The notes under the pieces were generated by a model. The model searched no databases and was not told the origin of the DNA. It saw only the letters and a program-made list of their open reading frames with translations. 64,000 nucleotides of DNA from a virus: positions 124,001 through 188,000 of IMG/VR virus record IMGVR_UViG_3300044712_000991. The stretch is one strand, 5' to 3'. The position numbers and the translations under genes are program-made. Of this stretch, positions 1 to 64,000 are shown one piece after another. Position 1 is the first letter of the stretch. Every line of letters starts with the position of its first letter.

Positions 1-135
1 AGATGCACCGAACGCCGCGTGATCTGTCACGAGTTTCACATGCCCACACTCCAGTTCCACATTGACGTGGTTGAGGTCTGTCTCACCGAACTTTGAGACC
101 ACGCGCACGATCTTGCGTATCACCCTGCGTTTCAT
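1..135 (-). CDS. Small unknown phage protein, C-terminus outside window
   Basis: The first 45 codons are visible and open to the window edge. It starts with an ATG that overlaps the stop of the upstream gene by 4 bases (ATGA), the usual coupling in this genome. The N-terminus is very basic (MKRRVIRKIVR) and is followed by a Cys-Gly-His motif in LECGHVKLVTDH, a pattern common in tiny phage metal-binding proteins. Function unknown. It is the last visible gene of the operon that begins at the promoter at 3057-3085. Confidence 0.6.
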   Translation of the reverse strand, partial: MKRRVIRKIVRVVSKFGETDLNHVNVELECGHVKLVTDHAAFGAS

Positions 136-536
136 GCGCGGGAGGCCTTTCGCTCAGCCTTGTACTTCCGGCAGCAGTCCGCCGAGCAGAAGGCGTTCGA
201 GTGCGAATGCTCGTGCCCACAGCGTACGCACTTCTTGGGTGCCACACCTTGGCTGGGATTGCCCATCAAGCGCGTGGTCAACGGGAACTGTGCCCCCACC
301 CCCATCGCCATCGCTAGGAGCATCCCGATCGCTCCCGCACCCCTGCTCCGCCTGCCCATCATGTACGGATCGGGCGGGAGCGGTGGAGGCGGAGGTGGCA
401 TGGCAACCACAAGACTGTCATCGGCTGCCTTGGAGAGACCGTAGGGGATACCATCCTCATCCACAACGAGCACCTTCTTCGACTTCTCTGCCCCGAGTAG
501 TTCATCCTTCTTGGCGGACATCATACGCTGGGTCAT
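132..536 (-). CDS. Unknown protein with proline-rich segment and C-terminal zinc-binding motif
   Basis: 134 aa. Order: charged N-terminus, a run of prolines near residues 48-56, a Gly/Ala/Met-rich hydrophobic stretch (about 65-83) that could be one membrane segment, then a four-Cys/His cluster (CVRCGHEHSH and CSADCCRKY, about 103-125) that looks like a zinc ribbon, and a basic tail. Starts by ATGA overlap with the gene upstream and ends in the same way on the next. Family not recognised. A membrane-anchored zinc-binding protein is only an inference. Confidence 0.6.
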   Translation of the reverse strand: MTQRMMSAKKDELLGAEKSKKVLVVDEDGIPYGLSKAADDSLVVAMPPPPPPLPPDPYMMGRRSRGAGAIGMLLAMAMGVGAQFPLTTRLMGNPSQGVAPKKCVRCGHEHSHSNAFCSADCCRKYKAERKASRA

Positions 537-790
537 CCTTTCTTCTTATACCGCGCTGTGAGTTTGTAGACCGTGGTGGGGAACGCCCCCGCCCCGACAT
601 CCTGTTCGATGATACCATCCTGGAACATGTTGAACACAACATTCGTGCGCACCGTCTTCGTCTCTCCGCCCTGCCCCGCACCATCCTTCTGGAGCCACGC
701 GTACCTACTCGCGGATCGCATGCGGGAGGCCGTGCAAAGTGCCCACCCGAGGTTCATCATGTCCACCACCGCTTGCTGTGCTTTGGTCAT
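533..790 (-). CDS. Unknown small protein, possible winged-helix fold
   Basis: 85 aa when started at the ATG at 790, which overlaps the previous stop by 4 bases; an upstream in-frame start at 823 would overlap that gene further and is less likely. The sequence begins MTKAQQAVVDMMNLGW and has alternating helix-like and strand-like stretches with a basic end (KLTARYKKKG), reminiscent of a small winged-helix DNA-binding protein. No diagnostic motif. Confidence 0.6.
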   Translation of the reverse strand: MTKAQQAVVDMMNLGWALCTASRMRSASRYAWLQKDGAGQGGETKTVRTNVVFNMFQDGIIEQDVGAGAFPTTVYKLTARYKKKG

Positions 791-1332
791 CCTACTAGTC
801 TCCCATCTCGTTCGGCTGTCCAATCTAACATAGCCTGGGAAAGTGTGGGATGCTTCCGGCAGAACAGGCGACTCCGAGGTTCTCGCTTGTGGAGCGCTAT
901 CCGAAGGCGTGCTCCACGCACCCCACTGATCTCCACACGAATGCCCTTCTCGTGCGCGAGGAACACCATGCGGGTGAGAAGCGAGTCATCGTACGTTGCG
1001 GGCGCTCCCTGGATAACGATCGCCCACCCGAAGCCGTACGGCTGTAGCCCACACTTCTTGCCTCGGGGGATATGATGCTCTCCTCTGAAGATAATCGAGA
1101 AGAACAGCGTGGCTTCCATTTCGGACATCCTTGGAGCCTCCCGAGCGAGGTCGCGCTTGCGCTGCTCAGCGATCAACCGCGCCCGTTCCACGAGTTGCAT
1201 CGTACCCTCCATGGGAGTCCCATGGAAGCGCACACCCTCCGCGTTCAGTTCCTGGAAGGCTTCCTCCCAGTACGGGCTCTCCTTGAGCTCCGCCTTGAGC
1301 TCCTCGTGGGTCATATCGTGCAGGGCTTTCAC
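787..1332 (-). CDS. Unknown 181-aa phage protein (GTG start)
   Basis: Starts at a GTG overlapping the stop of the upstream gene (GTGA). The first half is charged and helical (MKALHDMTHEELKAELKES); the second half is mixed, with VFLAHEKGIRVEISG near the middle, and ends in a basic region. Its first nine residues (KALHDMTHE) nearly repeat those of the 24-aa peptide encoded at 1669-1743, and the DNA there is also alike, suggesting duplication of a gene start. Function unknown. Confidence 0.6.
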   Translation of the reverse strand: MKALHDMTHEELKAELKESPYWEEAFQELNAEGVRFHGTPMEGTMQLVERARLIAEQRKRDLAREAPRMSEMEATLFFSIIFRGEHHIPRGKKCGLQPYGFGWAIVIQGAPATYDDSLLTRMVFLAHEKGIRVEISGVRGARLRIALHKREPRSRLFCRKHPTLSQAMLDWTAERDGRLVG

Positions 1333-1676
1333 GGTCGCCTCTCAAAGTACCGCGATATCCGTGAGGTCATGTTGTTCCATTGGCGAGCGATCGATGGCGT
1401 GATGGTGACAAGAGCCAGTAACCCCTTCACTCCGATCAGGATGTCCCGCAGTTCCTTCACATGTCGCTGTTCCTCCGCAAGCTGGCACACGGCGCACACA
1501 TGGGTGCCCTCAAACCCGCAGGAGTTCGTCCCACGCTCACCCGTGGTATGGCAGTCGAGCCAGTAGTCTGTCGCAGCCTTAGCCGCTAATTCTTGCACAC
1601 GCTTCTTGAGCGCCTCGTTCTCTTCCTCAATATCTTGCGGTTTGATCTGTGTACGTACGCGCTTCATGTTAGGCAT
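1329..1676 (-). CDS. Unknown 115-aa coiled-coil protein
   Basis: Start chosen at the ATG at 1676 (MPNMKRVRTQIKP), which overlaps the stop of the 24-aa ORF upstream by 8 bases; an in-frame start at 1715 exists but would bury that ORF. Residues about 17-35 (EEENEALKKRVQELAAKAA) form a short coiled coil. A Cys/His-containing middle (CHTTGERGTNSCGFEGTHVC..C) could bind a metal. The last part is basic. Family not recognised. Confidence 0.55.
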   Translation of the reverse strand: MPNMKRVRTQIKPQDIEEENEALKKRVQELAAKAATDYWLDCHTTGERGTNSCGFEGTHVCAVCQLAEEQRHVKELRDILIGVKGLLALVTITPSIARQWNNMTSRISRYFERRP

Positions 1677-1743
1677 ATCGTGCCCTCTTGATGAACTCGT
1701 TAAGTTCCTTGTCATCGTGGGTCATGTCGTGCAGGGCTGTCAT
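1669..1743 (-). CDS. 24-aa peptide sharing the start of a neighbouring gene
   Basis: A very short ORF that fits the operon exactly: its ATG overlaps the upstream stop by 4 bases and its end overlaps the next ATG by 8. It reads MTALHDMTHDDKELNEFIKR plus four residues. The beginning matches the N-terminus of the 181-aa protein at 787-1332 (KALHDMTHEE). It may be a real micro-peptide, a translational coupler, or the remnant of a duplicated gene. Confidence 0.4.
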   Translation of the reverse strand: MTALHDMTHDDKELNEFIKRARYA

Positions 1744-2315
1744 CGGGGGTTCCTCCGACGATGTTCAAGAATCGACTGTATCTCTCGTTCGGCGGCTTCC
1801 CGCATATCCTGTGGGCGCGTATCATCCATCGGGGGTGCTGCGTAGCCGTAGATGTATTTTTTGAGATGCGCCTCAATCTGTTGATACACCCCCGTGGATG
1901 TCCCATACTGGTGGATGATCTTCAACAAGTGTCGCGCCGCGGCCGCTTCTTCTCTTGCGCCATCCCGCTCGTTCATGAAGCGCTCGTCGTTCTCGGACTT
2001 GGCGCGTTTGTACGCATCGCGCTCGTGGGCAAGCTTCTCCGCCTGTGCAAACAGGCGAGCCGCCCGCTCCTCCACGGCTTTCAACTGATCGATGTGGTCG
2101 TTCAGTTGCTCGCCCAGGACCTTCTCACGGTCGTACGCGGCATCCATCTCCGCCGCGAGTTCGAGCATCGCCAGTTCGGCCGGTACATACTGGAGCATCA
2201 CGGGGTTCGGCTCGCTCACGAGCTCTTCCCACTCGCCGTACCGCACTTCGCCCTCGGGTGCAAAGAGCAGGGCAGGATCGACTAGGATAACCTGTGGGGG
2301 TTCACGCTTTGACAT
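1740..2315 (-). CDS. Unknown 191-aa coiled-coil protein
   Basis: Begins MSKREPPQVILVDPALLF. From about residue 50 to 130 the sequence is rich in Glu, Ala, Arg and Lys with heptad spacing (LNDHIDQLKAVEERAARLF), a long coiled coil. A shorter segment follows (HQYGTSTGVYQQIEAHLKKY). The start overlaps the previous gene by 14 bases and the stop overlaps the next ATG (ATGA). A structural or scaffolding role is possible, but nothing is diagnostic. Confidence 0.65.
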   Translation of the reverse strand: MSKREPPQVILVDPALLFAPEGEVRYGEWEELVSEPNPVMLQYVPAELAMLELAAEMDAAYDREKVLGEQLNDHIDQLKAVEERAARLFAQAEKLAHERDAYKRAKSENDERFMNERDGAREEAAAARHLLKIIHQYGTSTGVYQQIEAHLKKYIYGYAAPPMDDTRPQDMREAAEREIQSILEHRRRNPR

Positions 2316-2493
2316 CGGTCTGCTCCTCCTGTTGGAATGGTAATGCTATGGTCACCATGACCACATGAACTTCTCGTTTGCCAATGAGATACCCCTCTTC
2401 TTCAACAGACACAGAGTTCTGTACGTTGTTCTGTATAGCAGAGCGTTTGAGCCTCTCCGCAAACGCAAGCGCTTCTCGTTTGCTTGCCATCAC
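2302..2493 (-). CDS. Unknown 63-aa protein
   Basis: Starts by ATGA overlap with the gene upstream (first of two adjacent Met codons). N-terminal half helical and basic (MMASKREALAFAERLKRSAI), C-terminal half strand-like (REVHVVMVTIALPF). No recognised family. Confidence 0.55.
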   Translation of the reverse strand: MMASKREALAFAERLKRSAIQNNVQNSVSVEEEGYLIGKREVHVVMVTIALPFQQEEQTDVKA

Positions 2494-2711
2494 CCTTCCT
2501 TCTTCACGGGCTTCACGTTCACGTACGGGATGCGCACGGTCACCACGAGCATACCCACACCACCCTCGGTCGTAGGCTTCTGATCCACAACCTCCACCGT
2601 GGGGTCGCGCTCAACCAAGCCCACCGACGCTCGCTGAGCAGTCATCCGCAAGCGCAGGGCGAGGCTCTTGGCACTGATGAGATTCCTGATGTTGGTCGTC
2701 TGCGAGGTCAT
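2490..2711 (-). CDS. Unknown 73-aa protein
   Basis: ATGA overlaps at both ends place it firmly in the operon. Reads MTSQTTNIRNLISAKSLALR, then a beta-like region GVGMLVVTVRIPYVNVKPV and a basic tail. Family not recognised. Confidence 0.6.
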   Translation of the reverse strand: MTSQTTNIRNLISAKSLALRLRMTAQRASVGLVERDPTVEVVDQKPTTEGGVGMLVVTVRIPYVNVKPVKKEG

Positions 2712-3043
2712 TGTTTTGCCTTTTCCCTTTCTAGTCTTTGTACTTCACGGCGTATGATGTTCCCCAATAAGTTGACCGTGCGAATGAAGGTCATGTATCC
2801 GCTCTCTACGTGGTGTGCGGGATGCTCACCCGACTCCAGGTGCTCCCGGACTTTGATCATCCACTTCCGGAGGCGTAGGCTGTCCACATGCGTCCTGCGC
2901 AGGGTCCTCAGTTGCTCCTCGGTGTACAGAAGAAGTGCCTGGGTCGCCGCGAGGTTCCGAGCGTAGATGACGTTCTGGTCACGCTCCATGGCGAGTGCGG
3001 TCTCAAGTTCTGCTATGATCTGGTCATCGGTCATGGTTGCCAT
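2708..3043 (-). CDS. Unknown 111-aa helical protein, first gene of its operon
   Basis: Start set at the ATG at 3043 because it lies just after a good ribosome-binding site (AGGAGG, 7 bases upstream) and downstream of the promoter at 3057-3085; the longer in-frame reading would translate the promoter itself. Almost entirely helical and charged (DDQIIAELETALAMERDQNV; LRTLRRTHVDSLRLRKW). Likely a coiled-coil protein of unknown role. Confidence 0.65.
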   Translation of the reverse strand: MATMTDDQIIAELETALAMERDQNVIYARNLAATQALLLYTEEQLRTLRRTHVDSLRLRKWMIKVREHLESGEHPAHHVESGYMTFIRTVNLLGNIIRREVQRLEREKAKQ

Positions 3044-3056
3044 TTGATGTCCTCCT

Positions 3057-3085
3057 AATATACAACACTCGGGGCTGAAAGTCAA
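3057..3085 (-). promoter_or_regulatory. Sigma70-type promoter
   Basis: On the minus strand TTGACT, 17 bp, TATATT, followed after about 8 bases by an AGGAGG site and the gene at 2708-3043. Belongs to the recurring family TTGACTTTC...GTTGTATATT. Confidence 0.8.
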
Positions 3086-3243
3086 GTCCTTGTTGAGTAC
3101 CACACGCGAATTTTTGCCCACACTGTCTGACAACCAAGCATGAACAGCCCCATAATCAACGCTGTCACCAACACCAGGATAACTGGCAGCGGGAGACAGA
3201 GAATGACCATGAATGCGAAAAAGGATGAGAATGATTTGTCCAC
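3082..3243 (-). CDS. 53-aa membrane mini-protein (GTG start)
   Basis: Begins at a GTG preceded by AGGAGG with 6-base spacing and lies directly downstream of the promoter at 3268-3296. After MDKSFSSFF comes one long hydrophobic stretch (about residues 8-38, with CLPLPVILVLVTALIMGLFM) and a basic tail (KIRVWYSTRT), so a single- or two-pass inner-membrane protein. Size and shape would allow a holin-like or superinfection protein, but this is a guess. Confidence 0.6.
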   Translation of the reverse strand: MDKSFSSFFAFMVILCLPLPVILVLVTALIMGLFMLGCQTVWAKIRVWYSTRT

Positions 3244-3267
3244 GATTGACCTCCTTGGTCTGTCTGT

Positions 3268-3296
3268 AATATACAACAGCCAGATATGAAAGTCAA
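3268..3296 (-). promoter_or_regulatory. Sigma70-type promoter
   Basis: TTGACT, 17 bp, TATATT on the minus strand with the family's GTTG before the -10 box. Drives the membrane mini-protein at 3082-3243; it sits between this gene and the tRNA block. Confidence 0.8.
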
Positions 3297-3323
3297 GTGA
3301 AAAATGAAGAATCTTTGGAGGGG

Positions 3324-3396
3324 AGCCACCGGAGGGACTTGAACCCCCGACCCGCGCATTACAGGTGCGCCGCTCTACCAACTGAGCTACAGTGGC
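3324..3396 (-). tRNA. tRNA-Thr (anticodon TGT)
   Basis: Complete cloverleaf on the minus strand: acceptor GCCACTG pairs with CGGTGGC, D-arm GCTCAGTTGGTAGAGC, anticodon loop CTGTAAT with anticodon TGT, T-arm GGGGGTTCAAGTCCCTC. CCA is not encoded. Reads ACA codons. Confidence 0.92.
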
Positions 3397-3397
3397 T

Positions 3398-3760
3398 AGA
3401 ATCACAAGAGGCACCGGTGGTGGAACAGTCCAATAAAGGGGTAGATGGTACTTGAAACCATCGTCGTGTTACTGGCTTGCGCCCTGCTCCTCGGTTTTTG
3501 CCGAGGACTCCTCGGAGCCCGTATGCACTACACGCATCCACCGTTCGTGGCTACCGGCCTCTTGTGCTTGAAATACACCCAGGGCTGTGGCGGGATTTCA
3601 CTCGCAACTCCACACCCTGCCTAGCCATTCGGCCACCTCCCTTCGTACGACCGGGAGCGGGGGATTCGAACCCACCATACTAAGTGTGTCTGTTATCTTT
3701 GTTCCGCTCCTCATCTCGTACCCGAATGGTACGCGAGGTTACGTCTAACCCCACAGCATG
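3398..3760 (-). other. Inter-tRNA region with tRNA-like fragments
   Basis: About 360 bases with no convincing gene. It contains pieces typical of tRNAs: a perfect T-arm (ATGGT-TTCAAGT-ACCAT, near 3450-3470), a D-arm like that of tRNA-Cys/Ser (GGTGGCCGAATGGCTAGGC, near 3618-3637), and another T-loop (GGGTTCGAATCCCCC, near 3657-3672) next to a partial acceptor stem. I could not fold any complete cloverleaf. They may be decayed tRNAs or unusual ones with insertions. Confidence 0.4.
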
Positions 3761-3837
3761 TGGTCGGAGCGACACGACTTGAACGTGCGGCCACTCGCTC
3801 CCAAAGCGAGTGCTCTACCGGGCTGAGCTACGCTCCG
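3761..3837 (-). tRNA. tRNA-Pro (anticodon TGG), CCA encoded
   Basis: Acceptor CGGAGCG pairs with CGCTCCG, discriminator A, and CCA is present in the DNA. Anticodon stem CTCGC/GCGAG with loop TTTGGGA (anticodon TGG). D-arm GCTCAGCCCGGTAGAGC and T-arm ACGTTCAAGTCGT are normal. Reads CCA codons. Confidence 0.93.
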
Positions 3838-3845
3838 AATACACT

Positions 3846-3959
3846 TTACCACGTTGTCCACATGTGTCGCAACAACTCTATCAGTTTACCAAAACAGTAA
3901 GCAGTCGCAAGAACGATTGCAATCTGCACCCACGGAGACAACTGCATCATGTGATCCAT
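3846..3959 (-). CDS. 37-aa single-span membrane mini-protein
   Basis: Begins MDHMMQLSPWVQ, then one hydrophobic span (IAIVLATAYCF), then a basic amphipathic end (GKLIELLRHMWTTW). It lies 12 bases after a second 37-aa membrane protein and just before tRNA-Pro. Short but its position between coupled genes supports it. Confidence 0.5.
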   Translation of the reverse strand: MDHMMQLSPWVQIAIVLATAYCFGKLIELLRHMWTTW

Positions 3960-3971
3960 ACTTACACCCCT

Positions 3972-4085
3972 TCATCTTTTGCGCATTCGTCGCCACTGCC
4001 ATTCACCGTACAACTCCGCCAACCCCCAACCTACTATAACCCCGATGAGGGCAACCACACCTGGGTCAGTCAGCCACTGCCACAT
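3972..4085 (-). CDS. 37-aa single-span membrane mini-protein
   Basis: ATG preceded by GGAGG with about 6-base spacing and overlapping the upstream gene by 20 bases. MWQWLTDPGVVALIGVIVGW is hydrophobic, followed by a charged cytoplasmic tail (ELYGEWQWRRMRKR). One of many membrane mini-proteins in this genome; function unknown. Confidence 0.6.
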   Translation of the reverse strand: MWQWLTDPGVVALIGVIVGWGLAELYGEWQWRRMRKR

Positions 4086-4299
4086 CGTTGTCCTCCTTTA
4101 CGATGGGCGTACGGAGCTTGGGCAGCACAGGCATCGATCCATCAAGGACGAACCTCCGGAGAACACGGACATCGAACTGCAAGGTCGGGTTGTACACCCG
4201 AGCAACGGGCTCCCCACAGTCAATGGAGTGCCCTGAGATGAAGCACGTCTGATTCAACTGACAGGCGTGCCAGCGAGTCTGAACTTCCTGAAGGGTCAT
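4066..4299 (-). CDS. Unknown 77-aa protein with conserved cysteines
   Basis: Start at the ATG at 4299, which overlaps the upstream stop (ATGA) and follows an AGGG; an in-frame ATG lies 9 bases earlier. Contains CQLNQTCFISGHSIDCGEPV, a Cys/His set that might bind zinc, then VARVYNPTLQFDVRVLRRF. Family not recognised. Confidence 0.6.
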   Translation of the reverse strand: MTLQEVQTRWHACQLNQTCFISGHSIDCGEPVARVYNPTLQFDVRVLRRFVLDGSMPVLPKLRTPIVKEDNDVAVAD

Positions 4300-4661
4300 G
4301 CCCTGCATAACGGTTCTCCTTGATGAGTGCGAACGGGGTTGAGGATTTTGATGTACTTGGCGGTGTACCACAGACCACCCTGTGAGACTGGGCGCACGTG
4401 TTCCACCACATTGCCTCTAAAGGCCACGCGGAACCACATACGACCCTTGGTACTCAGGTGGGGAACTCGGGGGGCGGCCGTGATATGCCAACCAGGACGT
4501 ACGGCGAACCCCTTGGTGGGGTGCACCCCCGATATGTACTCCCCTCCCACCACAAGACGAGCACGGCGATTGATGAACAACGAGCCGAGCGAGCCATCTC
4601 GACGGACACGAAACAACTTGTATCCCACACGATGGCGAGGTTGAGCAGTGGCGGTCTTCAT
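4296..4661 (-). CDS. Conserved phage protein of unknown function, leaderless
   Basis: 121 aa. I recognise the pattern GYKLFRVRRDGSLGSLFINR...HPTKGFAVRPGWH...PHLS.KGR.WFRV...GGLWYTAKYIKIL as a small protein found in many phages, without known function. The ATG lies 8 bases after the -10 box of the promoter at 4669-4697 and no Shine-Dalgarno sequence can fit between, so the mRNA should be leaderless. It heads an operon that runs into the tRNA block. Confidence 0.75.
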   Translation of the reverse strand: MKTATAQPRHRVGYKLFRVRRDGSLGSLFINRRARLVVGGEYISGVHPTKGFAVRPGWHITAAPRVPHLSTKGRMWFRVAFRGNVVEHVRPVSQGGLWYTAKYIKILNPVRTHQGEPLCRA

Positions 4662-4668
4662 GGAGGAC

Positions 4669-4697
4669 AATATACAAACTTCTTACGAAAAAGTCAA
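4669..4697 (-). promoter_or_regulatory. Sigma70-type promoter, leaderless gene
   Basis: Minus strand TTGACT, 17 bp, TATATT. The expected transcription start (7 bases past the -10 box) falls at the start codon at 4661. Confidence 0.8.
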
Positions 4698-4712
4698 ATC
4701 CCCACCCACTCC

Positions 4713-5354
4713 TTAGGGAGCCACATCCGAACTGCTCGGTACCCAGACTCCCGCGATCGCGACCAACATGTTCACGATACCCGAGGTATCTGAGTGGCTA
4801 CCAACACCGAGCCCCGCAGCGTATCCGGTGGCGTACCCCTTCTCGTAGTCCGTGGGGACTGGTGGGTCTACGGGAGGCGGATCGACTGGCGGTGGGTCTA
4901 CGGGAGGCGTAACTACCACCGCTTCCTCCAAGACCACATCGTCCACATGCAGAACATCAGATGGTTGGGTACCACCCGCGAAGGCAAACCGCAGACGAGC
5001 ATTCGTGGTCGTACCCACTCCTACGAACTCGAACTGCGAAGCGGTGATCGATGGACCGATAGTCACAAGCATATCGAGCCCTAGAGGAGTGTACGGACTA
5101 GCGTGCTCGTGGACTACCACATTGATCGCCCTCGGAAGTCCTTCGGTTTTGGCCTTAAAGGACAGCCTGTATTTTTTACCGGCCTCGATACGCAGACCGT
5201 ACTGATACAACTGTACGTTCGATCCCGTACCCTTACCGATACGAATAACCGCCTGACCGTTCTCGATCTTGCAGGTGTTGTTGGGGTTGTCGGAGTAGAA
5301 TGACCAACTGGTCAGACCACCATCGAACTGGGGATTCAAGATTTCATTTGCCAC
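4713..5354 (-). CDS. Carbohydrate-binding tail protein with Pro-linker and GYAAGL tail
   Basis: 213 aa. Residues about 1-140 form a CBM4/9-like jelly roll: NILNPQFDGGLTSWSFY-type opening, a middle with YRLSFKAKTEG, and the closing VLHVDDVVLEEA. Then a proline-rich linker (VDPPPVDPPPVDPP, about 150-168) and a C-terminal module with DYEKGYATGYAAGLGVG. The same CBM and C-terminal module end the 913-aa spike at 5404-8145. Probably a virion tip or fibre protein that binds cell-surface glycan; the tail motif may be a trimerisation or attachment element. Confidence 0.7.
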   Translation of the reverse strand: MANEILNPQFDGGLTSWSFYSDNPNNTCKIENGQAVIRIGKGTGSNVQLYQYGLRIEAGKKYRLSFKAKTEGLPRAINVVVHEHASPYTPLGLDMLVTIGPSITASQFEFVGVGTTTNARLRFAFAGGTQPSDVLHVDDVVLEEAVVVTPPVDPPPVDPPPVDPPVPTDYEKGYATGYAAGLGVGSHSDTSGIVNMLVAIAGVWVPSSSDVAP

Positions 5355-5403
5355 GTGCGACCTCCATTGATTATGAACTTGTGTACCTCTTGGCGCTTAG
5401 CGC

Positions 5404-8145
5404 TTAGCGTGGACGGGAGACCATCCACGGATGTTTTGCATTCGGTTGCCACAGGGCTTCAATAGTCCGCAGGAGACCCGCGATGTCCGTGGCCGAACTC
5501 TGCCCTGTAGCAAGACCAGCGGCGTACCCTGCTGCATAGCCGAGGTCGTAGTCTGATGTCGGCGGAGGCACAACGACCTCCGCTAGTACCACATCATCGA
5601 TGTGTATCACATCTCCGACCTGGACTGATGGTGCAAACCAGAACCGCAGGCGTGCATCCGCGTGAGAAGCAAGACCCGTGAAGTCCAACGTGAACGTCTG
5701 GGGGCTTGTGGTGAACGTGACCGTCTGATCCAATCCCAACCCCGAGTAGGGTGTGCCGTTCATATGCACCAGAACCTGCACCGTACGGCTCGTGTTGGCA
5801 TAACCGACGAAGGTCAGCCTGTAATCGGTGTCGAGTACGATGGCGAACTCCGCCTGATTGAGCTGGATGTTCGTACCAGATGAGCCACCAACGTCCATGA
5901 CGAACTCACCCCCCGTGACATCCCCCGTGACAGCCGCATCATCGGAGAAGAAAGACCACGCGGTCATACCATCGGAGAAATCTCCGTTGCGGAGAATGTT
6001 CGCGCTCGTATTCTGGTCGTTCACCGTAAGCACCGCGTTCGAGCTTGTGGTCGTACCCACGGAGTTCGTGACAGCGCACTTGATGGTCGCCCCGTTGTCC
6101 CCGATGACCGTGGTGAACGAGTACGTGCTAGCAGTCTCGCCACCCTGGAGAGTGTTGTTCTTGTACCACTGATACGTAACAGCCAGGGAACTCGTCACGC
6201 TCACCGAGAACGATGCTGTGGCACCTTTGACAACCGTGAGCGTCGTTGGAGATATGGTGACCACGGGTGGCTGCGGATTCGTATCCAACTCCAACATCGC
6301 ACCCACATTCGGCTGTGTTCCCGTACGGAGAAGCGTGATGGGGATGTTGGAGGTAATGCCCGTGGTGCTCCTGTCAAGCACGAGCACCGTGGCGGCCTGC
6401 ACATCGGTCACCGTGTACGCCACGGGGTCATTGCCAACCAGAATCTGGTCGCCAGTGGTTATTCCGTACCCATCATGGAACATCTGTGCGTCCTCGACCG
6501 CGATGCTCGTACCCGTACCCTGGGCGGTCGTGCGCGTCATGTACGTACCGGCCGCAATCGTATCCGCACCAGCCTTCGGTCCGAAGTCGTACTGCGTGTG
6601 GGAACCCGTAGGATACTGCGTGACACTCACGAACTGATCCCACGGCACTTCCACACTGTGTGTATCGAACCCCGCGTGGGTCTTCCAGTTGTCCACCGTG
6701 AAATACGTAGCGAGACCATTGGCGGGATCGCATATACGAGCGCCATCGGCGTTGGCGTACATGTTATAGTCAATGTTGGGATTCGAAGAACTGAACCCCG
6801 GACTATTGATGGACACCTCACCGTGATGATGGTTGGCCACAAAGTTATTAATGAACACGAACCCATCATCGGAAGCCCCACCATCACCGTAGTGGACAAG
6901 GGCTTGGAACCCATCCCGCGATTCCGTCCCGTTGTACGAACTGTTCCACCCCGTGTAGTCCCTGTTGTTACCGATGAAGGTGTTGTTGTACACCTTGTAC
7001 TGGCGGTAGTAAGGTGCTATGATGGGTCCGATGGCACCGAGATTGTCGTACACGATGTTGTTGCGAATAATGATACGCGCAGAGTACTCATCCCCACCGC
7101 ATGTCACGAAGCCCTTACCACCACTTCTGTTCTGTGCGACCATCACCACCCAGTCGCCATTTTCATCCTTCCACTGCGCCCACGTCTGACTACCTGTTTT
7201 ATACTGCCCATCACGATAGTCGAGCACGATACCACCATCATCCTGCCCAGGATCGCCGTAGCAGACGTTGTCCTCGATCACCACATCACCAGCACCCTTG
7301 AGATCGATGCAGTTCTCTGCGATGTCCACGAAGATGTTCTGCCGAACAATCGTTCCACAGTTTCGTACCGCAGGATGCAGGTCGTAGTCTGGCTCAAACT
7401 GGATACCGTCCTCATTCCACGTCGGTCCAAGAACGTTCTGTTCGATGAGCGTCCCTTGTATGAGAGTACTAGCCGGAGAACCAATATCCAAACAACTGCT
7501 ACCATTGTCATGGATATAGTTGTTCCGAATAATGCAGTTGCGGGGAGCCGCGCCACTTAGCCATATTCCCAACCACATCCCGTGTATCTCGTTGTTCTCA
7601 AACAACGCACCGTTACCCTCGAACATGATGCCCGTTTGCCGATAGTCCGACATGTAGTTCGTACGCCCGCCACCAGTCTGGTAAATCTTGCAGTTCTTGA
7701 TGGTGATGTTCTGCGAATCGTGGTTTCCGATGTGTACGTGGCCGATGCGGTTACTACCATCCTGCGCCTGAAACGCTGCATCTTGTGACCACGCGTAGGA
7801 TAGGGATAGTCCATCAATTACGATGTTCGACTTTGCTGGAGCGGTGTATCCATGATTGGACCCATCATTCAAAATAGGATACCACCCGATGGCGACCACC
7901 GCTGGCTCGCTCAGCCCTCGCCCAGCAATAATGGCCTCCTCGGAGAGGTACCGCTTGTACGTGATAGGCAGGGCGACCGTACCACTTCTCTCGGGGGAAA
8001 TGAGGTCTTCGTATGTCCCCCCATGGATGTACACCGTATCCCCCGGCTGAAGGGTGGTGTTTGCTTTGGATATAGTTAGCCACGGTTGTGCCGCAGTACC
8101 TGGGGCACTATCTGATCCAGTGGTGGTAATGTGATACTCTGCCAT
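5404..8145 (-). CDS. Tail spike: parallel beta-helix, Ig-like and CBM domains
   Basis: 913 aa. Residues about 1-480 have the pectate-lyase-like right-handed beta-helix pattern (DTVYIHGGTYEDL at the start, then many rungs such as NIVIDGLSLSY, NITIKNCKIYQTGG, CIIRNNYIHDNG). Residues about 620-715 are an Ig-like domain (VTISPTTLTVVKGATASFSV...YQWYKNNTL). Residues about 720-870 are a CBM4/9-like domain (LRNGDFSDGMTAWSFFSDD), followed by SDYDLGYAAGYAAGLATG. It likely binds or degrades host-surface polysaccharide. Preceded by GGAGG and by the putative late-promoter element at 8167-8178. Catalytic residues cannot be assigned. Confidence 0.8.
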   Translation of the reverse strand: MAEYHITTTGSDSAPGTAAQPWLTISKANTTLQPGDTVYIHGGTYEDLISPERSGTVALPITYKRYLSEEAIIAGRGLSEPAVVAIGWYPILNDGSNHGYTAPAKSNIVIDGLSLSYAWSQDAAFQAQDGSNRIGHVHIGNHDSQNITIKNCKIYQTGGGRTNYMSDYRQTGIMFEGNGALFENNEIHGMWLGIWLSGAAPRNCIIRNNYIHDNGSSCLDIGSPASTLIQGTLIEQNVLGPTWNEDGIQFEPDYDLHPAVRNCGTIVRQNIFVDIAENCIDLKGAGDVVIEDNVCYGDPGQDDGGIVLDYRDGQYKTGSQTWAQWKDENGDWVVMVAQNRSGGKGFVTCGGDEYSARIIIRNNIVYDNLGAIGPIIAPYYRQYKVYNNTFIGNNRDYTGWNSSYNGTESRDGFQALVHYGDGGASDDGFVFINNFVANHHHGEVSINSPGFSSSNPNIDYNMYANADGARICDPANGLATYFTVDNWKTHAGFDTHSVEVPWDQFVSVTQYPTGSHTQYDFGPKAGADTIAAGTYMTRTTAQGTGTSIAVEDAQMFHDGYGITTGDQILVGNDPVAYTVTDVQAATVLVLDRSTTGITSNIPITLLRTGTQPNVGAMLELDTNPQPPVVTISPTTLTVVKGATASFSVSVTSSLAVTYQWYKNNTLQGGETASTYSFTTVIGDNGATIKCAVTNSVGTTTSSNAVLTVNDQNTSANILRNGDFSDGMTAWSFFSDDAAVTGDVTGGEFVMDVGGSSGTNIQLNQAEFAIVLDTDYRLTFVGYANTSRTVQVLVHMNGTPYSGLGLDQTVTFTTSPQTFTLDFTGLASHADARLRFWFAPSVQVGDVIHIDDVVLAEVVVPPPTSDYDLGYAAGYAAGLATGQSSATDIAGLLRTIEALWQPNAKHPWMVSRPR

Positions 8146-8166
8146 ACGTCCTCCAGTATTCTATAG

Positions 8167-8178
8167 CCAAAACATAGG
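8167..8178 (-). promoter_or_regulatory. Candidate late-promoter element CCTATGTTTTGG
   Basis: The same 12-base pattern CCTATRTWTTGG occurs upstream of the genes at 8766 and 44268, and here it is followed by CTATAGAATAC and then GGAGG and the spike gene. It replaces the sigma70-type boxes used by the small-gene operons. Confidence 0.45.
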
Positions 8179-8214
8179 GAGAAAACATGTGAATTTGCAG
8201 GGGGTAGAGGAGTG

Positions 8215-8261
8215 TAAAAACAGTACCCGGGTCTCTAGCGAACGCCTAGCGACCCAGGTAC
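8215..8261 (-). terminator. Rho-independent terminator
   Basis: On the minus strand a long, slightly interrupted hairpin (arms GTACC.GGGTC.CTAG and CTAG.GACCC.GGTAC around GCGTTCG) is followed by TGTTTTT. It lies just after the Ig-like protein gene at 8290-8604 and before the late-type element of the spike gene. Confidence 0.8.
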
Positions 8262-8289
8262 GCACTGCGGTTGTACGGAGGTTGGTGGC

Positions 8290-8604
8290 TTACGCCTGTT
8301 CGGTTGGCTCTGCGGTCGCGATACTGAGCGAAACTGCTTGCCCGCCTACGATGTCCACTTCGAGCACACCCGTCAGAGGCACAATGCCCTCTCCGAGATC
8401 GGCGTCCGCCGTGACCACGACCTGCGCATGACCAAGGGGTCCTTTGGCAATGATGGTCGCTGAGAGCCCATCTGCCTCGGGCACGACTGTCAGAAGCGCA
8501 TCATCCCCTGCCCATACGGGTGCGCCATCGACGCGTGCGGGATTGCCCTTCTTGTCCACGGGCTGGATGCTTGCAACTACCTGCTGTGTGGCGGTGATAA
8601 CCAT
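8290..8604 (-). CDS. Small Ig-like/virion-surface protein
   Basis: 104 aa starting at MVITATQQVVASIQPVDKKG after AAAGGA. The pattern QPVD.KGNPARVDG.PVWAGDD...DGLSATI.AKGPLG.AQVVVTADADLGEG..PLTG.LEVDIVGGQAVS is a small phage family I recognise; it looks like a single Ig/BIG2-type beta-sandwich, probably a capsid or tail decoration. The same frame stays open upstream to an ATG at 8742 (MRRFLFILWYWFQG...), an alternative start that would add 46 residues with a short hydrophobic stretch. Confidence 0.7.
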   Translation of the reverse strand: MVITATQQVVASIQPVDKKGNPARVDGAPVWAGDDALLTVVPEADGLSATIIAKGPLGHAQVVVTADADLGEGIVPLTGVLEVDIVGGQAVSLSIATAEPTEQA

Positions 8605-8765
8605 GGTGTATCCTTTCAGATGTAGGTTGATGTGTGGGTAAAACACTATGAACTGCAACTGTACTGCCCGACGCTTCGAGCGCCGTTTGTGAAACGATAT
8701 TCCCTGAAACCAGTACCACAGTATGAACAAAAATCGTCTCATTTCGTTCCCCTCGATTGTGTGCG

Positions 8766-8954
8766 TTACCCACCTACCGTAATCCGGTGGAGGTCGAAGT
8801 TGAAGAACAACGTCAACAGCCATACCACAATAGCGATGATGGCGACAGCGTTCAAGATTTTCTTGATCTGCACGTCCATCGGAATGTAGTTGTTGACTAA
8901 CCACAAGACAACACCTACAACAACGAGAGTTAATAGTACGGTAATCAATGGCAT
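8766..8954 (-). CDS. Two-span membrane protein, Thivi_2564-like
   Basis: 62 aa: MPLITVLLTLVVVGVVLWLV, a short loop with NNYIPMDVQIKKILN, and a second span AVAIIAIVVWLLTLFF. This matches a small two-TM family widespread in bacteria and phages (Thivi_2564 type); a holin or pinholin role is plausible but unproven. AGGAGG precedes the ATG, and the candidate late element at 8977-8988 lies 23 bases upstream. Confidence 0.75.
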   Translation of the reverse strand: MPLITVLLTLVVVGVVLWLVNNYIPMDVQIKKILNAVAIIAIVVWLLTLFFNFDLHRITVGG

Positions 8955-8976
8955 TCAAGCCTCCTGTGTTCTATAC

Positions 8977-8988
8977 CCAATACATAGG
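8977..8988 (-). promoter_or_regulatory. Candidate late-promoter element CCTATGTATTGG
   Basis: Followed by GTATAGAACACAGGAGG, very similar to the sequence before the spike gene (CTATAGAATACTGGAGG). Directs transcription to the membrane protein at 8766-8954. Confidence 0.45.
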
Positions 8989-9037
8989 TTACAAGAGGTT
9001 GTTTTGTTAGACACGAGTAGGATGAAAAAGGATTGAG

Positions 9038-9217
9038 ATGAGGGATGAGAAAAAGACGGACACGGTATCCAAGTTTCTGACCCTCTGCGGGTACTCGGAT
9101 GTGCACCTTACGGAGAAAATCTCAGCCGTTATGGGTATCGGTCTCGGGGAGGAGACTGTCCCTCCGCACAGAAGGCGGTCAGGCCACCCAACGCTAGTAC
9201 ATCTCTATGGTCACTGA
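9038..9217 (+). CDS. Possible 59-aa protein on the opposite strand
   Basis: ATG preceded by AGGATTGAG; reads MRDEKKTDTVSKFLTLCGYS and continues with VHLTEKISAVMGIGLGEETV and a basic, His-rich end. It would be the only plus-strand gene in the window. No clear plus-strand promoter and no known family, so it may be chance. Confidence 0.25.
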   Translation: MRDEKKTDTVSKFLTLCGYSDVHLTEKISAVMGIGLGEETVPPHRRRSGHPTLVHLYGH

Positions 9218-9268
9218 GATCAGACTACACACGGGGCACCTCGTGTTCTGCACGTTGGTCGCACCCAC
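9194..9268 (-). CDS. Possible 24-aa CxxC peptide
   Basis: GTG start 6 bases after AGGA, 14 bases past the expected start of transcription from the promoter at 9288-9316. Peptide contains NTRCPVCSLISVTIEMY. Could be a leader peptide or micro-zinc protein; could equally be chance. Confidence 0.25.
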   Translation of the reverse strand: MGATNVQNTRCPVCSLISVTIEMY

Positions 9269-9287
9269 ACCGTGTCCTAAGGCCTAC

Positions 9288-9316
9288 AATATACAACATT
9301 CTTTTGTGAAAGTCAA
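9288..9316 (-). promoter_or_regulatory. Sigma70-type promoter
   Basis: TTGACT, 17 bp, TATATT, with GTTG before the -10 box as in the rest of the family. Points into the 330-base leader before the membrane-protein gene at 8766. Confidence 0.75.
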
Positions 9317-9323
9317 GTTCTAG

Positions 9324-9920
9324 CTACTGCCAGAGCACAGGTCTCACGGAAAAGTCCTGGAAGTCCGCGAAGATGTTCTTCCGCAGGAGAATCCGACCGA
9401 ACGCCTCGGTCTCCCACACCGCACCGTTCAGAGCGTGGTGCGGCCGGTACTCCGAGGGGAGCCCCAAACGCTCGTAAATCATTCCCGAACTCAGTACCCC
9501 TGGATAGAACTTCCCGTGTGTATGGAAGTAGTCCGTTTGAGCCACGGAGTGCAGATCGATCGTGTGGTAGGGGAACGGGAAGTCCTTCATGGACATCCCC
9601 ACCCGCTTTGTCTCCTCCTTGAGGAACGTCAGGTCGAACTCGGGGTTCTGTCCCGCGAGCACCACGGGCACCCCCAGGGACTTCACCCACGCGTAGAACT
9701 CGGTGAGCAACGTCGGGATGTCCTTCGGGAGCGCCGCGAGTTGCTCCCGAGTGTACCCGTTGACATCCAACGCCGAGTCCTCGATGTCCACCTCGGGCGA
9801 AGGGCGTGCCTCTCCGTAGAAGTACTGCTCAGCGTTGTGCCAGTTGATGGCTCCGATGCTGATGATACCGTTCGTCTGAGGGCGTACACCTGTGGTCTCC
9901 ACATCTACGACAATCATCAT
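9324..9920 (-). CDS. DnaQ-like 3'-5' exonuclease (DEDDh)
   Basis: 198 aa. Exo I motif VVDVETTG at residues 4-11, Exo II AGQNPEFDLTFLKEE near 89-103, and Exo III HHALNGAVWETEAFG near 161-175 with the catalytic His five residues before the Asp-equivalent region. Such RNase T/DnaQ exonucleases remove 3' nucleotides from DNA or RNA; in phages they serve replication, repair or host nucleic-acid breakdown. Last gene of the operon from the promoter at 11721. The Exo III acidic residue is Glu in my reading (AVWETEAF), which deserves a check by alignment. Confidence 0.8.
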   Translation of the reverse strand: MMIVVDVETTGVRPQTNGIISIGAINWHNAEQYFYGEARPSPEVDIEDSALDVNGYTREQLAALPKDIPTLLTEFYAWVKSLGVPVVLAGQNPEFDLTFLKEETKRVGMSMKDFPFPYHTIDLHSVAQTDYFHTHGKFYPGVLSSGMIYERLGLPSEYRPHHALNGAVWETEAFGRILLRKNIFADFQDFSVRPVLWQ

Positions 9921-9928
9921 CAGACCTT

Positions 9929-10153
9929 TCAGTTTGGTAGTGCAAACGGCTTGCTTCCAGCGGGTTCAGGATCGGGAGTGTATTCCTGTTGTATGAACTT
10001 CACCCGATGAGCGGAGATGGCGAGCCCGAACGAAATGCCATCACCTACCTGAAAGGGCGTTAGTAGGTACGCAACGGGTGTTATGGCGTATGTTTCCTTC
10101 TGCTCGTATGTTTCGGACGAGTTGTCCATGAATGTGAACTTAATCTTGAACAT
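9929..10153 (-). CDS. Unknown 74-aa beta-rich protein
   Basis: Start chosen at the ATG at 10153 because GGAGG lies 9 bases upstream; an in-frame ATG at 10162 is also possible. MFKIKFTFMDNSSETYEQKE and later HRVKFIQQEY suggest strands; the C-terminus is proline-rich (EYTPDPEPAGSKPF). Family not recognised. Confidence 0.6.
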   Translation of the reverse strand: MFKIKFTFMDNSSETYEQKETYAITPVAYLLTPFQVGDGISFGLAISAHRVKFIQQEYTPDPEPAGSKPFALPN

Positions 10154-10829
10154 CCCCATCATCCTCCGTTAGTTCTTGCTCTTCCACATCTCGTACACCT
10201 AGCACAGCCTTCTTCTTCGTCTGATACTTGTACGACCAGACTGCCGTGCCATCTCCGTGAGGGACGAACATCCCTATCCGCCGGAGAGCGGAGATGAGGA
10301 GCTTATTCTCCGCCGACAGGTTGTGCGCGGGGAACGCTATGGCTTGTTTGACCTTCCTGGGAAACGCGTGCCCCTCCGTGTACTCCAAGAGCCCCCACCG
10401 TTCGGGGAGTTCATCGGGCTTCAGGAGACCCGTGGGGGCGAGGAAGTACCGCAGGGAGCCCATGCCGAACTCGGGGTGGCGGCGGAAGTGCTTCTGCGCA
10501 TCAACGAGGAAGTCCGTACGACTCGCCTTGCACTCGATGAGGATACTCCCCCTAGAGCTCCACCCGATACCATCCGCTTCCTCCCTCTGGGAGGCCATCT
10601 CGGAGATCACAACAGCACACCGACGTTCCAACCATGCCCTACCGATCGTCACGAGCTTAGCGTGTACCGTTCGGTCGCTCTGTGCGCGTTCCGCTGCGCG
10701 AGCAGCTTCTAGCCGTGCGAAAACTTCGCGATCAAGAACGGCATCATCTGTCACGGAGGAGGGCGCTCCACAGACCGTGGGCACGGGAGGAACGTGCTCG
10801 ATGTGCTGCTGCTGTTTTCTCCTACTCAT
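10140..10829 (-). CDS. PD-(D/E)XK-type nuclease-like protein (MmcB-like)
   Basis: 229 aa from the ATG at 10829 (MSRRKQQQH), overlapping the upstream stop by 8 bases. The core EADGIGW...GSILIECKASRTDFLVD.QKHFR is the Asp...Glu-x-Lys signature of the restriction-endonuclease fold, close to MmcB-like DNA-repair proteins. A strand and helix before it (AWLERRCAVVISEMAS) fit the fold. Acts on DNA, possibly in repair or host DNA breakdown next to the exonuclease; substrate unknown. Confidence 0.65.
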   Translation of the reverse strand: MSRRKQQQHIEHVPPVPTVCGAPSSVTDDAVLDREVFARLEAARAAERAQSDRTVHAKLVTIGRAWLERRCAVVISEMASQREEADGIGWSSRGSILIECKASRTDFLVDAQKHFRRHPEFGMGSLRYFLAPTGLLKPDELPERWGLLEYTEGHAFPRKVKQAIAFPAHNLSAENKLLISALRRIGMFVPHGDGTAVWSYKYQTKKKAVLGVRDVEEQELTEDDGDVQD

Positions 10830-11058
10830 CGTCAGCGTGTTCCAGGATGAGGATAACGGTCGCCACATTCTGTGTGACCATCTGCGTGATACGCCACCCA
10901 CGACTTATCATGTTCTCCACCTCGACCCACGACATATGTGGTTTGAAGGTGCCCGAAGGATCGTACGCCTTGTTGTACTCCGCCATTGTGTGGTAGAAGT
11001 CGTCAGGGCCATTCGGACCGATTATGTGTGGAAACACAATCATCTGTCGGTATTGCAT
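10822..11058 (-). CDS. Unknown 78-aa protein
   Basis: Start at MQYRQMIVFPHIIG, 4 bases after the upstream stop and following GGGATGA. Contains a His/Asp-rich first half (PNGPDDFYHTMAEYNKAYD) and a strand-rich end (WRITQMVTQNVATVILILEH). Family not recognised. Confidence 0.6.
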   Translation of the reverse strand: MQYRQMIVFPHIIGPNGPDDFYHTMAEYNKAYDPSGTFKPHMSWVEVENMISRGWRITQMVTQNVATVILILEHADDE

Positions 11059-11062
11059 GCGG

Positions 11063-11368
11063 TCATCCCTTCTTCGGCTGTGCGGGAGCACCGCTCGCAA
11101 GCAGGGCTTCCTGGACGAAACTCACCTTGTCCAACGCCGGGGCGTGACGGTCGTACACAGCGACCATCTTGCGCATACCCTTCACGGCCTCTTCGAGTTC
11201 AGCGGCGGTCGCCTTGTGCGCATCTCCCACCGCCTGGGTCTCCTTGTCGATCAGTTCGCCGTACTTCCGCCGGATGGTCGCGACCTTGTCCTGGGCGTCC
11301 TTGTACGAGGCTTCGATACGCTTCTCGAACTCATCAATCTGCTGTTCGAGCATCTGCTTCATTGTCAT
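11063..11368 (-). CDS. Unknown 101-aa coiled-coil protein
   Basis: Begins MTMKQMLEQQIDEFEKRIEA at a TGATG junction with the previous gene. Nearly all helical with heptads (AQDKVATIRRKYGELIDKE), ending GAPAQPKKG. Likely a coiled-coil accessory protein. Confidence 0.65.
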   Translation of the reverse strand: MTMKQMLEQQIDEFEKRIEASYKDAQDKVATIRRKYGELIDKETQAVGDAHKATAAELEEAVKGMRKMVAVYDRHAPALDKVSFVQEALLASGAPAQPKKG

Positions 11369-11697
11369 CAGGGTGTTCCTTTCTTGATTATGTGTGCGAG
11401 TTTACGATTTGCCTTCTGCTCGGCACGGAGGTCGCGCTCGACCTTGTCCGCGAGTTCCGTGTGGAGCTCTTTGAGGATCAACTCTGCGTGGCGACGGATA
11501 CGGTCAGCGGCTACTCCTGCGTACGCATCCTTGAGAACGAGGCGCGGGACGAGCATCGCCTTCGTACACTTGAACATCGTATGACACTCCTCGCACCAAC
11601 AGTCTTCCCGGAAGCCCTCGGACTCCGTGGACAGACCGCTCACGCGGTACAGGGGCTCCCCGCATTTGGGGCACAACATCTCGCTATTGCTTGCCAT
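11368..11697 (-). CDS. Zinc-ribbon protein, first gene of operon
   Basis: 109 aa from the ATG at 11697 (MASNSEMLCPKCGEPLYRV). CPKC near residue 9 and CWCEEC near 36 form a zinc ribbon; the rest is helical and basic (ADRIRRHAELILKELHTELA). It follows a sigma70-type promoter with a palindromic operator-like site upstream, so it may be the autoregulated head of the nuclease operon, though DNA binding is only inferred from the zinc ribbon. Confidence 0.65.
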   Translation of the reverse strand: MASNSEMLCPKCGEPLYRVSGLSTESEGFREDCWCEECHTMFKCTKAMLVPRLVLKDAYAGVAADRIRRHAELILKELHTELADKVERDLRAEQKANRKLAHIIKKGTP

Positions 11698-11720
11698 GGG
11701 ATGTAGTCCTTTCGTGGTCA

Positions 11721-11749
11721 AAGATACGCAAATCAAAGAAGAAAAGCAA
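11721..11749 (-). promoter_or_regulatory. Sigma70-type promoter, variant boxes
   Basis: TTGCTT, 17 bp, TATCTT on the minus strand. Weaker boxes than the main family, consistent with control by an activator or repressor at the adjacent palindrome (11757-11785). Confidence 0.6.
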
Positions 11750-11756
11750 ATCGCGC

Positions 11757-11785
11757 TGAGTAAAATTACTCAACGCATTGAGTAA
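11757..11785. promoter_or_regulatory. Operator-like array of three TGAGTAA half-sites
   Basis: Two 7-base arms, TGAGTAA and TTACTCA, separated by AA, and a third TGAGTAA 6 bases further. The set begins 7 bases upstream of the -35 box of the promoter at 11721-11749, a normal place for a repressor or activator. Confidence 0.5.
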
Positions 11786-11811
11786 AACAAATCGGGGGCT
11801 TGCGCCCCCGA
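11784..11811 (-). terminator. Rho-independent terminator
   Basis: Minus strand hairpin TCGGGGGC-GCAA-GCCCCCGA followed by TTTGTTTT, directly after the gene at 11823-12422. Its T-run overlaps the third operator half-site. Confidence 0.8.
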
Positions 11812-11822
11812 AGAAATGATGA

Positions 11823-12422
11823 CTACTTCACGGCTTTCACGGACTCCACCGTGAACCGCCCGTGCTCGGGACGCCAGTCGCACAGACCGATCTCCCGCCC
11901 TGCGACCTCCACGAACTTCTTGATTGAGGCTTCATCCACGAGGTCGGGCATGAAGGTCACGGTGAACGTGAGCCCCCACCGTTTGAACTCGGGGCGGGTG
12001 CGCATCACGCTCGACTGCCCGATCTTGACAGCCACGCGGGACATGTTCATCCCTTCCGCGTACAGCTTCTTGATGTCCTTCGGACCATCGTAGTCCAGGA
12101 GGTTGTCCTCGTAGATGCCGAGGGCGGACTTCGCGGTCGGTCCCTGTTTTGACCGCTTGGCGGCGTTCACAATCATCGCCTTCAGGACATACCCCGGGAT
12201 GATGATTTGGTTCTTGGTGTTGAGGTACAGGCTAGCGAAGAACTCGATCCGCGCCATCTCCTCGTGGTCGTCATCCGTCTTCTGCTTCTTGCCCGAAACG
12301 GACTTGAGCTCCTTGGATGCCTTGGACAGCGGGTCTTTCAGCGCCACGCCGTTGTGCATGATGAGACTGTCCACACCTTCGATAACGAACTGCAATTTGC
12401 GAAGACCATTTTCGGTGGCCAT
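11823..12422 (-). CDS. Conserved phage protein of unknown function
   Basis: 199 aa from MATENGLRKLQFVIEG (AGGAG 9 bases upstream). I recognise the family pattern: LIMHNG...DPLSKASKELK.V..KKQKTDDDHEEMARIEF.ASLYL...I.IPGYVLKAMIVNAAK, then VGQSSVMRTRPEFKRWGLTFTVTF and GREIGLCDWRPEHGRFTV. It occurs in many phages, often near recombination or capsid genes, and its beta-rich C-terminal part loosely resembles RAMP-type folds. Single-gene operon with its own promoter and terminator, so it is probably made in quantity. Confidence 0.75.
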   Translation of the reverse strand: MATENGLRKLQFVIEGVDSLIMHNGVALKDPLSKASKELKSVSGKKQKTDDDHEEMARIEFFASLYLNTKNQIIIPGYVLKAMIVNAAKRSKQGPTAKSALGIYEDNLLDYDGPKDIKKLYAEGMNMSRVAVKIGQSSVMRTRPEFKRWGLTFTVTFMPDLVDEASIKKFVEVAGREIGLCDWRPEHGRFTVESVKAVK

Positions 12423-12553
12423 GATTTGTTTCTCCTGTATGTGCATGTTGAACTTTGTAGGCAGTCCAACGAGGCCTGTTGATGCTCTACTACTGACATC
12501 TACCTCTCCAATTCACACGCTACCTCACCTCAACCGCGCCTTAAGTGTACCAC
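12423..12553 (-). other. Untranslated leader of the 199-aa protein gene
   Basis: About 120 bases of mRNA leader between the promoter at 12554 and the start at 12422. I see no strong hairpin or small ORF with a good ribosome-binding site. Confidence 0.5.
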
Positions 12554-12582
12554 AAGATACAAAATGAATTCTCGATTGTCAA
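12554..12582 (-). promoter_or_regulatory. Sigma70-type promoter
   Basis: TTGACA, 17 bp, TATCTT on the minus strand. It has a consensus -35 box but lacks the GTTG before the -10 seen in the main family. Confidence 0.7.
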
Positions 12583-12604
12583 GTGCTATGCAGAAAAATC
12601 TTTG

Positions 12605-13005
12605 ATGGGTACCTAATGACCGTACCAGACTCTACCTAACCCATCCGTGACCATCCAGACCCTACCCTGCCGAACCCATTGTACCTAATGACCACACCAG
12701 ACCTCTCCACGACAGACCGAGACTTGCCTCGCCTTGCCGTTCCGTACCGCTCCAGAACAGACCAAAAGTACCTAATGACCGTACCAATGCCCACCAAACC
12801 TTTCCCCTCCCAAACCAAACATGCCTTACCGGAACGACCCTTACCATATTCAAAACGTTTTTACTTAATATCCTTACCAGACCATTACAAAACTTGCCGA
12901 TCCACTCCTATCCAGACCAATCCTCACCGTTTGTACCTAATGACCACACCGAATCCTACCGCGCCTTTCCTTGCCGAACCCAGACCTAACACATCGCTCC
13001 GATCC
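12605..13005. repeat. Non-coding tract with GGNNN pentamer periodicity and four 13-bp repeats
   Basis: Read on the minus strand, GG recurs every 5 bases over long runs (for example GGTGA GGATT GGTCT GGATA), with very little C. Embedded are four identical copies of GGTCATTAGGTAC, at 12609-12621, 12681-12693, 12768-12780 and 12933-12945, plus a degenerate fifth near 12860, at 72-92-base spacing. No gene fits either strand. Possible roles: binding array for an oligomeric RNA- or DNA-binding protein, two-layer G-quadruplexes, or an origin/partition site. On current gene order it would be transcribed as the 3' end of the operon starting at 14749. Confidence 0.8.
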
Positions 13006-13010
13006 CAACC

Positions 13011-13295
13011 TTATTTTGAAACGCTCTTTGCCCTCATCGTCGCCCCCTGCGTCCGCACGGGACACACATGGATGTCCGCTCTCTCAATCGCTCGCAGACC
13101 ACCCTGCACGCGCTGCACAGGTGTGGGGATCACTTGCGACCTCTGAGGACGATGTACATGCGTGTGTGTACGCGCTTCTACAGGGCTCACGAGGATCACG
13201 CTCTTGCGGTACTTCCGCACCTCCTGGTACGCTTCCCGCGCAGAAAAAGATAGTGCGGGAATCACCTGGTTGGAGCACCGCGTCGTGCACCGCAT
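13011..13295 (-). CDS. Unknown 94-aa basic protein
   Basis: ATG 14 bases after the upstream stop with AGG 7 bases before it. Contains SAREAYQEVRKYRKSVILVS, then a His/Arg-rich stretch HTHVHRPQRSQVIPTPVQRV and a basic end. The frame uses G/C-rich third positions like its neighbours, which supports it, but no family is recognised and it lies next to the odd repeat tract. Confidence 0.5.
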   Translation of the reverse strand: MRCTTRCSNQVIPALSFSAREAYQEVRKYRKSVILVSPVEARTHTHVHRPQRSQVIPTPVQRVQGGLRAIERADIHVCPVRTQGATMRAKSVSK

Positions 13296-13309
13296 TATCT
13301 TGCCTAGTT

Positions 13310-14119
13310 TCACAGGCGATGCTCCGTAGGGAACTGCGCCTTGATCCTGAATAGATGGGGTTGCCACGAGTACGACCCATCGGGCTCCACATCGAACGCC
13401 ACGGCACCGAAGTGCAGAAGGCCTGAACATCTGCGTCCCCCGTATTTCGACCCCGCTGCTTGGAGCGCAGGGAGGGTCATCGCCACGGCCATCCTGTCCT
13501 TGATGGGGAAGTACGCCGCCCCATGGTAGTGCACGTGCGATCTGCACAGGATGTCCGCCCGAGGAGCTTCACCAGCCACGAACTCGAAGAGATTCCACAT
13601 CAGTTCCTTCATCACGGGCGTGAGCCTCGTGTGGGGCAACGAGGAGTTGCCTACATGGTGTTTGAAGTTGAACTTCAGCCCGTTCACATCCAGACGAACA
13701 ACATCCTCCGCCGTGGCATTGAATGCCTTGGTCATCGTGGACTCGAAGTCCTCCGCATCTCCCACATGGTACCCTGTACCGTAGGCGAAGAAGTGCTGTT
13801 TGGCACGCGCTTGCCGGATGCACACACTCGCAATCTCTGCCTGTTTGAGTCTATCTGTCGTGATCTGCTCGGTTCCACCGCTACGCATACCTTGACCATC
13901 GATGGCATCCCCGTTGACCACGAGAGCATCGATGGGTTGCAGGTCATCCATAGTGACCACATACTTGTCCCACAGTTCGCGCCGGATGTTGTACACCTTG
14001 CGACCACCGAGGGCTTTTCCAGGATCGAACTGCGGTGGGGTGAGCCCCACGATGTGTCCGCAGTGCATGTCGCCAATGACAACGATGCGTTTGGTCTTCC
14101 GTTCTGTCGCTACCGCCAT
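13310..14119 (-). CDS. Calcineurin-like metallophosphoesterase
   Basis: 269 aa. Metal-binding motifs in order: VIGDMHCGH (residues 14-22, the D-x-H of motif 1), ALVVNGDAIDG (about 65-75, GD motif), FAYGTGYHVG (about 111-120, replacing GNH[DE]), and CRSHVHYHG (about 192-200, GHxH-like). Such enzymes hydrolyse phosphate esters including nucleic acids and cyclic or capped nucleotides. Cytoplasmic. The altered third motif (GTGYH instead of GNHD/E) is typical of a phage subgroup. In an operon after an exported protein. Confidence 0.8.
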   Translation of the reverse strand: MAVATERKTKRIVVIGDMHCGHIVGLTPPQFDPGKALGGRKVYNIRRELWDKYVVTMDDLQPIDALVVNGDAIDGQGMRSGGTEQITTDRLKQAEIASVCIRQARAKQHFFAYGTGYHVGDAEDFESTMTKAFNATAEDVVRLDVNGLKFNFKHHVGNSSLPHTRLTPVMKELMWNLFEFVAGEAPRADILCRSHVHYHGAAYFPIKDRMAVAMTLPALQAAGSKYGGRRCSGLLHFGAVAFDVEPDGSYSWQPHLFRIKAQFPTEHRL

Positions 14120-14138
14120 GGGTTTCCTTTCAAGTTGT

Positions 14139-14474
14139 TTACCACAGTCTGACCTGCATCCCCAATCGGGGTATGAAGTACAGCGGTTTCTCTGTCAGCG
14201 CCCGCTCCTGCCACATCTCGATCTCGACCCCCACCCCAATCCTGGGGTGCACCCAGTACTGCACCCACTGCTTGCTGTCGAACTGCCGAGCCCAGTACCA
14301 TGTGTAGGACGACCACACGAGGGTCGAGTCCTTCAGGGGTTGATAGTGCGAAAAGCCGAGCACGGGCATCCGCGAGGGGGTGTCGTAGTACAGTTCGAAC
14401 ACCCCGTACGAGGAACTCTCTTGAGCAACACCTACGACACTGCTGAGGATCAGCAACAGAAGGATGACCTTCAC
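14139..14474 (-). CDS. Small exported beta-rich protein (GTG start)
   Basis: 111 aa starting at a GTG that overlaps the upstream stop (GTGA) with AGGAGG ahead. MKVILLLLILSSVVGVAQES is a clear signal peptide, cleavage probably after GVA. The mature part is rich in aromatic strands (GVFELYYDTPS, WSSYTWYWARQF, WVQYWVHPRIGVGVEIEMW) as in an outer-membrane beta-hairpin or small barrel. It may alter the host surface (exclusion) or act in lysis. Identity unknown. Confidence 0.65.
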   Translation of the reverse strand: MKVILLLLILSSVVGVAQESSSYGVFELYYDTPSRMPVLGFSHYQPLKDSTLVWSSYTWYWARQFDSKQWVQYWVHPRIGVGVEIEMWQERALTEKPLYFIPRLGMQVRLW

Positions 14475-14695
14475 ACACCCTCCTTGGACGCATGCACAGC
14501 GTAGGGGAACAGGCCGTGTTCCAGGAGGCATACCGCTTCGGACTCATTCATGGTCTTCAGCAGAAGGGTTTCCTGTGCGTGGGTCACGGGGTTCAGCGAC
14601 CAGACCTCCCACATCTCTCCCGAGTAGCACAGCCTACGGTGCTCGAAGTCCACCCCTGCGTAGGGGTACATCTGAAGGAACTCTGCGGTGGTCAT
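14471..14695 (-). CDS. Unknown 74-aa protein
   Basis: First gene after the promoter at 14721-14749. MTTAEFLQMYPYAGVDFEHR, then LNPVTHAQETLLLKTMNESE. Compact alpha/beta look, not recognised. Coupled by GTGA to the exported protein. Confidence 0.6.
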   Translation of the reverse strand: MTTAEFLQMYPYAGVDFEHRRLCYSGEMWEVWSLNPVTHAQETLLLKTMNESEAVCLLEHGLFPYAVHASKEGV

Positions 14696-14720
14696 GCTGT
14701 ATCTCCTGTGTGTATGTCAC

Positions 14721-14749
14721 AATATACAACATTCGGGACTGAAAGTCAA
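14721..14749 (-). promoter_or_regulatory. Sigma70-type promoter
   Basis: TTGACT, 17 bp, TATATT with GTTG before the -10 box. Starts the operon of the 74-aa protein, the exported protein, the metallophosphoesterase and the 94-aa protein. Confidence 0.8.
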
Positions 14750-15228
14750 GTGGTGGCTACGACCATAGTCGGGGCATCCACGAGCACCCCATGGGTATAC
14801 CACGCCCTCCTGTCGCTCTCCTCGACCGCTGGACCATCCTCACGGTGGAGTTCGCCTTGGAAGTACCACACACGGTCACCGTTGGGATACACCTGCGCAG
14901 GACCATCGGCGCGGTGCCGCACTCCGTTGACATACCACGCCTCGTACCCACACACGGCAGGTTCCTGCTCCTTGTTCGGTCGCGGAATTGGCCACGTAAC
15001 GGCCGGTCCATCTTCCCGGTGGCGCTTGCCATGCACGAACCACTCGCACTCGCCGTTCGAGAACTCTCGGGCGGGGCCATCGGTACGGTGGAGAAGATCG
15101 TCCCCATCGTAGTAGAATGTGCCTTCTTCGGTACGTACGCTGTAGCAGTAGTGCTCCATGGTTGTGGAGTACACCTGTTCGCCCGGGACAGCGCGATTTT
15201 CATTCAGGGGTCGGAGGGGGAAGGTCAT
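14746..15228 (-). CDS. MORN-like HREDGPA repeat protein
   Basis: 160 aa from MTFPLRPLNENRAVP (ATGA overlap upstream). Four repeats of the type W(F/Y)v.GkrHReDGPA: HRTDGPAREFSNGECEWFV, HREDGPAV, HRADGPAQVYPNGDRVWYF and HREDGPAVEE. These are beta-hairpin repeats found in phages, giant viruses and bacterial YwqK/MORN_2-like proteins. Role unknown; often thought to be a binding scaffold. The stop overlaps the -35 region of the next operon's promoter. Confidence 0.7.
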   Translation of the reverse strand: MTFPLRPLNENRAVPGEQVYSTTMEHYCYSVRTEEGTFYYDGDDLLHRTDGPAREFSNGECEWFVHGKRHREDGPAVTWPIPRPNKEQEPAVCGYEAWYVNGVRHRADGPAQVYPNGDRVWYFQGELHREDGPAVEESDRRAWYTHGVLVDAPTMVVATT

Positions 15229-15719
15229 CGTGCACCCTCCATGGCGAGCTTGCGAAGCTCTGCGAGCGAGAGGTCGGCCATGTTCACAGGAGCGGGGGTC
15301 TGCGTGAGAGAACTCCGTGAAGTGAGAGCATCCGCCTCGGGGGTCAGGGAGGAGCACGCAGCGAACGGTACGAGAAACTCCCGACCATCACCGAAGTCCA
15401 CCACATACTTCGTCCTGCGTGCCGAGAGGATAGTCCCACGCCGATGTGCGGGGTTCGGGCTCTTTACCGCGACCTGCGTGCCACGCTTGGCCATCCCGAA
15501 CGAGATCATGTCCGTGGACACCTCTTTGGTCTTCACGAGCGACAACGGGAGCGCGAACACGCCCTTCGCCCGATACTCCTGATCATCGAACGACCCCGAG
15601 CCCGAGGAGTACACGAGACCGAACCGCTTGGCGACCTCGGTCAAGGCTTTGTCAACCTCGCTGTGAAGGAACTTCGCTGTCTGTCTGTCCATTTTCGTGA
15701 TTGCTGCGTGCTGTGCCAT
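15225..15719 (-). CDS. Unknown 164-aa protein
   Basis: Started at MAQHAAITKMDRQTAKFLHS because the longer frame runs through the promoter at 15747. Residues about 80-130 hold an SH3-like strand series (GTQVAVKSPN...RRGTILSARRTKYVVDFGDG), a KOW/Tudor-like pattern, after a helical N-terminus. C-terminus ends in a helix (DLSLAELRKLAM). A nucleic-acid or protein-binding adaptor is plausible. Confidence 0.6.
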   Translation of the reverse strand: MAQHAAITKMDRQTAKFLHSEVDKALTEVAKRFGLVYSSGSGSFDDQEYRAKGVFALPLSLVKTKEVSTDMISFGMAKRGTQVAVKSPNPAHRRGTILSARRTKYVVDFGDGREFLVPFAACSSLTPEADALTSRSSLTQTPAPVNMADLSLAELRKLAMEGAR

Positions 15720-15746
15720 ACTCGGTGTCCTTTCTGTTGGTGCTAT

Positions 15747-15775
15747 AATATACATCGGGGATTTGTGAAAGTCAA
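15747..15775 (-). promoter_or_regulatory. Sigma70-type promoter
   Basis: TTGACT, 17 bp, TATATT. Drives the 164-aa protein and the HREDGPA-repeat protein. Confidence 0.8.
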
Positions 15776-15782
15776 GAGAAAT

Positions 15783-15800
15783 CTTAGCCCACAGGCTAAG
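15783..15800 (-). terminator. Possible terminator hairpin
   Basis: CTTAGCC and GGCTAAG arms around a 4-base loop, followed on the minus strand by ATTTCTCTT. It lies after the winged-helix gene at 15817. The T-run is weak. Confidence 0.4.
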
Positions 15801-15816
15801 AAAATGTGCTCAAATC

Positions 15817-16059
15817 TTAGGCTGTGACCTTCTTTTTGTGCTTGATGGCGATGTATCCGCACTTCGGGCGGGAGTAGCGGATGAGCCCCTTGGCCTTCAG
15901 GCGGGCGATGGCGTTGTACGTGGCATGCCGAGACATGAAGGAGTCCCAACCCTCACCCCTGGCGGTGTACGACCGGATGATCTCCAGGATGCGCTTCTCG
16001 TTCTCGACCATCGCTGCCTGAATCTTCTCGTACGCGCTGAGCTTCTTTGACCGTGCCAT
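15817..16059 (-). CDS. Small winged-helix DNA-binding protein
   Basis: 80 aa from MARSKKLSAYEKIQ. Helix-turn-helix with wing: ENEKRILEIIRSYTARGEGW, then SRHATYNAIARLKAKGLIRY (recognition helix and wing), closing GYIAIKHKKK. The layout matches MarR/ArsR-like wHTH. Single-gene operon with its own promoter, hence probably a regulator; target unknown. Confidence 0.7.
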   Translation of the reverse strand: MARSKKLSAYEKIQAAMVENEKRILEIIRSYTARGEGWDSFMSRHATYNAIARLKAKGLIRYSRPKCGYIAIKHKKKVTA

Positions 16060-16087
16060 CTGCGTTAGCCTTTCAATTGGTAGTACA

Positions 16088-16116
16088 AATATACTACACG
16101 CCGAGTCCAAAGTCAA
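16088..16116 (-). promoter_or_regulatory. Sigma70-type promoter
   Basis: TTGACT, 17 bp, TATATT, ahead of the winged-helix gene. Confidence 0.8.
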
Positions 16117-16151
16117 GAACTATTTTGAGAATCTTCCCCCGGGGGGCATAG

Positions 16152-16188
16152 AAAAGCCCCGCCCCGTACAGATTGTACGGGGCGGGGC
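16152..16188 (-). terminator. Strong rho-independent terminator
   Basis: A perfect 14-bp GC-rich hairpin (GCCCCGCCCCGTAC and its complement, 5-base loop) followed on the minus strand by TTTTCT. Ends the T9SS cargo gene. Confidence 0.92.
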
Positions 16189-16215
16189 AGTCAATCGATC
16201 GTTGTCGCCGGCCAT

Positions 16216-18159
16216 TCACTTGAGTGCCATCATCTTCACCGTCGTGCGACATCGTGATGGCCCCCCTGTGCCCGTGCCAAGTTCGAGCACTGCGATGTAC
16301 GTGCCTGTCGTAGGGGCAGTCCATCTGGCGGAGTAGGTTCCCAGAGCATGATGTACACCGTTGATCAGTACAGCCTCTCTGCCGAGGATGTCCACGACCT
16401 TCAGGGTCACGGACGCTCCCTCGGGTACCGCGTACTCGATGGTCGTCTCGGGGTTGAACGGATTGGGGTAGTTCCGCAGAGCAAACTGTGTGGGCTTCTG
16501 CGGGTCCTGTTCCACCGCCGTACCGTTCACGATCTGAAATGTCTTGTCCAACCACCCACCTCCATCGGTGAGTGCCGAGGGATAGGCTGTACTCTGCGAG
16601 TAGCAACCGATGGTCATCGAATACGATCCGTTGTGGGTAATGGTCGGGAAGAAGACCACCGTCCGTGTCTGCCCCGCCGTGTAGGGCTGTAGAGTGGAGT
16701 TCAGTACAATATCGTACGGAAGTTGCTGATCTCGATCCAGATAGATACTCACATACGAGGAGGTCGGGCTCACTGTACCAGGGTATGTCCCGTGCGTAAC
16801 ATCCGCCTCAATCCGCAGTTGGGTACCCGCCTGAATGAGGGCGTTCCCTCCTTCGGACAGGAGTTCGCCTGTCTGATTGTTGTACACCCGCTGCGTGGGC
16901 AGGAAGGGCGTGTTGTGGGTGTACGTGAGGTTCGTGGTCAGACCGGCCGCGATGGTCAGCGACCCCTGCCCCCAGTACTGCTCACCCCACGGAGTGATAC
17001 GGGCGTTGTACACCTTGTACGTGTAAGTCCCCGCAGCAAGTCCCTCGAAGATCGCCGTGGACTTTGCGTTCGCCCACTTGTCCTCCACAAGATCGCCGTT
17101 CGGAGCATAGAGTTTCACATGTGCCGATGGTCCAGCGAGCCCCCACGGGTCTTCCGCACGGAGGAGGATTTCAAGTCGCCCCTCGGTCACCATGGGAGCC
17201 ACGGGATACCGTGCGACCCCCTTGTTCCAGTTGGCGATGAACACGAACGTCCCGTTCGATTGGATGGCGTAGATGTCGTACCCCGTGAGCCCCTGATTAA
17301 GGAGTTCCCACGATGTGCCCCCATTGGTCGATCTATAGGCTCCACCGACAGCCCCCTGAGGGGTGTTCGCCATGTTCCCCGCGTAGAGCACCGAACCGTA
17401 TGCACCGAGGCACTGCACGTACGGGTTGACCACCCCCACGTTTGCCGAGCTCCAGTTCACACGGTTCGTGCATTTGAGAATCCCCATCGGGCCGAGATCG
17501 TTGCTGACGCCCGCGAAGACCGCCGAGCCCGTGGCGAGCATGTCCCACACATACTTCTTGCCGTTGTTTTCCCACAGCATCCAGTGCTGTCCATAGTCGC
17601 GGGAGATGAAGATGCCCCCGTTGTCTCCTCCGAACGTACCGACGTACATGTCCGTCCCCTGCACAACGAGGGAGAAGGCGTTGGTGTTCATCAGTCGCCC
17701 ATTCGAGCCATCGGAGAACAGAGCACCGTTAGAGAACGACCACGTCGCTCCGTTGTTGGTGGACTTCTGCACCCCTCCCGATCCTGCGACAAACAATGAA
17801 CCATTGATCTTGGTAATTGCCCTGACCTGTGTATTGAGCATGGATGTCCACGAAGTCCCGTTGTCCGATGAACGCTTCACGCCATCAGTGTGCATCGCGT
17901 ACACCACACCGTCGATGACCTCCAGACCATGACAGAACTCGTTGCCGGGGGTCTTCTGCCACGCGCCACCCTGGTTTGATGACCGGAAGACCCCACTGTT
18001 GGTCGCCGCGAACACGTAGTCCCCGTTGAAGCCGATGTCGTATGTGTAGGCTGAGGTCAGCCCCGATGTGACGTACTCCCACTGCTGTGCTCTCCCCAGG
18101 GACACTCCGCAGAACAGCAGGAGGATCGAGAGGATGATGCTCAGGTTACGCTTCTTCAT
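16216..18159 (-). CDS. Secreted beta-propeller protein with T9SS type A sorting domain
   Basis: 647 aa from MKKRNLSIILSILLLFCGVS, a signal peptide probably cut near GRAQ. Residues about 25-330 carry BNR/Asp-box-like propeller repeats (GVFRSSNQGGAW, GVKRSSDNGTSW, GVQKSTNNGATW, GAYRSTNGGTSW). A middle part (about 340-430) resembles a carboxypeptidase-regulatory/fibronectin-type beta-sandwich. The last 80 residues are a type IX secretion sorting signal: LRNYPNPFNPETTIEYAVPE, VTLKVVDILGREAVLI, then GTYSARWTAPTTGTYIAVLE. In FCB bacteria this sends proteins through the outer membrane to the surface. Own promoter and terminator. Very unusual in a phage; a moron/lysogenic-conversion gene is my reading. 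Confidence 0.8.
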   Translation of the reverse strand: MKKRNLSIILSILLLFCGVSLGRAQQWEYVTSGLTSAYTYDIGFNGDYVFAATNSGVFRSSNQGGAWQKTPGNEFCHGLEVIDGVVYAMHTDGVKRSSDNGTSWTSMLNTQVRAITKINGSLFVAGSGGVQKSTNNGATWSFSNGALFSDGSNGRLMNTNAFSLVVQGTDMYVGTFGGDNGGIFISRDYGQHWMLWENNGKKYVWDMLATGSAVFAGVSNDLGPMGILKCTNRVNWSSANVGVVNPYVQCLGAYGSVLYAGNMANTPQGAVGGAYRSTNGGTSWELLNQGLTGYDIYAIQSNGTFVFIANWNKGVARYPVAPMVTEGRLEILLRAEDPWGLAGPSAHVKLYAPNGDLVEDKWANAKSTAIFEGLAAGTYTYKVYNARITPWGEQYWGQGSLTIAAGLTTNLTYTHNTPFLPTQRVYNNQTGELLSEGGNALIQAGTQLRIEADVTHGTYPGTVSPTSSYVSIYLDRDQQLPYDIVLNSTLQPYTAGQTRTVVFFPTITHNGSYSMTIGCYSQSTAYPSALTDGGGWLDKTFQIVNGTAVEQDPQKPTQFALRNYPNPFNPETTIEYAVPEGASVTLKVVDILGREAVLINGVHHALGTYSARWTAPTTGTYIAVLELGTGTGGPSRCRTTVKMMALK

Positions 18160-18205
18160 TGATGTATCTCCTTGTGGATGATGGTACCCGCTTGAACTTG
18201 GTTGC

Positions 18206-18234
18206 AATATACATACAGAAAATCGAAAAGTCAA
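18206..18234 (-). promoter_or_regulatory. Sigma70-type promoter
   Basis: TTGACT, 17 bp, TATATT, about 45 bases before the start of the T9SS cargo gene, between it and the helicase stop. Confidence 0.8.
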
Positions 18235-18241
18235 ATCGTGC

Positions 18242-19591
18242 TCACTGCGGAAAGCCACACCTATCGTGGAATTCCTGGACTCGCTCATCGAAGATGATGT
18301 CCTCGAACACCAACGGGCGGCTCAGTCGTAGACCGGCCATGGTGGTGCACCTGCTGAGAGCCACATAGACCTGTCCGTGAGCGAACGCACCCTTACCGAA
18401 GTCCACGATCACCCTCTCGAAGGTCTTGCCCTGCGCCTTATGGATGGTCACCGCCCACCCGAGTTTGATGGGCAACTGGGTGAAACTCCCCACGGAGGTC
18501 GCCCTCAGATGTCGGCCATCCATGGTGTACGCGTACTTGTCCCACTTCATGCTCTCCACCTGCACAACAGAGCCCTCGATGTCCACCCCAACCCAACTCT
18601 GTCCCAACTCCACGACCGTACCGATACTGCCGTTCACGAACGCCCCTCCGGGGTCGTTGCGTACGAGCATCACCTGCGCACCCACGCGAAGCTTCAGGAA
18701 CTCATCCGTAGGATGCTGCTTGTTCTCGTAGAACTGCCCACTGATGGTCGCTCTGTACAGGCGCTCGGGCATCGGGAGTCTGCGCAGTTGCTGGGTGTTG
18801 ATGGACTCCGCGATGCTGTTTGTGGCGGTGAGCATGATGGGCTCTGCCGCGACCCCTGGAGGAAACTGCGCATCATTCCAGTCCACTTTGAGACTGCACC
18901 GCCGATTCAGCAGATCAATGTCCTCCTGCTCAACCTGCCGATTGCGGATACGGTTCAGAATCTCCAGGAACTCGGGGTCGTTCTGTTGCCGGAAGGCCGT
19001 GGTGAGCATCGCGGCCTGAAACGGGGTGTCCCGCACACAGTTCGCGTCGAAGAAGAACGGGGAGGCATAACGCTCTTCCAAGAACTTCTGTGCCACCCCC
19101 TTCACCACGGGCGGAAGTTGGCAGAGGTCTCCGAAGACAATGAGTTGCACCCCACCGAACTGCTTGTCGGGCTCATCGCGATGCATGCGCAGACTCTTGT
19201 CTATGCAGTCCAGGACATCCGCCCTGACCATACTGATCTCATCGATGATGAGCGTGTCGAGTTCCTCCATCTTCTCCCGTAGAGAGTAGTGGTACTGCAC
19301 ATCCGCCTCGGGATCGAGCACCTCCTGCACGGGGAATCTGAAGAAGGAGTGGATGGTCGCGCCCCCGACGTTCAGCGCCGCGACCCCCGTGGGAGCCACG
19401 ACAGCCGTGACCCGCGTACTCAGCACTTCCTCCAACAAGTGACGGAGAAGCGTGGACTTGCCCGTACCCGCGTTGCCCGTGACAAACACATTCGGGAAGT
19501 CCTCCCTCTCCACGAGCTGGATGACCTCCTGGTACTCGGGGGTGATGATGATGTTCGTGGGTTTCTCCATTTCCATTTCAACGGTGGACAT
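18242..19591 (-). CDS. Pif1/Dda-like SF1B DNA helicase
   Basis: 449 aa. Walker A GNAGTGKSTLLRH (about 39-51), Walker B LIIDEISMV (about 113-121), motif III VFGDLCQLPPV (about 151-161), motif with TTAFRQ (about 197-202), and the C-terminal GWAVTIHKAQGKTFERVIVD and VYVALSRCTTMAGL (motifs V and VI). A 5'-3' helicase that would serve phage DNA replication and recombination. Last gene of the operon from 22787; it could start at either of several nearby Met codons. Confidence 0.9.
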   Translation of the reverse strand: MSTVEMEMEKPTNIIITPEYQEVIQLVEREDFPNVFVTGNAGTGKSTLLRHLLEEVLSTRVTAVVAPTGVAALNVGGATIHSFFRFPVQEVLDPEADVQYHYSLREKMEELDTLIIDEISMVRADVLDCIDKSLRMHRDEPDKQFGGVQLIVFGDLCQLPPVVKGVAQKFLEERYASPFFFDANCVRDTPFQAAMLTTAFRQQNDPEFLEILNRIRNRQVEQEDIDLLNRRCSLKVDWNDAQFPPGVAAEPIMLTATNSIAESINTQQLRRLPMPERLYRATISGQFYENKQHPTDEFLKLRVGAQVMLVRNDPGGAFVNGSIGTVVELGQSWVGVDIEGSVVQVESMKWDKYAYTMDGRHLRATSVGSFTQLPIKLGWAVTIHKAQGKTFERVIVDFGKGAFAHGQVYVALSRCTTMAGLRLSRPLVFEDIIFDERVQEFHDRCGFPQ

Positions 19592-19624
19592 TCGACCTCA
19601 GTATGCTATTGAGTAGATGTTTGA

Positions 19625-19840
19625 TTAACATGTGGGTGTACAACTATTGTCGGGGTTGCCTTTTGTCATTAGTTGTTGTGTGTCGGTGTCAATACCGTAT
19701 GCCCGCAAAGCCAATACGAACGCCTCCTGACCAAGGTAGTCGAGTTTCTGATACTCCGCGTACACCCGACGCGCCACTTTGTTCGCCGCGTGCTCACCAC
19801 TGGAGACGGACTCGTGAATGCTATTACTGTGCGAACCCAT
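19625..19840 (-). CDS. Unknown 71-aa protein
   Basis: Begins MGSHSNSIHESVSSGEHAAN at a TAATG junction. Helical middle (RRVYAEYQKLDYLGQEAFVL). Ends with two cysteines. Not recognised. Confidence 0.6.
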   Translation of the reverse strand: MGSHSNSIHESVSSGEHAANKVARRVYAEYQKLDYLGQEAFVLALRAYGIDTDTQQLMTKGNPDNSCTPTC

Positions 19841-20289
19841 TAGACCTTCCTTTTCCGTCTCGGTTTGGCAGGGGGAGCCGCATGGCGTGTCATCCGCACA
19901 TACAGCACAAGGGGAAGCACTGCCTTGCCCAAGAGTTTTGAAAGGACGTACCCACAGGGGATTTGATAGGCGTGACCCTTACTGTACACTGTAGTCCATC
20001 CACCGAAGGATTCGCGACAGTCGTGCGCGATAGCTACTCGGGTGTACCCCTCTCTACGTCGGGACGAGGCGAAGAACCGATACAGAAGTCTTTCCCCAGG
20101 CTGAAAAACCTCGTGCAACTCGGGAACCCACTCCCCAACGTAGTAGACTCGGAAGGTCTGTTCTATTTGTGAGGGGATGTCCTGTGTCACGACCTTCCCA
20201 GTGATGGTATCCGTTTTTCCATTGAAGGTCGCCACGAAGTCGAAACTCTCGGGGCGATCGGTGACGGGTGTACGCCTTCGGGGTGTCAT
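19840..20289 (-). CDS. Unknown 149-aa basic protein
   Basis: Starts at MTPRRRTPVTDRPESFDF by ATGA overlap. Beta-rich body (FVATFNGKTDTITGKVV, EQTFRVYYVGEWVPELHEV), a hydrophobic stretch near the end (KLLGKAVLPLVLYV) and a strongly basic tail (KPRRKRKV). Could touch membrane or nucleic acid. Family not recognised. Confidence 0.6.
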   Translation of the reverse strand: MTPRRRTPVTDRPESFDFVATFNGKTDTITGKVVTQDIPSQIEQTFRVYYVGEWVPELHEVFQPGERLLYRFFASSRRREGYTRVAIAHDCRESFGGWTTVYSKGHAYQIPCGYVLSKLLGKAVLPLVLYVRMTRHAAPPAKPRRKRKV

Positions 20290-20759
20290 TCGCGCTCTAC
20301 CCTCGCGACCGCGCCGAGTTGTTCGAGGCACATCTTGATGGTCGTACTCTCCTGGAGTTGCATGTGCTGTCCCACGAAGGAGGGCATGGTCTGCACATAC
20401 AGCGGTATTTCACGGGCTGGTACTTCGAGGATACCCGCGAGGTACATCAGCACCTCCGCCTTTCGATCCGTGGGCACGGACACGAGCACCACCCGATACT
20501 TCTCATCCTCGTGCTTGTCGATCACCCATGTATGGACATCGAAGGTCTCGGTATCCAGGACTTCGAACTTCGAGAACGGCGTGTTCGGCACGGCGGCATC
20601 GATGAACGTCTGCACGTAGTCGAAGTCATCGTGATCAAACTGGAAGCCTCCCATGGCTTCCCCACTGTCCTTCGTGGGATCAACGGCGAACACCATGTAG
20701 CGCATAACGCGCCGAGGTCCATCGGGGAGAGAAGTTTTGGTCTGCTTTGTTGTGTGCAT
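20286..20759 (-). CDS. Unknown 157-aa protein
   Basis: Start at MHTTKQTKTSLPDGPRR, preceded by GGAAGG; an in-frame ATG at 20774 that overlaps the previous stop is an alternative. Contains FQFDHDDFDYVQTFIDAAVP and VDIDKHEDEKYRVVLVSVP-like strands. Conserved-looking alpha/beta protein of unknown role. Confidence 0.6.
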   Translation of the reverse strand: MHTTKQTKTSLPDGPRRVMRYMVFAVDPTKDSGEAMGGFQFDHDDFDYVQTFIDAAVPNTPFSKFEVLDTETFDVHTWVIDKHEDEKYRVVLVSVPTDRKAEVLMYLAGILEVPAREIPLYVQTMPSFVGQHMQLQESTTIKMCLEQLGAVARVERE

Positions 20760-20773
20760 CGGAGTACCTTCCA

Positions 20774-21106
20774 TTAGTCTGTGAACTCATAAACCTTGAG
20801 GATTGTGATTTCCTTACCTGTGTTTGCTTCAAACTCTGAGAGAAAGGGGAGCACCATCGGATACACCTCTGCCCACATCGCGGTCGGGATATGCACCTCC
20901 TGCCCATTCCAGACCTCACAGAGGGGTTCTTGCGGAGTACTCCACCAGAGGGGGATGCCGAACAGGGTGACCCTCCTGCGAGGGAGGTTTCGATAGATTA
21001 ACCGCAACCCATCCCCCTCAAATCGACAGTGCCAGTCATATCTACCGAGGGCACCCGGGTCTGTCAAATAGATTGCGAGCGCGGATGTACAGTCAAGGAT
21101 TCTCAT
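20774..21106 (-). CDS. Unknown 110-aa protein
   Basis: MRILDCTSALAIYLTDPGAL opens it by ATGA overlap; strands in the middle (LRLIYRNLPRRRVTLFGIPL) and an acidic end. Not recognised. Confidence 0.6.
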   Translation of the reverse strand: MRILDCTSALAIYLTDPGALGRYDWHCRFEGDGLRLIYRNLPRRRVTLFGIPLWWSTPQEPLCEVWNGQEVHIPTAMWAEVYPMVLPFLSEFEANTGKEITILKVYEFTD

Positions 21107-21369
21107 GGGTTCTCCCTATCGGATGGTAAGAGTCGCATGGCCTTCTTGAGGAGTTCCTTGTGTGCCGTGGCCTTGCCCTCCCGCCGGATGAGCCACCCCA
21201 CGAGGATGATGATCGCTTGGATGAAGGGGAAGCCCACGGCTGCCAACAGACCGAGGTCTGCGTAGGATGCACCCGACAAGAGTCGTATGCACCACAACGG
21301 GATGGAGAACGCAAGACCACCCACCCCGAACACCACCATCTGCCACCCCTCGAATTCACGGTAGGTCAT
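21103..21369 (-). CDS. Three-span membrane protein
   Basis: 88 aa. Hydrophobic segments around residues 10-30 (MVVFGVGGLAFSIPLWCIRLL), 37-60 (DLGLLAAVGFPFIQAIIILVGW), then a basic cytoplasmic tail with KEL LKKAMRLL. Probably two or three spans. Function unknown. Confidence 0.65.
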   Translation of the reverse strand: MTYREFEGWQMVVFGVGGLAFSIPLWCIRLLSGASYADLGLLAAVGFPFIQAIIILVGWLIRREGKATAHKELLKKAMRLLPSDRENP

Positions 21370-21375
21370 AGGACA

Positions 21376-21744
21376 TCACCATTTTAGTAGAATGAGGAGC
21401 AGGATCATACTCTCAAGCCCTAGTTCCGCCCACCGTATGAACTGACGAAAACGGTTGAATGTGCTCCCCGTGTCTTCCTTGATGGTGTCCAAGAAGCGAA
21501 CGACTAGCCAGTGGTATGCCCTGATGCCAAGGAGGAACACACCAAACATACGCATTCCTAGAACAAAAAGCAAACAGCACCCCACCACGGGGGGCAAGAC
21601 CCAGACCCAGAAGTAGTGCATCCAGAAGGATGCCCACTTCCACTGCACTGACAACAGTTTGAACAGCCAACGAGTGACGAACAGGTACGCCGTGTGTTGC
21701 GCCAGGGCTATCCACACGAGCCCGTAGAGAATGTCCATGGTCAT
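21376..21744 (-). CDS. Multi-span membrane protein
   Basis: 122 aa with three or four hydrophobic segments: DILYGLVWIALAQHTAYLFV, WMHYFWVWVLPPVVGCCLLF, VFLLGIRAYHWLVV and a terminal SMILLLILLKW. Next to another membrane protein, so they may act together. Not recognised. Confidence 0.65.
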   Translation of the reverse strand: MTMDILYGLVWIALAQHTAYLFVTRWLFKLLSVQWKWASFWMHYFWVWVLPPVVGCCLLFVLGMRMFGVFLLGIRAYHWLVVRFLDTIKEDTGSTFNRFRQFIRWAELGLESMILLLILLKW

Positions 21745-22043
21745 GCTGGCACCCTCCCTTCCGCCTGATCGATAGCGGCTCGTCCTTGACGCACGAAATG
21801 CGGGTCATGCCCGGGCGTAGACGCATAGAGCGCTGTGAGGTTCTTCAGAGCCTCCAGCATGCGGGGGGAGGCCGCAATGAGGTGCACATTCGCCCGCGTC
21901 TCCCCCACCGAGTCCTCGTGGAAGACCACGCTTGCGATTCGGCTGAAGCCAGGGGGGTTGTGGGTATCGTGCACCGAGTGCCCCTCACCATCCTGCACCG
22001 TTCCCCACTCAATCTGCCGCGGACCACGGGTAGGCTGGTTCAT
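21741..22043 (-). CDS. Conserved small phage protein (LIAASPRMLEAL family)
   Basis: 100 aa. The C-terminal pattern ANVHLIAASPRMLEALKNL...GRAAIDQAEGR is typical of a short protein common in tailed phages; the N-terminal region (GFSRIASVVFHED) is variable. The gene at 32519 belongs to the same group. Function unknown. Confidence 0.7.
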   Translation of the reverse strand: MNQPTRGPRQIEWGTVQDGEGHSVHDTHNPPGFSRIASVVFHEDSVGETRANVHLIAASPRMLEALKNLTALYASTPGHDPHFVRQGRAAIDQAEGRVPA

Positions 22044-22732
22044 TGGGTGATCTCCTTATCCTTGGTGACCTCAGGGAGTTCCGCGACCTTGTGGGTGTCC
22101 ATCGCGGCCAATCCGCTCTTGATGACCATCGCGGTCGCGAACGCCTCGACTGCCGCCTTCGCCTCGGTCATCGTGTGCTCCATGTGCCGATCGAACTGGG
22201 AGGCTACGAAGGGCATGTTCGACATGATGGCCTGCCTGACCATCTTCATCTTCCCGAGGATTTCCCGCATGGAGGTCATCGTGGCCTTTCTGTCCACAAT
22301 CAGCGCCTGAAGATCGTCGATGACCTCATCGAGTTCCCCGCCGACACGCGCGGCATCCTTCTTGAACTCCTCGCGGAACAGGGTGTTCGGGTTGTTGTAC
22401 GGGGGATCGGGAATGCGCTCCCAATTCAACCTACGGAGAGTGCACGGGGTGCCCGCGCCCTGATTGAGGTGGGTGACCATCTGCGCAAACTGCTCGGTGG
22501 ACATCTCGACCTCGATGAGTTCCTGCTTTGCATGAATCCAGTGCTGATGGAGCCCTCGTTGGCGTTCCGCACGGCAGATGCTCAAGGTGATGGTCTCCCC
22601 GTGCTTGATAGAGGAGTCGAAGAGCACCCTGGATGTACCCGAAGCTCGACTGATCTGCACTACCGCGTACGAAGGGTGCTGTTCGATGGTTTCCCCATCG
22701 GCAGTCTTGATAGCCTGGTACTTTGCACTCAT
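22040..22732 (-). CDS. Unknown 230-aa protein, first gene of helicase operon
   Basis: Start at MSAKYQAIKTADGETIEQHP, downstream of the promoter at 22759. N-terminal half beta-rich (YAVVQISRASGTSRVLFDSS, GETITLSICRAER), then STEQFAQMVTHLNQGAGTPC, then a long helical C-terminal half with GELDEVIDDLQALIVDRKAT. I have seen this two-part layout in phage proteins without function. Confidence 0.65.
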   Translation of the reverse strand: MSAKYQAIKTADGETIEQHPSYAVVQISRASGTSRVLFDSSIKHGETITLSICRAERQRGLHQHWIHAKQELIEVEMSTEQFAQMVTHLNQGAGTPCTLRRLNWERIPDPPYNNPNTLFREEFKKDAARVGGELDEVIDDLQALIVDRKATMTSMREILGKMKMVRQAIMSNMPFVASQFDRHMEHTMTEAKAAVEAFATAMVIKSGLAAMDTHKVAELPEVTKDKEITQ

Positions 22733-22758
22733 AGAACAACCTTTCAAGTTGGTACCCC

Positions 22759-22787
22759 AATATACAACACTCACCACCGAAAGTCAA
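22759..22787 (-). promoter_or_regulatory. Sigma70-type promoter
   Basis: TTGACT, 17 bp, TATATT with GTTG before the -10 box. Heads the nine-gene operon down to the Pif1-like helicase. Confidence 0.82.
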
Positions 22788-22790
22788 GTC

Positions 22791-23039
22791 CTATTTGGAC
22801 TTCTTTCTAGCCCCTACCTTCTTCAGGGGCTCATCGGGCAGGATTTCGAAGCCATCCCATCCCGCGAAGACCTTCCGCGCCTCATCGTAAGTGATGTGGA
22901 TGGGCATCAGCTTACCTCGTACGTGCACGATGATGCCCTCCCCGTTGTCGGATACGCAGGAAATGGCGGTGATGCTCACAGCGTGTCCCCCGATGTTCTT
23001 CCAGTAGATAGCAGTGGGTTTGATTCGTACGTGGTTCAT
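22791..23039 (-). CDS. Unknown 82-aa protein
   Basis: AGGAGC precedes MNHVRIKPTAIYWKNIGG. Small beta-rich protein (AISCVSDNGEGIIVHVRGKL, MPIHITYDEARKVFAGWDGF) with a basic tail. Last gene of the operon from 26998. Not recognised. Confidence 0.6.
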   Translation of the reverse strand: MNHVRIKPTAIYWKNIGGHAVSITAISCVSDNGEGIIVHVRGKLMPIHITYDEARKVFAGWDGFEILPDEPLKKVGARKKSK

Positions 23040-23072
23040 TGCGTTGCTCCTGATGATTGTGAGTACTATGAG

Positions 23073-23183
23073 TTACTTTCTTGTCCACCACCACGGATCG
23101 TACCTGAATGTCCACCCGCAGACTGTGATCTCAAAGCCCGAGAGGAGGAACAGGATGACCGCTATGCAGATGAGCGTGCGCAT
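23073..23183 (-). CDS. 36-aa membrane mini-protein
   Basis: ATG overlaps the upstream stop (TGATG). MRTLICIAVILFLLSGFEIT is one membrane span, followed by VCGWTFRYDPWWWTRK, a tryptophan-rich interfacial tail. Function unknown. Confidence 0.55.
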   Translation of the reverse strand: MRTLICIAVILFLLSGFEITVCGWTFRYDPWWWTRK

Positions 23184-23689
23184 CAGTCCAAGCCCTTCCG
23201 TTGCTCGGCCAACCGTGCTTTGCGCCTCTGCCGAACATGCTGGACGAACTGCTCGGCTATCGCCCGACCCACAAACAACGCCTCTTCCTCCGAGAAGTGC
23301 CCAACATCCATAGACACCCCATCGAAATTGAGGAAGTTGGCCGGTCGCGGGAGATCGATGTGGACTGCTCGTTTGGTCGTGACCGTCACGGACTTCCTCA
23401 CGAAGTCCCCCGAAGTGTTCTCCACGACAGGTGGAGGGGCAGTCATCTTCTTCCGCTTGGGCACCGCGTACGCCACAGTCCGTCCACGATTCCACTCCTG
23501 GATAGCCGTATCCGATGAGCGGTAGAAGGTGGTGCGCCGTTGACACTTGGTGCACTGGACCCAATGCTTGGGCACCCCCATCCTGTACTTCATACGGACT
23601 TCAATCACGCCCCCGTTAAAGGGTTTGAAGGGACTCCTGCACGTGGGACAGGGCTCAATAGTGGTGGGGGTAGATTTTGCCATGGTCAC
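23183..23689 (-). CDS. Lar-like zinc-finger protein
   Basis: 168 aa. Residues 12-60 match the Lar (restriction alleviation) type zinc ribbon: EPCPTCRSPFKPFNGG...HWVQCTKCQRRTTFYRSSDTAIQEWNR. In lambdoid Rac prophage Lar modulates the type I restriction enzyme, but most family members are uncharacterised. The C-terminal half (MDVGHFSEEEALFVGRAIAE) is extra and helical. Confidence 0.65.
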   Translation of the reverse strand: MTMAKSTPTTIEPCPTCRSPFKPFNGGVIEVRMKYRMGVPKHWVQCTKCQRRTTFYRSSDTAIQEWNRGRTVAYAVPKRKKMTAPPPVVENTSGDFVRKSVTVTTKRAVHIDLPRPANFLNFDGVSMDVGHFSEEEALFVGRAIAEQFVQHVRQRRKARLAEQRKGLD

Positions 23690-23925
23690 TCTTCTTTCAT
23701 CTTAGGTGGATTCAAATCGAAGCACACGAGATCACTTGTCATGTCCGCCGCAAGACCGACCTTCCGTTGACACCTTGGGCAGTCTATCCGGAGATACCCC
23801 CGCTTGGACTTCTGAAGGCGCTCATCAAACGCCGTGGCCTCAAACTTAGTCTTGCAATGAGGGCACTCGACCCCCGTGTCGGAGAAGCAGAGGATTGCCC
23901 CAGGAATGTGGACACAGTGACTCAA
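23686..23925 (-). CDS. Zinc-ribbon protein
   Basis: 79 aa with VECPHCKTKFEATAF and LRIDCPRCQRKVGL, four cysteines in two CxxC knuckles. ATGA overlaps both ends. Part of a run of three zinc-ribbon genes (23183-24403). Target unknown. Confidence 0.65.
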   Translation of the reverse strand: MSHCVHIPGAILCFSDTGVECPHCKTKFEATAFDERLQKSKRGYLRIDCPRCQRKVGLAADMTSDLVCFDLNPPKMKEE

Positions 23926-24179
23926 TGGGGCTCCCCCACCTCATCTGGAAACGGCGCATCCTGAACCTCTCTCATGGCGGTCACTAAGTCCATCATGAGG
24001 CGAGTCTCTGTGTCGTTTGTACTCCCCTGCCGGAACTCAAGCACCATGTGCATCAAGCGATCTCTCTGGGCTTTACACGCGCTGGACCACGCATCTTGTT
24101 GGATGTGCCGAATGACCGTGGTCTTCCCGATGAGTCGAGTCTGCACTAAAAGCTGGAGCCACTCCGAACAGTAGCGCAT
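23922..24179 (-). CDS. Unknown 85-aa helical protein
   Basis: Begins MRYCSEWLQLLVQTRLIGKT. Helical throughout, charged, with NDTETRLMMDLVTAMREVQD. Not recognised. Confidence 0.6.
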   Translation of the reverse strand: MRYCSEWLQLLVQTRLIGKTTVIRHIQQDAWSSACKAQRDRLMHMVLEFRQGSTNDTETRLMMDLVTAMREVQDAPFPDEVGEPH

Positions 24180-24181
24180 AG

Positions 24182-24403
24182 TTACCTTCCTCCCATGTAC
24201 ATTCTTGCTCGTATGCGCACCTTCGTGTTGAACAGTCGGATCGCCCTGTCCTCCCCGAACAACTCTACGGATAGCCCGCAGGTTTCGCAGAAGACCACGG
24301 TGTCCCCCGTGCGTTTATCTTGACGGATGTTCGGTAGATTCCCACAGCAAGTTTCACACCGTGCTGTGGGGATAATTGATTTCTTCTTCTTGGGTTTCTT
24401 CAT
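24182..24403 (-). CDS. Zinc-ribbon protein, Lar-like
   Basis: 73 aa. Basic start MKKPKKKKSIIPT, then ARCETCCGNLPNIRQD and VVFCETCGLSVELFGEDRAI: a two-CxxC ribbon with the Lar-like spacing. ATGA overlap with the gene upstream is at 24400-24403. Confidence 0.65.
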   Translation of the reverse strand: MKKPKKKKSIIPTARCETCCGNLPNIRQDKRTGDTVVFCETCGLSVELFGEDRAIRLFNTKVRIRARMYMGGR

Positions 24404-24633
24404 GGGTGCCTGTCAAACGGATATCTGAATCGAATGAGCCACCCTCCGAGGAGAACGAAGTTCACGAGTCCTGCCTTCTCACTGAAGGACATCTGCGTCC
24501 AGAGCGACCCGCGCACATCCCGGGCATACACCCCGAACCCGAAGACCCTCACCCACAGTCGGTCCCCCTCGGGGGACTTACGGCCGGTGCGACTACATTG
24601 AAATCCTGGAATACGAAATCTCCTAGCGATCAT
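24400..24633 (-). CDS. Unknown 77-aa protein with terminal membrane-like segment
   Basis: Start at MIARRFRIPGFQCSRTGRK, overlapping the upstream gene by 11 bases. C-terminal part KAGLVNFVLLGGWLIRFRYP could be one membrane span or a buried strand pair. Not recognised. Confidence 0.5.
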   Translation of the reverse strand: MIARRFRIPGFQCSRTGRKSPEGDRLWVRVFGFGVYARDVRGSLWTQMSFSEKAGLVNFVLLGGWLIRFRYPFDRHP

Positions 24634-24868
24634 GCACGGGGTCTTTCTTCGGAATACCCCTGTAGGGAGGAAGCGTTTCTGGTGCATCCACCGCATAGTG
24701 CACGGCGATAGACAGTCCACGGAGAACCCTCAGGGCATCCTTCACCCGCATCCAGACTTCCACATAGGGTAGGCAGGGCTTGCTAAGATACCACCGCCCT
24801 CGGATCATGTCCATGGTCTTGTCAGGACGCGTGTGTATCTGCACGAGGTTGTCGATGAGGATGCTCAT
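24623..24868 (-). CDS. Unknown 81-aa protein
   Basis: Start at MSILIDNLVQIHTRPDKTMD by ATGA overlap. Contains VEVWMRVKDALRVLRGLSIA. Not recognised. Confidence 0.55.
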   Translation of the reverse strand: MSILIDNLVQIHTRPDKTMDMIRGRWYLSKPCLPYVEVWMRVKDALRVLRGLSIAVHYAVDAPETLPPYRGIPKKDPVHDR

Positions 24869-25683
24869 GGGCGTTCTCCAGGCAGACAAAGGTGGATGCG
24901 CACGGCAGTCGTTCTGCACGTGTTCTCACTTCCAGGAACGTCGGAGAACCATACGAGGTACCACGCTCCCCCGGGATTGGGCTGACTCTTCCACATCTTC
25001 CCCGCGTAGACCCCCGTGGGAGTCGAACCAGTGTAGTCCATGAGTTGCCCGAAGGTCTCCATGGTCATCCGCGCACAATCGCCATCGAAGCGGATACTCT
25101 CCACGGAAGGCTGCGTCCACCCCTTGCTCAACGGGTGCACCATGGGCGGGATGCTATACAGTGGCGGTACCTCCCTCTCCACGGGCTTCTCCTTGGGGGC
25201 ATTCGATGCAGGTGGCAGGGGAGCAAGTTTGTTCCGCTCGGCCACCGAGAGGTCAATCAGGCGGCGTGCGATATCCAACAGCCGATCATCAATCGTCTCG
25301 GACTCTCGTAGGGGTACCTCTGCCCCGTACGTCCTGCACTTGAGAACATCCGCCGCGAGGTGTGTGAGTGCGCTGGACAGGTCTGTCGGGGAGTGCGATG
25401 GTACAATCTCCGGACCACATGTGTAGCCCGTAAGTACTGTAGGCTCACTCTCGGGCTCGTCCTTCGGGGGATAATCCACGAATGACACACTATTGAAGCG
25501 TAGTCCCGGGTACTCCTGGAGCTCGATCTTAGTGTGCCATGTGTGAACATCCGTTGCCTGAACCGTGTACATCCCACCCACCACAAGAACGCCACGGGGG
25601 TCATCATTGTTTCCGAACTTCACCTGCTCGTCTGTTGCCCCCACGTACTTCACTTGTGCACCCTTTTGAGCTTGAATATTCAT
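24865..25683 (-). CDS. Unknown 272-aa two-domain protein
   Basis: Residues 1-75 are an SH3-like barrel (GAQVKYVGATDEQVKFGNND, VVGGMYTVQATDVHTWHTKI, LRFNSVSFVDY) known in small phage proteins. Residues about 95-150 are helical (SALTHLAADVLKCRTYG), then a proline-rich linker and a C-terminal domain with DGDCARMTMETFGQLMDYTG and WYLVWFSDVPG. Role unknown; reads like a binding adaptor. Confidence 0.6.
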   Translation of the reverse strand: MNIQAQKGAQVKYVGATDEQVKFGNNDDPRGVLVVGGMYTVQATDVHTWHTKIELQEYPGLRFNSVSFVDYPPKDEPESEPTVLTGYTCGPEIVPSHSPTDLSSALTHLAADVLKCRTYGAEVPLRESETIDDRLLDIARRLIDLSVAERNKLAPLPPASNAPKEKPVEREVPPLYSIPPMVHPLSKGWTQPSVESIRFDGDCARMTMETFGQLMDYTGSTPTGVYAGKMWKSQPNPGGAWYLVWFSDVPGSENTCRTTAVRIHLCLPGERP

Positions 25684-25696
25684 ATCGTTTCTCCTA

Positions 25697-26131
25697 TTAG
25701 TCTGCTGTCCACTGCCAAACGAGATATGTAAGTACTGCCTCAGCGACCAAGATCACAACGAACACCGGCCATCTATCCCAGTTCCAACCTCCACCGTTAC
25801 GGTGATACACCTTGTCCACCTCGATGTGAATGGCGATGGGCAGGGGGACATACCTAGTCTGATAGTAGTCGAAATTATGAAACTTCCTGTACGTCTCCCA
25901 ATCATCACGCCTTACGATGTTACCGTACGCTCCCGCGATATCGGGGAACATCCCGAGCACCGCACCCACGTAGCCCACGGTACGGGCAGTCTGATTGTCG
26001 GCTCCCAGCAACTTCGCGGTTCCCGCGTACAACGTGAAACCGGCCAGTCCGTGACCAACGGTGCTATCCGCCGAGGCCTGTGCAACCCCACCCATGAGAA
26101 GGCACGCCAACACCACAGAGCGCCCTATCAC
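25697..26131 (-). CDS. Exported membrane-anchored protein (GTG start)
   Basis: 144 aa starting at a GTG overlapping the stop upstream (GTGA). MIGRSVVLACLLMGGVAQAS is a signal peptide; a second hydrophobic span lies at the C-terminus (WPVFVVILVAEAVLTYLVW). The middle has GHGLAGFTLYAGTAKLLGAD and HIEVDKVYHR. Some features recall small DUF-type metal-dependent membrane proteins, but I cannot name one. Inner-membrane location expected. Confidence 0.55.
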   Translation of the reverse strand: MIGRSVVLACLLMGGVAQASADSTVGHGLAGFTLYAGTAKLLGADNQTARTVGYVGAVLGMFPDIAGAYGNIVRRDDWETYRKFHNFDYYQTRYVPLPIAIHIEVDKVYHRNGGGWNWDRWPVFVVILVAEAVLTYLVWQWTAD

Positions 26132-26394
26132 GCTATCACCTTCTGCTCGCGTAAGTCCCGGTTGAGTTCCTCGCAGACTGCCCTCGCCCTCCCTAGTGCC
26201 TCCTCGGGATTGCGCAGGTAGCCCTTGATACGCCGAACGACCTTCCCCCGCTTCAAGCCCTTCTTGCTCGCTCGCGGTATCCACTGAAAGATGCCCAAAC
26301 TGAAACTCACGGCGTGCGCGTACGCCCCCGGTTGTCCGGGAGCGCATGCGCCATCGAAGTCGTACTCATAGGGTTGTGGATTAGCCTTGGGCAT
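26128..26394 (-). CDS. Conserved-looking 88-aa basic protein
   Basis: Start at MPKANPQPYEYDFDGACAPG, overlapping the upstream gene by 14 bases. Then GIFQWIPRASKKGLKRGKVV and a helical end (EALGRARAVCEELNRDL). Probably a small nucleic-acid-contacting phage protein; function unknown. Confidence 0.6.
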   Translation of the reverse strand: MPKANPQPYEYDFDGACAPGQPGAYAHAVSFSLGIFQWIPRASKKGLKRGKVVRRIKGYLRNPEEALGRARAVCEELNRDLREQKVIA

Positions 26395-26947
26395 CGAGAG
26401 TCTCCTGTTCAGTAGTTGGGGGTAGTCTATAGCCGACCTTACGGGCACGGTTGATGAGCATCATCTTCAGGTGTGGGGAGAGGATGCTCACCTTGTACGT
26501 CAGGAAGACCCTTTTGGCGTACCGCAGAAGACCCTCGGCGGAGATCATACCGCACCACTGTTTGCGGAGCGCCTCGTACTTCTCCTCCCAATGCCCTGCG
26601 TTCTGAGCGTACCTCAGGGCTTCCCTCTCCCACCCCCTGGCACGGGTGTCCGCCGCATCCCGTTCGTTCTGCGCTTGATCCACAGAGCGCCCGTATTCCT
26701 CGGCCTCCACAGTAGCCGCCTGTGCTGTGGCGGTAGCCACCCTGAGTTTTTCTAGGGTCTCCACATGGGTCTTCCACAACTCCTGATACGCCTCATCCGT
26801 GATGTACAGCGTGGTGTCCTCGAAGGTCAACGCCCCTTCATACGCGGTGTACACCCACCCATCGTGCTTCATGCGCCGCAGAACATACAGTCGTCTGGGC
26901 ATCGGGACATCCGTGGGGATGGGGCGTGTGTTACCTGCTAAGTCCAT
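26381..26947 (-). CDS. Unknown 188-aa coiled-coil protein, first gene of operon
   Basis: Start at MDLAGNTRPIPTDVPMPRRL, 22 bases after the -10 box of the promoter at 26970. N-terminal strands (LYVLRRMKHDGWVYTAYEG), a long coiled coil (about 75-135), and a C-terminal helix ending KVGYRLPPTTEQE. Similar in layout to the coiled-coil protein at 1740-2315. Confidence 0.6.
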   Translation of the reverse strand: MDLAGNTRPIPTDVPMPRRLYVLRRMKHDGWVYTAYEGALTFEDTTLYITDEAYQELWKTHVETLEKLRVATATAQAATVEAEEYGRSVDQAQNERDAADTRARGWEREALRYAQNAGHWEEKYEALRKQWCGMISAEGLLRYAKRVFLTYKVSILSPHLKMMLINRARKVGYRLPPTTEQETLDAQG

Positions 26948-26969
26948 TGGCTCTCCTTTTACGTGCTCC

Positions 26970-26998
26970 AATATACAACATTGGAAACAGAATGTCAA
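26970..26998 (-). promoter_or_regulatory. Sigma70-type promoter with consensus -35
   Basis: TTGACA, 17 bp, TATATT with GTTG before the -10. Heads a 12-gene operon down to 22791. Confidence 0.85.
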
Positions 26999-27198
26999 GT
27001 GGGGTGCTCAGATTTTTCCCATGCGTAACCACAGGGAATGAGGTCTCCTCGGGGGTTCCACGGGTTCTCCACCAGACCATCACAGCGATAGACCACATGG
27101 GAGGATTTCCATGTGACGCACGGTGGGTGAACTTCACGCACTAGGCGCGATCCGCACTCGGGACACACCGATGGACAGTCTTTTGGTCTTCTACCCAT
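26995..27198 (-). CDS. Zinc-binding 67-aa protein
   Basis: MGRRPKDCPSVCPECGSRLV, later PPCVTWKSSHVVYRC and LIPCGYAW: at least four cysteines spaced as a zinc ribbon. Its stop touches the -35 box of the next operon's promoter. Last gene of the operon from 29813. Confidence 0.65.
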   Translation of the reverse strand: MGRRPKDCPSVCPECGSRLVREVHPPCVTWKSSHVVYRCDGLVENPWNPRGDLIPCGYAWEKSEHPT

Positions 27199-27210
27199 GA
27201 TGACCTCCTC

Positions 27211-27420
27211 CTACCCTATTTTGTCCTCAAGCAGAACGTACTGCTCCCGCGTGATCTCGCTCCAGAAGAGGAGGCGCACAGCCTGCCCCACCACGGGGTG
27301 CGCGAGTTCGTCGGCCAGCCACGAAGTGGGGTGTTCATCGATCACAGCCTGTCGGGTGTCATGCCCGTACCTCGAAATGTACTCGTAGAGCATGAAGAAG
27401 TACTGCTTGTCCTTGCTCAT
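27211..27420 (-). CDS. Unknown 69-aa protein
   Basis: Start at MSKDKQYFFMLYEYISRYGH by ATGA overlap. Helical, with TSWLADELAHPVVGQAVRLL. Not recognised. Confidence 0.6.
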   Translation of the reverse strand: MSKDKQYFFMLYEYISRYGHDTRQAVIDEHPTSWLADELAHPVVGQAVRLLFWSEITREQYVLLEDKIG

Positions 27421-27638
27421 CGCTGGCTCTCCACATGCGCACTGGGATGGCGCTCCTCGAAGAGGGGGCAGTTCACGCACTCGTACCACATGGTGTTCGT
27501 GAGACTCGGAGTGCCGCCTACGCCTACGGTGTGGAAGAAGTCCCCCTGGCTGTCAACAAAGGAGTACTTGCACGCCTCCCGCCTTGCCGCACCACGCACT
27601 TTCAGATCGGCGGCGTGGATCATCCAGTTCTTAGCCAT
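27417..27638 (-). CDS. Unknown 73-aa protein
   Basis: MAKNWMIHAADLKVRGAARR, then a Cys-containing part (WYECVNCPLFEERHPSAH) that might bind a metal. ATGA overlap downstream. Not recognised. Confidence 0.6.
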   Translation of the reverse strand: MAKNWMIHAADLKVRGAARREACKYSFVDSQGDFFHTVGVGGTPSLTNTMWYECVNCPLFEERHPSAHVESQR

Positions 27639-27948
27639 GATTGGTCTTTCCTAACGGTGGAAGAAACACACGCTCGTTCTTGCGCTCCTTCCAGTATGTT
27701 GAGAGGCAGAACCCGAGGTCTGACAGGTCATCCCGTGTAAAGATGGATGCCCCGTACATGACAAGACCCCCGATAAACACGATGACCGCCGCCACCCAGG
27801 ATGCGGGGTTCCACCAGTTCCATGTCCACGACACGAGGTCGCCATCGTGCCAGTAGCGGACAATCATGAGGATGCGCATCAGGTGACCTGCGTGGGTCAG
27901 ATTATACGGATGACTCTTTTTTGTTCTCGTGCTGAGTTTCATTCTCAT
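27631..27948 (-). CDS. Membrane protein, 105 aa
   Basis: ATGA overlap sets the start (MRMKLSTRTKKSHPYNL). One clear span near residues 47-68 (PASWVAAVIVFIGGLVMYGA), possibly another before it (HLMRILMIVRYW), and a charged tail. Function unknown. Confidence 0.6.
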   Translation of the reverse strand: MRMKLSTRTKKSHPYNLTHAGHLMRILMIVRYWHDGDLVSWTWNWWNPASWVAAVIVFIGGLVMYGASIFTRDDLSDLGFCLSTYWKERKNERVFLPPLGKTNHG

Positions 27949-28358
27949 GTGGTCTCCTGCGAAGGCGGTCGGTCTTGTTCGGTCGGTCTGTGTGCAACAC
28001 CCACGACCACCCGTGCCTGTTGCCGAGCAGTAAAATGGGCTTCAGATTTGCTCAGTACTCTCTGCAACTCCTGCTCTTCCAAAGCATCGGCATCGAAGCC
28101 CTTGGACTGACAGTATACGAGCAGCGTGATACACACCCCTCCCACCTCCTGCGGTGGATCACCAGCGGGTCTGCCATAGACATAGTCCACAATCTTGTGT
28201 GCCATATCACGAGTCAGTCCTTCAGCCTGGGCGAGTTCTGTGGCTTCCTCTAGCACTCGGGTGACCCTCTCCACCACATTGCCGACAGTCTCTGCGCCAA
28301 AACAGCGTACGGCCCAGTCTGTGGCTTGAATCTGGCGTGACCTGCGTACGGAACTCAT
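27945..28358 (-). CDS. MazG-like nucleotide pyrophosphohydrolase
   Basis: 137 aa. Pattern ERVTRVLEEATELAQAEGL (EExxE metal-binding helix, about 30-48), then VDYVYGRPAGDPPQEVGGVC (about 57-76; the second acidic helix E..D equivalent) and ITLLVYCQSKGFD. Matches the phage MazG-like all-alpha NTP-PPase family. Such enzymes hydrolyse (d)NTPs or (p)ppGpp and may prolong phage growth in starving cells. The tail after residue 105 is variable. Confidence 0.75.
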   Translation of the reverse strand: MSSVRRSRQIQATDWAVRCFGAETVGNVVERVTRVLEEATELAQAEGLTRDMAHKIVDYVYGRPAGDPPQEVGGVCITLLVYCQSKGFDADALEEQELQRVLSKSEAHFTARQQARVVVGVAHRPTEQDRPPSQETT

Positions 28359-28612
28359 GCGCCCTGCCCGTTCTTTTGGGGGTCATCCTTGTCAGGTACG
28401 CGCAGGGTCGTGTGGACACGCACGGTGGACTCGATTCGCATTTTTCCACCATCTTCGCCGTGTCTCCCCCACTCCCAACTCATATGGATGTCGGGACCGA
28501 ACTGAAAGTTGTGTCCTGGTGAGTACTGGACGGTCATCCGTGTAAGTTCGTACTTCAGGGCGATCGCCGCGAGTTCTCGGCAAATCTGTATCTGCTGTTC
28601 TGGGATAGTCAT
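28355..28612 (-). CDS. Unknown 85-aa protein
   Basis: MTIPEQQIQICRELAAIALK helix, then strands (TRMTVQYSPGHNFQFGPDIH, MRIESTVRVHTTLRV). ATGA overlaps both ends. Not recognised. Confidence 0.6.
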   Translation of the reverse strand: MTIPEQQIQICRELAAIALKYELTRMTVQYSPGHNFQFGPDIHMSWEWGRHGEDGGKMRIESTVRVHTTLRVPDKDDPQKNGQGA

Positions 28613-28929
28613 TTCCTTTTCTTCCTTTCCTTCTCTTGGGGCTTGGCGTGGAGCGGTGGATAGCCCAAATCCTCGCGCCGAGCATCGTTGAGCATCTTCA
28701 AGTATTCGATGGTCTCCCTATCCGAATTCGATAACTCGGGTAAGTCCTTGCTTGTCAGTGTGATTCTCCGTGGCACATCTGTCGCTGGAATATCGCTCTC
28801 AGAGTACGGAAAGTACATCAACGTTTTTTCATCTACCCAAAACCCATCCTCCGAGGAACGCTCTGGTCTATTCTGCGTAAGGTGTACGGCTCCGTTGGGT
28901 TGTTTCACCACCCAAAGCTCAAGTCTCAT
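28609..28929 (-). CDS. Unknown 106-aa protein
   Basis: MRLELWVVKQPNGAVHLTQN opens with strands; middle FWVDEKTLMYFPYSESDIPA; helical and strongly basic end (EKERKKRK). Not recognised. Confidence 0.6.
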   Translation of the reverse strand: MRLELWVVKQPNGAVHLTQNRPERSSEDGFWVDEKTLMYFPYSESDIPATDVPRRITLTSKDLPELSNSDRETIEYLKMLNDARREDLGYPPLHAKPQEKERKKRK

Positions 28930-29246
28930 GCCAGGGCTTTCTTGATGGTGTCCAACACGGCCGCTATACGGGCATTATGCGCATCCGCCCCGCAGTTGCA
29001 CTCGGTGTCCTCGGGGTTCGCGCAGGCATCGGGATGCTTGGGACACGAATACCCCAAATCCTCACGGTAATGAGGTAGCACACTCTGTTCCAACACCTTG
29101 ACCGCCTCGGTCAAGAGCGACAGCGGAACGTACTCCACCGCATCATCCTGACCCTCCAGTCGCTGGTCTGCCCACTCCCCGAAGTGTCCGTGGGGTGTAG
29201 TGGACTGCGTGTCCACCCATATTCTTGTCGGCGTGAGTCCCATCAT
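28926..29246 (-). CDS. Unknown 106-aa protein with Cys/His cluster
   Basis: Contains YVPLSLLTEAVKVLEQSVLP and a cluster CPKHPDACANPEDTECNC that could bind zinc or be disulfide-rich. ATGA overlap upstream. Not recognised. Confidence 0.6.
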   Translation of the reverse strand: MMGLTPTRIWVDTQSTTPHGHFGEWADQRLEGQDDAVEYVPLSLLTEAVKVLEQSVLPHYREDLGYSCPKHPDACANPEDTECNCGADAHNARIAAVLDTIKKALA

Positions 29247-29569
29247 CTCTTTCCTTTACGCTCGGGCTTGCTCACCGTACGTACGCGTACGTGTGGGCGT
29301 GCAGACATGGGTGTCGCCCGAGGGTCTTGTCGTTGGAGAATGAACTGCACGGTCACGCTACTCATGCGCACCCCTACCACCTGTAACTTGGAGTCCCGCA
29401 TGGTCTGTCCCTCGTACTGCTTGAGCAACTGCTTGGCGAACCGCCGGAGTGCCCCCTGCATGCCCAACCCCCGCACGGTGTTGTCCTGGAGTTCGGCGGT
29501 CATGCCCATGGTTGCGCCAAATGATACATGATCGGCCTTCTTGCCCTTCATATACACATCGTAACTCAT
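29243..29569 (-). CDS. Unknown protein, paralogue of the gene at 32950
   Basis: 108 aa. MSYDVYMKGKKADHVSFGAT, MTAELQDNTV, then GALRRFAKQLLKQYEGQ and VVGVRMSSVTVQFIL align with MSVDFYRAKK..., ALQRLVKELLKTYKYLG and IVGISLNTIGLTFIL of the 86-aa protein at 32950-33210, so the two arose by duplication. Function unknown. Confidence 0.65.
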   Translation of the reverse strand: MSYDVYMKGKKADHVSFGATMGMTAELQDNTVRGLGMQGALRRFAKQLLKQYEGQTMRDSKLQVVGVRMSSVTVQFILQRQDPRATPMSARPHVRVRTVSKPERKGKR

Positions 29570-29570
29570 G

Positions 29571-29756
29571 CTACACCTCCTCCCGGATACGGTCAGCGAT
29601 GTCCTTCAGGCGATTGAACTGCGCGGGTGAGCACTCGGAGGGCACGGCGTACCCGTTGAGGGTCTGCATGAACTCCCGCTCCCAGTCCGTCAGGCGCGTG
29701 GGATGCGCATTGATGAGTTCCATGTTCTCCTGTACTATCTTCTCTCGAAAGTTCAT
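29571..29756 (-). CDS. Unknown 61-aa protein, first gene of operon
   Basis: Start at MNFREKIVQENMELINAHPT, downstream of the promoter at 29785; the longer frame would include the promoter. Helical; ends FNRLKDIADRIREEV. Not recognised. Confidence 0.6.
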   Translation of the reverse strand: MNFREKIVQENMELINAHPTRLTDWEREFMQTLNGYAVPSECSPAQFNRLKDIADRIREEV

Positions 29757-29784
29757 GCGCGAATGTCCTTCTGTGGTTGTGCCC

Positions 29785-29813
29785 AATATACAACATGGAG
29801 ATCGAAAAGTCAA
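29785..29813 (-). promoter_or_regulatory. Sigma70-type promoter
   Basis: TTGACT, 17 bp, TATATT with GTTG before the -10. Heads the operon 29756 to 26995. Confidence 0.82.
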
Positions 29814-30004
29814 GTCCTGTCCTTCTTTGGTTTCTCGGTTGCCATTCGACAAGTCATACGTTTCCCCACCGTGCCCTCCCAGAGCATACACCAAGCGGTT
29901 CTGTGCAAATCGCGTACTCCCGGAGCGGGACGAGGTCGATACTGCCGACACTCTCCGCACGGTATCTCCCCCTTCTTAGCCCTGTGGTACTCTCGTACGC
30001 TCAT
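29810..30004 (-). CDS. Cysteine-rich 64-aa protein
   Basis: Start at MSVREYHRAKKGEIPCGECR by ATGA overlap. Cysteines in IPCGECRQYRP, AWCMLW and RMTCRM suggest a zinc finger. Basic. Its end overlaps the -35 box of the next operon. Confidence 0.6.
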   Translation of the reverse strand: MSVREYHRAKKGEIPCGECRQYRPRPAPGVRDLHRTAWCMLWEGTVGKRMTCRMATEKPKKDRT

Positions 30005-30153
30005 TGTTTCCTCCACCTGCGGAGGAGTCTGCGACACCACGGCCAATGGCGATGGATGGCAAGTCCGCCCATCCACACCACAAGAAGTACGCACGCCCCG
30101 TACAGCAGTATGGGGGGCGTGAGTGCATGTACGGGTCCTATCGTGTCACCCAT
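30001..30153 (-). CDS. 50-aa membrane mini-protein
   Basis: ATG overlaps the stop upstream by 8 bases; the stop overlaps the next ATG (ATGA). MGDTIGPVHALTPPILLYGA then CVLLVVWMGGLAI form one span, followed by a very basic tail (WCRRLLRRWRKQ). Function unknown. Confidence 0.55.
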   Translation of the reverse strand: MGDTIGPVHALTPPILLYGACVLLVVWMGGLAIHRHWPWCRRLLRRWRKQ

Positions 30154-30421
30154 TAGTTCCTCCTTCACCACCCTGATCCTCGGGGGCTTTCAGTTTTGGT
30201 ATTCCCTGGAACTCGTTGCAGATACCGCTAGCATCCACAGGAAGGTCTGTGGTGGTCGGGGGGCGTCCTGGGTACACCCATGTGAACTGCACCCTCTGGC
30301 AGATGTACTGCCCATCCTCATCACCATACCCGTGCAGGCAGTTCGCACACGCATCCTGATCGCGGTAGCCCTTCGCAGCCAAAGTGGCCTCCGCCTGTTT
30401 ACGCGCCTCTTCGTAGTTCAT
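30146..30421 (-). CDS. Unknown 91-aa protein, tandem duplicate A
   Basis: MNYEEARKQAEATLAAKGYR, ACANCLHGYGDEDGQYICQR, VQFTWVYPGRPPTTTDLPVD, GICNEF. The next gene upstream (30418-30687) is a clear duplicate with the same cysteines. The C...C...C...C arrangement may bind zinc. Function unknown. Confidence 0.65.
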   Translation of the reverse strand: MNYEEARKQAEATLAAKGYRDQDACANCLHGYGDEDGQYICQRVQFTWVYPGRPPTTTDLPVDASGICNEFQGIPKLKAPEDQGGEGGTNG

Positions 30422-30687
30422 GGTGTGCCTCCCGTTGTAGGTGGTAATTCCACGGTGACCTGCCTCTCGAACTTGTTGCATACGCCGTTCGGGTCTACGG
30501 GCATGGTGGTCACTTTTGAGCGTGCTCCAACAACCCATGTCCACTCGAATGTCACACGCTGACACTCGTATGATCCTTCCCTATCATCCCACACATGGGC
30601 GCACACCGCACATGTGTTGACTTCATGGTACCCATCGGCTGCCACGAGCAAGGCTTTCGCCTTCTGCTTCTCTTCTTCATAATCCAT
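30418..30687 (-). CDS. Unknown 89-aa protein, tandem duplicate B
   Basis: MDYEEEKQKAKALLVAADGY, TCAVCAHVWDDREGSYECQR, VTFEWTWV, TMPVDPNGVCNKFE. Aligns along its length with the 91-aa neighbour at 30146-30421. ATGA overlap joins them. Confidence 0.65.
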   Translation of the reverse strand: MDYEEEKQKAKALLVAADGYHEVNTCAVCAHVWDDREGSYECQRVTFEWTWVVGARSKVTTMPVDPNGVCNKFERQVTVELPPTTGGTP

Positions 30688-32095
30688 TGCGCACCTCCTC
30701 CTCCTTGTCGAGTACTTCGCGCATCGTGTGCAGGAAGACCATCGCACACGCGGGAACTATGGCGTTCCCGATGGCTTTGACTTGGGCTTGCCTTTCAGGT
30801 ATTCCCTTACCCACGCGGATAAGAAGTTCCCTGTCGGCCACGTCCATCCCAACGGGTAGCCCATCAGCCAGCACTCCCATACGGGGTTCAACTGCCCACC
30901 AATCGGCGGTCGTGTAGCCCCCGCCTCCTGTGGCGCACTCCCCACCGCATCCCTCAACTTGACACCCCACCGCGTGCCTTCCCGATTCTCCCTGTACCAT
31001 CCATGACCATCGTTGGTCGCCCTCACCGCTCCACCTTCGGCATCCGATGCCCTCGGGGTCGGCCACGGAGTCTGATCGACCGTCGTGAGCGCTACGGTGT
31101 CCGCGAGGTTCAGGCTGTGCGAGTTCTGACCGTTCTTGGTCAGCCTCCTCCCCGTGGGGCTCAGCACCGCATCGGGGTGCTCCACTTCCTGCGCCGTTGG
31201 GGTCGGCCACTGCACCTGCTCCGCCAAGCACCCCGGCACCCAGTGCCTCCCGATGGACTCCCTGTAGGCCTTCCTGCGCTCGTACCTCCCCGGTCCCCCC
31301 GCAATCTCCACCACAGTCGGTGTCAGCCACAGCCTCTCGATCACCAGGGCCATCGTGGTCAGCGACAACCGTGTGGGTCGCACCACAGGCACAGGAGTGT
31401 CCGTGAGGATCAGTTCCTCGGGGGATGGCGTACGCCCCACTCTGAATCTCTCCGAGCGCACCGCCTCCGTCGCCCTCGGTGTCCCCACCCAGACGTTCAC
31501 TATCGGTCCCCTGCGAGACCAACGCTTCCCACCAGTCGTCGGGGAGTCCCCGGGTGCCCGTGGGGTTGCACACGATCCAGATGCGGTCTCGTTTGTGGGG
31601 AGCTCCAAGCTGCCACGCGCCGAAACGATGCCATTCCGCATCGTACCCGATTTCGGCCAAGTCAGTGAGGACTCGCTTGAAGAACTGCCCTTTTTCGGAC
31701 GTGAGGAGCCCAGGGACATTTTCAAACAGCGCCCAACGGGGTCGTACGTTGCTAAGGGCTCGGACGCACTCACTCCAGAGATCACGCGTGTCTTCCGAGG
31801 CTTTGCGCTTGCCCGCGAGCGAGTGGGGCTGGCAGGGGAAGCCCCCTGTGATGAGGTTGATTCCGTCGAACCGTTCTTCGGTCCAGTCGATTTTCGTGAT
31901 GTCGCCAAGGCAGATGCTCCCAGGAAAGTTTCGGTGATAGATAGAACACGAGAACTCTTCGATGTCCGCGTGAGCCACGTTACAGTAGCGCTCTCCCCAC
32001 ACAGCACGGGCGGCCACAGAGAAGCCTCCAATGCCCGAGAAGAGGTCGAGGTGTTTGATCCGGTCATCCACAATCGGCAGAGGTGTGAGCATCAT
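30677..32095 (-). CDS. DNA (cytosine-5) methyltransferase, Dcm type
   Basis: 472 aa. Motif I DLFSGIGGFSVAA (about 17-29), motif IV GGFPCQPHSLAG with catalytic Cys (about 84-95), motif VI FENVPG (about 121-126), motif VIII WQLGAPHKRDRIWIV (about 160-174), and C-terminal motifs IX/X RQAQVKAIGNAIVPACA (about 437-453). Methylates cytosine in DNA, probably to protect phage DNA. The region about 190-400 is Gly-rich and has repeats of VADxxG; the same DNA is open in a second frame with its own conserved-looking pattern (see 30757-32073). Confidence 0.88.
   Translation of the reverse strand: MMLTPLPIVDDRIKHLDLFSGIGGFSVAARAVWGERYCNVAHADIEEFSCSIYHRNFPGSICLGDITKIDWTEERFDGINLITGGFPCQPHSLAGKRKASEDTRDLWSECVRALSNVRPRWALFENVPGLLTSEKGQFFKRVLTDLAEIGYDAEWHRFGAWQLGAPHKRDRIWIVCNPTGTRGLPDDWWEALVSQGTDSERLGGDTEGDGGGALGEIQSGAYAIPRGTDPHGHSCACGATHTVVADHDGPGDREAVADTDCGGDCGGTGEVRAQEGLQGVHREALGAGVLGGAGAVADPNGAGSGAPRCGAEPHGEEADQERSELAQPEPRGHRSAHDGRSDSVADPEGIGCRRWSGEGDQRWSWMVQGESGRHAVGCQVEGCGGECATGGGGYTTADWWAVEPRMGVLADGLPVGMDVADRELLIRVGKGIPERQAQVKAIGNAIVPACAMVFLHTMREVLDKEEEVRNGL
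30757..32073 (-). CDS. Overlapping reading frame with WPTPTA / LNPxWxxWLMGxPxGWT pattern
   Basis: A 438-codon frame, same strand, +1 to the methyltransferase and starting 22 bases inside it (TTG or the ATG two codons later). Its second half reads QWPTPTAQEVEHPDAV, TPWPTPRASDAEGGA and GGQLNPVWECWLMGYPLGWT. I recognise this pattern from many phage proteins annotated as methyltransferase C-termini. It shares nucleotides with the VADPNG and WWAVEPRMGVLADGLPVG parts of the enzyme. Either a true overprinted gene or a shadow repeatedly mis-annotated; the sequence alone does not decide. Confidence 0.3.
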   Translation of the reverse strand: MWMTGSNTSTSSRALEASLWPPVLCGESATVTWLTRTSKSSRVLSITETFLGASALATSRKSTGPKNGSTESTSSQGASPASPTRSRASAKPRKTRVISGVSASEPLATYDPVGRCLKMSLGSSRPKKGSSSSESSLTWPKSGTMRNGIVSARGSLELPTNETASGSCATPRAPGDSPTTGGKRWSRRGPIVNVWVGTPRATEAVRSERFRVGRTPSPEELILTDTPVPVVRPTRLSLTTMALVIERLWLTPTVVEIAGGPGRYERRKAYRESIGRHWVPGCLAEQVQWPTPTAQEVEHPDAVLSPTGRRLTKNGQNSHSLNLADTVALTTVDQTPWPTPRASDAEGGAVRATNDGHGWYRENREGTRWGVKLRDAVGSAPQEAGATRPPIGGQLNPVWECWLMGYPLGWTWPTGNFLSAWVREYLKGKPKSKPSGTP

Positions 32096-32301
32096 CCTTT
32101 AAGTGCTCCATTGGGCATAGATGCTCTGTTCGAGAATGTAACAAACCACCCGAAGTCGAACCACCTGGGTCTCTTCCACACGCCCACCACGCGAAGCAGG
32201 AGCCCCGATGTACAGTCGTGTCTGACTGCTATCGCATCGACCTCCACCACATCACCCTTCTTGAGTCGGGGTGAATACGTGTCCTTGAGTGTCATTTTCA
32301 T
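32092..32301 (-). CDS. Unknown 69-aa protein
   Basis: Start at MKMTLKDTYSPRLKKGDVVE by ATGA overlap; strands EVDAIAVRHD and LLLRVVGVWKRPRW suggest a small beta-barrel. ATGA links it to the methyltransferase. Not recognised. Confidence 0.6.
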   Translation of the reverse strand: MKMTLKDTYSPRLKKGDVVEVDAIAVRHDCTSGLLLRVVGVWKRPRWFDFGWFVTFSNRASMPNGALKG

Positions 32302-32522
32302 TGTATGTCCCTCGCCTTTCTCTGCTGGGTTGTACGCTTTCTGTACTCTGCAATCCACACCACGGCGGTGACCACCATGTAGAACCCCGGGACGATGAAC
32401 GTCATGATGGTCGCCACTTCTTTCCAGTCGATGACCACCCAGTACAGGCATAGAAATATGAGGAAGATGGAGGTGGCTATGGCGAACCCGCCCATTGCCC
32501 CCGCCTCGTGTTCGTTTCTCAT
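32298..32522 (-). CDS. Two-span membrane protein
   Basis: 74 aa: GFAIATSIFLIFLCLYWVVI and TIMTFIVPGFYMVVTAVVWI are two membrane spans with a basic C-terminal tail (EYRKRTTQQRKARDIQ). Holin-like topology, but no more can be said. Confidence 0.65.
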   Translation of the reverse strand: MRNEHEAGAMGGFAIATSIFLIFLCLYWVVIDWKEVATIMTFIVPGFYMVVTAVVWIAEYRKRTTQQRKARDIQ

Positions 32523-32893
32523 GCGGGGTCTTCTCCCTTTTTGTCTTCTCGTTTGATGTTCAGCAACAGCCGCTCATACGGGTCATCCTGCACAGGCGCA
32601 GGTACGGGCTCGGTGGGCGTAGATAGCCCCTCCGCCCTCTTAATGGCATCCAGCATAGCGCGGGTCAGTTTGCTAGGCAGTGGCTCACGAACGGCTAGTT
32701 TCAGTAAGGCAAGCATTGCTGGTGCTTCCGCCATCAGCCTCAGGTCGGCTTCCCGCTGCTCCTCATCTCCGTAGCCCGTGTAGTCCTCCTCACCAACGGC
32801 GAGGTCGTACGACATACCGGGGGCTCGCTGACCACGGATGAACATCACGCCGTTGCGCTTACAGAATGTCCAGGGTGTGGGTGAGTGTTTCAT
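32519..32893 (-). CDS. Conserved small phage protein (HTPxPW / LMAEAPAML family)
   Basis: 124 aa. MKHSPTPWTFCKRNGVMFIR, then ADLRLMAEAPAMLALLKLAV are hallmarks of a common phage family of unknown function, to which the gene at 21741 also belongs. C-terminal part (PTEPVPAPVQDDPYERLLLN) is extra. First gene after the promoter at 32917. Confidence 0.7.
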   Translation of the reverse strand: MKHSPTPWTFCKRNGVMFIRGQRAPGMSYDLAVGEEDYTGYGDEEQREADLRLMAEAPAMLALLKLAVREPLPSKLTRAMLDAIKRAEGLSTPTEPVPAPVQDDPYERLLLNIKREDKKGEDPA

Positions 32894-32916
32894 GCTGTGT
32901 TCTCCTTGTGGTGCAC

Positions 32917-32945
32917 AATATACACTATTGAGACTTCAAAGTCAA
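32917..32945 (-). promoter_or_regulatory. Sigma70-type promoter
   Basis: TTGACT, 17 bp, TATATT. Heads the operon of the Dcm-type methyltransferase. Confidence 0.82.
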
Positions 32946-32949
32946 GTCC

Positions 32950-33210
32950 TCACTTGACTTTTCTCTTCTTGGGTTCCCCGAGAATGAAGGTCAGTCCGAT
33001 AGTGTTGAGACTGATACCCACAATGGGCGTATCCACCCCCAGATACTTATACGTCTTGAGAAGTTCCTTGACCAACCTCTGCAAGGCCGGTCGCAGAGCA
33101 CAGTTCTTCACCATGGCATCTGTGATGTTGATGTGTGCCCCGCCTATGGTCATTGATCTTGACCGCTCATCCATCGGGGATTTCTTCGCTCGATAAAAAT
33201 CAACGCTCAT
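32950..33210 (-). CDS. Unknown 86-aa protein, paralogue of the gene at 29243
   Basis: MSVDFYRAKKSPMDERSRSM, ALQRLVKELLKTYKYLGVDT, IVGISLNTIGLTFILG, basic end. Aligned over most of its length with the 108-aa protein at 29243-29569. It follows tRNA-Val and ends next to the -35 box at 32945. Confidence 0.65.
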   Translation of the reverse strand: MSVDFYRAKKSPMDERSRSMTIGGAHINITDAMVKNCALRPALQRLVKELLKTYKYLGVDTPIVGISLNTIGLTFILGEPKKRKVK

Positions 33211-33239
33211 ATACCCTCCTCGGTTAGTTGTTCAAGTTG

Positions 33240-33314
33240 TGGATGCTGAGGGAGTCGAACCCCCGACCCCCGCCTTGTAAGGGCGGTGCTCTTAACCTAC
33301 TGAGCTAAGCATCC
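33240..33314 (-). tRNA. tRNA-Val (anticodon TAC)
   Basis: Acceptor GGATGCT/AGCATCC, anticodon stem CCGCC/GGCGG with loop CTTACAA (anticodon TAC), T-arm GGGGGTTCGACTCCCTC. Discriminator A; full CCA not encoded. Reads GTA codons. Confidence 0.93.
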
Positions 33315-33505
33315 AATAGAAGTACAGTATGTGGCTTCGCCGTTGTGTCGCCAACGGAGCTGGATACGATATCGGAGTCGTTGCTCAATCGCTCTCCGGT
33401 GAGTTTTCCACCACACGGTCAGCGTACGACGGATGCTACTTGTGCTGCGCTGAGAGTCGTACACCTACCTCACACGGTCCGTCCTTGCGGCTACTGTACC
33501 TCTTG
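33315..33505. other. Inter-tRNA spacer, no gene seen
   Basis: About 190 bases between two tRNAs. I see no ORF with a ribosome-binding site and no third cloverleaf. Confidence 0.5.
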
Positions 33506-33579
33506 TGGACCCGCCCCGACTCGAACGGGGGACTACCTGATTATGAGTCAGGTGCTCTAACCAACTGAGCTACGGGTCC
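33506..33579 (-). tRNA. tRNA with anticodon CAT (elongator Met or Ile2)
   Basis: Acceptor GGACCCG/CGGGTCC, D-arm GCTCAGTTGGTTAGAGC, anticodon stem CCTGA/TCAGG with loop CTCATAA, T-arm CCCCGTTCGAGTCGGGG. The G1-C72 pair excludes an initiator. Whether C34 is lysidinylated (Ile, AUA) or not (Met) cannot be told from sequence alone. Confidence 0.9.
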
Positions 33580-33590
33580 AGTACCGACTG

Positions 33591-33773
33591 CTACTTAGCG
33601 AAGTGCTCTCCCAGGGTCTTGCACGCCCACGCGAGCACGAGACACGCGAGGACACCCAAAACTCCAAAGGAGAGCCCCCAATCCTCCCGCCGAATGGTCA
33701 CCACGAGCGCCCAGATGAGACCGATAAAGAAGACCAAGAGGATGCCACCTGCGAGAATGATCTGCCAATCCAT
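33591..33773 (-). CDS. 60-aa two-span membrane protein
   Basis: MDWQIILAGGILLVFFIGLI and SFGVLGVLACLVLAWACKTL are two spans, separated by a short basic loop (VVTIRREDWGL). The N-terminus MDWQ is shared with the next membrane protein (33811-34005). Confidence 0.6.
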   Translation of the reverse strand: MDWQIILAGGILLVFFIGLIWALVVTIRREDWGLSFGVLGVLACLVLAWACKTLGEHFAK

Positions 33774-33810
33774 TACGTACGCTCCTTTTCTTGTGTACTA
33801 CATACTGCAC

Positions 33811-34005
33811 TCAGTGATACAGCCTATCGATGACCACGTGCACCGCCCACATACATACGACAATCACCGCGAACGCACCGCAGAAGACAGCAAACGTCTT
33901 ATCGTACGATCGCAGGGACTTCACAAGCGCCTCCACAAAGACCCACACCGAAGGCACGAGTACGACTGTAAGAATTGTCACGGCTACCCAAAACTGCCAA
34001 TCCAT
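33811..34005 (-). CDS. 64-aa two-span membrane protein
   Basis: Start at MDWQFWVAVTILTVVLVPSV after GGGAGGTCGCT; the longer frame would read through tRNA-Leu. Spans near residues 3-27 and 40-60 (FAVFCGAFAVIVVCMWAVHV) around a basic loop (KSLRSYDK). Same topology as the adjacent 60-aa protein, so they could form a pair such as holin and antiholin; unproven. Confidence 0.6.
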   Translation of the reverse strand: MDWQFWVAVTILTVVLVPSVWVFVEALVKSLRSYDKTFAVFCGAFAVIVVCMWAVHVVIDRLYH

Positions 34006-34028
34006 AGCGACCTCCCTCTGAATGTTTG

Positions 34029-34110
34029 TGTCGAGAACAGGACTTGAACCTGCATGGGTCTCCCCAGTGGCTCCTAAGGCCACCGCGTCTGCCAATTCCG
34101 CCATCCCGAC
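34029..34110 (-). tRNA. tRNA-Leu (anticodon TAG)
   Basis: Class II tRNA: acceptor GTCGGGA/TCTCGAC (one G-T pair), anticodon stem GTGGC/GCCAC with loop CTTAGGA, variable arm TGGGGAGACCCA, T-arm CAGGTTCAAGTCCTG. Discriminator A, no encoded CCA. Reads CTA codons. Confidence 0.93.
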
Positions 34111-34151
34111 ATTGTATCTAGGCTGTTAAGTTCCTTGTGTGCTGTAATGAC

Positions 34152-34448
34152 TCACCAGGCGAAACGTGGGTATTTAGAATTCATGTGTCTCACTTGCTCA
34201 CAAGCGATCATCGCATCGTATTCTTGTTTAGGGATAGTCTTCCAGTTCATAATAGTCACACTACGCGAGGGATTCGTCGTCTCCCGCCACCACTGGAGCG
34301 GATGTACATTCACCACAAAATTCGCATACGCAGGCACGCCATCCGCCCCCGAGATGAACGCTGTCACTAGGTAGTAGGTAGTCTGCGTGACTTCCCGCTG
34401 TTCAACAGACTTGGAGATCGGGCGCTTACGTGGCGATACTTTTTTCAT
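34152..34448 (-). CDS. Unknown 98-aa protein, paralogue of the gene at 34632
   Basis: Basic start MKKVSPRKRPISKSV, then TTYYLVTAFISGADGVPAYA, FVVNVHPLQWW and IPKQEYDAMIACEQV. The YY.vT...DG....F.V...P..W......ITK.QYD pattern is shared with the 88-aa protein at 34632-34898. Function unknown. Confidence 0.65.
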   Translation of the reverse strand: MKKVSPRKRPISKSVEQREVTQTTYYLVTAFISGADGVPAYANFVVNVHPLQWWRETTNPSRSVTIMNWKTIPKQEYDAMIACEQVRHMNSKYPRFAW

Positions 34449-34452
34449 TGTT

Positions 34453-34635
34453 TCACCTTGTGATGAAATTGGATGTTTGGATATTGATTAGCGCCCTCCG
34501 GCGCTCAACCTTCAGGTACTCCCCGAGCGCGAGCCTCGCGGGTCGGCAACTGTTAATGTGCGCTTGAAAGTTCGCCTCGGGGCGCACCACCCGCTTCTGA
34601 CAGTGGGGGCACTTCGCTACCTGGATGGTGGTCAT
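34453..34635 (-). CDS. C2H2-like zinc-finger protein
   Basis: 60 aa. VAKCPHCQKRVVRPEANFQA then HINSC gives a C-x2-C-x15-H-x3-C finger (a U1/BED-like spacing). Basic tail (YLKVERRRAL). ATGA overlap with the gene upstream. A DNA- or RNA-binding role is inferred. Confidence 0.65.
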   Translation of the reverse strand: MTTIQVAKCPHCQKRVVRPEANFQAHINSCRPARLALGEYLKVERRRALINIQTSNFITR

Positions 34636-34898
34636 GCGTGCACAATCTCCCCATCGTTAGGAACCGACCCTGTCTGACGGTAGAAGTCATACTGCGCTTT
34701 CGTTATCTCCTGACAGAACAGTATTGGTGTACTCATGTGACCCGTTGCCCAATCCATGGGATCACTGCTGGTTACAGTAAACCCCACACTCCACCGGCCA
34801 TCGCGGGGGCTACGTCCCACAGTAATGTAGTAGTACTTCTCGGCATCCCCTCCCGCCGAGGAGGGTACAGTACGGTTGGACACTCTCAAGGGGCTCAT
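34632..34898 (-). CDS. Unknown 88-aa protein, paralogue of the gene at 34152
   Basis: GDAEKYYYITVGRSPRDGRW, SVGFTVTSSDPMDWATG, LFCQEITKAQYDFYRQTG. Shares a domain with the 98-aa neighbour. ATGA links it to the methyltransferase-like gene upstream. Confidence 0.65.
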   Translation of the reverse strand: MSPLRVSNRTVPSSAGGDAEKYYYITVGRSPRDGRWSVGFTVTSSDPMDWATGHMSTPILFCQEITKAQYDFYRQTGSVPNDGEIVHA

Positions 34899-35554
34899 GT
34901 GGTCTCCTTTTTGAACGCTGTGTTACCGATCTTCAGCAGGGTCACCCGTGGTGCCCACTGCTCGGCCATCGCCCTCGCGATGCCAGGGAAGGTCTTCGAC
35001 CTCGCCTTCGCACGTTCTGCGGGCGGGAGTTTCCAGAGGTCGGCGTACCACTTGTCCATCGACTTCCCCGAACCGAAGACCACACGCTCCCCTGGCTCGA
35101 CCACATTTGTGGGCTCCAACAACGGAAGTCCACGGAGCCACAGGCAGGTCTTCTTCGAGTACGGATCACCGAACATGTACGGCTGAATCACTTGGTCGGG
35201 CTTCCGCCACACCCGGGACATGATGCCCACGGGGTTCTCGATAGCCACTCGGGGGCACTTCGATGGGAGGATGGTCGCAAAGCGCATAAAGAAGTCCACG
35301 CCCTGCTGTTGCCGGCCATCCTTGCGCTTCTGTTCGAACCACGCAGCGCCCGAGACCGCGAGGTGCGTACACGGGGGAAAGGCGATGATCATATCCCACT
35401 GCTGATCGAGCAGGGGGAGGACATCCTGCTCCAAGTGCCACTCGGGGTGCGCCCCCGAGCAGGGGAGAATATCACAGGAGTACGCTTCATGCCCGAGCGC
35501 ACGGAGTTCTGTCGTCACCGCCTGAGACTCTTCACACGCAACTAACACCCTCAT
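34895..35554 (-). CDS. DNA methyltransferase-like protein, short Dcm type (A)
   Basis: 219 aa. SAM-binding start MRVLVACEESQAVTTELRAL, catalytic-loop equivalent MIIAFPPCTHLAVSG (about 55-69; PPC-T where Dcm enzymes have PCQ), VAIENPVGI (about 102-110), and the region QVIQPYMFGDPYSKKTCLWL. This short family is annotated in phages as cytosine methyltransferase; the altered Cys motif leaves activity and base specificity open. The gene at 35627 is a paralogue. Confidence 0.7.
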   Translation of the reverse strand: MRVLVACEESQAVTTELRALGHEAYSCDILPCSGAHPEWHLEQDVLPLLDQQWDMIIAFPPCTHLAVSGAAWFEQKRKDGRQQQGVDFFMRFATILPSKCPRVAIENPVGIMSRVWRKPDQVIQPYMFGDPYSKKTCLWLRGLPLLEPTNVVEPGERVVFGSGKSMDKWYADLWKLPPAERAKARSKTFPGIARAMAEQWAPRVTLLKIGNTAFKKETT

Positions 35555-35577
35555 CTGTCCTCCTAAAAGTTACCCCT

Positions 35578-35606
35578 AATATACACACTCCGTTCGTGAT
35601 TGTCAA
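35578..35606 (-). promoter_or_regulatory. Sigma70-type promoter with consensus -35
   Basis: TTGACA, 17 bp, TATATT. Heads the operon that includes methyltransferase A, three tRNAs and membrane proteins down to 32950. Confidence 0.82.
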
Positions 35607-35626
35607 CACCCCTTGAAAATAATGTT

Positions 35627-36229
35627 CTACCCCCATTGAGAAGCCATGGCCTTTGCGACACCCTCGAAGGTCTTGCTTGCTGTTTTCGCATCATGAGCCA
35701 CGCCTCTACTCCCACCCCGCCCTCTAGCGAAGCCCCCCGTGTTGCTTGGTAAGTACGGTGTGAACTCCTTGACGACCTTCGTCGGAACAAGGGAGGGCAG
35801 TCCTTTGAGCCACAACAGCGTACGTTTTGAATACGGGTGACCAAATTGATACGGCTGTATGACCTGTGTTGGCTCAGGAAGCCCGATGATCTTCAATGGT
35901 GTTGGATTCTCTATGGCCACCCTGGGGCACCCACTACGGTAGAACATCATGAAAAACTCTTTTGCTTCCAACGCTTTTGCTAGACGCGCCTCATCCACAT
36001 TCCCTGCCGTGGGGTACATGAACCTCGCGCCCGCCTTGCTCATATACGTGCACGGGGGGTGTGCGATTATCAAGTCCCACCCATCATCTAGTACCTTCAG
36101 CACGTCGCCCTGTATGTGATTCCCTGGCGTCTCTGTCGGTAGCAGGTCGCAACTCCACGCATCGTGACCACGGGAGGCAAAGGCATCCCGGACAGCCCCG
36201 CTGAACTCACACGCGACGAGGACTCTCAC
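35627..36229 (-). CDS. DNA methyltransferase-like protein, short Dcm type (B)
   Basis: 200 aa. MRVLVACEFSGAVRDAFASR, DLIIAHPPCTYMSKAG (about 52-67), VAIENPTPLKIIGLPEPTQV, QPYQFGHPYSKRTLLWLKGL. About a third identical by eye to the gene at 34895-35554, with the same PPCT motif. Ends with FEGVAKAMASQWG. It lacks its own promoter and follows the operon of the third methyltransferase. Confidence 0.7.
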   Translation of the reverse strand: MRVLVACEFSGAVRDAFASRGHDAWSCDLLPTETPGNHIQGDVLKVLDDGWDLIIAHPPCTYMSKAGARFMYPTAGNVDEARLAKALEAKEFFMMFYRSGCPRVAIENPTPLKIIGLPEPTQVIQPYQFGHPYSKRTLLWLKGLPSLVPTKVVKEFTPYLPSNTGGFARGRGGSRGVAHDAKTASKTFEGVAKAMASQWG

Positions 36230-36351
36230 CCACCCTCCTCGGGATCAACGATGGGGCGGGTGTGGTACAGCCAGAGCGCCACGCCAGCACAGAAACTGAC
36301 GATGCACCCCAAGGAGAACCCACATGCGAACTCAAACCATGGTCCTGGCAT
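36226..36351 (-). CDS. 41-aa single-span membrane protein
   Basis: TAATG junction with the upstream gene, ATGA overlap downstream. MPGPWFEFACGFSLGCIVSF then CAGVALWLYHTR is one span; acidic end (DPEEGG). Function unknown. Confidence 0.55.
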   Translation of the reverse strand: MPGPWFEFACGFSLGCIVSFCAGVALWLYHTRPIVDPEEGG

Positions 36352-37007
36352 TAGTCTGCCCTTTCTGTTGGTGGTGTACTTGTTTTGGGAAAAAGGTTCT
36401 CCATCGCGAGGCACACATCGAGCGCCAACGGATAGGGAATCTTCGCGGAGTCGAACTTGGACATCCCTTGGACTCCCGTGGTAGACCCACGAGGGGCGCG
36501 TACATGGCAGGGGTCTCCGTTGTTGCATGTCGGCTTGAGCACCAAACCCTCGGGGAACCTACCCCACAGGTCGGTGGGCTTCATCACGTGCTTCCCGTAC
36601 TGACACTGCGTGACCGTCCGCCGTTCATACTCATCGAGCCACCCCATCTTCCGCAGTTTGGCTCTCGGGTTCTCGATGATGAAGTACAGGTTGGGATTGG
36701 TCTCCTGGGCGCGTTTGATGATCCACTTCGTGCGCAGGACGAGTTCCTGCCCCAGGATGGCCGTGGCGCTCTTCGGTTGGTTGTCGTGTGTCCAGTTCTT
36801 GGAGATGCTGAGGATGCTGAAGGACTGACATGGGGGTGAGGCGAGAATGATGTCGAACACCCCCCAGTCGTGGGGGTCGAACGTACGGACATCCCTGTGC
36901 TCGGCTGGAAAGCGTTCATCGAGTTCCACGCGCACCACTTCGTGCCCACGGTCTCGAAACGGCTGTGACCACCCTTCTTTGCCTGAAAACAGATCAAGAA
37001 CTCTCAC
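36351..37007 (-). CDS. DNA (cytosine-5) methyltransferase-like protein (GTG start)
   Basis: 218 aa from a GTG preceded by AGGAGG. MRVLDLFSGKEGWSQPFRDR (motif I), DIILASPPCQSFSI (motif IV with PCQ, about 51-64), LYFIIENPRAKLRKMGWL (motif VI-like ENP), then CQYGKHVMKPTDLWG. Keeps the classic PCQ unlike the two PPCT genes nearby, so it is the best candidate for an active enzyme among the three short ones. Confidence 0.75.
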   Translation of the reverse strand: MRVLDLFSGKEGWSQPFRDRGHEVVRVELDERFPAEHRDVRTFDPHDWGVFDIILASPPCQSFSILSISKNWTHDNQPKSATAILGQELVLRTKWIIKRAQETNPNLYFIIENPRAKLRKMGWLDEYERRTVTQCQYGKHVMKPTDLWGRFPEGLVLKPTCNNGDPCHVRAPRGSTTGVQGMSKFDSAKIPYPLALDVCLAMENLFPKTSTPPTERAD

Positions 37008-37032
37008 CCGCCCTCCTTCGTTTTGGTGTACC

Positions 37033-37061
37033 AATATACACAAAGGAAGAGCGAAAGTCAA
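37033..37061 (-). promoter_or_regulatory. Sigma70-type promoter
   Basis: TTGACT, 17 bp, TATATT, upstream of the PCQ-type methyltransferase. Confidence 0.8.
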
Positions 37062-37064
37062 GTC

Positions 37065-37445
37065 CTAACTGCGGGCGCGAACGGCACTCAAATTAACTTT
37101 GGAAGGATAGGAGGATGGGAGGATATCCGTGGACAACCATGCGACATGCACGAGGTTCTTCACCGTGAACAGTCCCTGCTGACCATCAAGGAACTCCACA
37201 ACGAACAGCGAGTCGCTCTTGCGGGGAACAATGTAGTTCTCAGCGTGCTTATACCGCCACCAGTGGTGCATGGCGGTTCCTGGAGCGTAGAGGTGCTTTA
37301 CCTGCCCAATGCTGCGCAGGTAGTGCATATTCTGAGATACACGCCCCACACTCGTGGATACCACGAGCACATGCGATCCCTCAAGGATGGGGAGGTTCGG
37401 AATGGAGCCATAGGTCAACCCCTTATGTTTGAATACAATGCTCAT
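37065..37445 (-). CDS. Unknown 126-aa protein, leaderless
   Basis: MSIVFKHKGLTYGSIPNLPI, GSHVLVVSTSVGRVSQNMHY, VKHLYAPGTAMHHWWRYKHA, then VEFLDGQQGLFTVKNLV: a beta-rich single domain. The ATG lies 5 bases past the -10 box of the promoter at 37451, so the transcript should begin at or next to the start codon. Not recognised. Confidence 0.6.
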   Translation of the reverse strand: MSIVFKHKGLTYGSIPNLPILEGSHVLVVSTSVGRVSQNMHYLRSIGQVKHLYAPGTAMHHWWRYKHAENYIVPRKSDSLFVVEFLDGQQGLFTVKNLVHVAWLSTDILPSSYPSKVNLSAVRARS

Positions 37446-37450
37446 ACGCC

Positions 37451-37479
37451 AATATACACAAAATTAGTGTGGAATGCAA
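37451..37479 (-). promoter_or_regulatory. Sigma70-type promoter, leaderless gene
   Basis: TTGCAT, 17 bp, TATATT. The predicted transcription start coincides with the ATG at 37445. Confidence 0.7.
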
Positions 37480-37480
37480 A

Positions 37481-40400
37481 TCACTGGTCGTAACTTGACA
37501 GGACATCCCGCCAAAACTCCAAGCTCGCCGCATCGTTGAGATAGTACTGCTTGTACTTCAGGACATCACTCACGAGCGCCTCTAGTTCCGCAAGCCCCTT
37601 CGCCAGATGGTCTCCGATTATCATCTGTACTTGTGTGTCGGACATCGCATCGTATTCGTCGCTGTAGTTACGAAGGTCTGCCACCATCGCTTCCACCCAC
37701 TTCTGGGGGTCGGCCTTTACAAGATATGAGTCGATATCATCCATGTTCGGTAGTTCGAAGAGCGTGCTCGCATCAATGGCGAACATCAGCCATCCACCCG
37801 ACCGACCCTCGACGGTCATGCCCTTGAACCACGGCTTATCGCCATAGTCCATCTTGATATCCTCAAGATACTGCTCTGCCTGGTAGCCCATGAAGCGGTC
37901 AATCTGCTCTGCACTGAGTTTCCGCTGGATGCTCTTCGGAATCTTCAACTGATAGACCTTGATGTTCACCGCAATCCCCGAGCCCCCATGGTTGTACCCT
38001 CGGTAGTACCTGTCCACAAACTGCTGAACTTGTTTCAAGGCCTCCACGGGATCAACTGGCATGTGCTCCAAGCCCTCGGCGTGGGTCTTCAGGCTCGCGA
38101 GCACACCGGGGTCTCCCGTGTGGCGCTCCCAGAAGTCCATGCTTTCCACCTCATCGATGTACCCCTGGAAGTACGTCTGCACCTGATACTCTAGTTCATT
38201 CAGTTCGGTCACGGCGAACCTCAAGGCCCCCTCGACCTCCTGGAGGATTTTGTGTTCGGGGGGCACACGTTCTGCCCCTAGTTCCTGCCGGAGTAGATAG
38301 GTGTAGGTGTGCAGGAAGTCATCGAAGGACATCGTGAAGTTATCCTCCGTGGTCTGAAGGGGTACACCCTTGTAGAGTTCGTTATCATCCACCTCAACCA
38401 TCAGCCATCCATCGGAGCGCCCAACGAAGGCCGCCCCCTGATACCACGGAGCCTCCCCCATAAACTGATCCAAGTTGTCTCGCGTAGCAATAGCGAACGA
38501 CCGTAGCGCGGCCTCTATTGTGTCCCCAGACAACCGTTCACGGACTATCTCGGGGATGTTCATCCGTGGGAGTTTCACATTGAACGCCACGCCCTTGGCT
38601 CCACTTTCATCCACACGGTAGTGCTTGAGCATGAACTCTTTCCACGCATCGTACAACTTACGCGCATCTTCGACCTCCATGATGTCCAACCCCTCTGCGA
38701 CCGTACGGAGTCCACCGAACTTCAGCCCCTCCTGTGCCTCGGGGGGCAGGAGAGCCTTCTGCGAACGGGTGTCCGTCGTGGGGGTGTCAGGTGGCATGGA
38801 GATGGCCAGTGGCTCCTCCCGCTCCTCCTCCACCCCCATTGGTGTCTGACGGACATCAGCGTTGACGAGCAAGAACGGACCGTACCTCCGACTGACAGAC
38901 CACGGTCCCGTGGAGTTCAAGTACTGTCCATCCTTCTGTGGGAGGAGCGCCTTCACGGCCTTCGGTCCGTTGCCTGTCCACGCGCCACGGAAACGAATGA
39001 AGCGTGCACCCCGCCTGTCCTGTGCGGAGTGCAGAAGCCTGTCGATGCGGATGAGGCTGTTGTTGGTCTGCCATATCTGCCCGGGGCGAACTGCTCTGCG
39101 GAACTCCTCCCATGTGTACTCCCCCTGATGTACAGGAGTGGCCGCTACGACCGTCTGTGTGAGCCCTCCACGGCGAGCCTTCGGAGCGTACCCCAAGAGC
39201 CTCCAGTGGAAGACCTCCCCTGTGTCACGCCGTGTGAAGACCCCACTCTGCCGTAGGCGGGGGTTGTCCGCACGCTTGAAGCGTTCGATGTCCCGCTTGA
39301 GTTCCGCCAAACGCTGTGGATCGTTCTCCAGGCGGTATCCTGGGCGATGACTGATAGACCACCGTACGCGCACCCCATCCACTACGAGTTCCCCCTCATC
39401 GGGCAATCCATCAGCCTTGTAGTCCTCTAGGGCATCCGCTGTGGTTGACAACCGGAGGGAGGACATGGACAGCAGTTCATCCCTGATGTTCTTCAAGTCT
39501 GCATCTGTGGTATGCGCGACCACCGTACTCAGCGCACGGAAAGTCTCATCCGTGGCATCCTCGGGTATCTCACGCATTATCAAGTTCGCCAAAGCCTCTG
39601 CCTCTACAGGTGTAACCTCGCCCCAAATGGATGTGTGGACATCGAAGAGCACATGTTCGGCCTCCGAGTCCTCATCGTCAAGATCGCTGCCGTAGAGTGT
39701 GACATTCAACGGCGGTTGTCCGCCACGATGCTCGATGAAACACCGGAGTCCTGTCTCGGGGCTGAACTCGTTGTACGCTACGGGCTCCACGATGTTCTTG
39801 CGCATGTGCTCCAAGCCCTCAGCCTCCGCGTGCAGCGCGGCCTCGAAGGTGGGCATGGTGAACGGAGCCTCTGGGTCTTGTATGAGAGGGAGAACATCCG
39901 TGAGCCGTAGCGACTCCACGTAGGCCAAGAACTGTGTGAGGCTCTCCGTGAAATCCTGTGGATCAGCCCCTTGGTGTGTGCGAACCAACTGCTTAATCCG
40001 CAGGAACAACCACCACACCAGCACCGTTCCCTGATGGAACGTCAAGATGTTCGATATGTTTGTAACCACCTCTTCGTCGTACGTCGTGTGATTGGCATTC
40101 ACAGATACTGTGATACGCAGAACATCCCCCTCATCTGTTGCATCTCCATCATCCGCCAAACGAAGTTCAATACCGTCCCGCGAGTAGTGGGCGCTGTGTA
40201 GAGCGAGGTCACTGATACCCTGCTCCTCCTGTTCCTCCTGCTCGTTCACCACATCCAAACCCTCAGCGAATGTGAAGAGCCTGGAGGCCATCACGACCGA
40301 CCGCATGTCCTTCCTCAGGGTGAGCGGGAAGTCCGTAGCTTGGAGCGTATTGGACTGCGTGGGAGTCTTCAGCGAGTTGTCTGCCGTACGCCACTGCACG

Positions 40401-40714
40401 CCCTCCATCACGAGCTTGTTGTTGTCCTGCCCCGTGAACTTGAACGCGGGCAGGAGGTGCATGAACGTTCCGTTCTGTGCCTGCCATACCTGTCCCACAC
40501 GGGCCGCCTGGGTGAAGTCCGACATCGTGTTCGCCATCACAGGAGGACCATCCTCCACATGCTCGTTCGGGCTCTGTTGTGGGGCTGTGGGAGGCGTGCT
40601 AGGAGCGGGCGTGGGTGTGACCGCCGTGGGAGGTGCCATACCAAGATCGGCCTCCACAGTGAAACCAACGGGTGGAAGGTAGGGGAAGAATATGTGTGTC
40701 CACGGAGAGTTCAT
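37481..40714 (-). CDS. Giant virion-type multi-domain protein 1 (1077 aa)
   Basis: String of small domains split by AEGL-type sites near residues 151 (LFTFAEGLDVV), 299 (AEAEGLEHM), 674 (RTVAEGLDIM) and 879 (KTHAEGLEHM), plus a TADAL variant near 432. Two copies of a GQ(V/I)W domain (FTQAARVGQVWQAQNGT; FRRAVRPGQIWQTNNS). Two copies of a domain with PWYQGAAFVGRSDGWLMVEV and PWFKGMTVEGRSGGWLMFAI lie after sites 674 and 879. Begins 6 bases after the stop of the 1184-aa gene, so probably co-translated with it. I infer a polyprotein cut by the prohead protease; no catalytic domain recognised. Confidence 0.75.
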   Translation of the reverse strand: MNSPWTHIFFPYLPPVGFTVEADLGMAPPTAVTPTPAPSTPPTAPQQSPNEHVEDGPPVMANTMSDFTQAARVGQVWQAQNGTFMHLLPAFKFTGQDNNKLVMEGVQWRTADNSLKTPTQSNTLQATDFPLTLRKDMRSVVMASRLFTFAEGLDVVNEQEEQEEQGISDLALHSAHYSRDGIELRLADDGDATDEGDVLRITVSVNANHTTYDEEVVTNISNILTFHQGTVLVWWLFLRIKQLVRTHQGADPQDFTESLTQFLAYVESLRLTDVLPLIQDPEAPFTMPTFEAALHAEAEGLEHMRKNIVEPVAYNEFSPETGLRCFIEHRGGQPPLNVTLYGSDLDDEDSEAEHVLFDVHTSIWGEVTPVEAEALANLIMREIPEDATDETFRALSTVVAHTTDADLKNIRDELLSMSSLRLSTTADALEDYKADGLPDEGELVVDGVRVRWSISHRPGYRLENDPQRLAELKRDIERFKRADNPRLRQSGVFTRRDTGEVFHWRLLGYAPKARRGGLTQTVVAATPVHQGEYTWEEFRRAVRPGQIWQTNNSLIRIDRLLHSAQDRRGARFIRFRGAWTGNGPKAVKALLPQKDGQYLNSTGPWSVSRRYGPFLLVNADVRQTPMGVEEEREEPLAISMPPDTPTTDTRSQKALLPPEAQEGLKFGGLRTVAEGLDIMEVEDARKLYDAWKEFMLKHYRVDESGAKGVAFNVKLPRMNIPEIVRERLSGDTIEAALRSFAIATRDNLDQFMGEAPWYQGAAFVGRSDGWLMVEVDDNELYKGVPLQTTEDNFTMSFDDFLHTYTYLLRQELGAERVPPEHKILQEVEGALRFAVTELNELEYQVQTYFQGYIDEVESMDFWERHTGDPGVLASLKTHAEGLEHMPVDPVEALKQVQQFVDRYYRGYNHGGSGIAVNIKVYQLKIPKSIQRKLSAEQIDRFMGYQAEQYLEDIKMDYGDKPWFKGMTVEGRSGGWLMFAIDASTLFELPNMDDIDSYLVKADPQKWVEAMVADLRNYSDEYDAMSDTQVQMIIGDHLAKGLAELEALVSDVLKYKQYYLNDAASLEFWRDVLSSYDQ

Positions 40715-40720
40715 ACGGAC

Positions 40721-43700
40721 CTATGCCTTTTCTTCTTGCGTACGCTCATGATCGAGCACCAACTGAGGGATGAACGCCGTGACAAACCGTACATCCGACC
40801 ACCTGTCTGCCATGGGGCGGGCACTCCCATCGTACCCGCTCTGGGCGAACAGGGTGTCCTTGTCGTACCCGAACTTCCCGTGCACATGCCCCAGCACGGG
40901 GTCGGTATCCAAAATATGAACGAAGCGAGTCACTTTTTTACCTGCAAGCGGTCCCTGTCCCTCCCGCACGAACGACCATATCTGCCCGGGGCGTGCGTAC
41001 TGGAAGAAGGTATTCGGATCGCACTGCTTGTTCTGCAAGTACGCGTGCCAATCGGACTCCACCTGCAACTCGTGCGACTGCGATTGCGGCAGCAGAAGCG
41101 CTTGCGACTGTGAAGCGGTAGTGGTGTGCGACACTACAGCATCCCACGCTTCGCTCGCTGGACCCTCGTAGATGATCTGGAAGTTCTCCACGCGTATACG
41201 GGGTTGGGTGCTGATAGTCCACTTCTCAATGGCCACATTGTCATTGGGCTTCCGATTGGTCTCAAGGTACTCCCTGAGCCACTCCCGTGTGGCGGCGGTC
41301 AGATACAGGAAGCTCACATTGTTGAACGATACCCTCATCCAACCCTTGAGGAGCAGGAAGATGTACCCACTCTCGGAGAACCGCCCGAACTCCTCCGTGT
41401 AATGCATGTGCGCAATCTCATCAGCTTCCATGTCGTGCGAGTGAGCGACCTCTACTGTTTCGCCCTTGTCAGACACCCAGGCTGAGGGGTCCATCTCGTA
41501 CGAGGTGGTCGTGAGGCTTCCTCGACGTGCTTGCTGTCGCTCGTGAAACTCATCGTACAGCGCGTTCGCCTTAGCCACCTCGGCCTCGACCTTGCTCTCA
41601 TCCCACGGCATCATCTCCGATGGTGTAAGAGTCTGGTCTGTAGTTGTGCCTGCCGTGAAGTCGGGGTTGTCCTGAAAGTGCACCCTATAGAGGACACCCT
41701 CGTCGGGCAACCTACAGGTCTCGTTGATTTTTTTGAGTTTTATCTTCTGGGTTCTTCCACGATATACGCGCATGATCTCCCCAGGCATACCTGCATAGAA
41801 CTTAGTGTGCCATGGGTATGGCCAGTGCTCCGCCGAGGCGCTCACATTGAGCATCACCTTCTGTCCCAACTGAAACTCTCCCGACATATCCGAGAGGAGT
41901 TCTCCCCGCGCACTCAGATCACTCTCGAACACCACATGCTCGGGACATACCTCATCCCCACCATCGAGGCACATCCACCCCTGCCACACAGGTTCATGGC
42001 AAATAGCGCACGATGAGGCAGCCGCACCATCATCCCCAGGATCAACGGTCTCTAGGTCAAACTCTATCCACTGCGCCCCATGCTGATCGGTCCCGCTCTT
42101 GCGTGAGATGCCCTGAATGTTATGGAGCACGATCTCATCGGGGAACACATCGGGCTCCTCCTGCATGGTGTCCAGACCCTCAGCAGTCTTGGGGAACCGT
42201 AGATCAAGCGCGGTCTTTCTAGATGTCTGCCACACAGCACTCGATGGATTCTCTCCTTCGAACTCCTGCATGAAAACCGCGTTGTCTACGAACAAGAACT
42301 GCCTGGTGTTTTTCAAATCTTGAAGCATATACCCCAACCGTTGTCCGTAATCATGTAGCACCCGCTCATACTTCTCGGGTGACAACTTCGAGAGCATTCT
42401 CGGTCGCACGGAGTCAAAGAATCTCACAGTCACATCCATCGGGGGTTCCACGTAGGACAACATTTCCTCTAGTGTTCCCTTACTCACGAACGCGTAGTGC
42501 TTCCCCGTAGCGGTGTGTATGATGTCTGTCATCTGGGACAGCATCTCCGAGGTCTTCTGGAACCCGAGGTTCATCGAGGTCACGACATCCCGCAGTTCCT
42601 CCGTGGGGAGCGCCACCCACCCCGAGGTGCCCTCCTGCTCCTGCCGCCAGTTCTGCACCCACACCGCATCGGGTTCGTCCTTGAAGTACACCCGTTTACC
42701 CCGTGCATCCGTCTGAAGGTAGCCCTTGTAGCCCAGGCGTGAGGCGTTCTGGTCGAACTCGGGGGTCTCCGTTGATCCCGCGCCTCGGAAGGAGTACTGC
42801 CCATCATCGTACGTGAAGAACGACAGGTATTCCGAGGAGGTCTTCTGCATGCCCTCGAAGGTCATCCCCGAGTAGATGTCGGGTCGCAGGTCACGCTCGG
42901 TCTTCGGCTGATCAGGTGGTACGACCTGGGGATTCATGGGAGTCCAGTCAGTGAATGAATACTGGTCAGGATCGGGCTTCTGCCTCGGCTCCGGCCAGTG
43001 GGCTGGGGCGTAGAACATCCGCTCATTGTACGGTGCTTGCTCCGCATCCTCATCCTCCATACGCTTGAGGAGGTACGTCAGAACTTCGTACTCCGAGAGG
43101 CTTGCCCTGTCGAAGGAGAACCACCCGTTGGTCATCACGTACGACAGGTACGTCTCGGGCTGAGGTGGATTGAATTCATCGTTATTTCCATCCCGCTCCA
43201 TCTCCTCCATCACATCCTTGTTGGAGAATATTTCATCCCACGTGAAGAACTCCCCACTCCAGTCGTACATCAACGGTGGCTCATCAAAGTCCTTGTACTC
43301 CGGGAGTTCTACCCCCTGATAGGCGTAGACCATGATGCCCTTTGCGAAGCGCTTGCAGTAGTAGACCTCCTCGAAGTCAGACCCACTACCGTTGTCGGAC
43401 AGGATTTCCCACTCATGGCTCTGAATGTACGACCTGAAGAACTTCCGCATGTGCTTCGCGAGCTCGGCGTTCTTCGCGAACTCATGCTCCTTCTCCAACT
43501 TCCAGAGCTCGTACGCTTTTTCCTTCTGCTCATGGGCTTCCCGCATCTCCTGCGGGGTCATCCCGAGGTACTGATTCTGCCTGAGCGCTCCCGGGCGTTT
43601 CTCCGAGGACTCCACACCTTCATACTCAGGAGGTGCCTCAAACTCAGGGTGCTCGGACTCCATGGCGAGCATCTTCGCCTTCCAGTCCGCATGCGCAGGA

Positions 43701-44275
43701 TCGATTTCATCTAGGAGTTCCCCCAAGTGCTTCAGGGGACCCTCGTGGGGTTCCCCGAGGTAGAGTTCGACCTGTCCCTCGTAACTGATGCTCATGGAGG
43801 TCGGTAAGACCCACGTCTTGCCCCCCACTTCGATGAAGATAGTCCCATTGCGAGACCCCTCGGAGCGGGAGAACCTGTGATACAGCCGACAGTGGATACC
43901 CGCCCAGTTCAGCCACTGCTCAATCTGTTTTGCGGTGGTCACTGAGTTCCATCCGCCCGTACGCAGGACAACCCCATCGTTGGGAGTGAAGTTCACAATG
44001 GGCGTACTGTGGTAGATGACCTGCACACCTATCTCGGGCGTGTAGTCCACCTGTATGTTCTGCGCGGAGAGCCCTGCGGGGTAACTCGTTTTGCGCTGGA
44101 TGCGCACCCTGCTCCTGAAGGTATCCCGCTGCTGTGTATCGAGGTTCACCACATCGAAGAACGTACTGAACACCTTCTGAAAGATGGGGTGTGTCCCCAT
44201 CATAGGATCGAGCGCTTGGAGACCTTCGGCGTACGCACGAAGACCCGAGGTTGCTATGAACTTCAAATTATCCAC
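40721..44275 (-). CDS. Giant virion-type multi-domain protein 2 (1184 aa, GTG start)
   Basis: GTG overlaps the stop of the 2495-aa gene by 8 bases with GGGAGC upstream; a longer frame would intrude into that gene. It opens MDNLKFIATSGLRAYAE|GLQ, a 17-residue leader ending in the AE(G)L site, much like a T4 capsid-targeting sequence. A second site is near 699 (FPKTAEGLDTM). Other parts: a zinc-knuckle CAICHEPVWQGWMCLDGG..VCPEH (about 755-780), a domain ending RQFLFVDNAVFMQEF also found in the giant protein 4, and a C-terminal RPGQIWSFVREGQG domain. Catalytic function not seen. Confidence 0.75.
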   Translation of the reverse strand: MDNLKFIATSGLRAYAEGLQALDPMMGTHPIFQKVFSTFFDVVNLDTQQRDTFRSRVRIQRKTSYPAGLSAQNIQVDYTPEIGVQVIYHSTPIVNFTPNDGVVLRTGGWNSVTTAKQIEQWLNWAGIHCRLYHRFSRSEGSRNGTIFIEVGGKTWVLPTSMSISYEGQVELYLGEPHEGPLKHLGELLDEIDPAHADWKAKMLAMESEHPEFEAPPEYEGVESSEKRPGALRQNQYLGMTPQEMREAHEQKEKAYELWKLEKEHEFAKNAELAKHMRKFFRSYIQSHEWEILSDNGSGSDFEEVYYCKRFAKGIMVYAYQGVELPEYKDFDEPPLMYDWSGEFFTWDEIFSNKDVMEEMERDGNNDEFNPPQPETYLSYVMTNGWFSFDRASLSEYEVLTYLLKRMEDEDAEQAPYNERMFYAPAHWPEPRQKPDPDQYSFTDWTPMNPQVVPPDQPKTERDLRPDIYSGMTFEGMQKTSSEYLSFFTYDDGQYSFRGAGSTETPEFDQNASRLGYKGYLQTDARGKRVYFKDEPDAVWVQNWRQEQEGTSGWVALPTEELRDVVTSMNLGFQKTSEMLSQMTDIIHTATGKHYAFVSKGTLEEMLSYVEPPMDVTVRFFDSVRPRMLSKLSPEKYERVLHDYGQRLGYMLQDLKNTRQFLFVDNAVFMQEFEGENPSSAVWQTSRKTALDLRFPKTAEGLDTMQEEPDVFPDEIVLHNIQGISRKSGTDQHGAQWIEFDLETVDPGDDGAAASSCAICHEPVWQGWMCLDGGDEVCPEHVVFESDLSARGELLSDMSGEFQLGQKVMLNVSASAEHWPYPWHTKFYAGMPGEIMRVYRGRTQKIKLKKINETCRLPDEGVLYRVHFQDNPDFTAGTTTDQTLTPSEMMPWDESKVEAEVAKANALYDEFHERQQARRGSLTTTSYEMDPSAWVSDKGETVEVAHSHDMEADEIAHMHYTEEFGRFSESGYIFLLLKGWMRVSFNNVSFLYLTAATREWLREYLETNRKPNDNVAIEKWTISTQPRIRVENFQIIYEGPASEAWDAVVSHTTTASQSQALLLPQSQSHELQVESDWHAYLQNKQCDPNTFFQYARPGQIWSFVREGQGPLAGKKVTRFVHILDTDPVLGHVHGKFGYDKDTLFAQSGYDGSARPMADRWSDVRFVTAFIPQLVLDHERTQEEKA

Positions 44276-47200
44276 GGAAACGCTCCCGGATGTCTTCCAG
44301 TTTCTGTTTGAGTACAGCAGGGGAGAAGGACTCCAAGGGAATGAGCCCCGTGCTTCCCGTTGTTTTCTCTGTGACCACCACGAACGATCCATGGGAGGGC
44401 GTACGCTGTATACCGTTGAAGGTCGCCCCCTCGGCCTCCACGATCGCCCTAAGATTCTCCTCCGCTGCCCCCGCGCCGAGTTCCAGTCCAGCTTGTACAG
44501 CAGGAATGTCTAGCGTTAACAGGGTCTCCCCTGTGGGGGCATACATCGCGAACGTTAAGAGTCCCGATGAGGAGTCAACTCCAATAAGTTGGTAACGCGA
44601 GGCACGCACAACATCCACCGCGTGGGCACCGAACTTATGCATAAATTCTTGGCGTGCATGTGTCTGCACGTACTTCTGCACGGTCTCGAAGAGGGAGCCC
44701 TGTGCGTAGAACTGGAAGAACTGCCCACGGAGCCCACGGTACGCACGCGTACTCGTGGTGTCCATCGTCTCCTGCACGGCCTTGGGAGTCAGCGGTTCGG
44801 TCGTGGTACCCGCCTCAAGCCAGTCCTTGAACTGCTGAATGGTCAGCGCGTGCCCATCGATCGTACCGCCCTGCTGCTCCAGCCAGTCCTTCTCATAGTT
44901 CGAGAGGTACTCCTTGATGGCATCCTCTTCGTTGTGGGTGCCCATGACCACCTTGTGCTCATCGAACCCCCGACCACCCTTGCGCTTCTGGTTCACGACG
45001 TACACGAACTCACTGTCGTGGTGCTCTCCCACGACCACATCGAGCTCATCCTTGTCCTTCCCGCGTACGCCCTTGATGTACCCATAGTCCGAGTGCATCT
45101 CCTGCGACCACTCGTGACCATCCCTGTCCTTCCCACACCGCGTACTCCCCTTGGGGTTCTCGATCACGATATCAAGCCCATGGAGCCGCACATGACCCTT
45201 CTTGTAGTTCCCCGCCTCGATCTGGGCCTCAGAGGGCTCGGTCTCCACATCTTGGTCGGCCACGAGAGAATCCTCGTGCACATCAGCAAACTTGAGCGAT
45301 GTCGTCTTTGTCAGCGTCTCATGTACAACAGGTAGCTCTTCTACAGATGATACACCGTGTGGAACTTCTGGATCATACCATTTCCCCCCGTAATGTAGCA
45401 CCGCATGTGGGCAGAAAAACTCACCCTCCATGGAGTACTTCGCATCCGTTTCGTCCAACCACACAATGTCACCCTCTCCCAACGCATTCTTAGCGGCTTC
45501 TGCCCACACTTCGCACCAACCTGTAGCGATATGCCACGGGGTGGGTCGCGTGTGTACGGGCGTACCCCCCATCTGGGGATACCACCCCTCCTGTTGCATA
45601 CGATCTAGAATTCGCTCAGTAACAGCACGCAAGGTCGTCTCCACGCCCTGCCCGTGCACGAGCGACTTGGGGTCTACCGCACCCGCAGCACGCATCTGAC
45701 GCCGTTTGAGTCCCTCTATGACCGCATCCGCTACCGCCCGCAGTTCATCTACCGTGAAGCCAACAAGATGATACCCGTACTGTGTTTCTTCGTTGAGTGT
45801 CATGTCAGTGTTTTCGTAGTACGTGAAGTACGAATCATCCGCACCTCCCACATCCTCCGTTGCACCCTCATCGAGCAAGTAACGCCCCACGACCTGCCCA
45901 ATGTAATCCGTGATAGACCCCCCGAAATCCAGGTAGTCCTCCAGATCAAAATTGAACTCCTCTCCCTCTTCGTTCTGCCAACCAGAGTCCGAGAAGTCTC
46001 CCGTTTCGGCGCTCTCCGGGGTGGTCTTGGTGTACGAGATACGAACCTTCTTTCCCTGTGTAGCACGCTCGAAGTCCGTACCGTTCATGACATCCAGACC
46101 TTCAGCGAAGGTGAAGAGCGAGGCTCTCCTACGCGGGAGACCACGCTTGGAGCCAAAGAATGTGTTGCTCCTCAGGAGGAACGGTCCCCTTGCCGCGCTT
46201 ACGGTCACCATGGATGACCTCCACGGTATCTCCTGGGGGTTCTGCGCAGTGGCATCACCCCACGCCGCACCCTTGATAGTCACGGTATCCGTAACGTTAT
46301 CTATCGAAAAGGGCACACCGTGTACACCGTTCCACGCGATGACCACCTCAGGATCGAAGATGTACAGCAGGTGGTTACCGACCTCCCACACCTGGCGGGG
46401 GGCGAGTTTGCGCAGGAAGTCCACCCATGTGTAGGTCTGACCCACCTCGGGCTCCACGGTACCCAAGCCTTCGGCGTGCGTACTGAGCGAGCCCTGCTGT
46501 CTGCGCATCCACCGCTTCTTCGTCCGCTCATCCTTGAAGAACGAGTTGCTGATCAGTTTGTACGGGCCACGGTCGAGAATAAGCCCCCTGTACCCACCTG
46601 GAGGTACAACCAAAACCCGCCCTTCCTCTGGTACGGCCAGCCACACCCCCCGAGCTATCTTCACCCGATCACACACCTCTGGCATCGTGAGCGCAGTATC
46701 TGGAGAAAATGGATGTGTTTCATCATCCATGTCGTACGCATCGATAATTGTCCCATTATATATGCATGCGTACATCGCATCGGGGGACTCTACATCCTCC
46801 CACACCTGCCCAGGGCGAAGGCTCTTCAAGAACTCCGCCCACTCGTAGGTCTGACCCTCCTGGAGTGCGTTCTCCATGACCTCCAAGCCCTCAGCGAAAG
46901 TGAAGAGCGAGGTGTTGGTATGGAGTGTCTCGGGTCCCATATCATTATGAATATCCCGTGCATCCCCAGGTAGATCAGTGAAGAACGTGACCCCCAAATC
47001 CTTTTTGAGGTTGTGAAACTCATAGTACTGCAACATGGGATGCCAGAGCACAATAACTGGATCATCGGGCATCATCTGATAAAACGCGTCCGTCCCCACA
47101 TGATAATGCTCTTTGAACTTCGTCATCGACAGCATTTTATCTCGGGGGTACACCCCCTCCACCTCATACTGCTGAATGTAATGATAGTCCTCATCGCTTG

Positions 47201-50200
47201 ACTCCCAGGCTGTTCTACCCCACACAGTAGACCCCTTGGGAAAATCAGGCGCGTTCATCACAGACAGACCCTCGCTGAACGTAAAGAGCGATGCCTGTCG
47301 AGCCTGTAGCTGTGGGTAGTACACCAAGGCCTTTCGTGCCTCACGCATCGTATTGACCATCATCTGCCGGGTATCCTCAGACTTCCGCGCATACCCCTGG
47401 GGGATGGTGACCGACACAGGTACCCCGAGTTTCCCGAAGTGTGCGAAGACCATACTGTCCCTCTTACGCAGGCCTGGAAGGGTGACCCTCGTGTGCGATA
47501 GCCTGTCATCCCCATACAGATCGGTGCCCGCGACGTACATCACGAGATCGGGCGTACCAAACGTCTCTGTTGCCTGCACAAGTGCCGCCTGGAGTTTGCT
47601 CAGGTACTGCCTATCCGTCGTTTTCGGAGCAAGTTCCACATCCAACGAACTCCTCTCCTTGTACGAGGGATAGTTGTCAAGTTCGTGCGTGCTGAGGGTG
47701 AAGATGTTCGGGTCGTTCGCCGTACAAACGGCGGTGCCCTGTCCCTGATGAACATCGGTATCCACGATCATCACGCGCTTACCCTGGGCGCTGAGTTTCT
47801 TGGCCGCAATCGCAAGGTCGTTCAGAACACAGTAGCCCTCCCCGCGATCAGGGTACGCGTGGTGTCCCATATCGAACAGTTGTACACTCACACCCGCACG
47901 CAGAGCCTCCTCGTTCGCCCTCATCAACCCACCGGCCGACCTGAGGACAGCCCTCTGCCCACCCTCATCCCACTTCGTAGCCCACCCGTGGCGTGCCTCC
48001 ATGGATTTCTCAGGGGGTCCGAACACATCCTGCACGTACTCAGGGGTGTGCACAAGGAGAGCATCCGCCTCGGTAGCAGCTTCTGGTTCTACGTACTGGT
48101 AGTGTTCGGGCGAGTCCTGAGTGTGAAGGTCGTTCACCGCCGCCTGATACTGATCCATCTGCCACACGTTCCCCGCGTGGTTCTTGAACGCATAGTACTC
48201 GGGGTGCATCACCACGGGCAGCGCTTGCCCAGGTGCCTCTGGTTGAACATCCGCAAAGCGCAGGGAACTCACAGTGTTCTGCGGGTGGTGGGTGTGGAAC
48301 CACTGCACAAACTCCTCGTGCGACATCTCACGCGAGGACAACTTTACGGTCAAGTCCGCAAGGTCGTTCTCATCGATACCCATGTAACTATCGAGCACAT
48401 CATCAGTTAGCCCGTTTGTCCTGAGAAAGTCCATGGAGGCGAGGATGGATGTGCGCTTATTACCATCCGAGAAGGGATGGGTGGTGATGATGGAGTGCAT
48501 GAGAACTGCGGCCTTCTCGATCAGCGTGGGGAACGCTTCGTAGTCCCCGAACCCACTCTGCATCCGCCCGATAGCCGCCTCAAGCAGACCCCGAGTCTCC
48601 GCACGGAGGGCGACCTGTCGTTGCTCCTCCTCCATCACGACCTCGTTGAGTTCGATGATGTCCTCTACCGTGGGGTAGACCGTAGAGCGCTGAAGGATGT
48701 CCGAGAAGGTCAGTAGACTTACTTCAACTTCGCGAACTTCGTGGCGTGCTTGCGCATGAACGCCTTCGCCCATGCCTTCTTCTTGGAAGCTGTTGCTACC
48801 AGCGGTGTTACCATCATTGGAAGTTGCGTGTGGACCCAGGTGGGAGTCACCCACGTAGTATTCGGTAGTGTCGGTCTCGTGTTGTCCATGGTCATCCTCA
48901 TGATTCAATATACCACTAATTTTCGTGAAAGTCAAGCCCCGTTTGACCCACGCAACCTGCCGGAGATTGGTGAACTTCTGAAGTTCGTGGGCGAGGAGGA
49001 GGAACGTGTGTGCCCCCATCTGCGCCTGGACTACGGTGTTTTCCATGGAGCGCCCGTGAATGGCCTCCAACGCAGCGGGGGTGGACAGGGATGCCCACGC
49101 GTTGCTTACCGTCTGCCAATGAAGATCGTTCGCAGGGCGGACATCGGTGACCCTGATGGTCGCCCCAGGGGGCACCCGAGCATCTAGCACATGCTCACGC
49201 ACAAAGCGGGCACCCATGCGGTTGAGTTTGTACTTCTCACCAACCTCGGGCGCGGTGTAGTTGTAGGCGAGCATGTCCGAGGTCTTTGATATCTGCGTGC
49301 GTACGAGTGGTCGGAGTTCCTCCTCGGTCAGCAGGTACGGCACTTTTCCAGTAGAGGATGCCCCGACGTACACCAGGACGAGCACTGTGCTCTCATCGTT
49401 CCGCACGAGCGCATCCCACGCTGCATCCGAACTCTTCTCTTCGAATCCACTCCTGTCCTCTATACCACCATGACCACCCCGAGCATCCCGGAAGCCCTGC
49501 CAAAACGGAGACCTCACGTTGCTTGCTTCCGAGATGTGCACGGTCGAGGCCTTGATGAGCCACCCCCACTTGCTCTTGAAATACAGAAGCCCCTGTTTAG
49601 ACAGGGAGTACTCCTCGCCCTCCTTGAACGCCCCGTGCGTGAGTTCCATCAGGAGCTCGGCCTGCACGGTGTTCAAGGGCATGATGTCCACCGTATCGAA
49701 CGTCCATTCCTGGAAGAAGTCCGCCACTTTGGGGTCATCCCATTCCACCGTATACAATGGACCCTTGTCGGGTCGGTTCATCCACAGCTCAAGAATGCGC
49801 CCACGAGCCCCTAGCAGATCGCTCTCGGTCAATCCAAGAGGTGCCATCATCTCGGGGTACTTGGTGGCCGCGTAGTGTGCCCGCGTGGGGGTGAGCCGTA
49901 CAGGGTCATCCACGGAGTACGTGCTCGGTGCGGCATCCAACGCCTCGGCCTCAAAGCGCAGACTACCCCCCGCGTAAAAACTACCGAACGACTTCCTCCA
50001 CTGTTCCTCCGTACCCCACAGATTGGGGTCTGCCACTGTCGCTAGTGGAAGGTGGAGGAAGAAATACGGATCGTTCGCATCACAGAACTCCACAACGGTC
50101 TCTCCCGCGTTGAAGTCCCAATCTTTGTAGTCATCCTGTAAGCGCTTTTGTGTGCGTATACCGAGGTTCTTCTCTTGCAGACGCTGCTTTACCCGCGCAC

Positions 50201-51755
50201 GAACTGCTTTCGCACTACCAACGAAGACCACCACCCATGTGACAATCGCTTCGTGCCGCATGGGGCGCATACGCATCCCCACCTGTACGGGGGTGCTCAT
50301 GCTCTCCAGCGCCTCGGCTGTGCGCGTACGCTTACCAAACCGCGCCTCATACGCTTCGGGGGTCAGCCAGTGCTTGGGGTTCGCGAGTTGGCGGACAGCC
50401 ACGAAGTAGTCATAGCCAGAACGCCCACCATCGAGTTGGGCTACGAGTTCGTTGTTGGGGAGCGCATGGATAGTCTTGTACTCTAGAGCCCCGCGAGGCA
50501 TACGCTCTACTGCCGTACGCTTGCTAACGATCTCCTTGACCACCCACACGGCGGTCGCATTGGGGCTCGCATGCTTGAACTCCGAGCCCACTTGGACATC
50601 GTTCAGGATGAACTGCAAACCCTCCGCTTGGGTATGGAGGTGTGCCTCGTGCGAGCGTGTGCCCATCATGGGGTGTATGTCCGTCACATACAGCCGGAGA
50701 GGGAGCATGTCGTTCGTGATCCTCAGGGGGAGATCAATGCTCTCCGTGAGCCACATGTGGAGTTCCTCGGAGGTCAGGGGATACTTCGCGAAGAACGCAT
50801 GCTTGAACTCCGTGTAGTTCGCGCTGTACGGGGCGTAGTAGTCCCTCTTTTGGGGCGCTGCGTGCACTACGGTGGGATCAACGACATAGATGAAGCCCCG
50901 CCCAACGACCTCCCTGCCCATGGGTGCCCACACTTGCCAAGGCTGTGCTATCTGCTCGAACTCCCGGAGAGTGGATACTCCCTCCTCGGAGAACAGCCCC
51001 TCGGCGGTCTTCTGAAGTTGCCCCGCCTGCGCGTGTGAGGCTATCTTCCCGTTCGCATCAAAGGTGTACCCGTTGGCACGGAAGGTCTCCACTATCTGCT
51101 CGTACGACCCCTGATAGTCCAGTTCCTTCTGCATCGCGCTCGCGTGCTCACCCTCCAACTCCTGGAACAAGAGAGTCGCGTGCTCCTCCACATCGTTCAA
51201 CGCGTACTTCCAATCCGTATCTGGATACCGCTCTTCAAGGTCACCCTCATCCTCCACGTACGTCGTGCCCCCCATGTGCCCCCGACCGTGGCGGTACTGC
51301 ACACTGATTGCGCCCTCTAGCATCACCCTCAGCGTGAGTGTCCAGTGGGGGTATCCAACATGCCCTCCGCGCTCCACATGCGCCCACAAGGCCTGTGCGA
51401 ACTTCCCGTAGTCCGCGATGTGGAAGTCCCACGCGCTCCCACCTCCAAACGAGTGTTCGTTGAGCTCCCCCCGGATGCCCATGGGCTCCAAGCGGTCTTC
51501 CTTGAACATGTCCGTTACGCCATCAAAGGCATCATTGTCCTCGATATTGATCCCACTGTAGTTCCCCACAGCGATGCCCTGCACATCCTCGGGGAGTTCA
51601 TCAAAGGGGAGGGGTTCGCTGAAGTCATACCCACCATCGGGAGTCTCTTCGTACGAAGGGATAGCAAAGAGACCTTCAGCGAACTTCTTAATGGATTGAA
51701 AAGAAAGGCGCATCGACCGTGCCTCGGCTCGGGTGAGAGTAAGGGTGTATTGCAT
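44268..51755 (-). CDS. Giant polyvalent virion polyprotein 3 (2495 aa) with effector domains
   Basis: Start at MQYTLTLTRAEARSMRL; the longer frame includes the upstream promoter-like element. Leader of 27 residues ends KKFAE|GL. Strict AE(G/A)L or SEGL sites follow near 252, 378, 481, 604, 1497, 1622, 1763 and 1886; degenerate forms (SLLTFSDIL, SLRFADV, SLKFADV) lie near 1019, 1169 and 2158. Between them: unknown domains, a Doc/Fic domain (about 1015-1155), a histone-deacetylase-like domain (about 1180-1470), two RPGQVW-type domains (1625-1885), a papain-like domain (about 2060-2150) and an InPase domain (about 2170-2290). I infer processing in the prohead and injection of the pieces. Confidence 0.8.
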   Translation of the reverse strand: MQYTLTLTRAEARSMRLSFQSIKKFAEGLFAIPSYEETPDGGYDFSEPLPFDELPEDVQGIAVGNYSGINIEDNDAFDGVTDMFKEDRLEPMGIRGELNEHSFGGGSAWDFHIADYGKFAQALWAHVERGGHVGYPHWTLTLRVMLEGAISVQYRHGRGHMGGTTYVEDEGDLEERYPDTDWKYALNDVEEHATLLFQELEGEHASAMQKELDYQGSYEQIVETFRANGYTFDANGKIASHAQAGQLQKTAEGLFSEEGVSTLREFEQIAQPWQVWAPMGREVVGRGFIYVVDPTVVHAAPQKRDYYAPYSANYTEFKHAFFAKYPLTSEELHMWLTESIDLPLRITNDMLPLRLYVTDIHPMMGTRSHEAHLHTQAEGLQFILNDVQVGSEFKHASPNATAVWVVKEIVSKRTAVERMPRGALEYKTIHALPNNELVAQLDGGRSGYDYFVAVRQLANPKHWLTPEAYEARFGKRTRTAEALESMSTPVQVGMRMRPMRHEAIVTWVVVFVGSAKAVRARVKQRLQEKNLGIRTQKRLQDDYKDWDFNAGETVVEFCDANDPYFFLHLPLATVADPNLWGTEEQWRKSFGSFYAGGSLRFEAEALDAAPSTYSVDDPVRLTPTRAHYAATKYPEMMAPLGLTESDLLGARGRILELWMNRPDKGPLYTVEWDDPKVADFFQEWTFDTVDIMPLNTVQAELLMELTHGAFKEGEEYSLSKQGLLYFKSKWGWLIKASTVHISEASNVRSPFWQGFRDARGGHGGIEDRSGFEEKSSDAAWDALVRNDESTVLVLVYVGASSTGKVPYLLTEEELRPLVRTQISKTSDMLAYNYTAPEVGEKYKLNRMGARFVREHVLDARVPPGATIRVTDVRPANDLHWQTVSNAWASLSTPAALEAIHGRSMENTVVQAQMGAHTFLLLAHELQKFTNLRQVAWVKRGLTFTKISGILNHEDDHGQHETDTTEYYVGDSHLGPHATSNDGNTAGSNSFQEEGMGEGVHAQARHEVREVEVSLLTFSDILQRSTVYPTVEDIIELNEVVMEEEQRQVALRAETRGLLEAAIGRMQSGFGDYEAFPTLIEKAAVLMHSIITTHPFSDGNKRTSILASMDFLRTNGLTDDVLDSYMGIDENDLADLTVKLSSREMSHEEFVQWFHTHHPQNTVSSLRFADVQPEAPGQALPVVMHPEYYAFKNHAGNVWQMDQYQAAVNDLHTQDSPEHYQYVEPEAATEADALLVHTPEYVQDVFGPPEKSMEARHGWATKWDEGGQRAVLRSAGGLMRANEEALRAGVSVQLFDMGHHAYPDRGEGYCVLNDLAIAAKKLSAQGKRVMIVDTDVHQGQGTAVCTANDPNIFTLSTHELDNYPSYKERSSLDVELAPKTTDRQYLSKLQAALVQATETFGTPDLVMYVAGTDLYGDDRLSHTRVTLPGLRKRDSMVFAHFGKLGVPVSVTIPQGYARKSEDTRQMMVNTMREARKALVYYPQLQARQASLFTFSEGLSVMNAPDFPKGSTVWGRTAWESSDEDYHYIQQYEVEGVYPRDKMLSMTKFKEHYHVGTDAFYQMMPDDPVIVLWHPMLQYYEFHNLKKDLGVTFFTDLPGDARDIHNDMGPETLHTNTSLFTFAEGLEVMENALQEGQTYEWAEFLKSLRPGQVWEDVESPDAMYACIYNGTIIDAYDMDDETHPFSPDTALTMPEVCDRVKIARGVWLAVPEEGRVLVVPPGGYRGLILDRGPYKLISNSFFKDERTKKRWMRRQQGSLSTHAEGLGTVEPEVGQTYTWVDFLRKLAPRQVWEVGNHLLYIFDPEVVIAWNGVHGVPFSIDNVTDTVTIKGAAWGDATAQNPQEIPWRSSMVTVSAARGPFLLRSNTFFGSKRGLPRRRASLFTFAEGLDVMNGTDFERATQGKKVRISYTKTTPESAETGDFSDSGWQNEEGEEFNFDLEDYLDFGGSITDYIGQVVGRYLLDEGATEDVGGADDSYFTYYENTDMTLNEETQYGYHLVGFTVDELRAVADAVIEGLKRRQMRAAGAVDPKSLVHGQGVETTLRAVTERILDRMQQEGWYPQMGGTPVHTRPTPWHIATGWCEVWAEAAKNALGEGDIVWLDETDAKYSMEGEFFCPHAVLHYGGKWYDPEVPHGVSSVEELPVVHETLTKTTSLKFADVHEDSLVADQDVETEPSEAQIEAGNYKKGHVRLHGLDIVIENPKGSTRCGKDRDGHEWSQEMHSDYGYIKGVRGKDKDELDVVVGEHHDSEFVYVVNQKRKGGRGFDEHKVVMGTHNEEDAIKEYLSNYEKDWLEQQGGTIDGHALTIQQFKDWLEAGTTTEPLTPKAVQETMDTTSTRAYRGLRGQFFQFYAQGSLFETVQKYVQTHARQEFMHKFGAHAVDVVRASRYQLIGVDSSSGLLTFAMYAPTGETLLTLDIPAVQAGLELGAGAAEENLRAIVEAEGATFNGIQRTPSHGSFVVVTEKTTGSTGLIPLESFSPAVLKQKLEDIRERFRG
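44890..45235 (-). other. InPase domain of polyvalent proteins
   Basis: EAGNYKKGHVRLHGLDIVIE, NPKGSTRCGKDRDGHEWSQE, DYGYIKGVRGKDKDELDVVV and GGRGFDEHKVVMG match the inorganic-pyrophosphatase-like (InPase) domain described in phage 'polyvalent proteins' (Iyer and colleagues). Its presence is the best independent sign that the giant ORF carries injected effectors. Enzymatic activity in phages is not established to my knowledge. Confidence 0.75.
45300..45590 (-). other. Papain-like (NlpC/transglutaminase-type) domain
   Basis: HIATGWCEVWAEAAKNALGE gives a Cys at the start of a helix, and CPHAVLHYGGKWYDPEVPHG gives a His on a strand followed by an Asp (HAVLHYGGKWYD). This order Cys-His-Asp is that of papain-fold peptidases and amidases. 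Family membership is inferred from spacing only. Confidence 0.55.
47340..48217 (-). other. Histone-deacetylase-like (AcuC/HDAC) domain
   Basis: Starts VVMHPEYYAFKN and has the full active-site set of class I/II deacetylases: GHHAYPDRGEGYCVLNDLAI (tandem His), IVDTDVHQGQGTA (Asp-x-His zinc ligands), YVAGTDLYGDDRLSHTRVTL (third zinc Asp), and IPQGYA (Tyr). Flanked by a SLRFADV site and a LFTFSEGL site. Likely removes acyl groups from lysine or small molecules after injection. Confidence 0.8.
48285..48718 (-). other. Doc-type Fic domain inside the polyprotein
   Basis: PTVEDIIELNEVVMEEEQRQ, RGLLEAAIGRMQSGFGDYEA, FPTLIEKAAVLMHSIITTHP and the Fic motif HPFSDGNKRTSILASMDFLR with the Doc-like NKR ending. 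Doc phosphorylates EF-Tu and stops translation; this may do likewise. The domain has no start codon of its own, so it is made only as part of the giant protein. Confidence 0.8.
48719..48889 (-). CDS. 56-aa basic protein nested out of frame in the giant ORF
   Basis: ATG at 48889 preceded by GAGGATGA and by a complete sigma70-type promoter (48907-48935). Reads MDNTRPTLPNTTWVTPTWVH and ends in a lysine-rich amphipathic helix (KKKAWAKAFMRKHATKFAKL). In the giant frame the same DNA encodes a low-complexity His/Asp/Gly/Asn stretch, typical of a frame under selection in another register. It ends exactly where the Doc domain begins. A role as antitoxin or as an early DNA-binding protein is possible; unknown. 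Confidence 0.6.
   Translation of the reverse strand: MDNTRPTLPNTTWVTPTWVHTQLPMMVTPLVATASKKKAWAKAFMRKHATKFAKLK
48907..48935 (-). promoter_or_regulatory. Sigma70-type promoter inside the giant ORF
   Basis: TTGACT, 17 bp, TATATT, as in the small-gene operons, but within the coding sequence of the 2495-aa protein. It fits the nested 56-aa gene. Confidence 0.75.
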
Positions 51756-51760
51756 GTCTA

Positions 51761-51772
51761 CCAAAATATAGG
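51761..51772 (-). promoter_or_regulatory. Candidate late-promoter element CCTATATTTTGG
   Basis: Same 12-base pattern as before the spike and membrane-protein genes. Six bases later comes the ATG of the 2495-aa polyprotein gene, which would make its mRNA nearly leaderless if transcription starts here. Confidence 0.45.
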
Positions 51773-51813
51773 GGGATTCCCACACGTTTTACACTCCCCC
51801 TACGGAGTTCTCC

Positions 51814-54800
51814 CTAGTACTCCCGTTGTGGAAGTGGTTGCAGTTGGTCGGGAGACCGCAGATCGCGGAAACTCCTAGAAAATGCCTCCACACCCACAAA
51901 TAGGAGCGACCCAAGCCCATCCTCTGAAGGACTGCCATCGAAGTTCACGTACGACAGCACATACACCCAGTCCTGTCCATGTTGCGCCAAGTCCTCCTCA
52001 GTCACACCATCCTTGGAGAACCTGAGGGGCTCTAGCATCAAACCAATCCGCCACGGTTTAGAGGGTGTCATGTACTTCGCGTGCATGTCCTCCAACGACC
52101 CCGCATCGAACACCCGATACCCGTGATGGGGGAGCACCCCACCTCGGATATAGGGCTCCCCGTGAATGACCATGATGGCCTCCGACATGTCGTTCAACCC
52201 TTCGGCGGTCGCGTGCAGGTCGTAGTCGAACTTAATCGTCCCCCTGAAAATCTCTCCCGACAACTTCTCGGGGGTCACCCACTGATATGGATAATGACGC
52301 GCCAGGGTAGCCACTACGTAGACCTTCATGTCCGCCCAGTTCTTATGTCCTTCTTCAGGAAATGCTACTCTAAGCGCTCCTTCCATGTTCACCATGTCCT
52401 TTAAGTTCCCAAACGCGATGACGACGTACCTGTCCGCATCCTCATACAAATAGGTCTGACCAATGATGCCCAACGGGTCTTCCTCGGTCGGATCGCTCTC
52501 CATGAACTCCAACCCTTCGGCCACCGCGTGCATACTCGACGTAGCCTCCTGGCTGTCATCGAGGTGCCCCATATCACGCATATCAAACGATTCGGCATAG
52601 TCCACATTGATCATCTTTGCTGCCTCCTCGCGGGTGACGAACTTCTGCCCACCCTTGAGCACATAGCCCTCCGTACCGAGGTTTCTGAATGAATCAATCT
52701 CGTACTCCCGTTGGTCGGGTGCTAGGCGATCGAACTCGGGATTGACATCCCGTACGAACCCCTCTATCGCATCCGCATGAGTGTACCCCGTATACAGGTC
52801 ACCGTTCACGAGGAACGCTGGGGCTTCGAAGAGACCCGAGGCCATGATACGCAACGCTGCTGTGCCCTTCAAAGGATCACCGAACTCTCCCCTCCCTCGC
52901 ATCTCAATGGACTCCGCGTAGTCCACGTTGAGCATCCGCGCTGCTTCTTCGCGGGTGACGAACTGGTCATCGTTTGTGATAAACCCATCAATCCCACGCT
53001 CCATGACCTCATCAATAACCCGCCACTGTTCCAACTCTGGGAGGCTGTCAAACTCTGGATCGACTCTTCGAAGATATGCCATTGTCGCATCGGAGTGTGT
53101 GGTACCCGTATAGGTCGCCCCCTCTATCTCAAACGCGGGTGCCTTGAAAAGCCCCGAGGCCGCGAGGTGCACATTGAACGCGGAGTACCCCATACTTGCG
53201 TGCGTACGCCGATACCCCTCTGGCAGGGGGTCTTCCTCCATCAGCCCGAGGTTCCTCAGCGTGCCCACCTCTGCCTGGTCAGCGGGGAGCCTCATGATCT
53301 CCGCTGCCTCTTCGCGGGTCACGTACTGCCCTTGGTTGGTGATGAACCCCTCGCTGTACTCGGGGTGGTTCAGCAGGGCATCGGGCATCTCGGGGTACCC
53401 CTCGGGGAAGTCCAACCCCTCTTCCTCCATGAACGCCCGATACGCTTCGGCGTGCCAGTCACCTGTATAGACCCGCCCATCGGGGAGCTTGATGGCCGCC
53501 GCGAGGAAGGGATACTTCCGAGTGGAGTGCTCCACGAGCGATCCGAGGACATCCCGATCTAAGAGCTCGGAACCTTGCCCACGGAAGAACACGAGCTTCC
53601 TGTCCTCTAGAATGAAGAGCGTATGGGGATACTGTGCCGCGAGCTCAATAATGGCATCCTTGACACCACCTTTGAAGCCCGTGCTCGACTCAATACCCAT
53701 CTCCCCATCCTCGTGGTTGTTCCACACCCGAGCCCACCCCTTGAGGAGCAGGAGCGCGATCTCCTCATAACCCTCTAGCCCCTCTTCAATCTCAGCCACC
53801 TTCTCGTGGTAACGGCTCCACAACAGGCTCGGAGCTACATAAGGATGTCCCTCTGGGGCATCCACAATCTCTCCCTCGGGGGTGATAAAGAATTGCTCCC
53901 CATAACCACGAGCGCCCACGGTGTTCATCATGCCCAACCCCTTCTCAAGCGCAAGGACGGTCGAGAGGAACACCTGAGGACCACACTTGGCCACGATGTA
54001 CAACTGCTGATGCTTATCCAGCGTGGGGGACACATAGACCTCGGGGTGTGCCCTGCGCATCTCCTCGAACGTACCTGTGTCGAGGATGTGGATGAAGTCC
54101 TGCAAGGCCTTGGCGTAGTACTTCTCCCCTGGATGGTACTTCAGAACGGGGTCATCCACGAGTTCCGCCGTACGCCACAATGGTTGCACAGATGGCTTAG
54201 GACCACGAGGATCACCGAAAACAATCTGCCCCCGAGCTAGAAACTCCATCAATGTCGCTTCAGTATCCACGTATGTCTCTTTATCACCGAAACTGTAGTA
54301 AGCCCACACGGGAGTCTCGGGTGTGAATAAGGTGGGCGTGTGGAGTCCCCATACAGGATTATGAAAGGCTATCATCATATCCTTGTACTGACCGACTTCC
54401 TCTAGACGGTTCCAATCTAACGAACCACCATCCATAAAGTGCGCACCCTCAACAAAGATGGTGCCGTACTCTTCTAACCCCTCGGCTCTCACACGCAGAG
54501 AACTCTCCCTGCGCACATCCTTCCCTGGGTGGAGTTCCATCAAGTGCTTCACCCGTGGCCAGAGGTCAGCCAACAACTCTCCCAAGTGCATCTGGTAGTC
54601 AGAGCGTGCGAATGCATCCATGCAGTCCACGACCTCCAAGAGGAACGGCAGAGGATTCTGCGGGGGAACGGATGACCTACGAAGCTCTTGCAGGACATCC
54701 CTCGTGGTCATCCCCAAATCGGATTCAAACGCCCCGCCATCGAACTCCCGCACCTCGCGCTCCATGTCCTCCAAGGGCATGGTGGTCATCGAGCACTGTA

Positions 54801-57800
54801 CGAATGTAGGCCCATCGTAGTCCGCGTCATCCCTGTCCTCTTGCGGTTCGCACACGATGACCTCCCGTGTGGTGGGGTTCATCAGCGCCCCCGCTACATA
54901 CAACGACCTCACGGGATCATCATCCGTATCTTCTTCGAGTGCAGTAAAGCCTATGGCGTACAACGCTCGGGCGAAGTTATCCGCATCCTCCCAAGACATG
55001 ATGTAGTCCTCAGGGAGCCCCTGATGAGCGTTCTCCATGTACCCCAAGCCCTCGGAGGTCGAGCGCAATACTGCCGTAGCACTCCTTGGTGTCTGGAAGT
55101 GTGGCATGTACTGCCCTATCTCCGGCCAGAGCTCTTCAATGACATCCGCGAGATTGTTGTTCTGTTCATACCACTTCTGCCCATCATTGAGATAGTTGTG
55201 AACGAAGCTCAGCCATCCACCCACGAGCTCCATCACCTCATCTCCGCTCCCGCCCACGAAGGTCTCCTGAATCTCCTCCCGCGTGCGTCCACCGAAGTAC
55301 GTCCTGAGGATGTACTGCCGTTCCTCATCCGCCTCATCTCCGACCCCTGAGTCCTGAATGTTCTGATCCACATACCCCGCGAGGGCTCCCATTGACCGCT
55401 CGTACGTCGCACCCACGAGACTCAGCGTGGGTTGAAGGGATGCGAAGTCCCAGTTGGTGAGGAAGACCACCCGGCGCTGACTGAGGTCAACCAATGCCCC
55501 ACCCTGCAACAACGAGGCCTCGGGGGACTCGCCCTCTAGGGTGCCCGTGAAGCCCACCTTGTACAGGGCACGTGCAAACTCCTCTAGGTTCTCCCGTGTG
55601 ACCCGCGTCTCAGAGTTGAACTCTGGAGGCTCCTGGAAGGCATCCAAGCCCTCACTAGTGGCGAGGAGTCCCGCTGTCCGCCATGACCCTGAGGCTTCCC
55701 GTCCACGTACATCCGACCACGCTGGGACGTACTCATCGGTGAGGCAGCGGTTGTCCACGAAGAGGAAGAACCGCGTGTCCTTCATGCGCGTATCCTGCTC
55801 CCCCGTGGGTCGCTTGTCGTACGCGTGGGACAGCAAGACCCCCTGGACATTCTTGTACTGTACCACCACTTCAGGTGTCTCCATGACATCAAACCGCACA
55901 AAGTCCCCTGGTCCCGAGTAGAGTTTCACATTGAACTTGGGGCGCTCAAGGCTATGCCTGTGCCACACATCGTAGAGCGTGCCGTGGTCTACCACATCGT
56001 ACACCCACCCCTCGGGCTCCAAGCGCAGTTGGTCTGGTTGGGCGAGTTCGGTCAGCGCCTCTGCGGTACGTACACTACCGATGACCATGAAGGGTCGCAC
56101 CCGAGACCACAAGGTACTCACAAGCGCTCCGAGTGTAGTGTTGAAAGTCGTATGGGGCGCATTGGGTATCGCCCGAAAGACCATCATGAGCAACCCCAAA
56201 GGATTGGGTCCCAAGAGTTCTGCACGAAGTTCTTCTATCACCTCCGCCGTACGCATATTGAGCTCCTCCTCAAAGAGCCCACTTTCTCTACGAGCGACTC
56301 TGCGAACAAGGGTCAAAATATCTTCCACCGACAGATGCACAAACCTGCACCGCAACTCGGTCGGATTGTACTCATAGTGCCCCCTGACCTCCGCGAATAC
56401 GAACTCCATGGTCTGCGGATTCATCAATACCCCCTGCTCAAAGAGAGACACTGCTGGCTCTAGGGAAAGAGTGGCCGTAAAACCCGCATCGAACAACGCC
56501 TGTGCAAACTGCTTAGCATCCTTCCACGTGAGGTGCATTCCTCCCACGGGGGGACCCTGCATGATCTCCAACCCCTCGGCGGTCGTTCTGAGCGCCCCAT
56601 CTTCCTCATCGGGAGGTACTATCGTCAGGACTCCACTGGCTAGATCGGCCTCTAGGGTCTTCTGTGTGTCAATGAAGTACAGTCCCTCTTGCGGTGATCG
56701 GGAGATGTACACCAAGTCAGGAGCCTGTGGTCTGCGCATACCTTGGTCAGACAACGCTAGATTCTCAGGACCGTATCGTGCCTCCATGACCCACAACGGA
56801 CCGTAGTCCACGATGGGGAAGAACGAGCCCCCCATGCGGGTCATCGTACCGACCTGGAAGGGGCTCCCCGCCGGAGGTGCATCCTTATCCATATCATCAA
56901 GGAGTTCCGCACGCCGTTGCTCGCGTGGTAGCACCTGCTCAATCCGCCCTAAGTACTGCCCGTGCCGTACGAGCGAGGCGAGGGGTATCTTCGAGAGCGT
57001 GCCCCTCACCGTTGGATCGGAAGCCAGGAGGCTCTCCACGATCACCCCCTGCTCATCCGGTGTCTCTCCCGCCAACGACAGGGCATCCGGGAACTCCGTA
57101 CGGAGGTCTCTGAAACTCCCCGTACCCCGTACGACGTAGAAAACATCCGTATACCTCTCCCACTGGTAGATGTCCCCCACGGTGACCATTGGGGTGTTCA
57201 GCGCCTCTGCTGTGACCTGTATCTGACTCACAGGAAGAGACTTCTCACGTACATCGGCCAACGTGCTCAACGAATACGGGAAATGTAGAAGTCCTTGGTA
57301 TTTGATGAGACACAGTACCTCCCCAGTGTTGAACCATGGATAGTTATCTCCGTGTAGTAGGTTATCGAACACCTTACGCTCCTGGAAGTCCTCCCAAGTC
57401 CCCACATCCTCTACCGAGAACGGGGTCTCCGTGGCTTGATAAGGTGCGTGTAACCACTTCCGTGGCTCCCCGATGATGATCCCCTCGTAGTCCGCATCGG
57501 GGATGGCCAACAAGCCCTCGGCGGTCGCGTTCATCCCCGGCAGTTCCTCCCATGTGAGGTAGTCCCCTGGCGCTTGCTCCCACGCCGCCATCCACTCGGG
57601 ATGGATGTGGAACTCCGAGCGTATACTGTCAGGCATGCGCTCAAGGTGCTCACGCCTCATGCTCCCCATGGGGTACGGCTGTACTTCGCTCATGAGTTCC
57701 CGCAGGGTAAGCAATCGGGGGAACTCCTGCTGATCGGGTGTCCAGCGCATGGTGTACACCGCGTAGAGTTCTCCGTGCGGATTGACCTCCAGTTCGTGCG

Positions 57801-60800
57801 CGGAGGCCTGTGTCCACTCATAGCCACCCACCTGATCACACTCGGAGGCCACGAGTTTCTTGACCAACCTTGGGCTCTCAATACCATAGATTTTGCTTTT
57901 CCACAGGTAGTGCAACATCGACGGTTCCAACCACGCCTCCAACCCCTCGGCCTCCGCATGGAGACCACCCACAGCGCCCAACGAGTCTAAGTCCGAGGGT
58001 GATGGGAGATCAACAGCCTCCTCCATCGTGCTCGCCTGTCCTACGTACTCCAAGTCCTGCCTGAAGTGCTCGGCCATCATCCACCGCCCACCGTAGGGCA
58101 TCACGCGAATCCTCCGCGAAGAGGGCACGACATCGAAGATGACCACCATGGAGTCCTGCCCCTTACCCTGAAGGAGTTCCTGATTGTAGACATAGTGAAT
58201 ATCCGATGGCCAGCGCTTGGTCACCTCTTCGAAGGGTACCCTCTCCCGGCGGCGACCCATCGTGGTCTCATAGTCGTAGGTATGACTACGGATATCCCGA
58301 GAGTCCGTGGTGTTGTCATTCTGTGCCATTAGCGCACTGAGCGTCGTGACCTCCCGCACCCAGAATCTCCAGTATCCTGGTCTCCACTTGCCCTTGAAGT
58401 GCACCTGGCTCCTACGGTACTCCCGTGGAATCTCCCACACCGAGCCCACTTGGATGTCCCCGCCTAGGTCGCTCAGGGCTTCGGCCTCCACGGTGCGTCC
58501 CGCTAGGGCAGACATGTGGGGTGGACGCATGTAGTGCGTGCGACCGTCCTGCGTATGCACCGCCCGTGCTTGGTCAAAGAAGTTTAGCCACACAACACTC
58601 GTGTTATCCTCGGGGAGGCCATCGGGTCGTGCGATAATCACCAACTGCCCACCCCGCTCGTTGATGGCGTTCACGGCGGCGTTCGCGTTCTGCGCTCTAA
58701 ACTGCGTGGCCCACTTGCGTATGATTTCATCGGGTGTACCACTGTCTAGCACGGTGTACCGCATGTCCATCGGACCGATGATGATGTCCCCCTTCTCTGG
58801 GGGGTAGGTGAGGAAGTCCCGTTCGACATCAATGAAGTTCTCCAAGGCTTCGGCGGTACTTGAGAGCTCATCCTCATGCCTTAAATACTTCAAAGGGTCT
58901 GCCGCAATGACATCAATAAACTCGGGGGCTACTACATGTTGTGCTTTTCCGTTCTCCGATGGCCACTCCTCAAACTTGAGAACAAAGCCCATCATAGTCT
59001 CCACCCATCGTGTCCGCGCAGGCCACGCATAAGGAGACACATCCTCTATGATATATAATGGACTGTCTTTGGAGACCATCACACGCCGTGCATCCTCCGT
59101 AAATCTCAGACTATCATCCTCCAAACTGAGTTCGCTTGGCTTACACTCCTGTACCGCATACGGACGGAAACTCAAACTGTGTGGCTTACCTTTCCACAGA
59201 TAGTCCCAGAAATGGTATTGCATGATATCCAAGCCCTCGGCCTGTGCTGAAAGACCTTTGGTGGGCACCTCCTCACTCGTTTGAAGTACTTCCTCCACGG
59301 GGTAGCACGCTATGTTCAAAGTACTTGATGATGTTGACTTCGTGTACCGTATGGCACACAGAGGGTTTGTGTCTCCAGCAAGGACTTTCTTCTGAACGTG
59401 ATCCAAATTCCACGCATGCAGTGGAACCCCTTGCATAAGGCACCAGTCCAGAACTTCTGCGGGGGTACCCACGAACTCCACCTGGAATGCCATGCTCTTC
59501 CTATCAAGTACATCCAAGGTAGTCCAGTGACGTACTTTACCTAGTTCGGGGGTGGTGAAGATGTCCAAACCCTCAGCCTCGACCACCATGCTCGCCCCAT
59601 ATCGCTCCTCCGCTGGTGTGAAGTATGTGGCGTGCCACTGTTCAAGCCAGTGCTCAAGAGATCGCCGTGTACCGACAAGCATGTACAATGAATAATCCTC
59701 ATCCTCAGATATCGCTCGTAGGAGGTACGCTACAGTAGTTGGGGGCTCGTTACTATGAAGAAACGACACACGAGCTCCTGGTGCACGTGCTCGGAACTGC
59801 TGCATCGGTGCTACCTGCTCTATGCGGTACACTAACACCCCCTGCTGGAACTTCAGCTTAAACTGCCCACCTATTTCCCACTCGGGATTGGTGAAGGTGT
59901 CCAACCCTTCAGCCTGTGCGGTGAGTGCTGCGGACACAGGGGGTTGGATGCCTAAGTTCTCCAGGTCATCCTCGGTCAGCCACGATATCCCCCCAGGACC
60001 CTGAATGATGTACACGGGTAGCACCTCGTTCGCTATCGCTCCCTTGGCACCTGGATGTGTAAACTTATCCCCCCACTTGCGAGCAATCATCGGACCATCC
60101 CCCGCATCGAGAACCTTGTACACCACTTGGTCGTCATTGGCATCGGGGAATGTCATACCCACGGGGTACTTAGGGAATGTGATGACATCCAAGCCCTCGG
60201 CTACCGTTCTCCACGATCCGTAGCGCTGCTCGGCCTCCGTGGGGGTCTCGCGAGTGAGGCGCGTGCGTGGTAGAAAGTCACCATCCCCATCATCAAACCG
60301 TACGTACACCCATCCCATGGAGATGTACCGCAGTTTGCCCGCATCTTGAGACTCCCGCCCCGATCGGACTTCCCCGTGCTTCCCACTCGCAAGCCCCGAA
60401 CCCTCGGAGACCACCACTCGCTCACCCACCCGAAGAGGTGGGGTATATCTGCGCTTCTCCACATACGACAGCCCCTCGGCGGTCGTTCTCAACTCAGATG
60501 TCGGTGGTACTTCCGCATAGCCCTGGGCAAACTGATGGAGAGGCTCGTAAGTGAGGTACCCCACCTGACCCTCCACCACTCTGTGCAGGAGCACAATCGA
60601 GACATTGTTCTTCAACAAATCCGACCAGACCTGTACACCCGCACCTGGGTGCGCGGCCTTGTACTTCCGTAGCACCTCCCTGTATTCCTGAATAGAGTGC
60701 ACAACGGCCACCACACGATACACCATCTTGGGGTCGATCCGCATATACACCATACTCCCCACACGCGCTGGACCATCACGCAGTTCATCCAACAGTTCCG

Positions 60801-63800
60801 CCTGGGTCTGCCTACCCGATGGGGGGTCTACGATGTACGTCAGGCTCTCCATCTCCGAGGCGGAGGTCATGTGCTTTTGTGGATTACCCCAACTGTCCTG
60901 CTCGGCATCCGTGAACACGCACACGAGATCATCGGGCTGTAGGGTGTACTCGGGTCTGCTGTTCTTGGGTATGATGTACTTCTTTCTCAGATTCCGCACA
61001 AGACCCACCTCGTAGATATGCACGGTCATCGTGAGCTCGGGATCGACGTACCGCCTGTACTGCCCAGGCTCGACGGACACCCCGAGACCCTCAAGGGCTT
61101 CCGCCGTGGTACTCAGGATGTTCCGCTGAATGGCATCCTCCTCCACCCAATTGTAGTACTCGGGTATCACCGCACTGTCAACGAATATGTAGAACTCGCG
61201 ATTGGGATGCTGGATGTACACATCACGGTCTCCCGCGTGCTCTGCCAGATACCCCTGGTGCCCCCCATAGTCCTGTAACACCTGTGAGTGCTGCATGAGG
61301 TGTGAACCGTACTGCACCTGTCCCCCCGCGTCCACCATGAAACAAAACTCTGCCCTCGACTGTCCGTACTGTGCATACAACTCAGCGAGAGTACCCTGTG
61401 CAAGAACTTCATACACATAAGAGTTGTTGGTACGCCAGAGGTACTTGGGGTTGAACGTATCGAGTGCCTCCGCTGTAGTAGCCCTTCCCTGGGTATCCAC
61501 AGGGGCGTACTGTGCGTGCAACTGCGCTATCGTCTCGTAGATAAGATAGGGCACACCCGAATTCCGGCGGATGATAACCAACGGCTCTGTCATCTTCGCC
61601 GCCACTCCATCCACTGTTAGGGTGGCCGCGACGTTCGTGTGCTTAGCAAGGTACGCACGCATGATCTGCTTGAACTGCTCGGGGGTGTCCGCAATGTCCA
61701 CAACGGTGTACGTCCACTCATCAGCGGGGAACCTTTTCAAATACAACTCCGTACCTGGCGCGGACAGGAGGTCGTAGTCTAAGGCCTCCGCCGTGTGCTG
61801 TACTCCCTCTTCGGCAGGGGGATCATCATCAATCCCCGGCGTGTGTTGCTCCTCCCGACTGAACTTCTCCAGGAACAATGGTAGTGCCGACCACCCGAGG
61901 TCTCCGTTGAGCATGCGCAGGATTACCACGGGCTCCCGCTGCTTCTTCATCGCCGTGAAGTACCGTGGGGGAACAGAGCCCTCCCACCGCTGCGCTATCT
62001 CGTAAGGATCACCCACATCGCGTACGCTGATCTCCCTGTACATCCCAGGCTGCACCCACTGCCCCTCGTGGTAAGAGGGGCGTATGTACCACTTCTCCCC
62101 CACATGCACGGGGTAGGTGGTGAGGTCTGTCAAGGCCTCCGCCTGTACGGGGCGAGCTGGGACTTTCTTGAGCATCACCATGTTGGGTTCAGTATTGTAC
62201 GCATAGGTGTCCGCATCCCTGAAGGTCGCCGTGGAGTGTGTGCAGTACAGGATGTAACACCGCACCCCCGCCAAAAGGGTGTCCCGCACGCCCTCCACCA
62301 TCCTTGGCTGTGCATCTTCCACCCACGACCGACTCTGTAGAATATCCGTACGAACATCCTCGGGATTGAGAATGTCCACCACACGGTAGAACACATCCGT
62401 ACCATCCACGAAGGTTACGGTGTCCCCGATGTTGACGTCCCGAGGACTTTCAAAGACCTCCAAGGCCTCGGCTGTCGTACGCCGCCTACGGACACGCCGG
62501 GGTTGTTTGGGTAGCACCTCGTAGCCATCGCGAACGAAGTCCTCACCATCCATCCATGTGACATCCCCATCCTCATCTTCCACCACGATGACCACCTCTG
62601 CCTTCTGCATCACAAACTTTGCGCGGGAGTAGCCCTCATTAACGAACCTCTGCCCCCACAGGTCACCCATCGCTCTCCCCGCACCACTACCGAGGACATA
62701 CTGCACGGAGGCCGTGCTATTGCGACGAATGTGGTCACCTTGAACACAGGGGAGGCTCATCACATTCAACGCCTCTGCCGTACGCGTCCGTGTACGCGTA
62801 CGGGGCTCCACCACACGCCACTTTCCGTTCGTCATGCTCGCCGCGGGCATCCATCCATATTTACGCTCCTCGTTCTCATCGTCCTCATCCAAGAGAATCA
62901 GAACTTCCTCATCATCCACCGCTCTCATTCTCTCCGTAGCCCGAGGATATGTGGGAAAGGCGTGTGCCCACTTATCGGCCATCATCCGCCCTGGACCCTG
63001 ATCAACAACAAGCGACTGCCATGTGTACGTCCCCGGACCCTCGATGGTCTTTCCAACAAATGACCCAGCGTTCATGATGTCCAACCCCTCCGCGACCGCC
63101 ACGAGCGATCCCACGGCTCTCCGGGGCTTCCCGAGCGCCATGTACGGCCCCACTCTATCCCACAAGTTACACATTAACCCCCGGATAGTCAAGTCGTACT
63201 CGGAGTACGGGGCGTAGCTATCCATAAAGTCCCTCAAGAGGTCTGCATCGGGCTTGCGTACGCTGAGCTTCCGCACGAGTTGGCGGGGGGTCATGTCAAA
63301 CGTGTCCATCGTGTGCTCACCGGCCTCCGCCGCATACTCCTCCAACTGCCGGGGGAAGTCGAGAACATCATACGCGCAATCCGTCTGTGCGTTGACATGC
63401 ACACCGTGATCCCAGTTGGCCACGCGCACGACCTCCTTGGTCGTGGGGTTCATCATCACCCTGAACTGCATGAGAGCCTCCACGGGGTCGGTGTTGTGGA
63501 AATCCCTACCCCCGAGGTTCGTAAAGCCTATCTTGTACAACGCCCGTGCGAAGTCGTGCATGTCATACAGACTGATATTCGCAGACTCAGGGGAAGTCTC
63601 CTCCACCACATCCAACCCTTCAGCTTCGGTCTTCAACGCGCTCTCGGCAGTCTTGGGGGTCGAGGATGTCAAATGGAACGCTCCGTTCATACTGAGCACG
63701 ATGACTTCATCCCTATCGCTGACCATCAAGACCATCGATCTCCGGCGTGTCTCGGGCTCCTCATGTGAGCGGAAGAGGACATCCCGCGTGTCCCCCTCGG

Positions 63801-64000
63801 GCACCAAGCCGCTGTCCAGGAGTTCCTCGGGCGTACCCACGGCGAGTACAGTGTACTTCCTATGGTTGTCCCTGCTACCTGTCCACCGCGTCTGACCCAC
63901 ATAGATGTCCGACTGCATCTCTGGCAGGGCTTCGGCTGTGATGGTCTTTTTCTCCTTGCGTGCGCGTTCGATGCGTTCGCCATCCACACGGTAATCGTTG
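51814..64000 (-). CDS. Giant virion polyprotein 4 (more than 4057 aa, N-terminus outside window)
   Basis: Open to the window edge; the first in-window start codon is a GTG at 63987, but a true start further upstream is possible. About 26 strict (A/S)E(G/A)L sites divide it into pieces of mostly 80-200 residues, e.g. LVAVAEGLDIM, RTVEAEALSDL, LRTTAEGLEIM. At least three repeated domain families: (1) Y.VLD.G....I..KW...F types, about ten copies; (2) FARALYKIGFT types, four copies, with a later helical bundle; (3) YTG.TH.DA....GF.T..GQFVTREEAA types, three copies near the C-terminus (residues about 3480-3790), a module common in phage proteins. No enzyme recognised. Interpreted as a processed virion polyprotein. 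Confidence 0.75.
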   Translation of the reverse strand, partial: NDYRVDGERIERARKEKKTITAEALPEMQSDIYVGQTRWTGSRDNHRKYTVLAVGTPEELLDSGLVPEGDTRDVLFRSHEEPETRRRSMVLMVSDRDEVIVLSMNGAFHLTSSTPKTAESALKTEAEGLDVVEETSPESANISLYDMHDFARALYKIGFTNLGGRDFHNTDPVEALMQFRVMMNPTTKEVVRVANWDHGVHVNAQTDCAYDVLDFPRQLEEYAAEAGEHTMDTFDMTPRQLVRKLSVRKPDADLLRDFMDSYAPYSEYDLTIRGLMCNLWDRVGPYMALGKPRRAVGSLVAVAEGLDIMNAGSFVGKTIEGPGTYTWQSLVVDQGPGRMMADKWAHAFPTYPRATERMRAVDDEEVLILLDEDDENEERKYGWMPAASMTNGKWRVVEPRTRTRTRTAEALNVMSLPCVQGDHIRRNSTASVQYVLGSGAGRAMGDLWGQRFVNEGYSRAKFVMQKAEVVIVVEDEDGDVTWMDGEDFVRDGYEVLPKQPRRVRRRRTTAEALEVFESPRDVNIGDTVTFVDGTDVFYRVVDILNPEDVRTDILQSRSWVEDAQPRMVEGVRDTLLAGVRCYILYCTHSTATFRDADTYAYNTEPNMVMLKKVPARPVQAEALTDLTTYPVHVGEKWYIRPSYHEGQWVQPGMYREISVRDVGDPYEIAQRWEGSVPPRYFTAMKKQREPVVILRMLNGDLGWSALPLFLEKFSREEQHTPGIDDDPPAEEGVQHTAEALDYDLLSAPGTELYLKRFPADEWTYTVVDIADTPEQFKQIMRAYLAKHTNVAATLTVDGVAAKMTEPLVIIRRNSGVPYLIYETIAQLHAQYAPVDTQGRATTAEALDTFNPKYLWRTNNSYVYEVLAQGTLAELYAQYGQSRAEFCFMVDAGGQVQYGSHLMQHSQVLQDYGGHQGYLAEHAGDRDVYIQHPNREFYIFVDSAVIPEYYNWVEEDAIQRNILSTTAEALEGLGVSVEPGQYRRYVDPELTMTVHIYEVGLVRNLRKKYIIPKNSRPEYTLQPDDLVCVFTDAEQDSWGNPQKHMTSASEMESLTYIVDPPSGRQTQAELLDELRDGPARVGSMVYMRIDPKMVYRVVAVVHSIQEYREVLRKYKAAHPGAGVQVWSDLLKNNVSIVLLHRVVEGQVGYLTYEPLHQFAQGYAEVPPTSELRTTAEGLSYVEKRRYTPPLRVGERVVVSEGSGLASGKHGEVRSGRESQDAGKLRYISMGWVYVRFDDGDGDFLPRTRLTRETPTEAEQRYGSWRTVAEGLDVITFPKYPVGMTFPDANDDQVVYKVLDAGDGPMIARKWGDKFTHPGAKGAIANEVLPVYIIQGPGGISWLTEDDLENLGIQPPVSAALTAQAEGLDTFTNPEWEIGGQFKLKFQQGVLVYRIEQVAPMQQFRARAPGARVSFLHSNEPPTTVAYLLRAISEDEDYSLYMLVGTRRSLEHWLEQWHATYFTPAEERYGASMVVEAEGLDIFTTPELGKVRHWTTLDVLDRKSMAFQVEFVGTPAEVLDWCLMQGVPLHAWNLDHVQKKVLAGDTNPLCAIRYTKSTSSSTLNIACYPVEEVLQTSEEVPTKGLSAQAEGLDIMQYHFWDYLWKGKPHSLSFRPYAVQECKPSELSLEDDSLRFTEDARRVMVSKDSPLYIIEDVSPYAWPARTRWVETMMGFVLKFEEWPSENGKAQHVVAPEFIDVIAADPLKYLRHEDELSSTAEALENFIDVERDFLTYPPEKGDIIIGPMDMRYTVLDSGTPDEIIRKWATQFRAQNANAAVNAINERGGQLVIIARPDGLPEDNTSVVWLNFFDQARAVHTQDGRTHYMRPPHMSALAGRTVEAEALSDLGGDIQVGSVWEIPREYRRSQVHFKGKWRPGYWRFWVREVTTLSALMAQNDNTTDSRDIRSHTYDYETTMGRRRERVPFEEVTKRWPSDIHYVYNQELLQGKGQDSMVVIFDVVPSSRRIRVMPYGGRWMMAEHFRQDLEYVGQASTMEEAVDLPSPSDLDSLGAVGGLHAEAEGLEAWLEPSMLHYLWKSKIYGIESPRLVKKLVASECDQVGGYEWTQASAHELEVNPHGELYAVYTMRWTPDQQEFPRLLTLRELMSEVQPYPMGSMRREHLERMPDSIRSEFHIHPEWMAAWEQAPGDYLTWEELPGMNATAEGLLAIPDADYEGIIIGEPRKWLHAPYQATETPFSVEDVGTWEDFQERKVFDNLLHGDNYPWFNTGEVLCLIKYQGLLHFPYSLSTLADVREKSLPVSQIQVTAEALNTPMVTVGDIYQWERYTDVFYVVRGTGSFRDLRTEFPDALSLAGETPDEQGVIVESLLASDPTVRGTLSKIPLASLVRHGQYLGRIEQVLPREQRRAELLDDMDKDAPPAGSPFQVGTMTRMGGSFFPIVDYGPLWVMEARYGPENLALSDQGMRRPQAPDLVYISRSPQEGLYFIDTQKTLEADLASGVLTIVPPDEEDGALRTTAEGLEIMQGPPVGGMHLTWKDAKQFAQALFDAGFTATLSLEPAVSLFEQGVLMNPQTMEFVFAEVRGHYEYNPTELRCRFVHLSVEDILTLVRRVARRESGLFEEELNMRTAEVIEELRAELLGPNPLGLLMMVFRAIPNAPHTTFNTTLGALVSTLWSRVRPFMVIGSVRTAEALTELAQPDQLRLEPEGWVYDVVDHGTLYDVWHRHSLERPKFNVKLYSGPGDFVRFDVMETPEVVVQYKNVQGVLLSHAYDKRPTGEQDTRMKDTRFFLFVDNRCLTDEYVPAWSDVRGREASGSWRTAGLLATSEGLDAFQEPPEFNSETRVTRENLEEFARALYKVGFTGTLEGESPEASLLQGGALVDLSQRRVVFLTNWDFASLQPTLSLVGATYERSMGALAGYVDQNIQDSGVGDEADEERQYILRTYFGGRTREEIQETFVGGSGDEVMELVGGWLSFVHNYLNDGQKWYEQNNNLADVIEELWPEIGQYMPHFQTPRSATAVLRSTSEGLGYMENAHQGLPEDYIMSWEDADNFARALYAIGFTALEEDTDDDPVRSLYVAGALMNPTTREVIVCEPQEDRDDADYDGPTFVQCSMTTMPLEDMEREVREFDGGAFESDLGMTTRDVLQELRRSSVPPQNPLPFLLEVVDCMDAFARSDYQMHLGELLADLWPRVKHLMELHPGKDVRRESSLRVRAEGLEEYGTIFVEGAHFMDGGSLDWNRLEEVGQYKDMMIAFHNPVWGLHTPTLFTPETPVWAYYSFGDKETYVDTEATLMEFLARGQIVFGDPRGPKPSVQPLWRTAELVDDPVLKYHPGEKYYAKALQDFIHILDTGTFEEMRRAHPEVYVSPTLDKHQQLYIVAKCGPQVFLSTVLALEKGLGMMNTVGARGYGEQFFITPEGEIVDAPEGHPYVAPSLLWSRYHEKVAEIEEGLEGYEEIALLLLKGWARVWNNHEDGEMGIESSTGFKGGVKDAIIELAAQYPHTLFILEDRKLVFFRGQGSELLDRDVLGSLVEHSTRKYPFLAAAIKLPDGRVYTGDWHAEAYRAFMEEEGLDFPEGYPEMPDALLNHPEYSEGFITNQGQYVTREEAAEIMRLPADQAEVGTLRNLGLMEEDPLPEGYRRTHASMGYSAFNVHLAASGLFKAPAFEIEGATYTGTTHSDATMAYLRRVDPEFDSLPELEQWRVIDEVMERGIDGFITNDDQFVTREEAARMLNVDYAESIEMRGRGEFGDPLKGTAALRIMASGLFEAPAFLVNGDLYTGYTHADAIEGFVRDVNPEFDRLAPDQREYEIDSFRNLGTEGYVLKGGQKFVTREEAAKMINVDYAESFDMRDMGHLDDSQEATSSMHAVAEGLEFMESDPTEEDPLGIIGQTYLYEDADRYVVIAFGNLKDMVNMEGALRVAFPEEGHKNWADMKVYVVATLARHYPYQWVTPEKLSGEIFRGTIKFDYDLHATAEGLNDMSEAIMVIHGEPYIRGGVLPHHGYRVFDAGSLEDMHAKYMTPSKPWRIGLMLEPLRFSKDGVTEEDLAQHGQDWVYVLSYVNFDGSPSEDGLGSLLFVGVEAFSRSFRDLRSPDQLQPLPQREY

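What the first reader, a model, noticed from the sequence alone, without database searches (positions are those of the whole stretch)
12605..13005. GGNNN pentamer tract with four copies of GGTCATTAGGTAC
About 400 non-coding bases in which GG recurs every fifth base on the minus strand, with C nearly absent, and an exact 13-mer repeated at 72-92-base spacing. No feature type I know has this form. Period-5 purine repeats recall RNA targets of ring proteins (TRAP binds (G/U)AGNN repeats); GGN3 runs could form two-layer G-quadruplexes; spaced 13-mers recall iterons.
Basis: partly seen in the sequence, partly recalled or inferred. Interest (0 to 1): 0.78.

Follow-up and report, generated by a model that had tools for sequence, protein, structure and literature searches.

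The report
Phage VIPR guide-RNA array beside vipr
This odd GG-every-five-bases stretch in a large phage genome is almost certainly a row of five guide RNAs for VIPR, a recently described CRISPR-like RNA-guided weapon that phages use against rival phages; it is a new member of that known kind, with a compact array whose separators have no hairpin.

Summary
On the minus strand, window 13010-12609 is five tracts of 11-14 pentamers (GG-N-NN). Four end in the exact 13-mer GGTCATTAGGTAC and one in a degenerate copy. The period is far beyond chance and unique in this 194-kb phage record. The tract lies ~190 nt upstream of a 199-aa gene (11823-12422, phrog_4652).

AlphaFold plus Foldseek put that protein in the Cas7/Csm3 RAMP fold. 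Phages encoding relatives carry the same kind of GG-pentamer tracts, gene-strand only. This is exactly the anatomy of VIPR (Viral Interference Programmable Repeat; PMC13142463, 2026 preprint): a small RAMP protein plus guide RNAs of 9-16 YNNGG repeats and a 3' tail, whose NN pairs read DNA with one skipped base.

So the tract is a vrRNA array, not TRAP targets, iterons or G-quadruplexes. It departs from the typed example in three ways: the base after GG is 'not G' rather than strictly pyrimidine; the separators are short phase-breaks without a strong hairpin (also in four other lineages here, probably the preprint's 'staggered arrays'); and no phrog_5926 accessory gene was found. Transcription and binding are inferred by homology. 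No natural target was found for the guides searched.

The parts
12946..13010 (-). vrRNA 1 guide tract, 13 pentamers (GGTTG ... GGTGT)
   Evidence: 5-nt phase parse
12933..12945 (-). tail/separator of vrRNA 1, GGTCATTAGGTAC (phase-break GG-N6-GG)
   Evidence: exact repeat
12874..12928 (-). vrRNA 2 guide tract, 11 pentamers
12861..12873 (-). degenerate tail of vrRNA 2, GGATATTAAGTAA
12781..12845 (-). vrRNA 3 guide tract, 13 pentamers
12768..12780 (-). tail of vrRNA 3, GGTCATTAGGTAC
12694..12763 (-). vrRNA 4 guide tract, 14 pentamers
12681..12693 (-). tail of vrRNA 4, GGTCATTAGGTAC
12622..12676 (-). vrRNA 5 guide tract, 11 pentamers
12609..12621 (-). tail of vrRNA 5, GGTCATTAGGTAC
12554..12582 (-). 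promoter-like site TTGACA-17-TATCTT between the array and vipr
   Evidence: shuffles give about 1 such site per region, so weak
12501..12540 (-). short degenerate GG-pentamer stretch in the vipr leader (possible decayed vrRNA or self-binding leader)
   Evidence: seen by eye; not tested statistically
11823..12422 (-). vipr gene: 199-aa RAMP (Cas7/Csm3-fold) protein, phrog_4652
   Evidence: PHROG hit; AlphaFold pLDDT 92.2; all 50 listed PDB matches are CRISPR effector subunits of the Csm/Cmr/type III-D/type VII group

Best explanation
The tract is the guide-RNA (vrRNA) array of a phage VIPR system. Read on the minus strand it encodes five guides of 11-14 GG-N-NN pentamers, each closed by a 3' tail that is the 13-mer (four exact, one degenerate). 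The gene just downstream (11823-12422) encodes the Vipr RAMP protein, subunits of which should line up along the pentamers as Cas7/Csm3 do on crRNA, one subunit per pentamer. The two variable bases of each pentamer together spell a gapped DNA address, read with one skipped base per pair, and the complex silences transcription of a competing phage or satellite in the same host. Shown here: the periodicity, the array anatomy, the RAMP fold (predicted), and the strand-specific association of such tracts with this protein family. Taken from the preprint: RNA production, co-purification with Vipr, the 1-nt-skip code, repression. Inferred for this phage: expression, processing, the targets.
For: Period-5 GG, 0/500 shuffles, unique in the record. 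Protein is phrog_4652, E=1.5e-45; structure pLDDT 92.2; Foldseek best hits Csm3/Cas7 (E 1.2e-6, prob 1.00). Of 80 IMG/VR loci found only by the protein, the best in-phase GG count in 12 pentamers is 7 or more in 78 loci on the gene strand but in 4 on the other strand. Same arrays beside the gene in annotated phages: Felixounavirus VSe11, Pseudomonas phages LESphi2 and Medea1, Mycobacterium LittleE, Gordonia MakoManhole. Nearest relative G001 (vipr 63% identical) has arrays on both sides of vipr with different guides. The preprint's anatomy matches point by point.
Against: Third base is pyrimidine in only 45 of 62 pentamers (T33, A16, C12, G1), and the second base is T in 11, looser than strict GGY. 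The tail has no strong hairpin or pseudoknot. No phrog_5926 accessory (vap-like) gene in the record. No natural target found for the guides, though those searches were exact-core and limited.
Confidence: 0.94

Rival explanations
1. RNA target of a TRAP-like ring protein: the (G/U)AGNN-like repeats wrap around an 11-mer ring and regulate the downstream gene.
For: Period-5 purine repeat, 11-14 units per tract, upstream of a gene on the same strand.
Against: No TrpBP (PF02081) homologue in the record, while the control B. subtilis rings; tracts in relatives lie upstream, downstream or far from the gene, not only in leaders; the neighbour is a RAMP.
Confidence: 0.02
2. Replication origin with spaced iterons bound by a phage initiator.
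For: Exact 13-mer repeated at 72-93 nt spacing.
Against: Strand-specific guide-like tracts linked to a RAMP gene in 78 of 80 loci; GC skew does not switch at the tract; the 13-mer with a tract is absent from all relatives searched and replaced by hairpins in the nearest one.
Confidence: 0.01
3. A decayed VIPR array: guides and protein no longer work and persist by drift. (A sub-case of the best explanation: same identity, no present function; its confidence overlaps that of the best explanation.)
For: Some pentamers lost GG (14 of 62 lack G at position 2); vrRNA 2 has a degenerate tail; no target found.
Against: The vipr ORF is intact with the family's conserved residues; four tails are letter-perfect; the first base of the pentamer is G in 61 of 62; the 63%-identical relative G001 also uses G[G/T] pentamers, so loss of GG can be normal here.
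Confidence: 0.1

Closest known systems
VIPR type II (Escherichia phage SUSP1 / P. fulva prophage clades), PMC13142463
   Same: Phage-encoded small RAMP protein; intergenic arrays of 9-16 YNNGG repeats each followed by an invariant 3' tail; guides hypervariable.
   Different: Here the repeat is G[G/T]H-NN rather than strict GGY-NN; the tail is a short 13-mer without strong hairpin or pseudoknot; units follow each other almost without spacer; no phrog_5926 accessory gene found; Vipr is about 30% identical to the Felixounavirus VSe11 homologue.
VIPR 'staggered arrays with overlapping vrRNAs' (mentioned in PMC13142463; figure S18 not readable here)
   Same: Probably this architecture: compact arrays with a phase break instead of a structured spacer. 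Four other lineages in my sample (L073/L078, L079, L083, L092/L094/L095) have short GG-to-GG phase breaks at about 59-97-nt spacing.
   Different: The equivalence is my inference; whether the RNAs overlap in this phage is unknown.
Class 1 CRISPR RAMP Csm3/Cas7
   Same: Fold, and the expected mode of lining up on a guide RNA.
   Different: Single small protein, 5-nt period instead of 6, no CRISPR repeats; sequence identity about 10-14%.

Membership tests
VIPR system (PMC13142463) | Vipr: small (~20 kD) phage RAMP protein | tested here: met
   199 aa, AlphaFold pLDDT 92.2, Foldseek top hits all class 1 CRISPR RAMP subunits, chiefly Csm3
VIPR system (PMC13142463) | vrRNA with 9-16 tandem pentamer repeats | tested here: met
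   11, 11, 13, 13 and 14 pentamers; first base G in 61/62, second base G in 48/62
VIPR system (PMC13142463) | GGY (pyrimidine third base) or a related consensus | tested here: inconclusive
   T33 A16 C12 G1: 'not G' rather than Y; the preprint allows related consensuses; sample-wide Y is 86%
VIPR system (PMC13142463) | Invariant 3' tail after each repeat tract | tested here: met
   GGTCATTAGGTAC after 4 of 5 tracts, degenerate after one; array begins with repeats and ends with a tail
VIPR system (PMC13142463) | Structured (hairpin/pseudoknot) tail as in the SUSP1 clade (defines that clade, not all VIPR) | tested here: not met
   Tail fold only -3.4 kcal/mol, z -0.73; tail of relative G001 -14.1, z -5.9
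VIPR system (PMC13142463) | Accessory vap gene next to vipr (typical, not universal) | tested here: inconclusive
   phrog_5926 absent from the record; other vap families could not be searched
VIPR system (PMC13142463) | vrRNA expressed and bound by Vipr | not testable with these tools
   needs small-RNA sequencing and pull-down
VIPR system (PMC13142463) | NN pairs match a DNA target with 1-nt skip | tested here: inconclusive
   No target for these guides; in a related pair, a guide of L106 matches a gene of L112 at 21/24 with the skip at wobble positions
TRAP (trp RNA-binding attenuation protein) target | TRAP protein present | tested here: not met
   PF02081 absent from the record

The most novel reading that the evidence does not exclude
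A VIPR subtype with a minimal, essentially unstructured phase-break tail (GGTRY-GG-N6-GG) and a relaxed G[G/T]H-NN code, in which one long RNA may carry several guides in tandem without processing hairpins, and which works without a phrog_5926 partner.
Probability: 0.3. Interest if true: 0.6.

Novelty: new member of a known kind. Interest (0 to 1): 0.5.

Why it matters
It places VIPR in a ~194-kb uncultivated phage, probably of a Bacteroidota-like host, and gives five readable guides whose predicted addresses could name its rivals. It also shows that the family is easy to find (at least 488 IMG/VR contigs encode relatives in one capped scan) and that tails differ completely between phages whose Vipr proteins are 63% identical, so tail recognition evolves fast.

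Tried and rejected
Exact search for the 13-mer with context in IMG/VR: four single chance matches without tracts. Tandem Repeats Finder and Rfam: nothing. Pfam and NCBIfam on Vipr: nothing. DNA similarity in phage records: nothing. TRAP: no protein. Self-targeting of G000 or targeting of G001 by the guides: no better than shuffled guides. Targets for a core of vrRNA 4 (0 hits), vrRNA 1 (9 genome hits, about the chance number, at most 22/26 on extension) and vrRNA 5 (49 hits, at most 19/22): none convincing; all five guides against 1.45 Mb of fetched sequence: close to shuffled guides (the best scores of vrRNA 1 and 5 come from loci fetched by their own cores). Metallophosphoesterase (13310-14119) as a vap: G001 also has one upstream of its array, but similarity is weak (blastp 27%, E 2e-4) and the contig of a closer homologue that was searched has no vipr; left open.

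Full report
Observation. The window is bases 124001-188000 of a 194,278-base virus record, a tailed phage with nearly all genes on the minus strand. On that strand the tract is strictly periodic: GG pairs at distances 5, 10, 15, 20, 25 and 30 exceed all 500 dinucleotide-preserving shuffles, and no other place in the record comes near it. The 13-mer GGTCATTAGGTAC occurs four times, only here, plus one degenerate copy. Parsed in frame, 13010-12609 is five tracts of 13, 11, 13, 14 and 11 pentamers, each followed by the 13-mer or its degenerate copy; the array begins with repeats and ends with a 13-mer, so the 13-mer is best read as a 3' tail. Base 1 is G in 61 of 62 pentamers, base 2 mostly G, base 3 T/A/C (G once), bases 4-5 free.

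Surroundings. About 190 nt downstream of the array begins a 199-aa gene, phrog_4652, unknown function, with no Pfam or NCBIfam match. One promoter-like site lies between the two, no more than chance would give.

The association. The protein led to a distant contig (L018, 41% identity) that carries dense GG-pentamer arrays directly behind its copy of the gene. Annotated phages with the gene show the same: LESphi2, Felixounavirus VSe11, LittleE, MakoManhole, Medea1. A profile scan of IMG/VR returned at least 488 relatives; of the 80 loci kept, 78 have at least 7 in-phase GG among 12 pentamers on the gene strand, against 4 on the opposite strand. Both strands of the same DNA are compared, so G+C content alone would not predict this, though a G-rich coding strand contributes a little. 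The loci were chosen by protein alone.

The protein. A 44-row alignment gave an AlphaFold model with mean pLDDT 92.2. Foldseek against the PDB lists subunits of Csm, Cmr, type III-D and type VII CRISPR effector complexes throughout its top 50, chiefly Csm3 (E 1.2e-6, probability 1.00, TM about 0.5, identity about 13%). It is a RAMP protein.

What it is. A 2026 preprint (PMC13142463) describes VIPR: a phage RAMP protein (Vipr), usually an accessory gene (vap), and vrRNAs of 9-16 YNNGG repeats plus a tail, in intergenic regions flanking vipr; NN pairs read double-stranded DNA with a one-base skip, and natural targets are satellites and prophages. The present locus matches in the features that define the system and could be tested. 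I file it as a VIPR system with confidence 0.94.

How it differs. First, the third base is 'not G' rather than Y; the fraction of Y varies between loci. Second, the tail: in the nearest relative G001 (Vipr 63% identical) tails are strong hairpins (-14.1 kcal/mol, z -5.9), while here the tail folds no better than shuffles (-3.4, z -0.73). Four other lineages in the sample have similar short phase-breaks: GGACTTTAGG in L083, GGATTTCATGG in L079, GGAAATTTTGG in L092, GGAAGTGTCGG in L073. These are probably the preprint's 'staggered arrays', whose figure I could not read. Third, no phrog_5926 gene, which accompanies vipr in the annotated phages, is in G000 or G001.

Mechanism, with status. Transcription of the array: inferred. 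Vipr subunits along the pentamers, one each: inferred from fold and period. One-base-skip reading: published, with one supporting case here: a guide of L106 matches an endonuclease gene of L112 at 21 of 24 guide bases with skips at codon third positions, while L106's own copy (76% identical protein) does not match; my rough estimate is about 0.05 such matches by chance in that search, so this is suggestive, not proof. Target of this phage's guides: not found. Repression of rivals: published for others, inferred here.

Verdict. A real, striking feature; not a new kind, since VIPR was described in 2026, but a new member with a compact array form.

Noticed in passing
L018/G003: L060 (G003 108500-114500) and L061 (G003 148500-154156): Further vrRNA-like arrays about 54 and 94 kb from the record's only vipr gene, on the other strand; those at 151 kb share the tail (GGCAGGGTTCCC) of the vipr-side arrays. 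They look like orphan arrays acting in trans.
   Followed up: partly
L053:2978-3025; L055:5188-5246 and 5330-5395: Separators of vrRNA arrays in actinophages resemble tRNA acceptor/T-arm minihelices (GTTCGA loop closed by an acceptor-like stem), suggesting processing by host tRNA enzymes; single-sequence folds are suggestive only.
   Followed up: partly
L106:3313 and L112:3697-3732: A guide of one VIPR phage matches, with one-base skips at wobble positions, the endonuclease gene beside the vipr of another (21/24), but not its own 76%-identical copy.
   Followed up: partly
window 12501-12540 (-): Short degenerate GG-pentamer stretch in the vipr leader; might be a decayed vrRNA or a site where Vipr binds its own mRNA.
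   Followed up: no
window 16216-18288 (-): Phage protein with a C-terminal secretion sorting domain (Por_Secre_tail, E 5e-5, below the Pfam cut-off) and BNR repeats, hinting at a Bacteroidota-like host.
   Followed up: no
L076:3058-3875: Arrays in which the base after GG is a pyrimidine in only 14% of pentamers: a strongly shifted repeat consensus.
   Followed up: no
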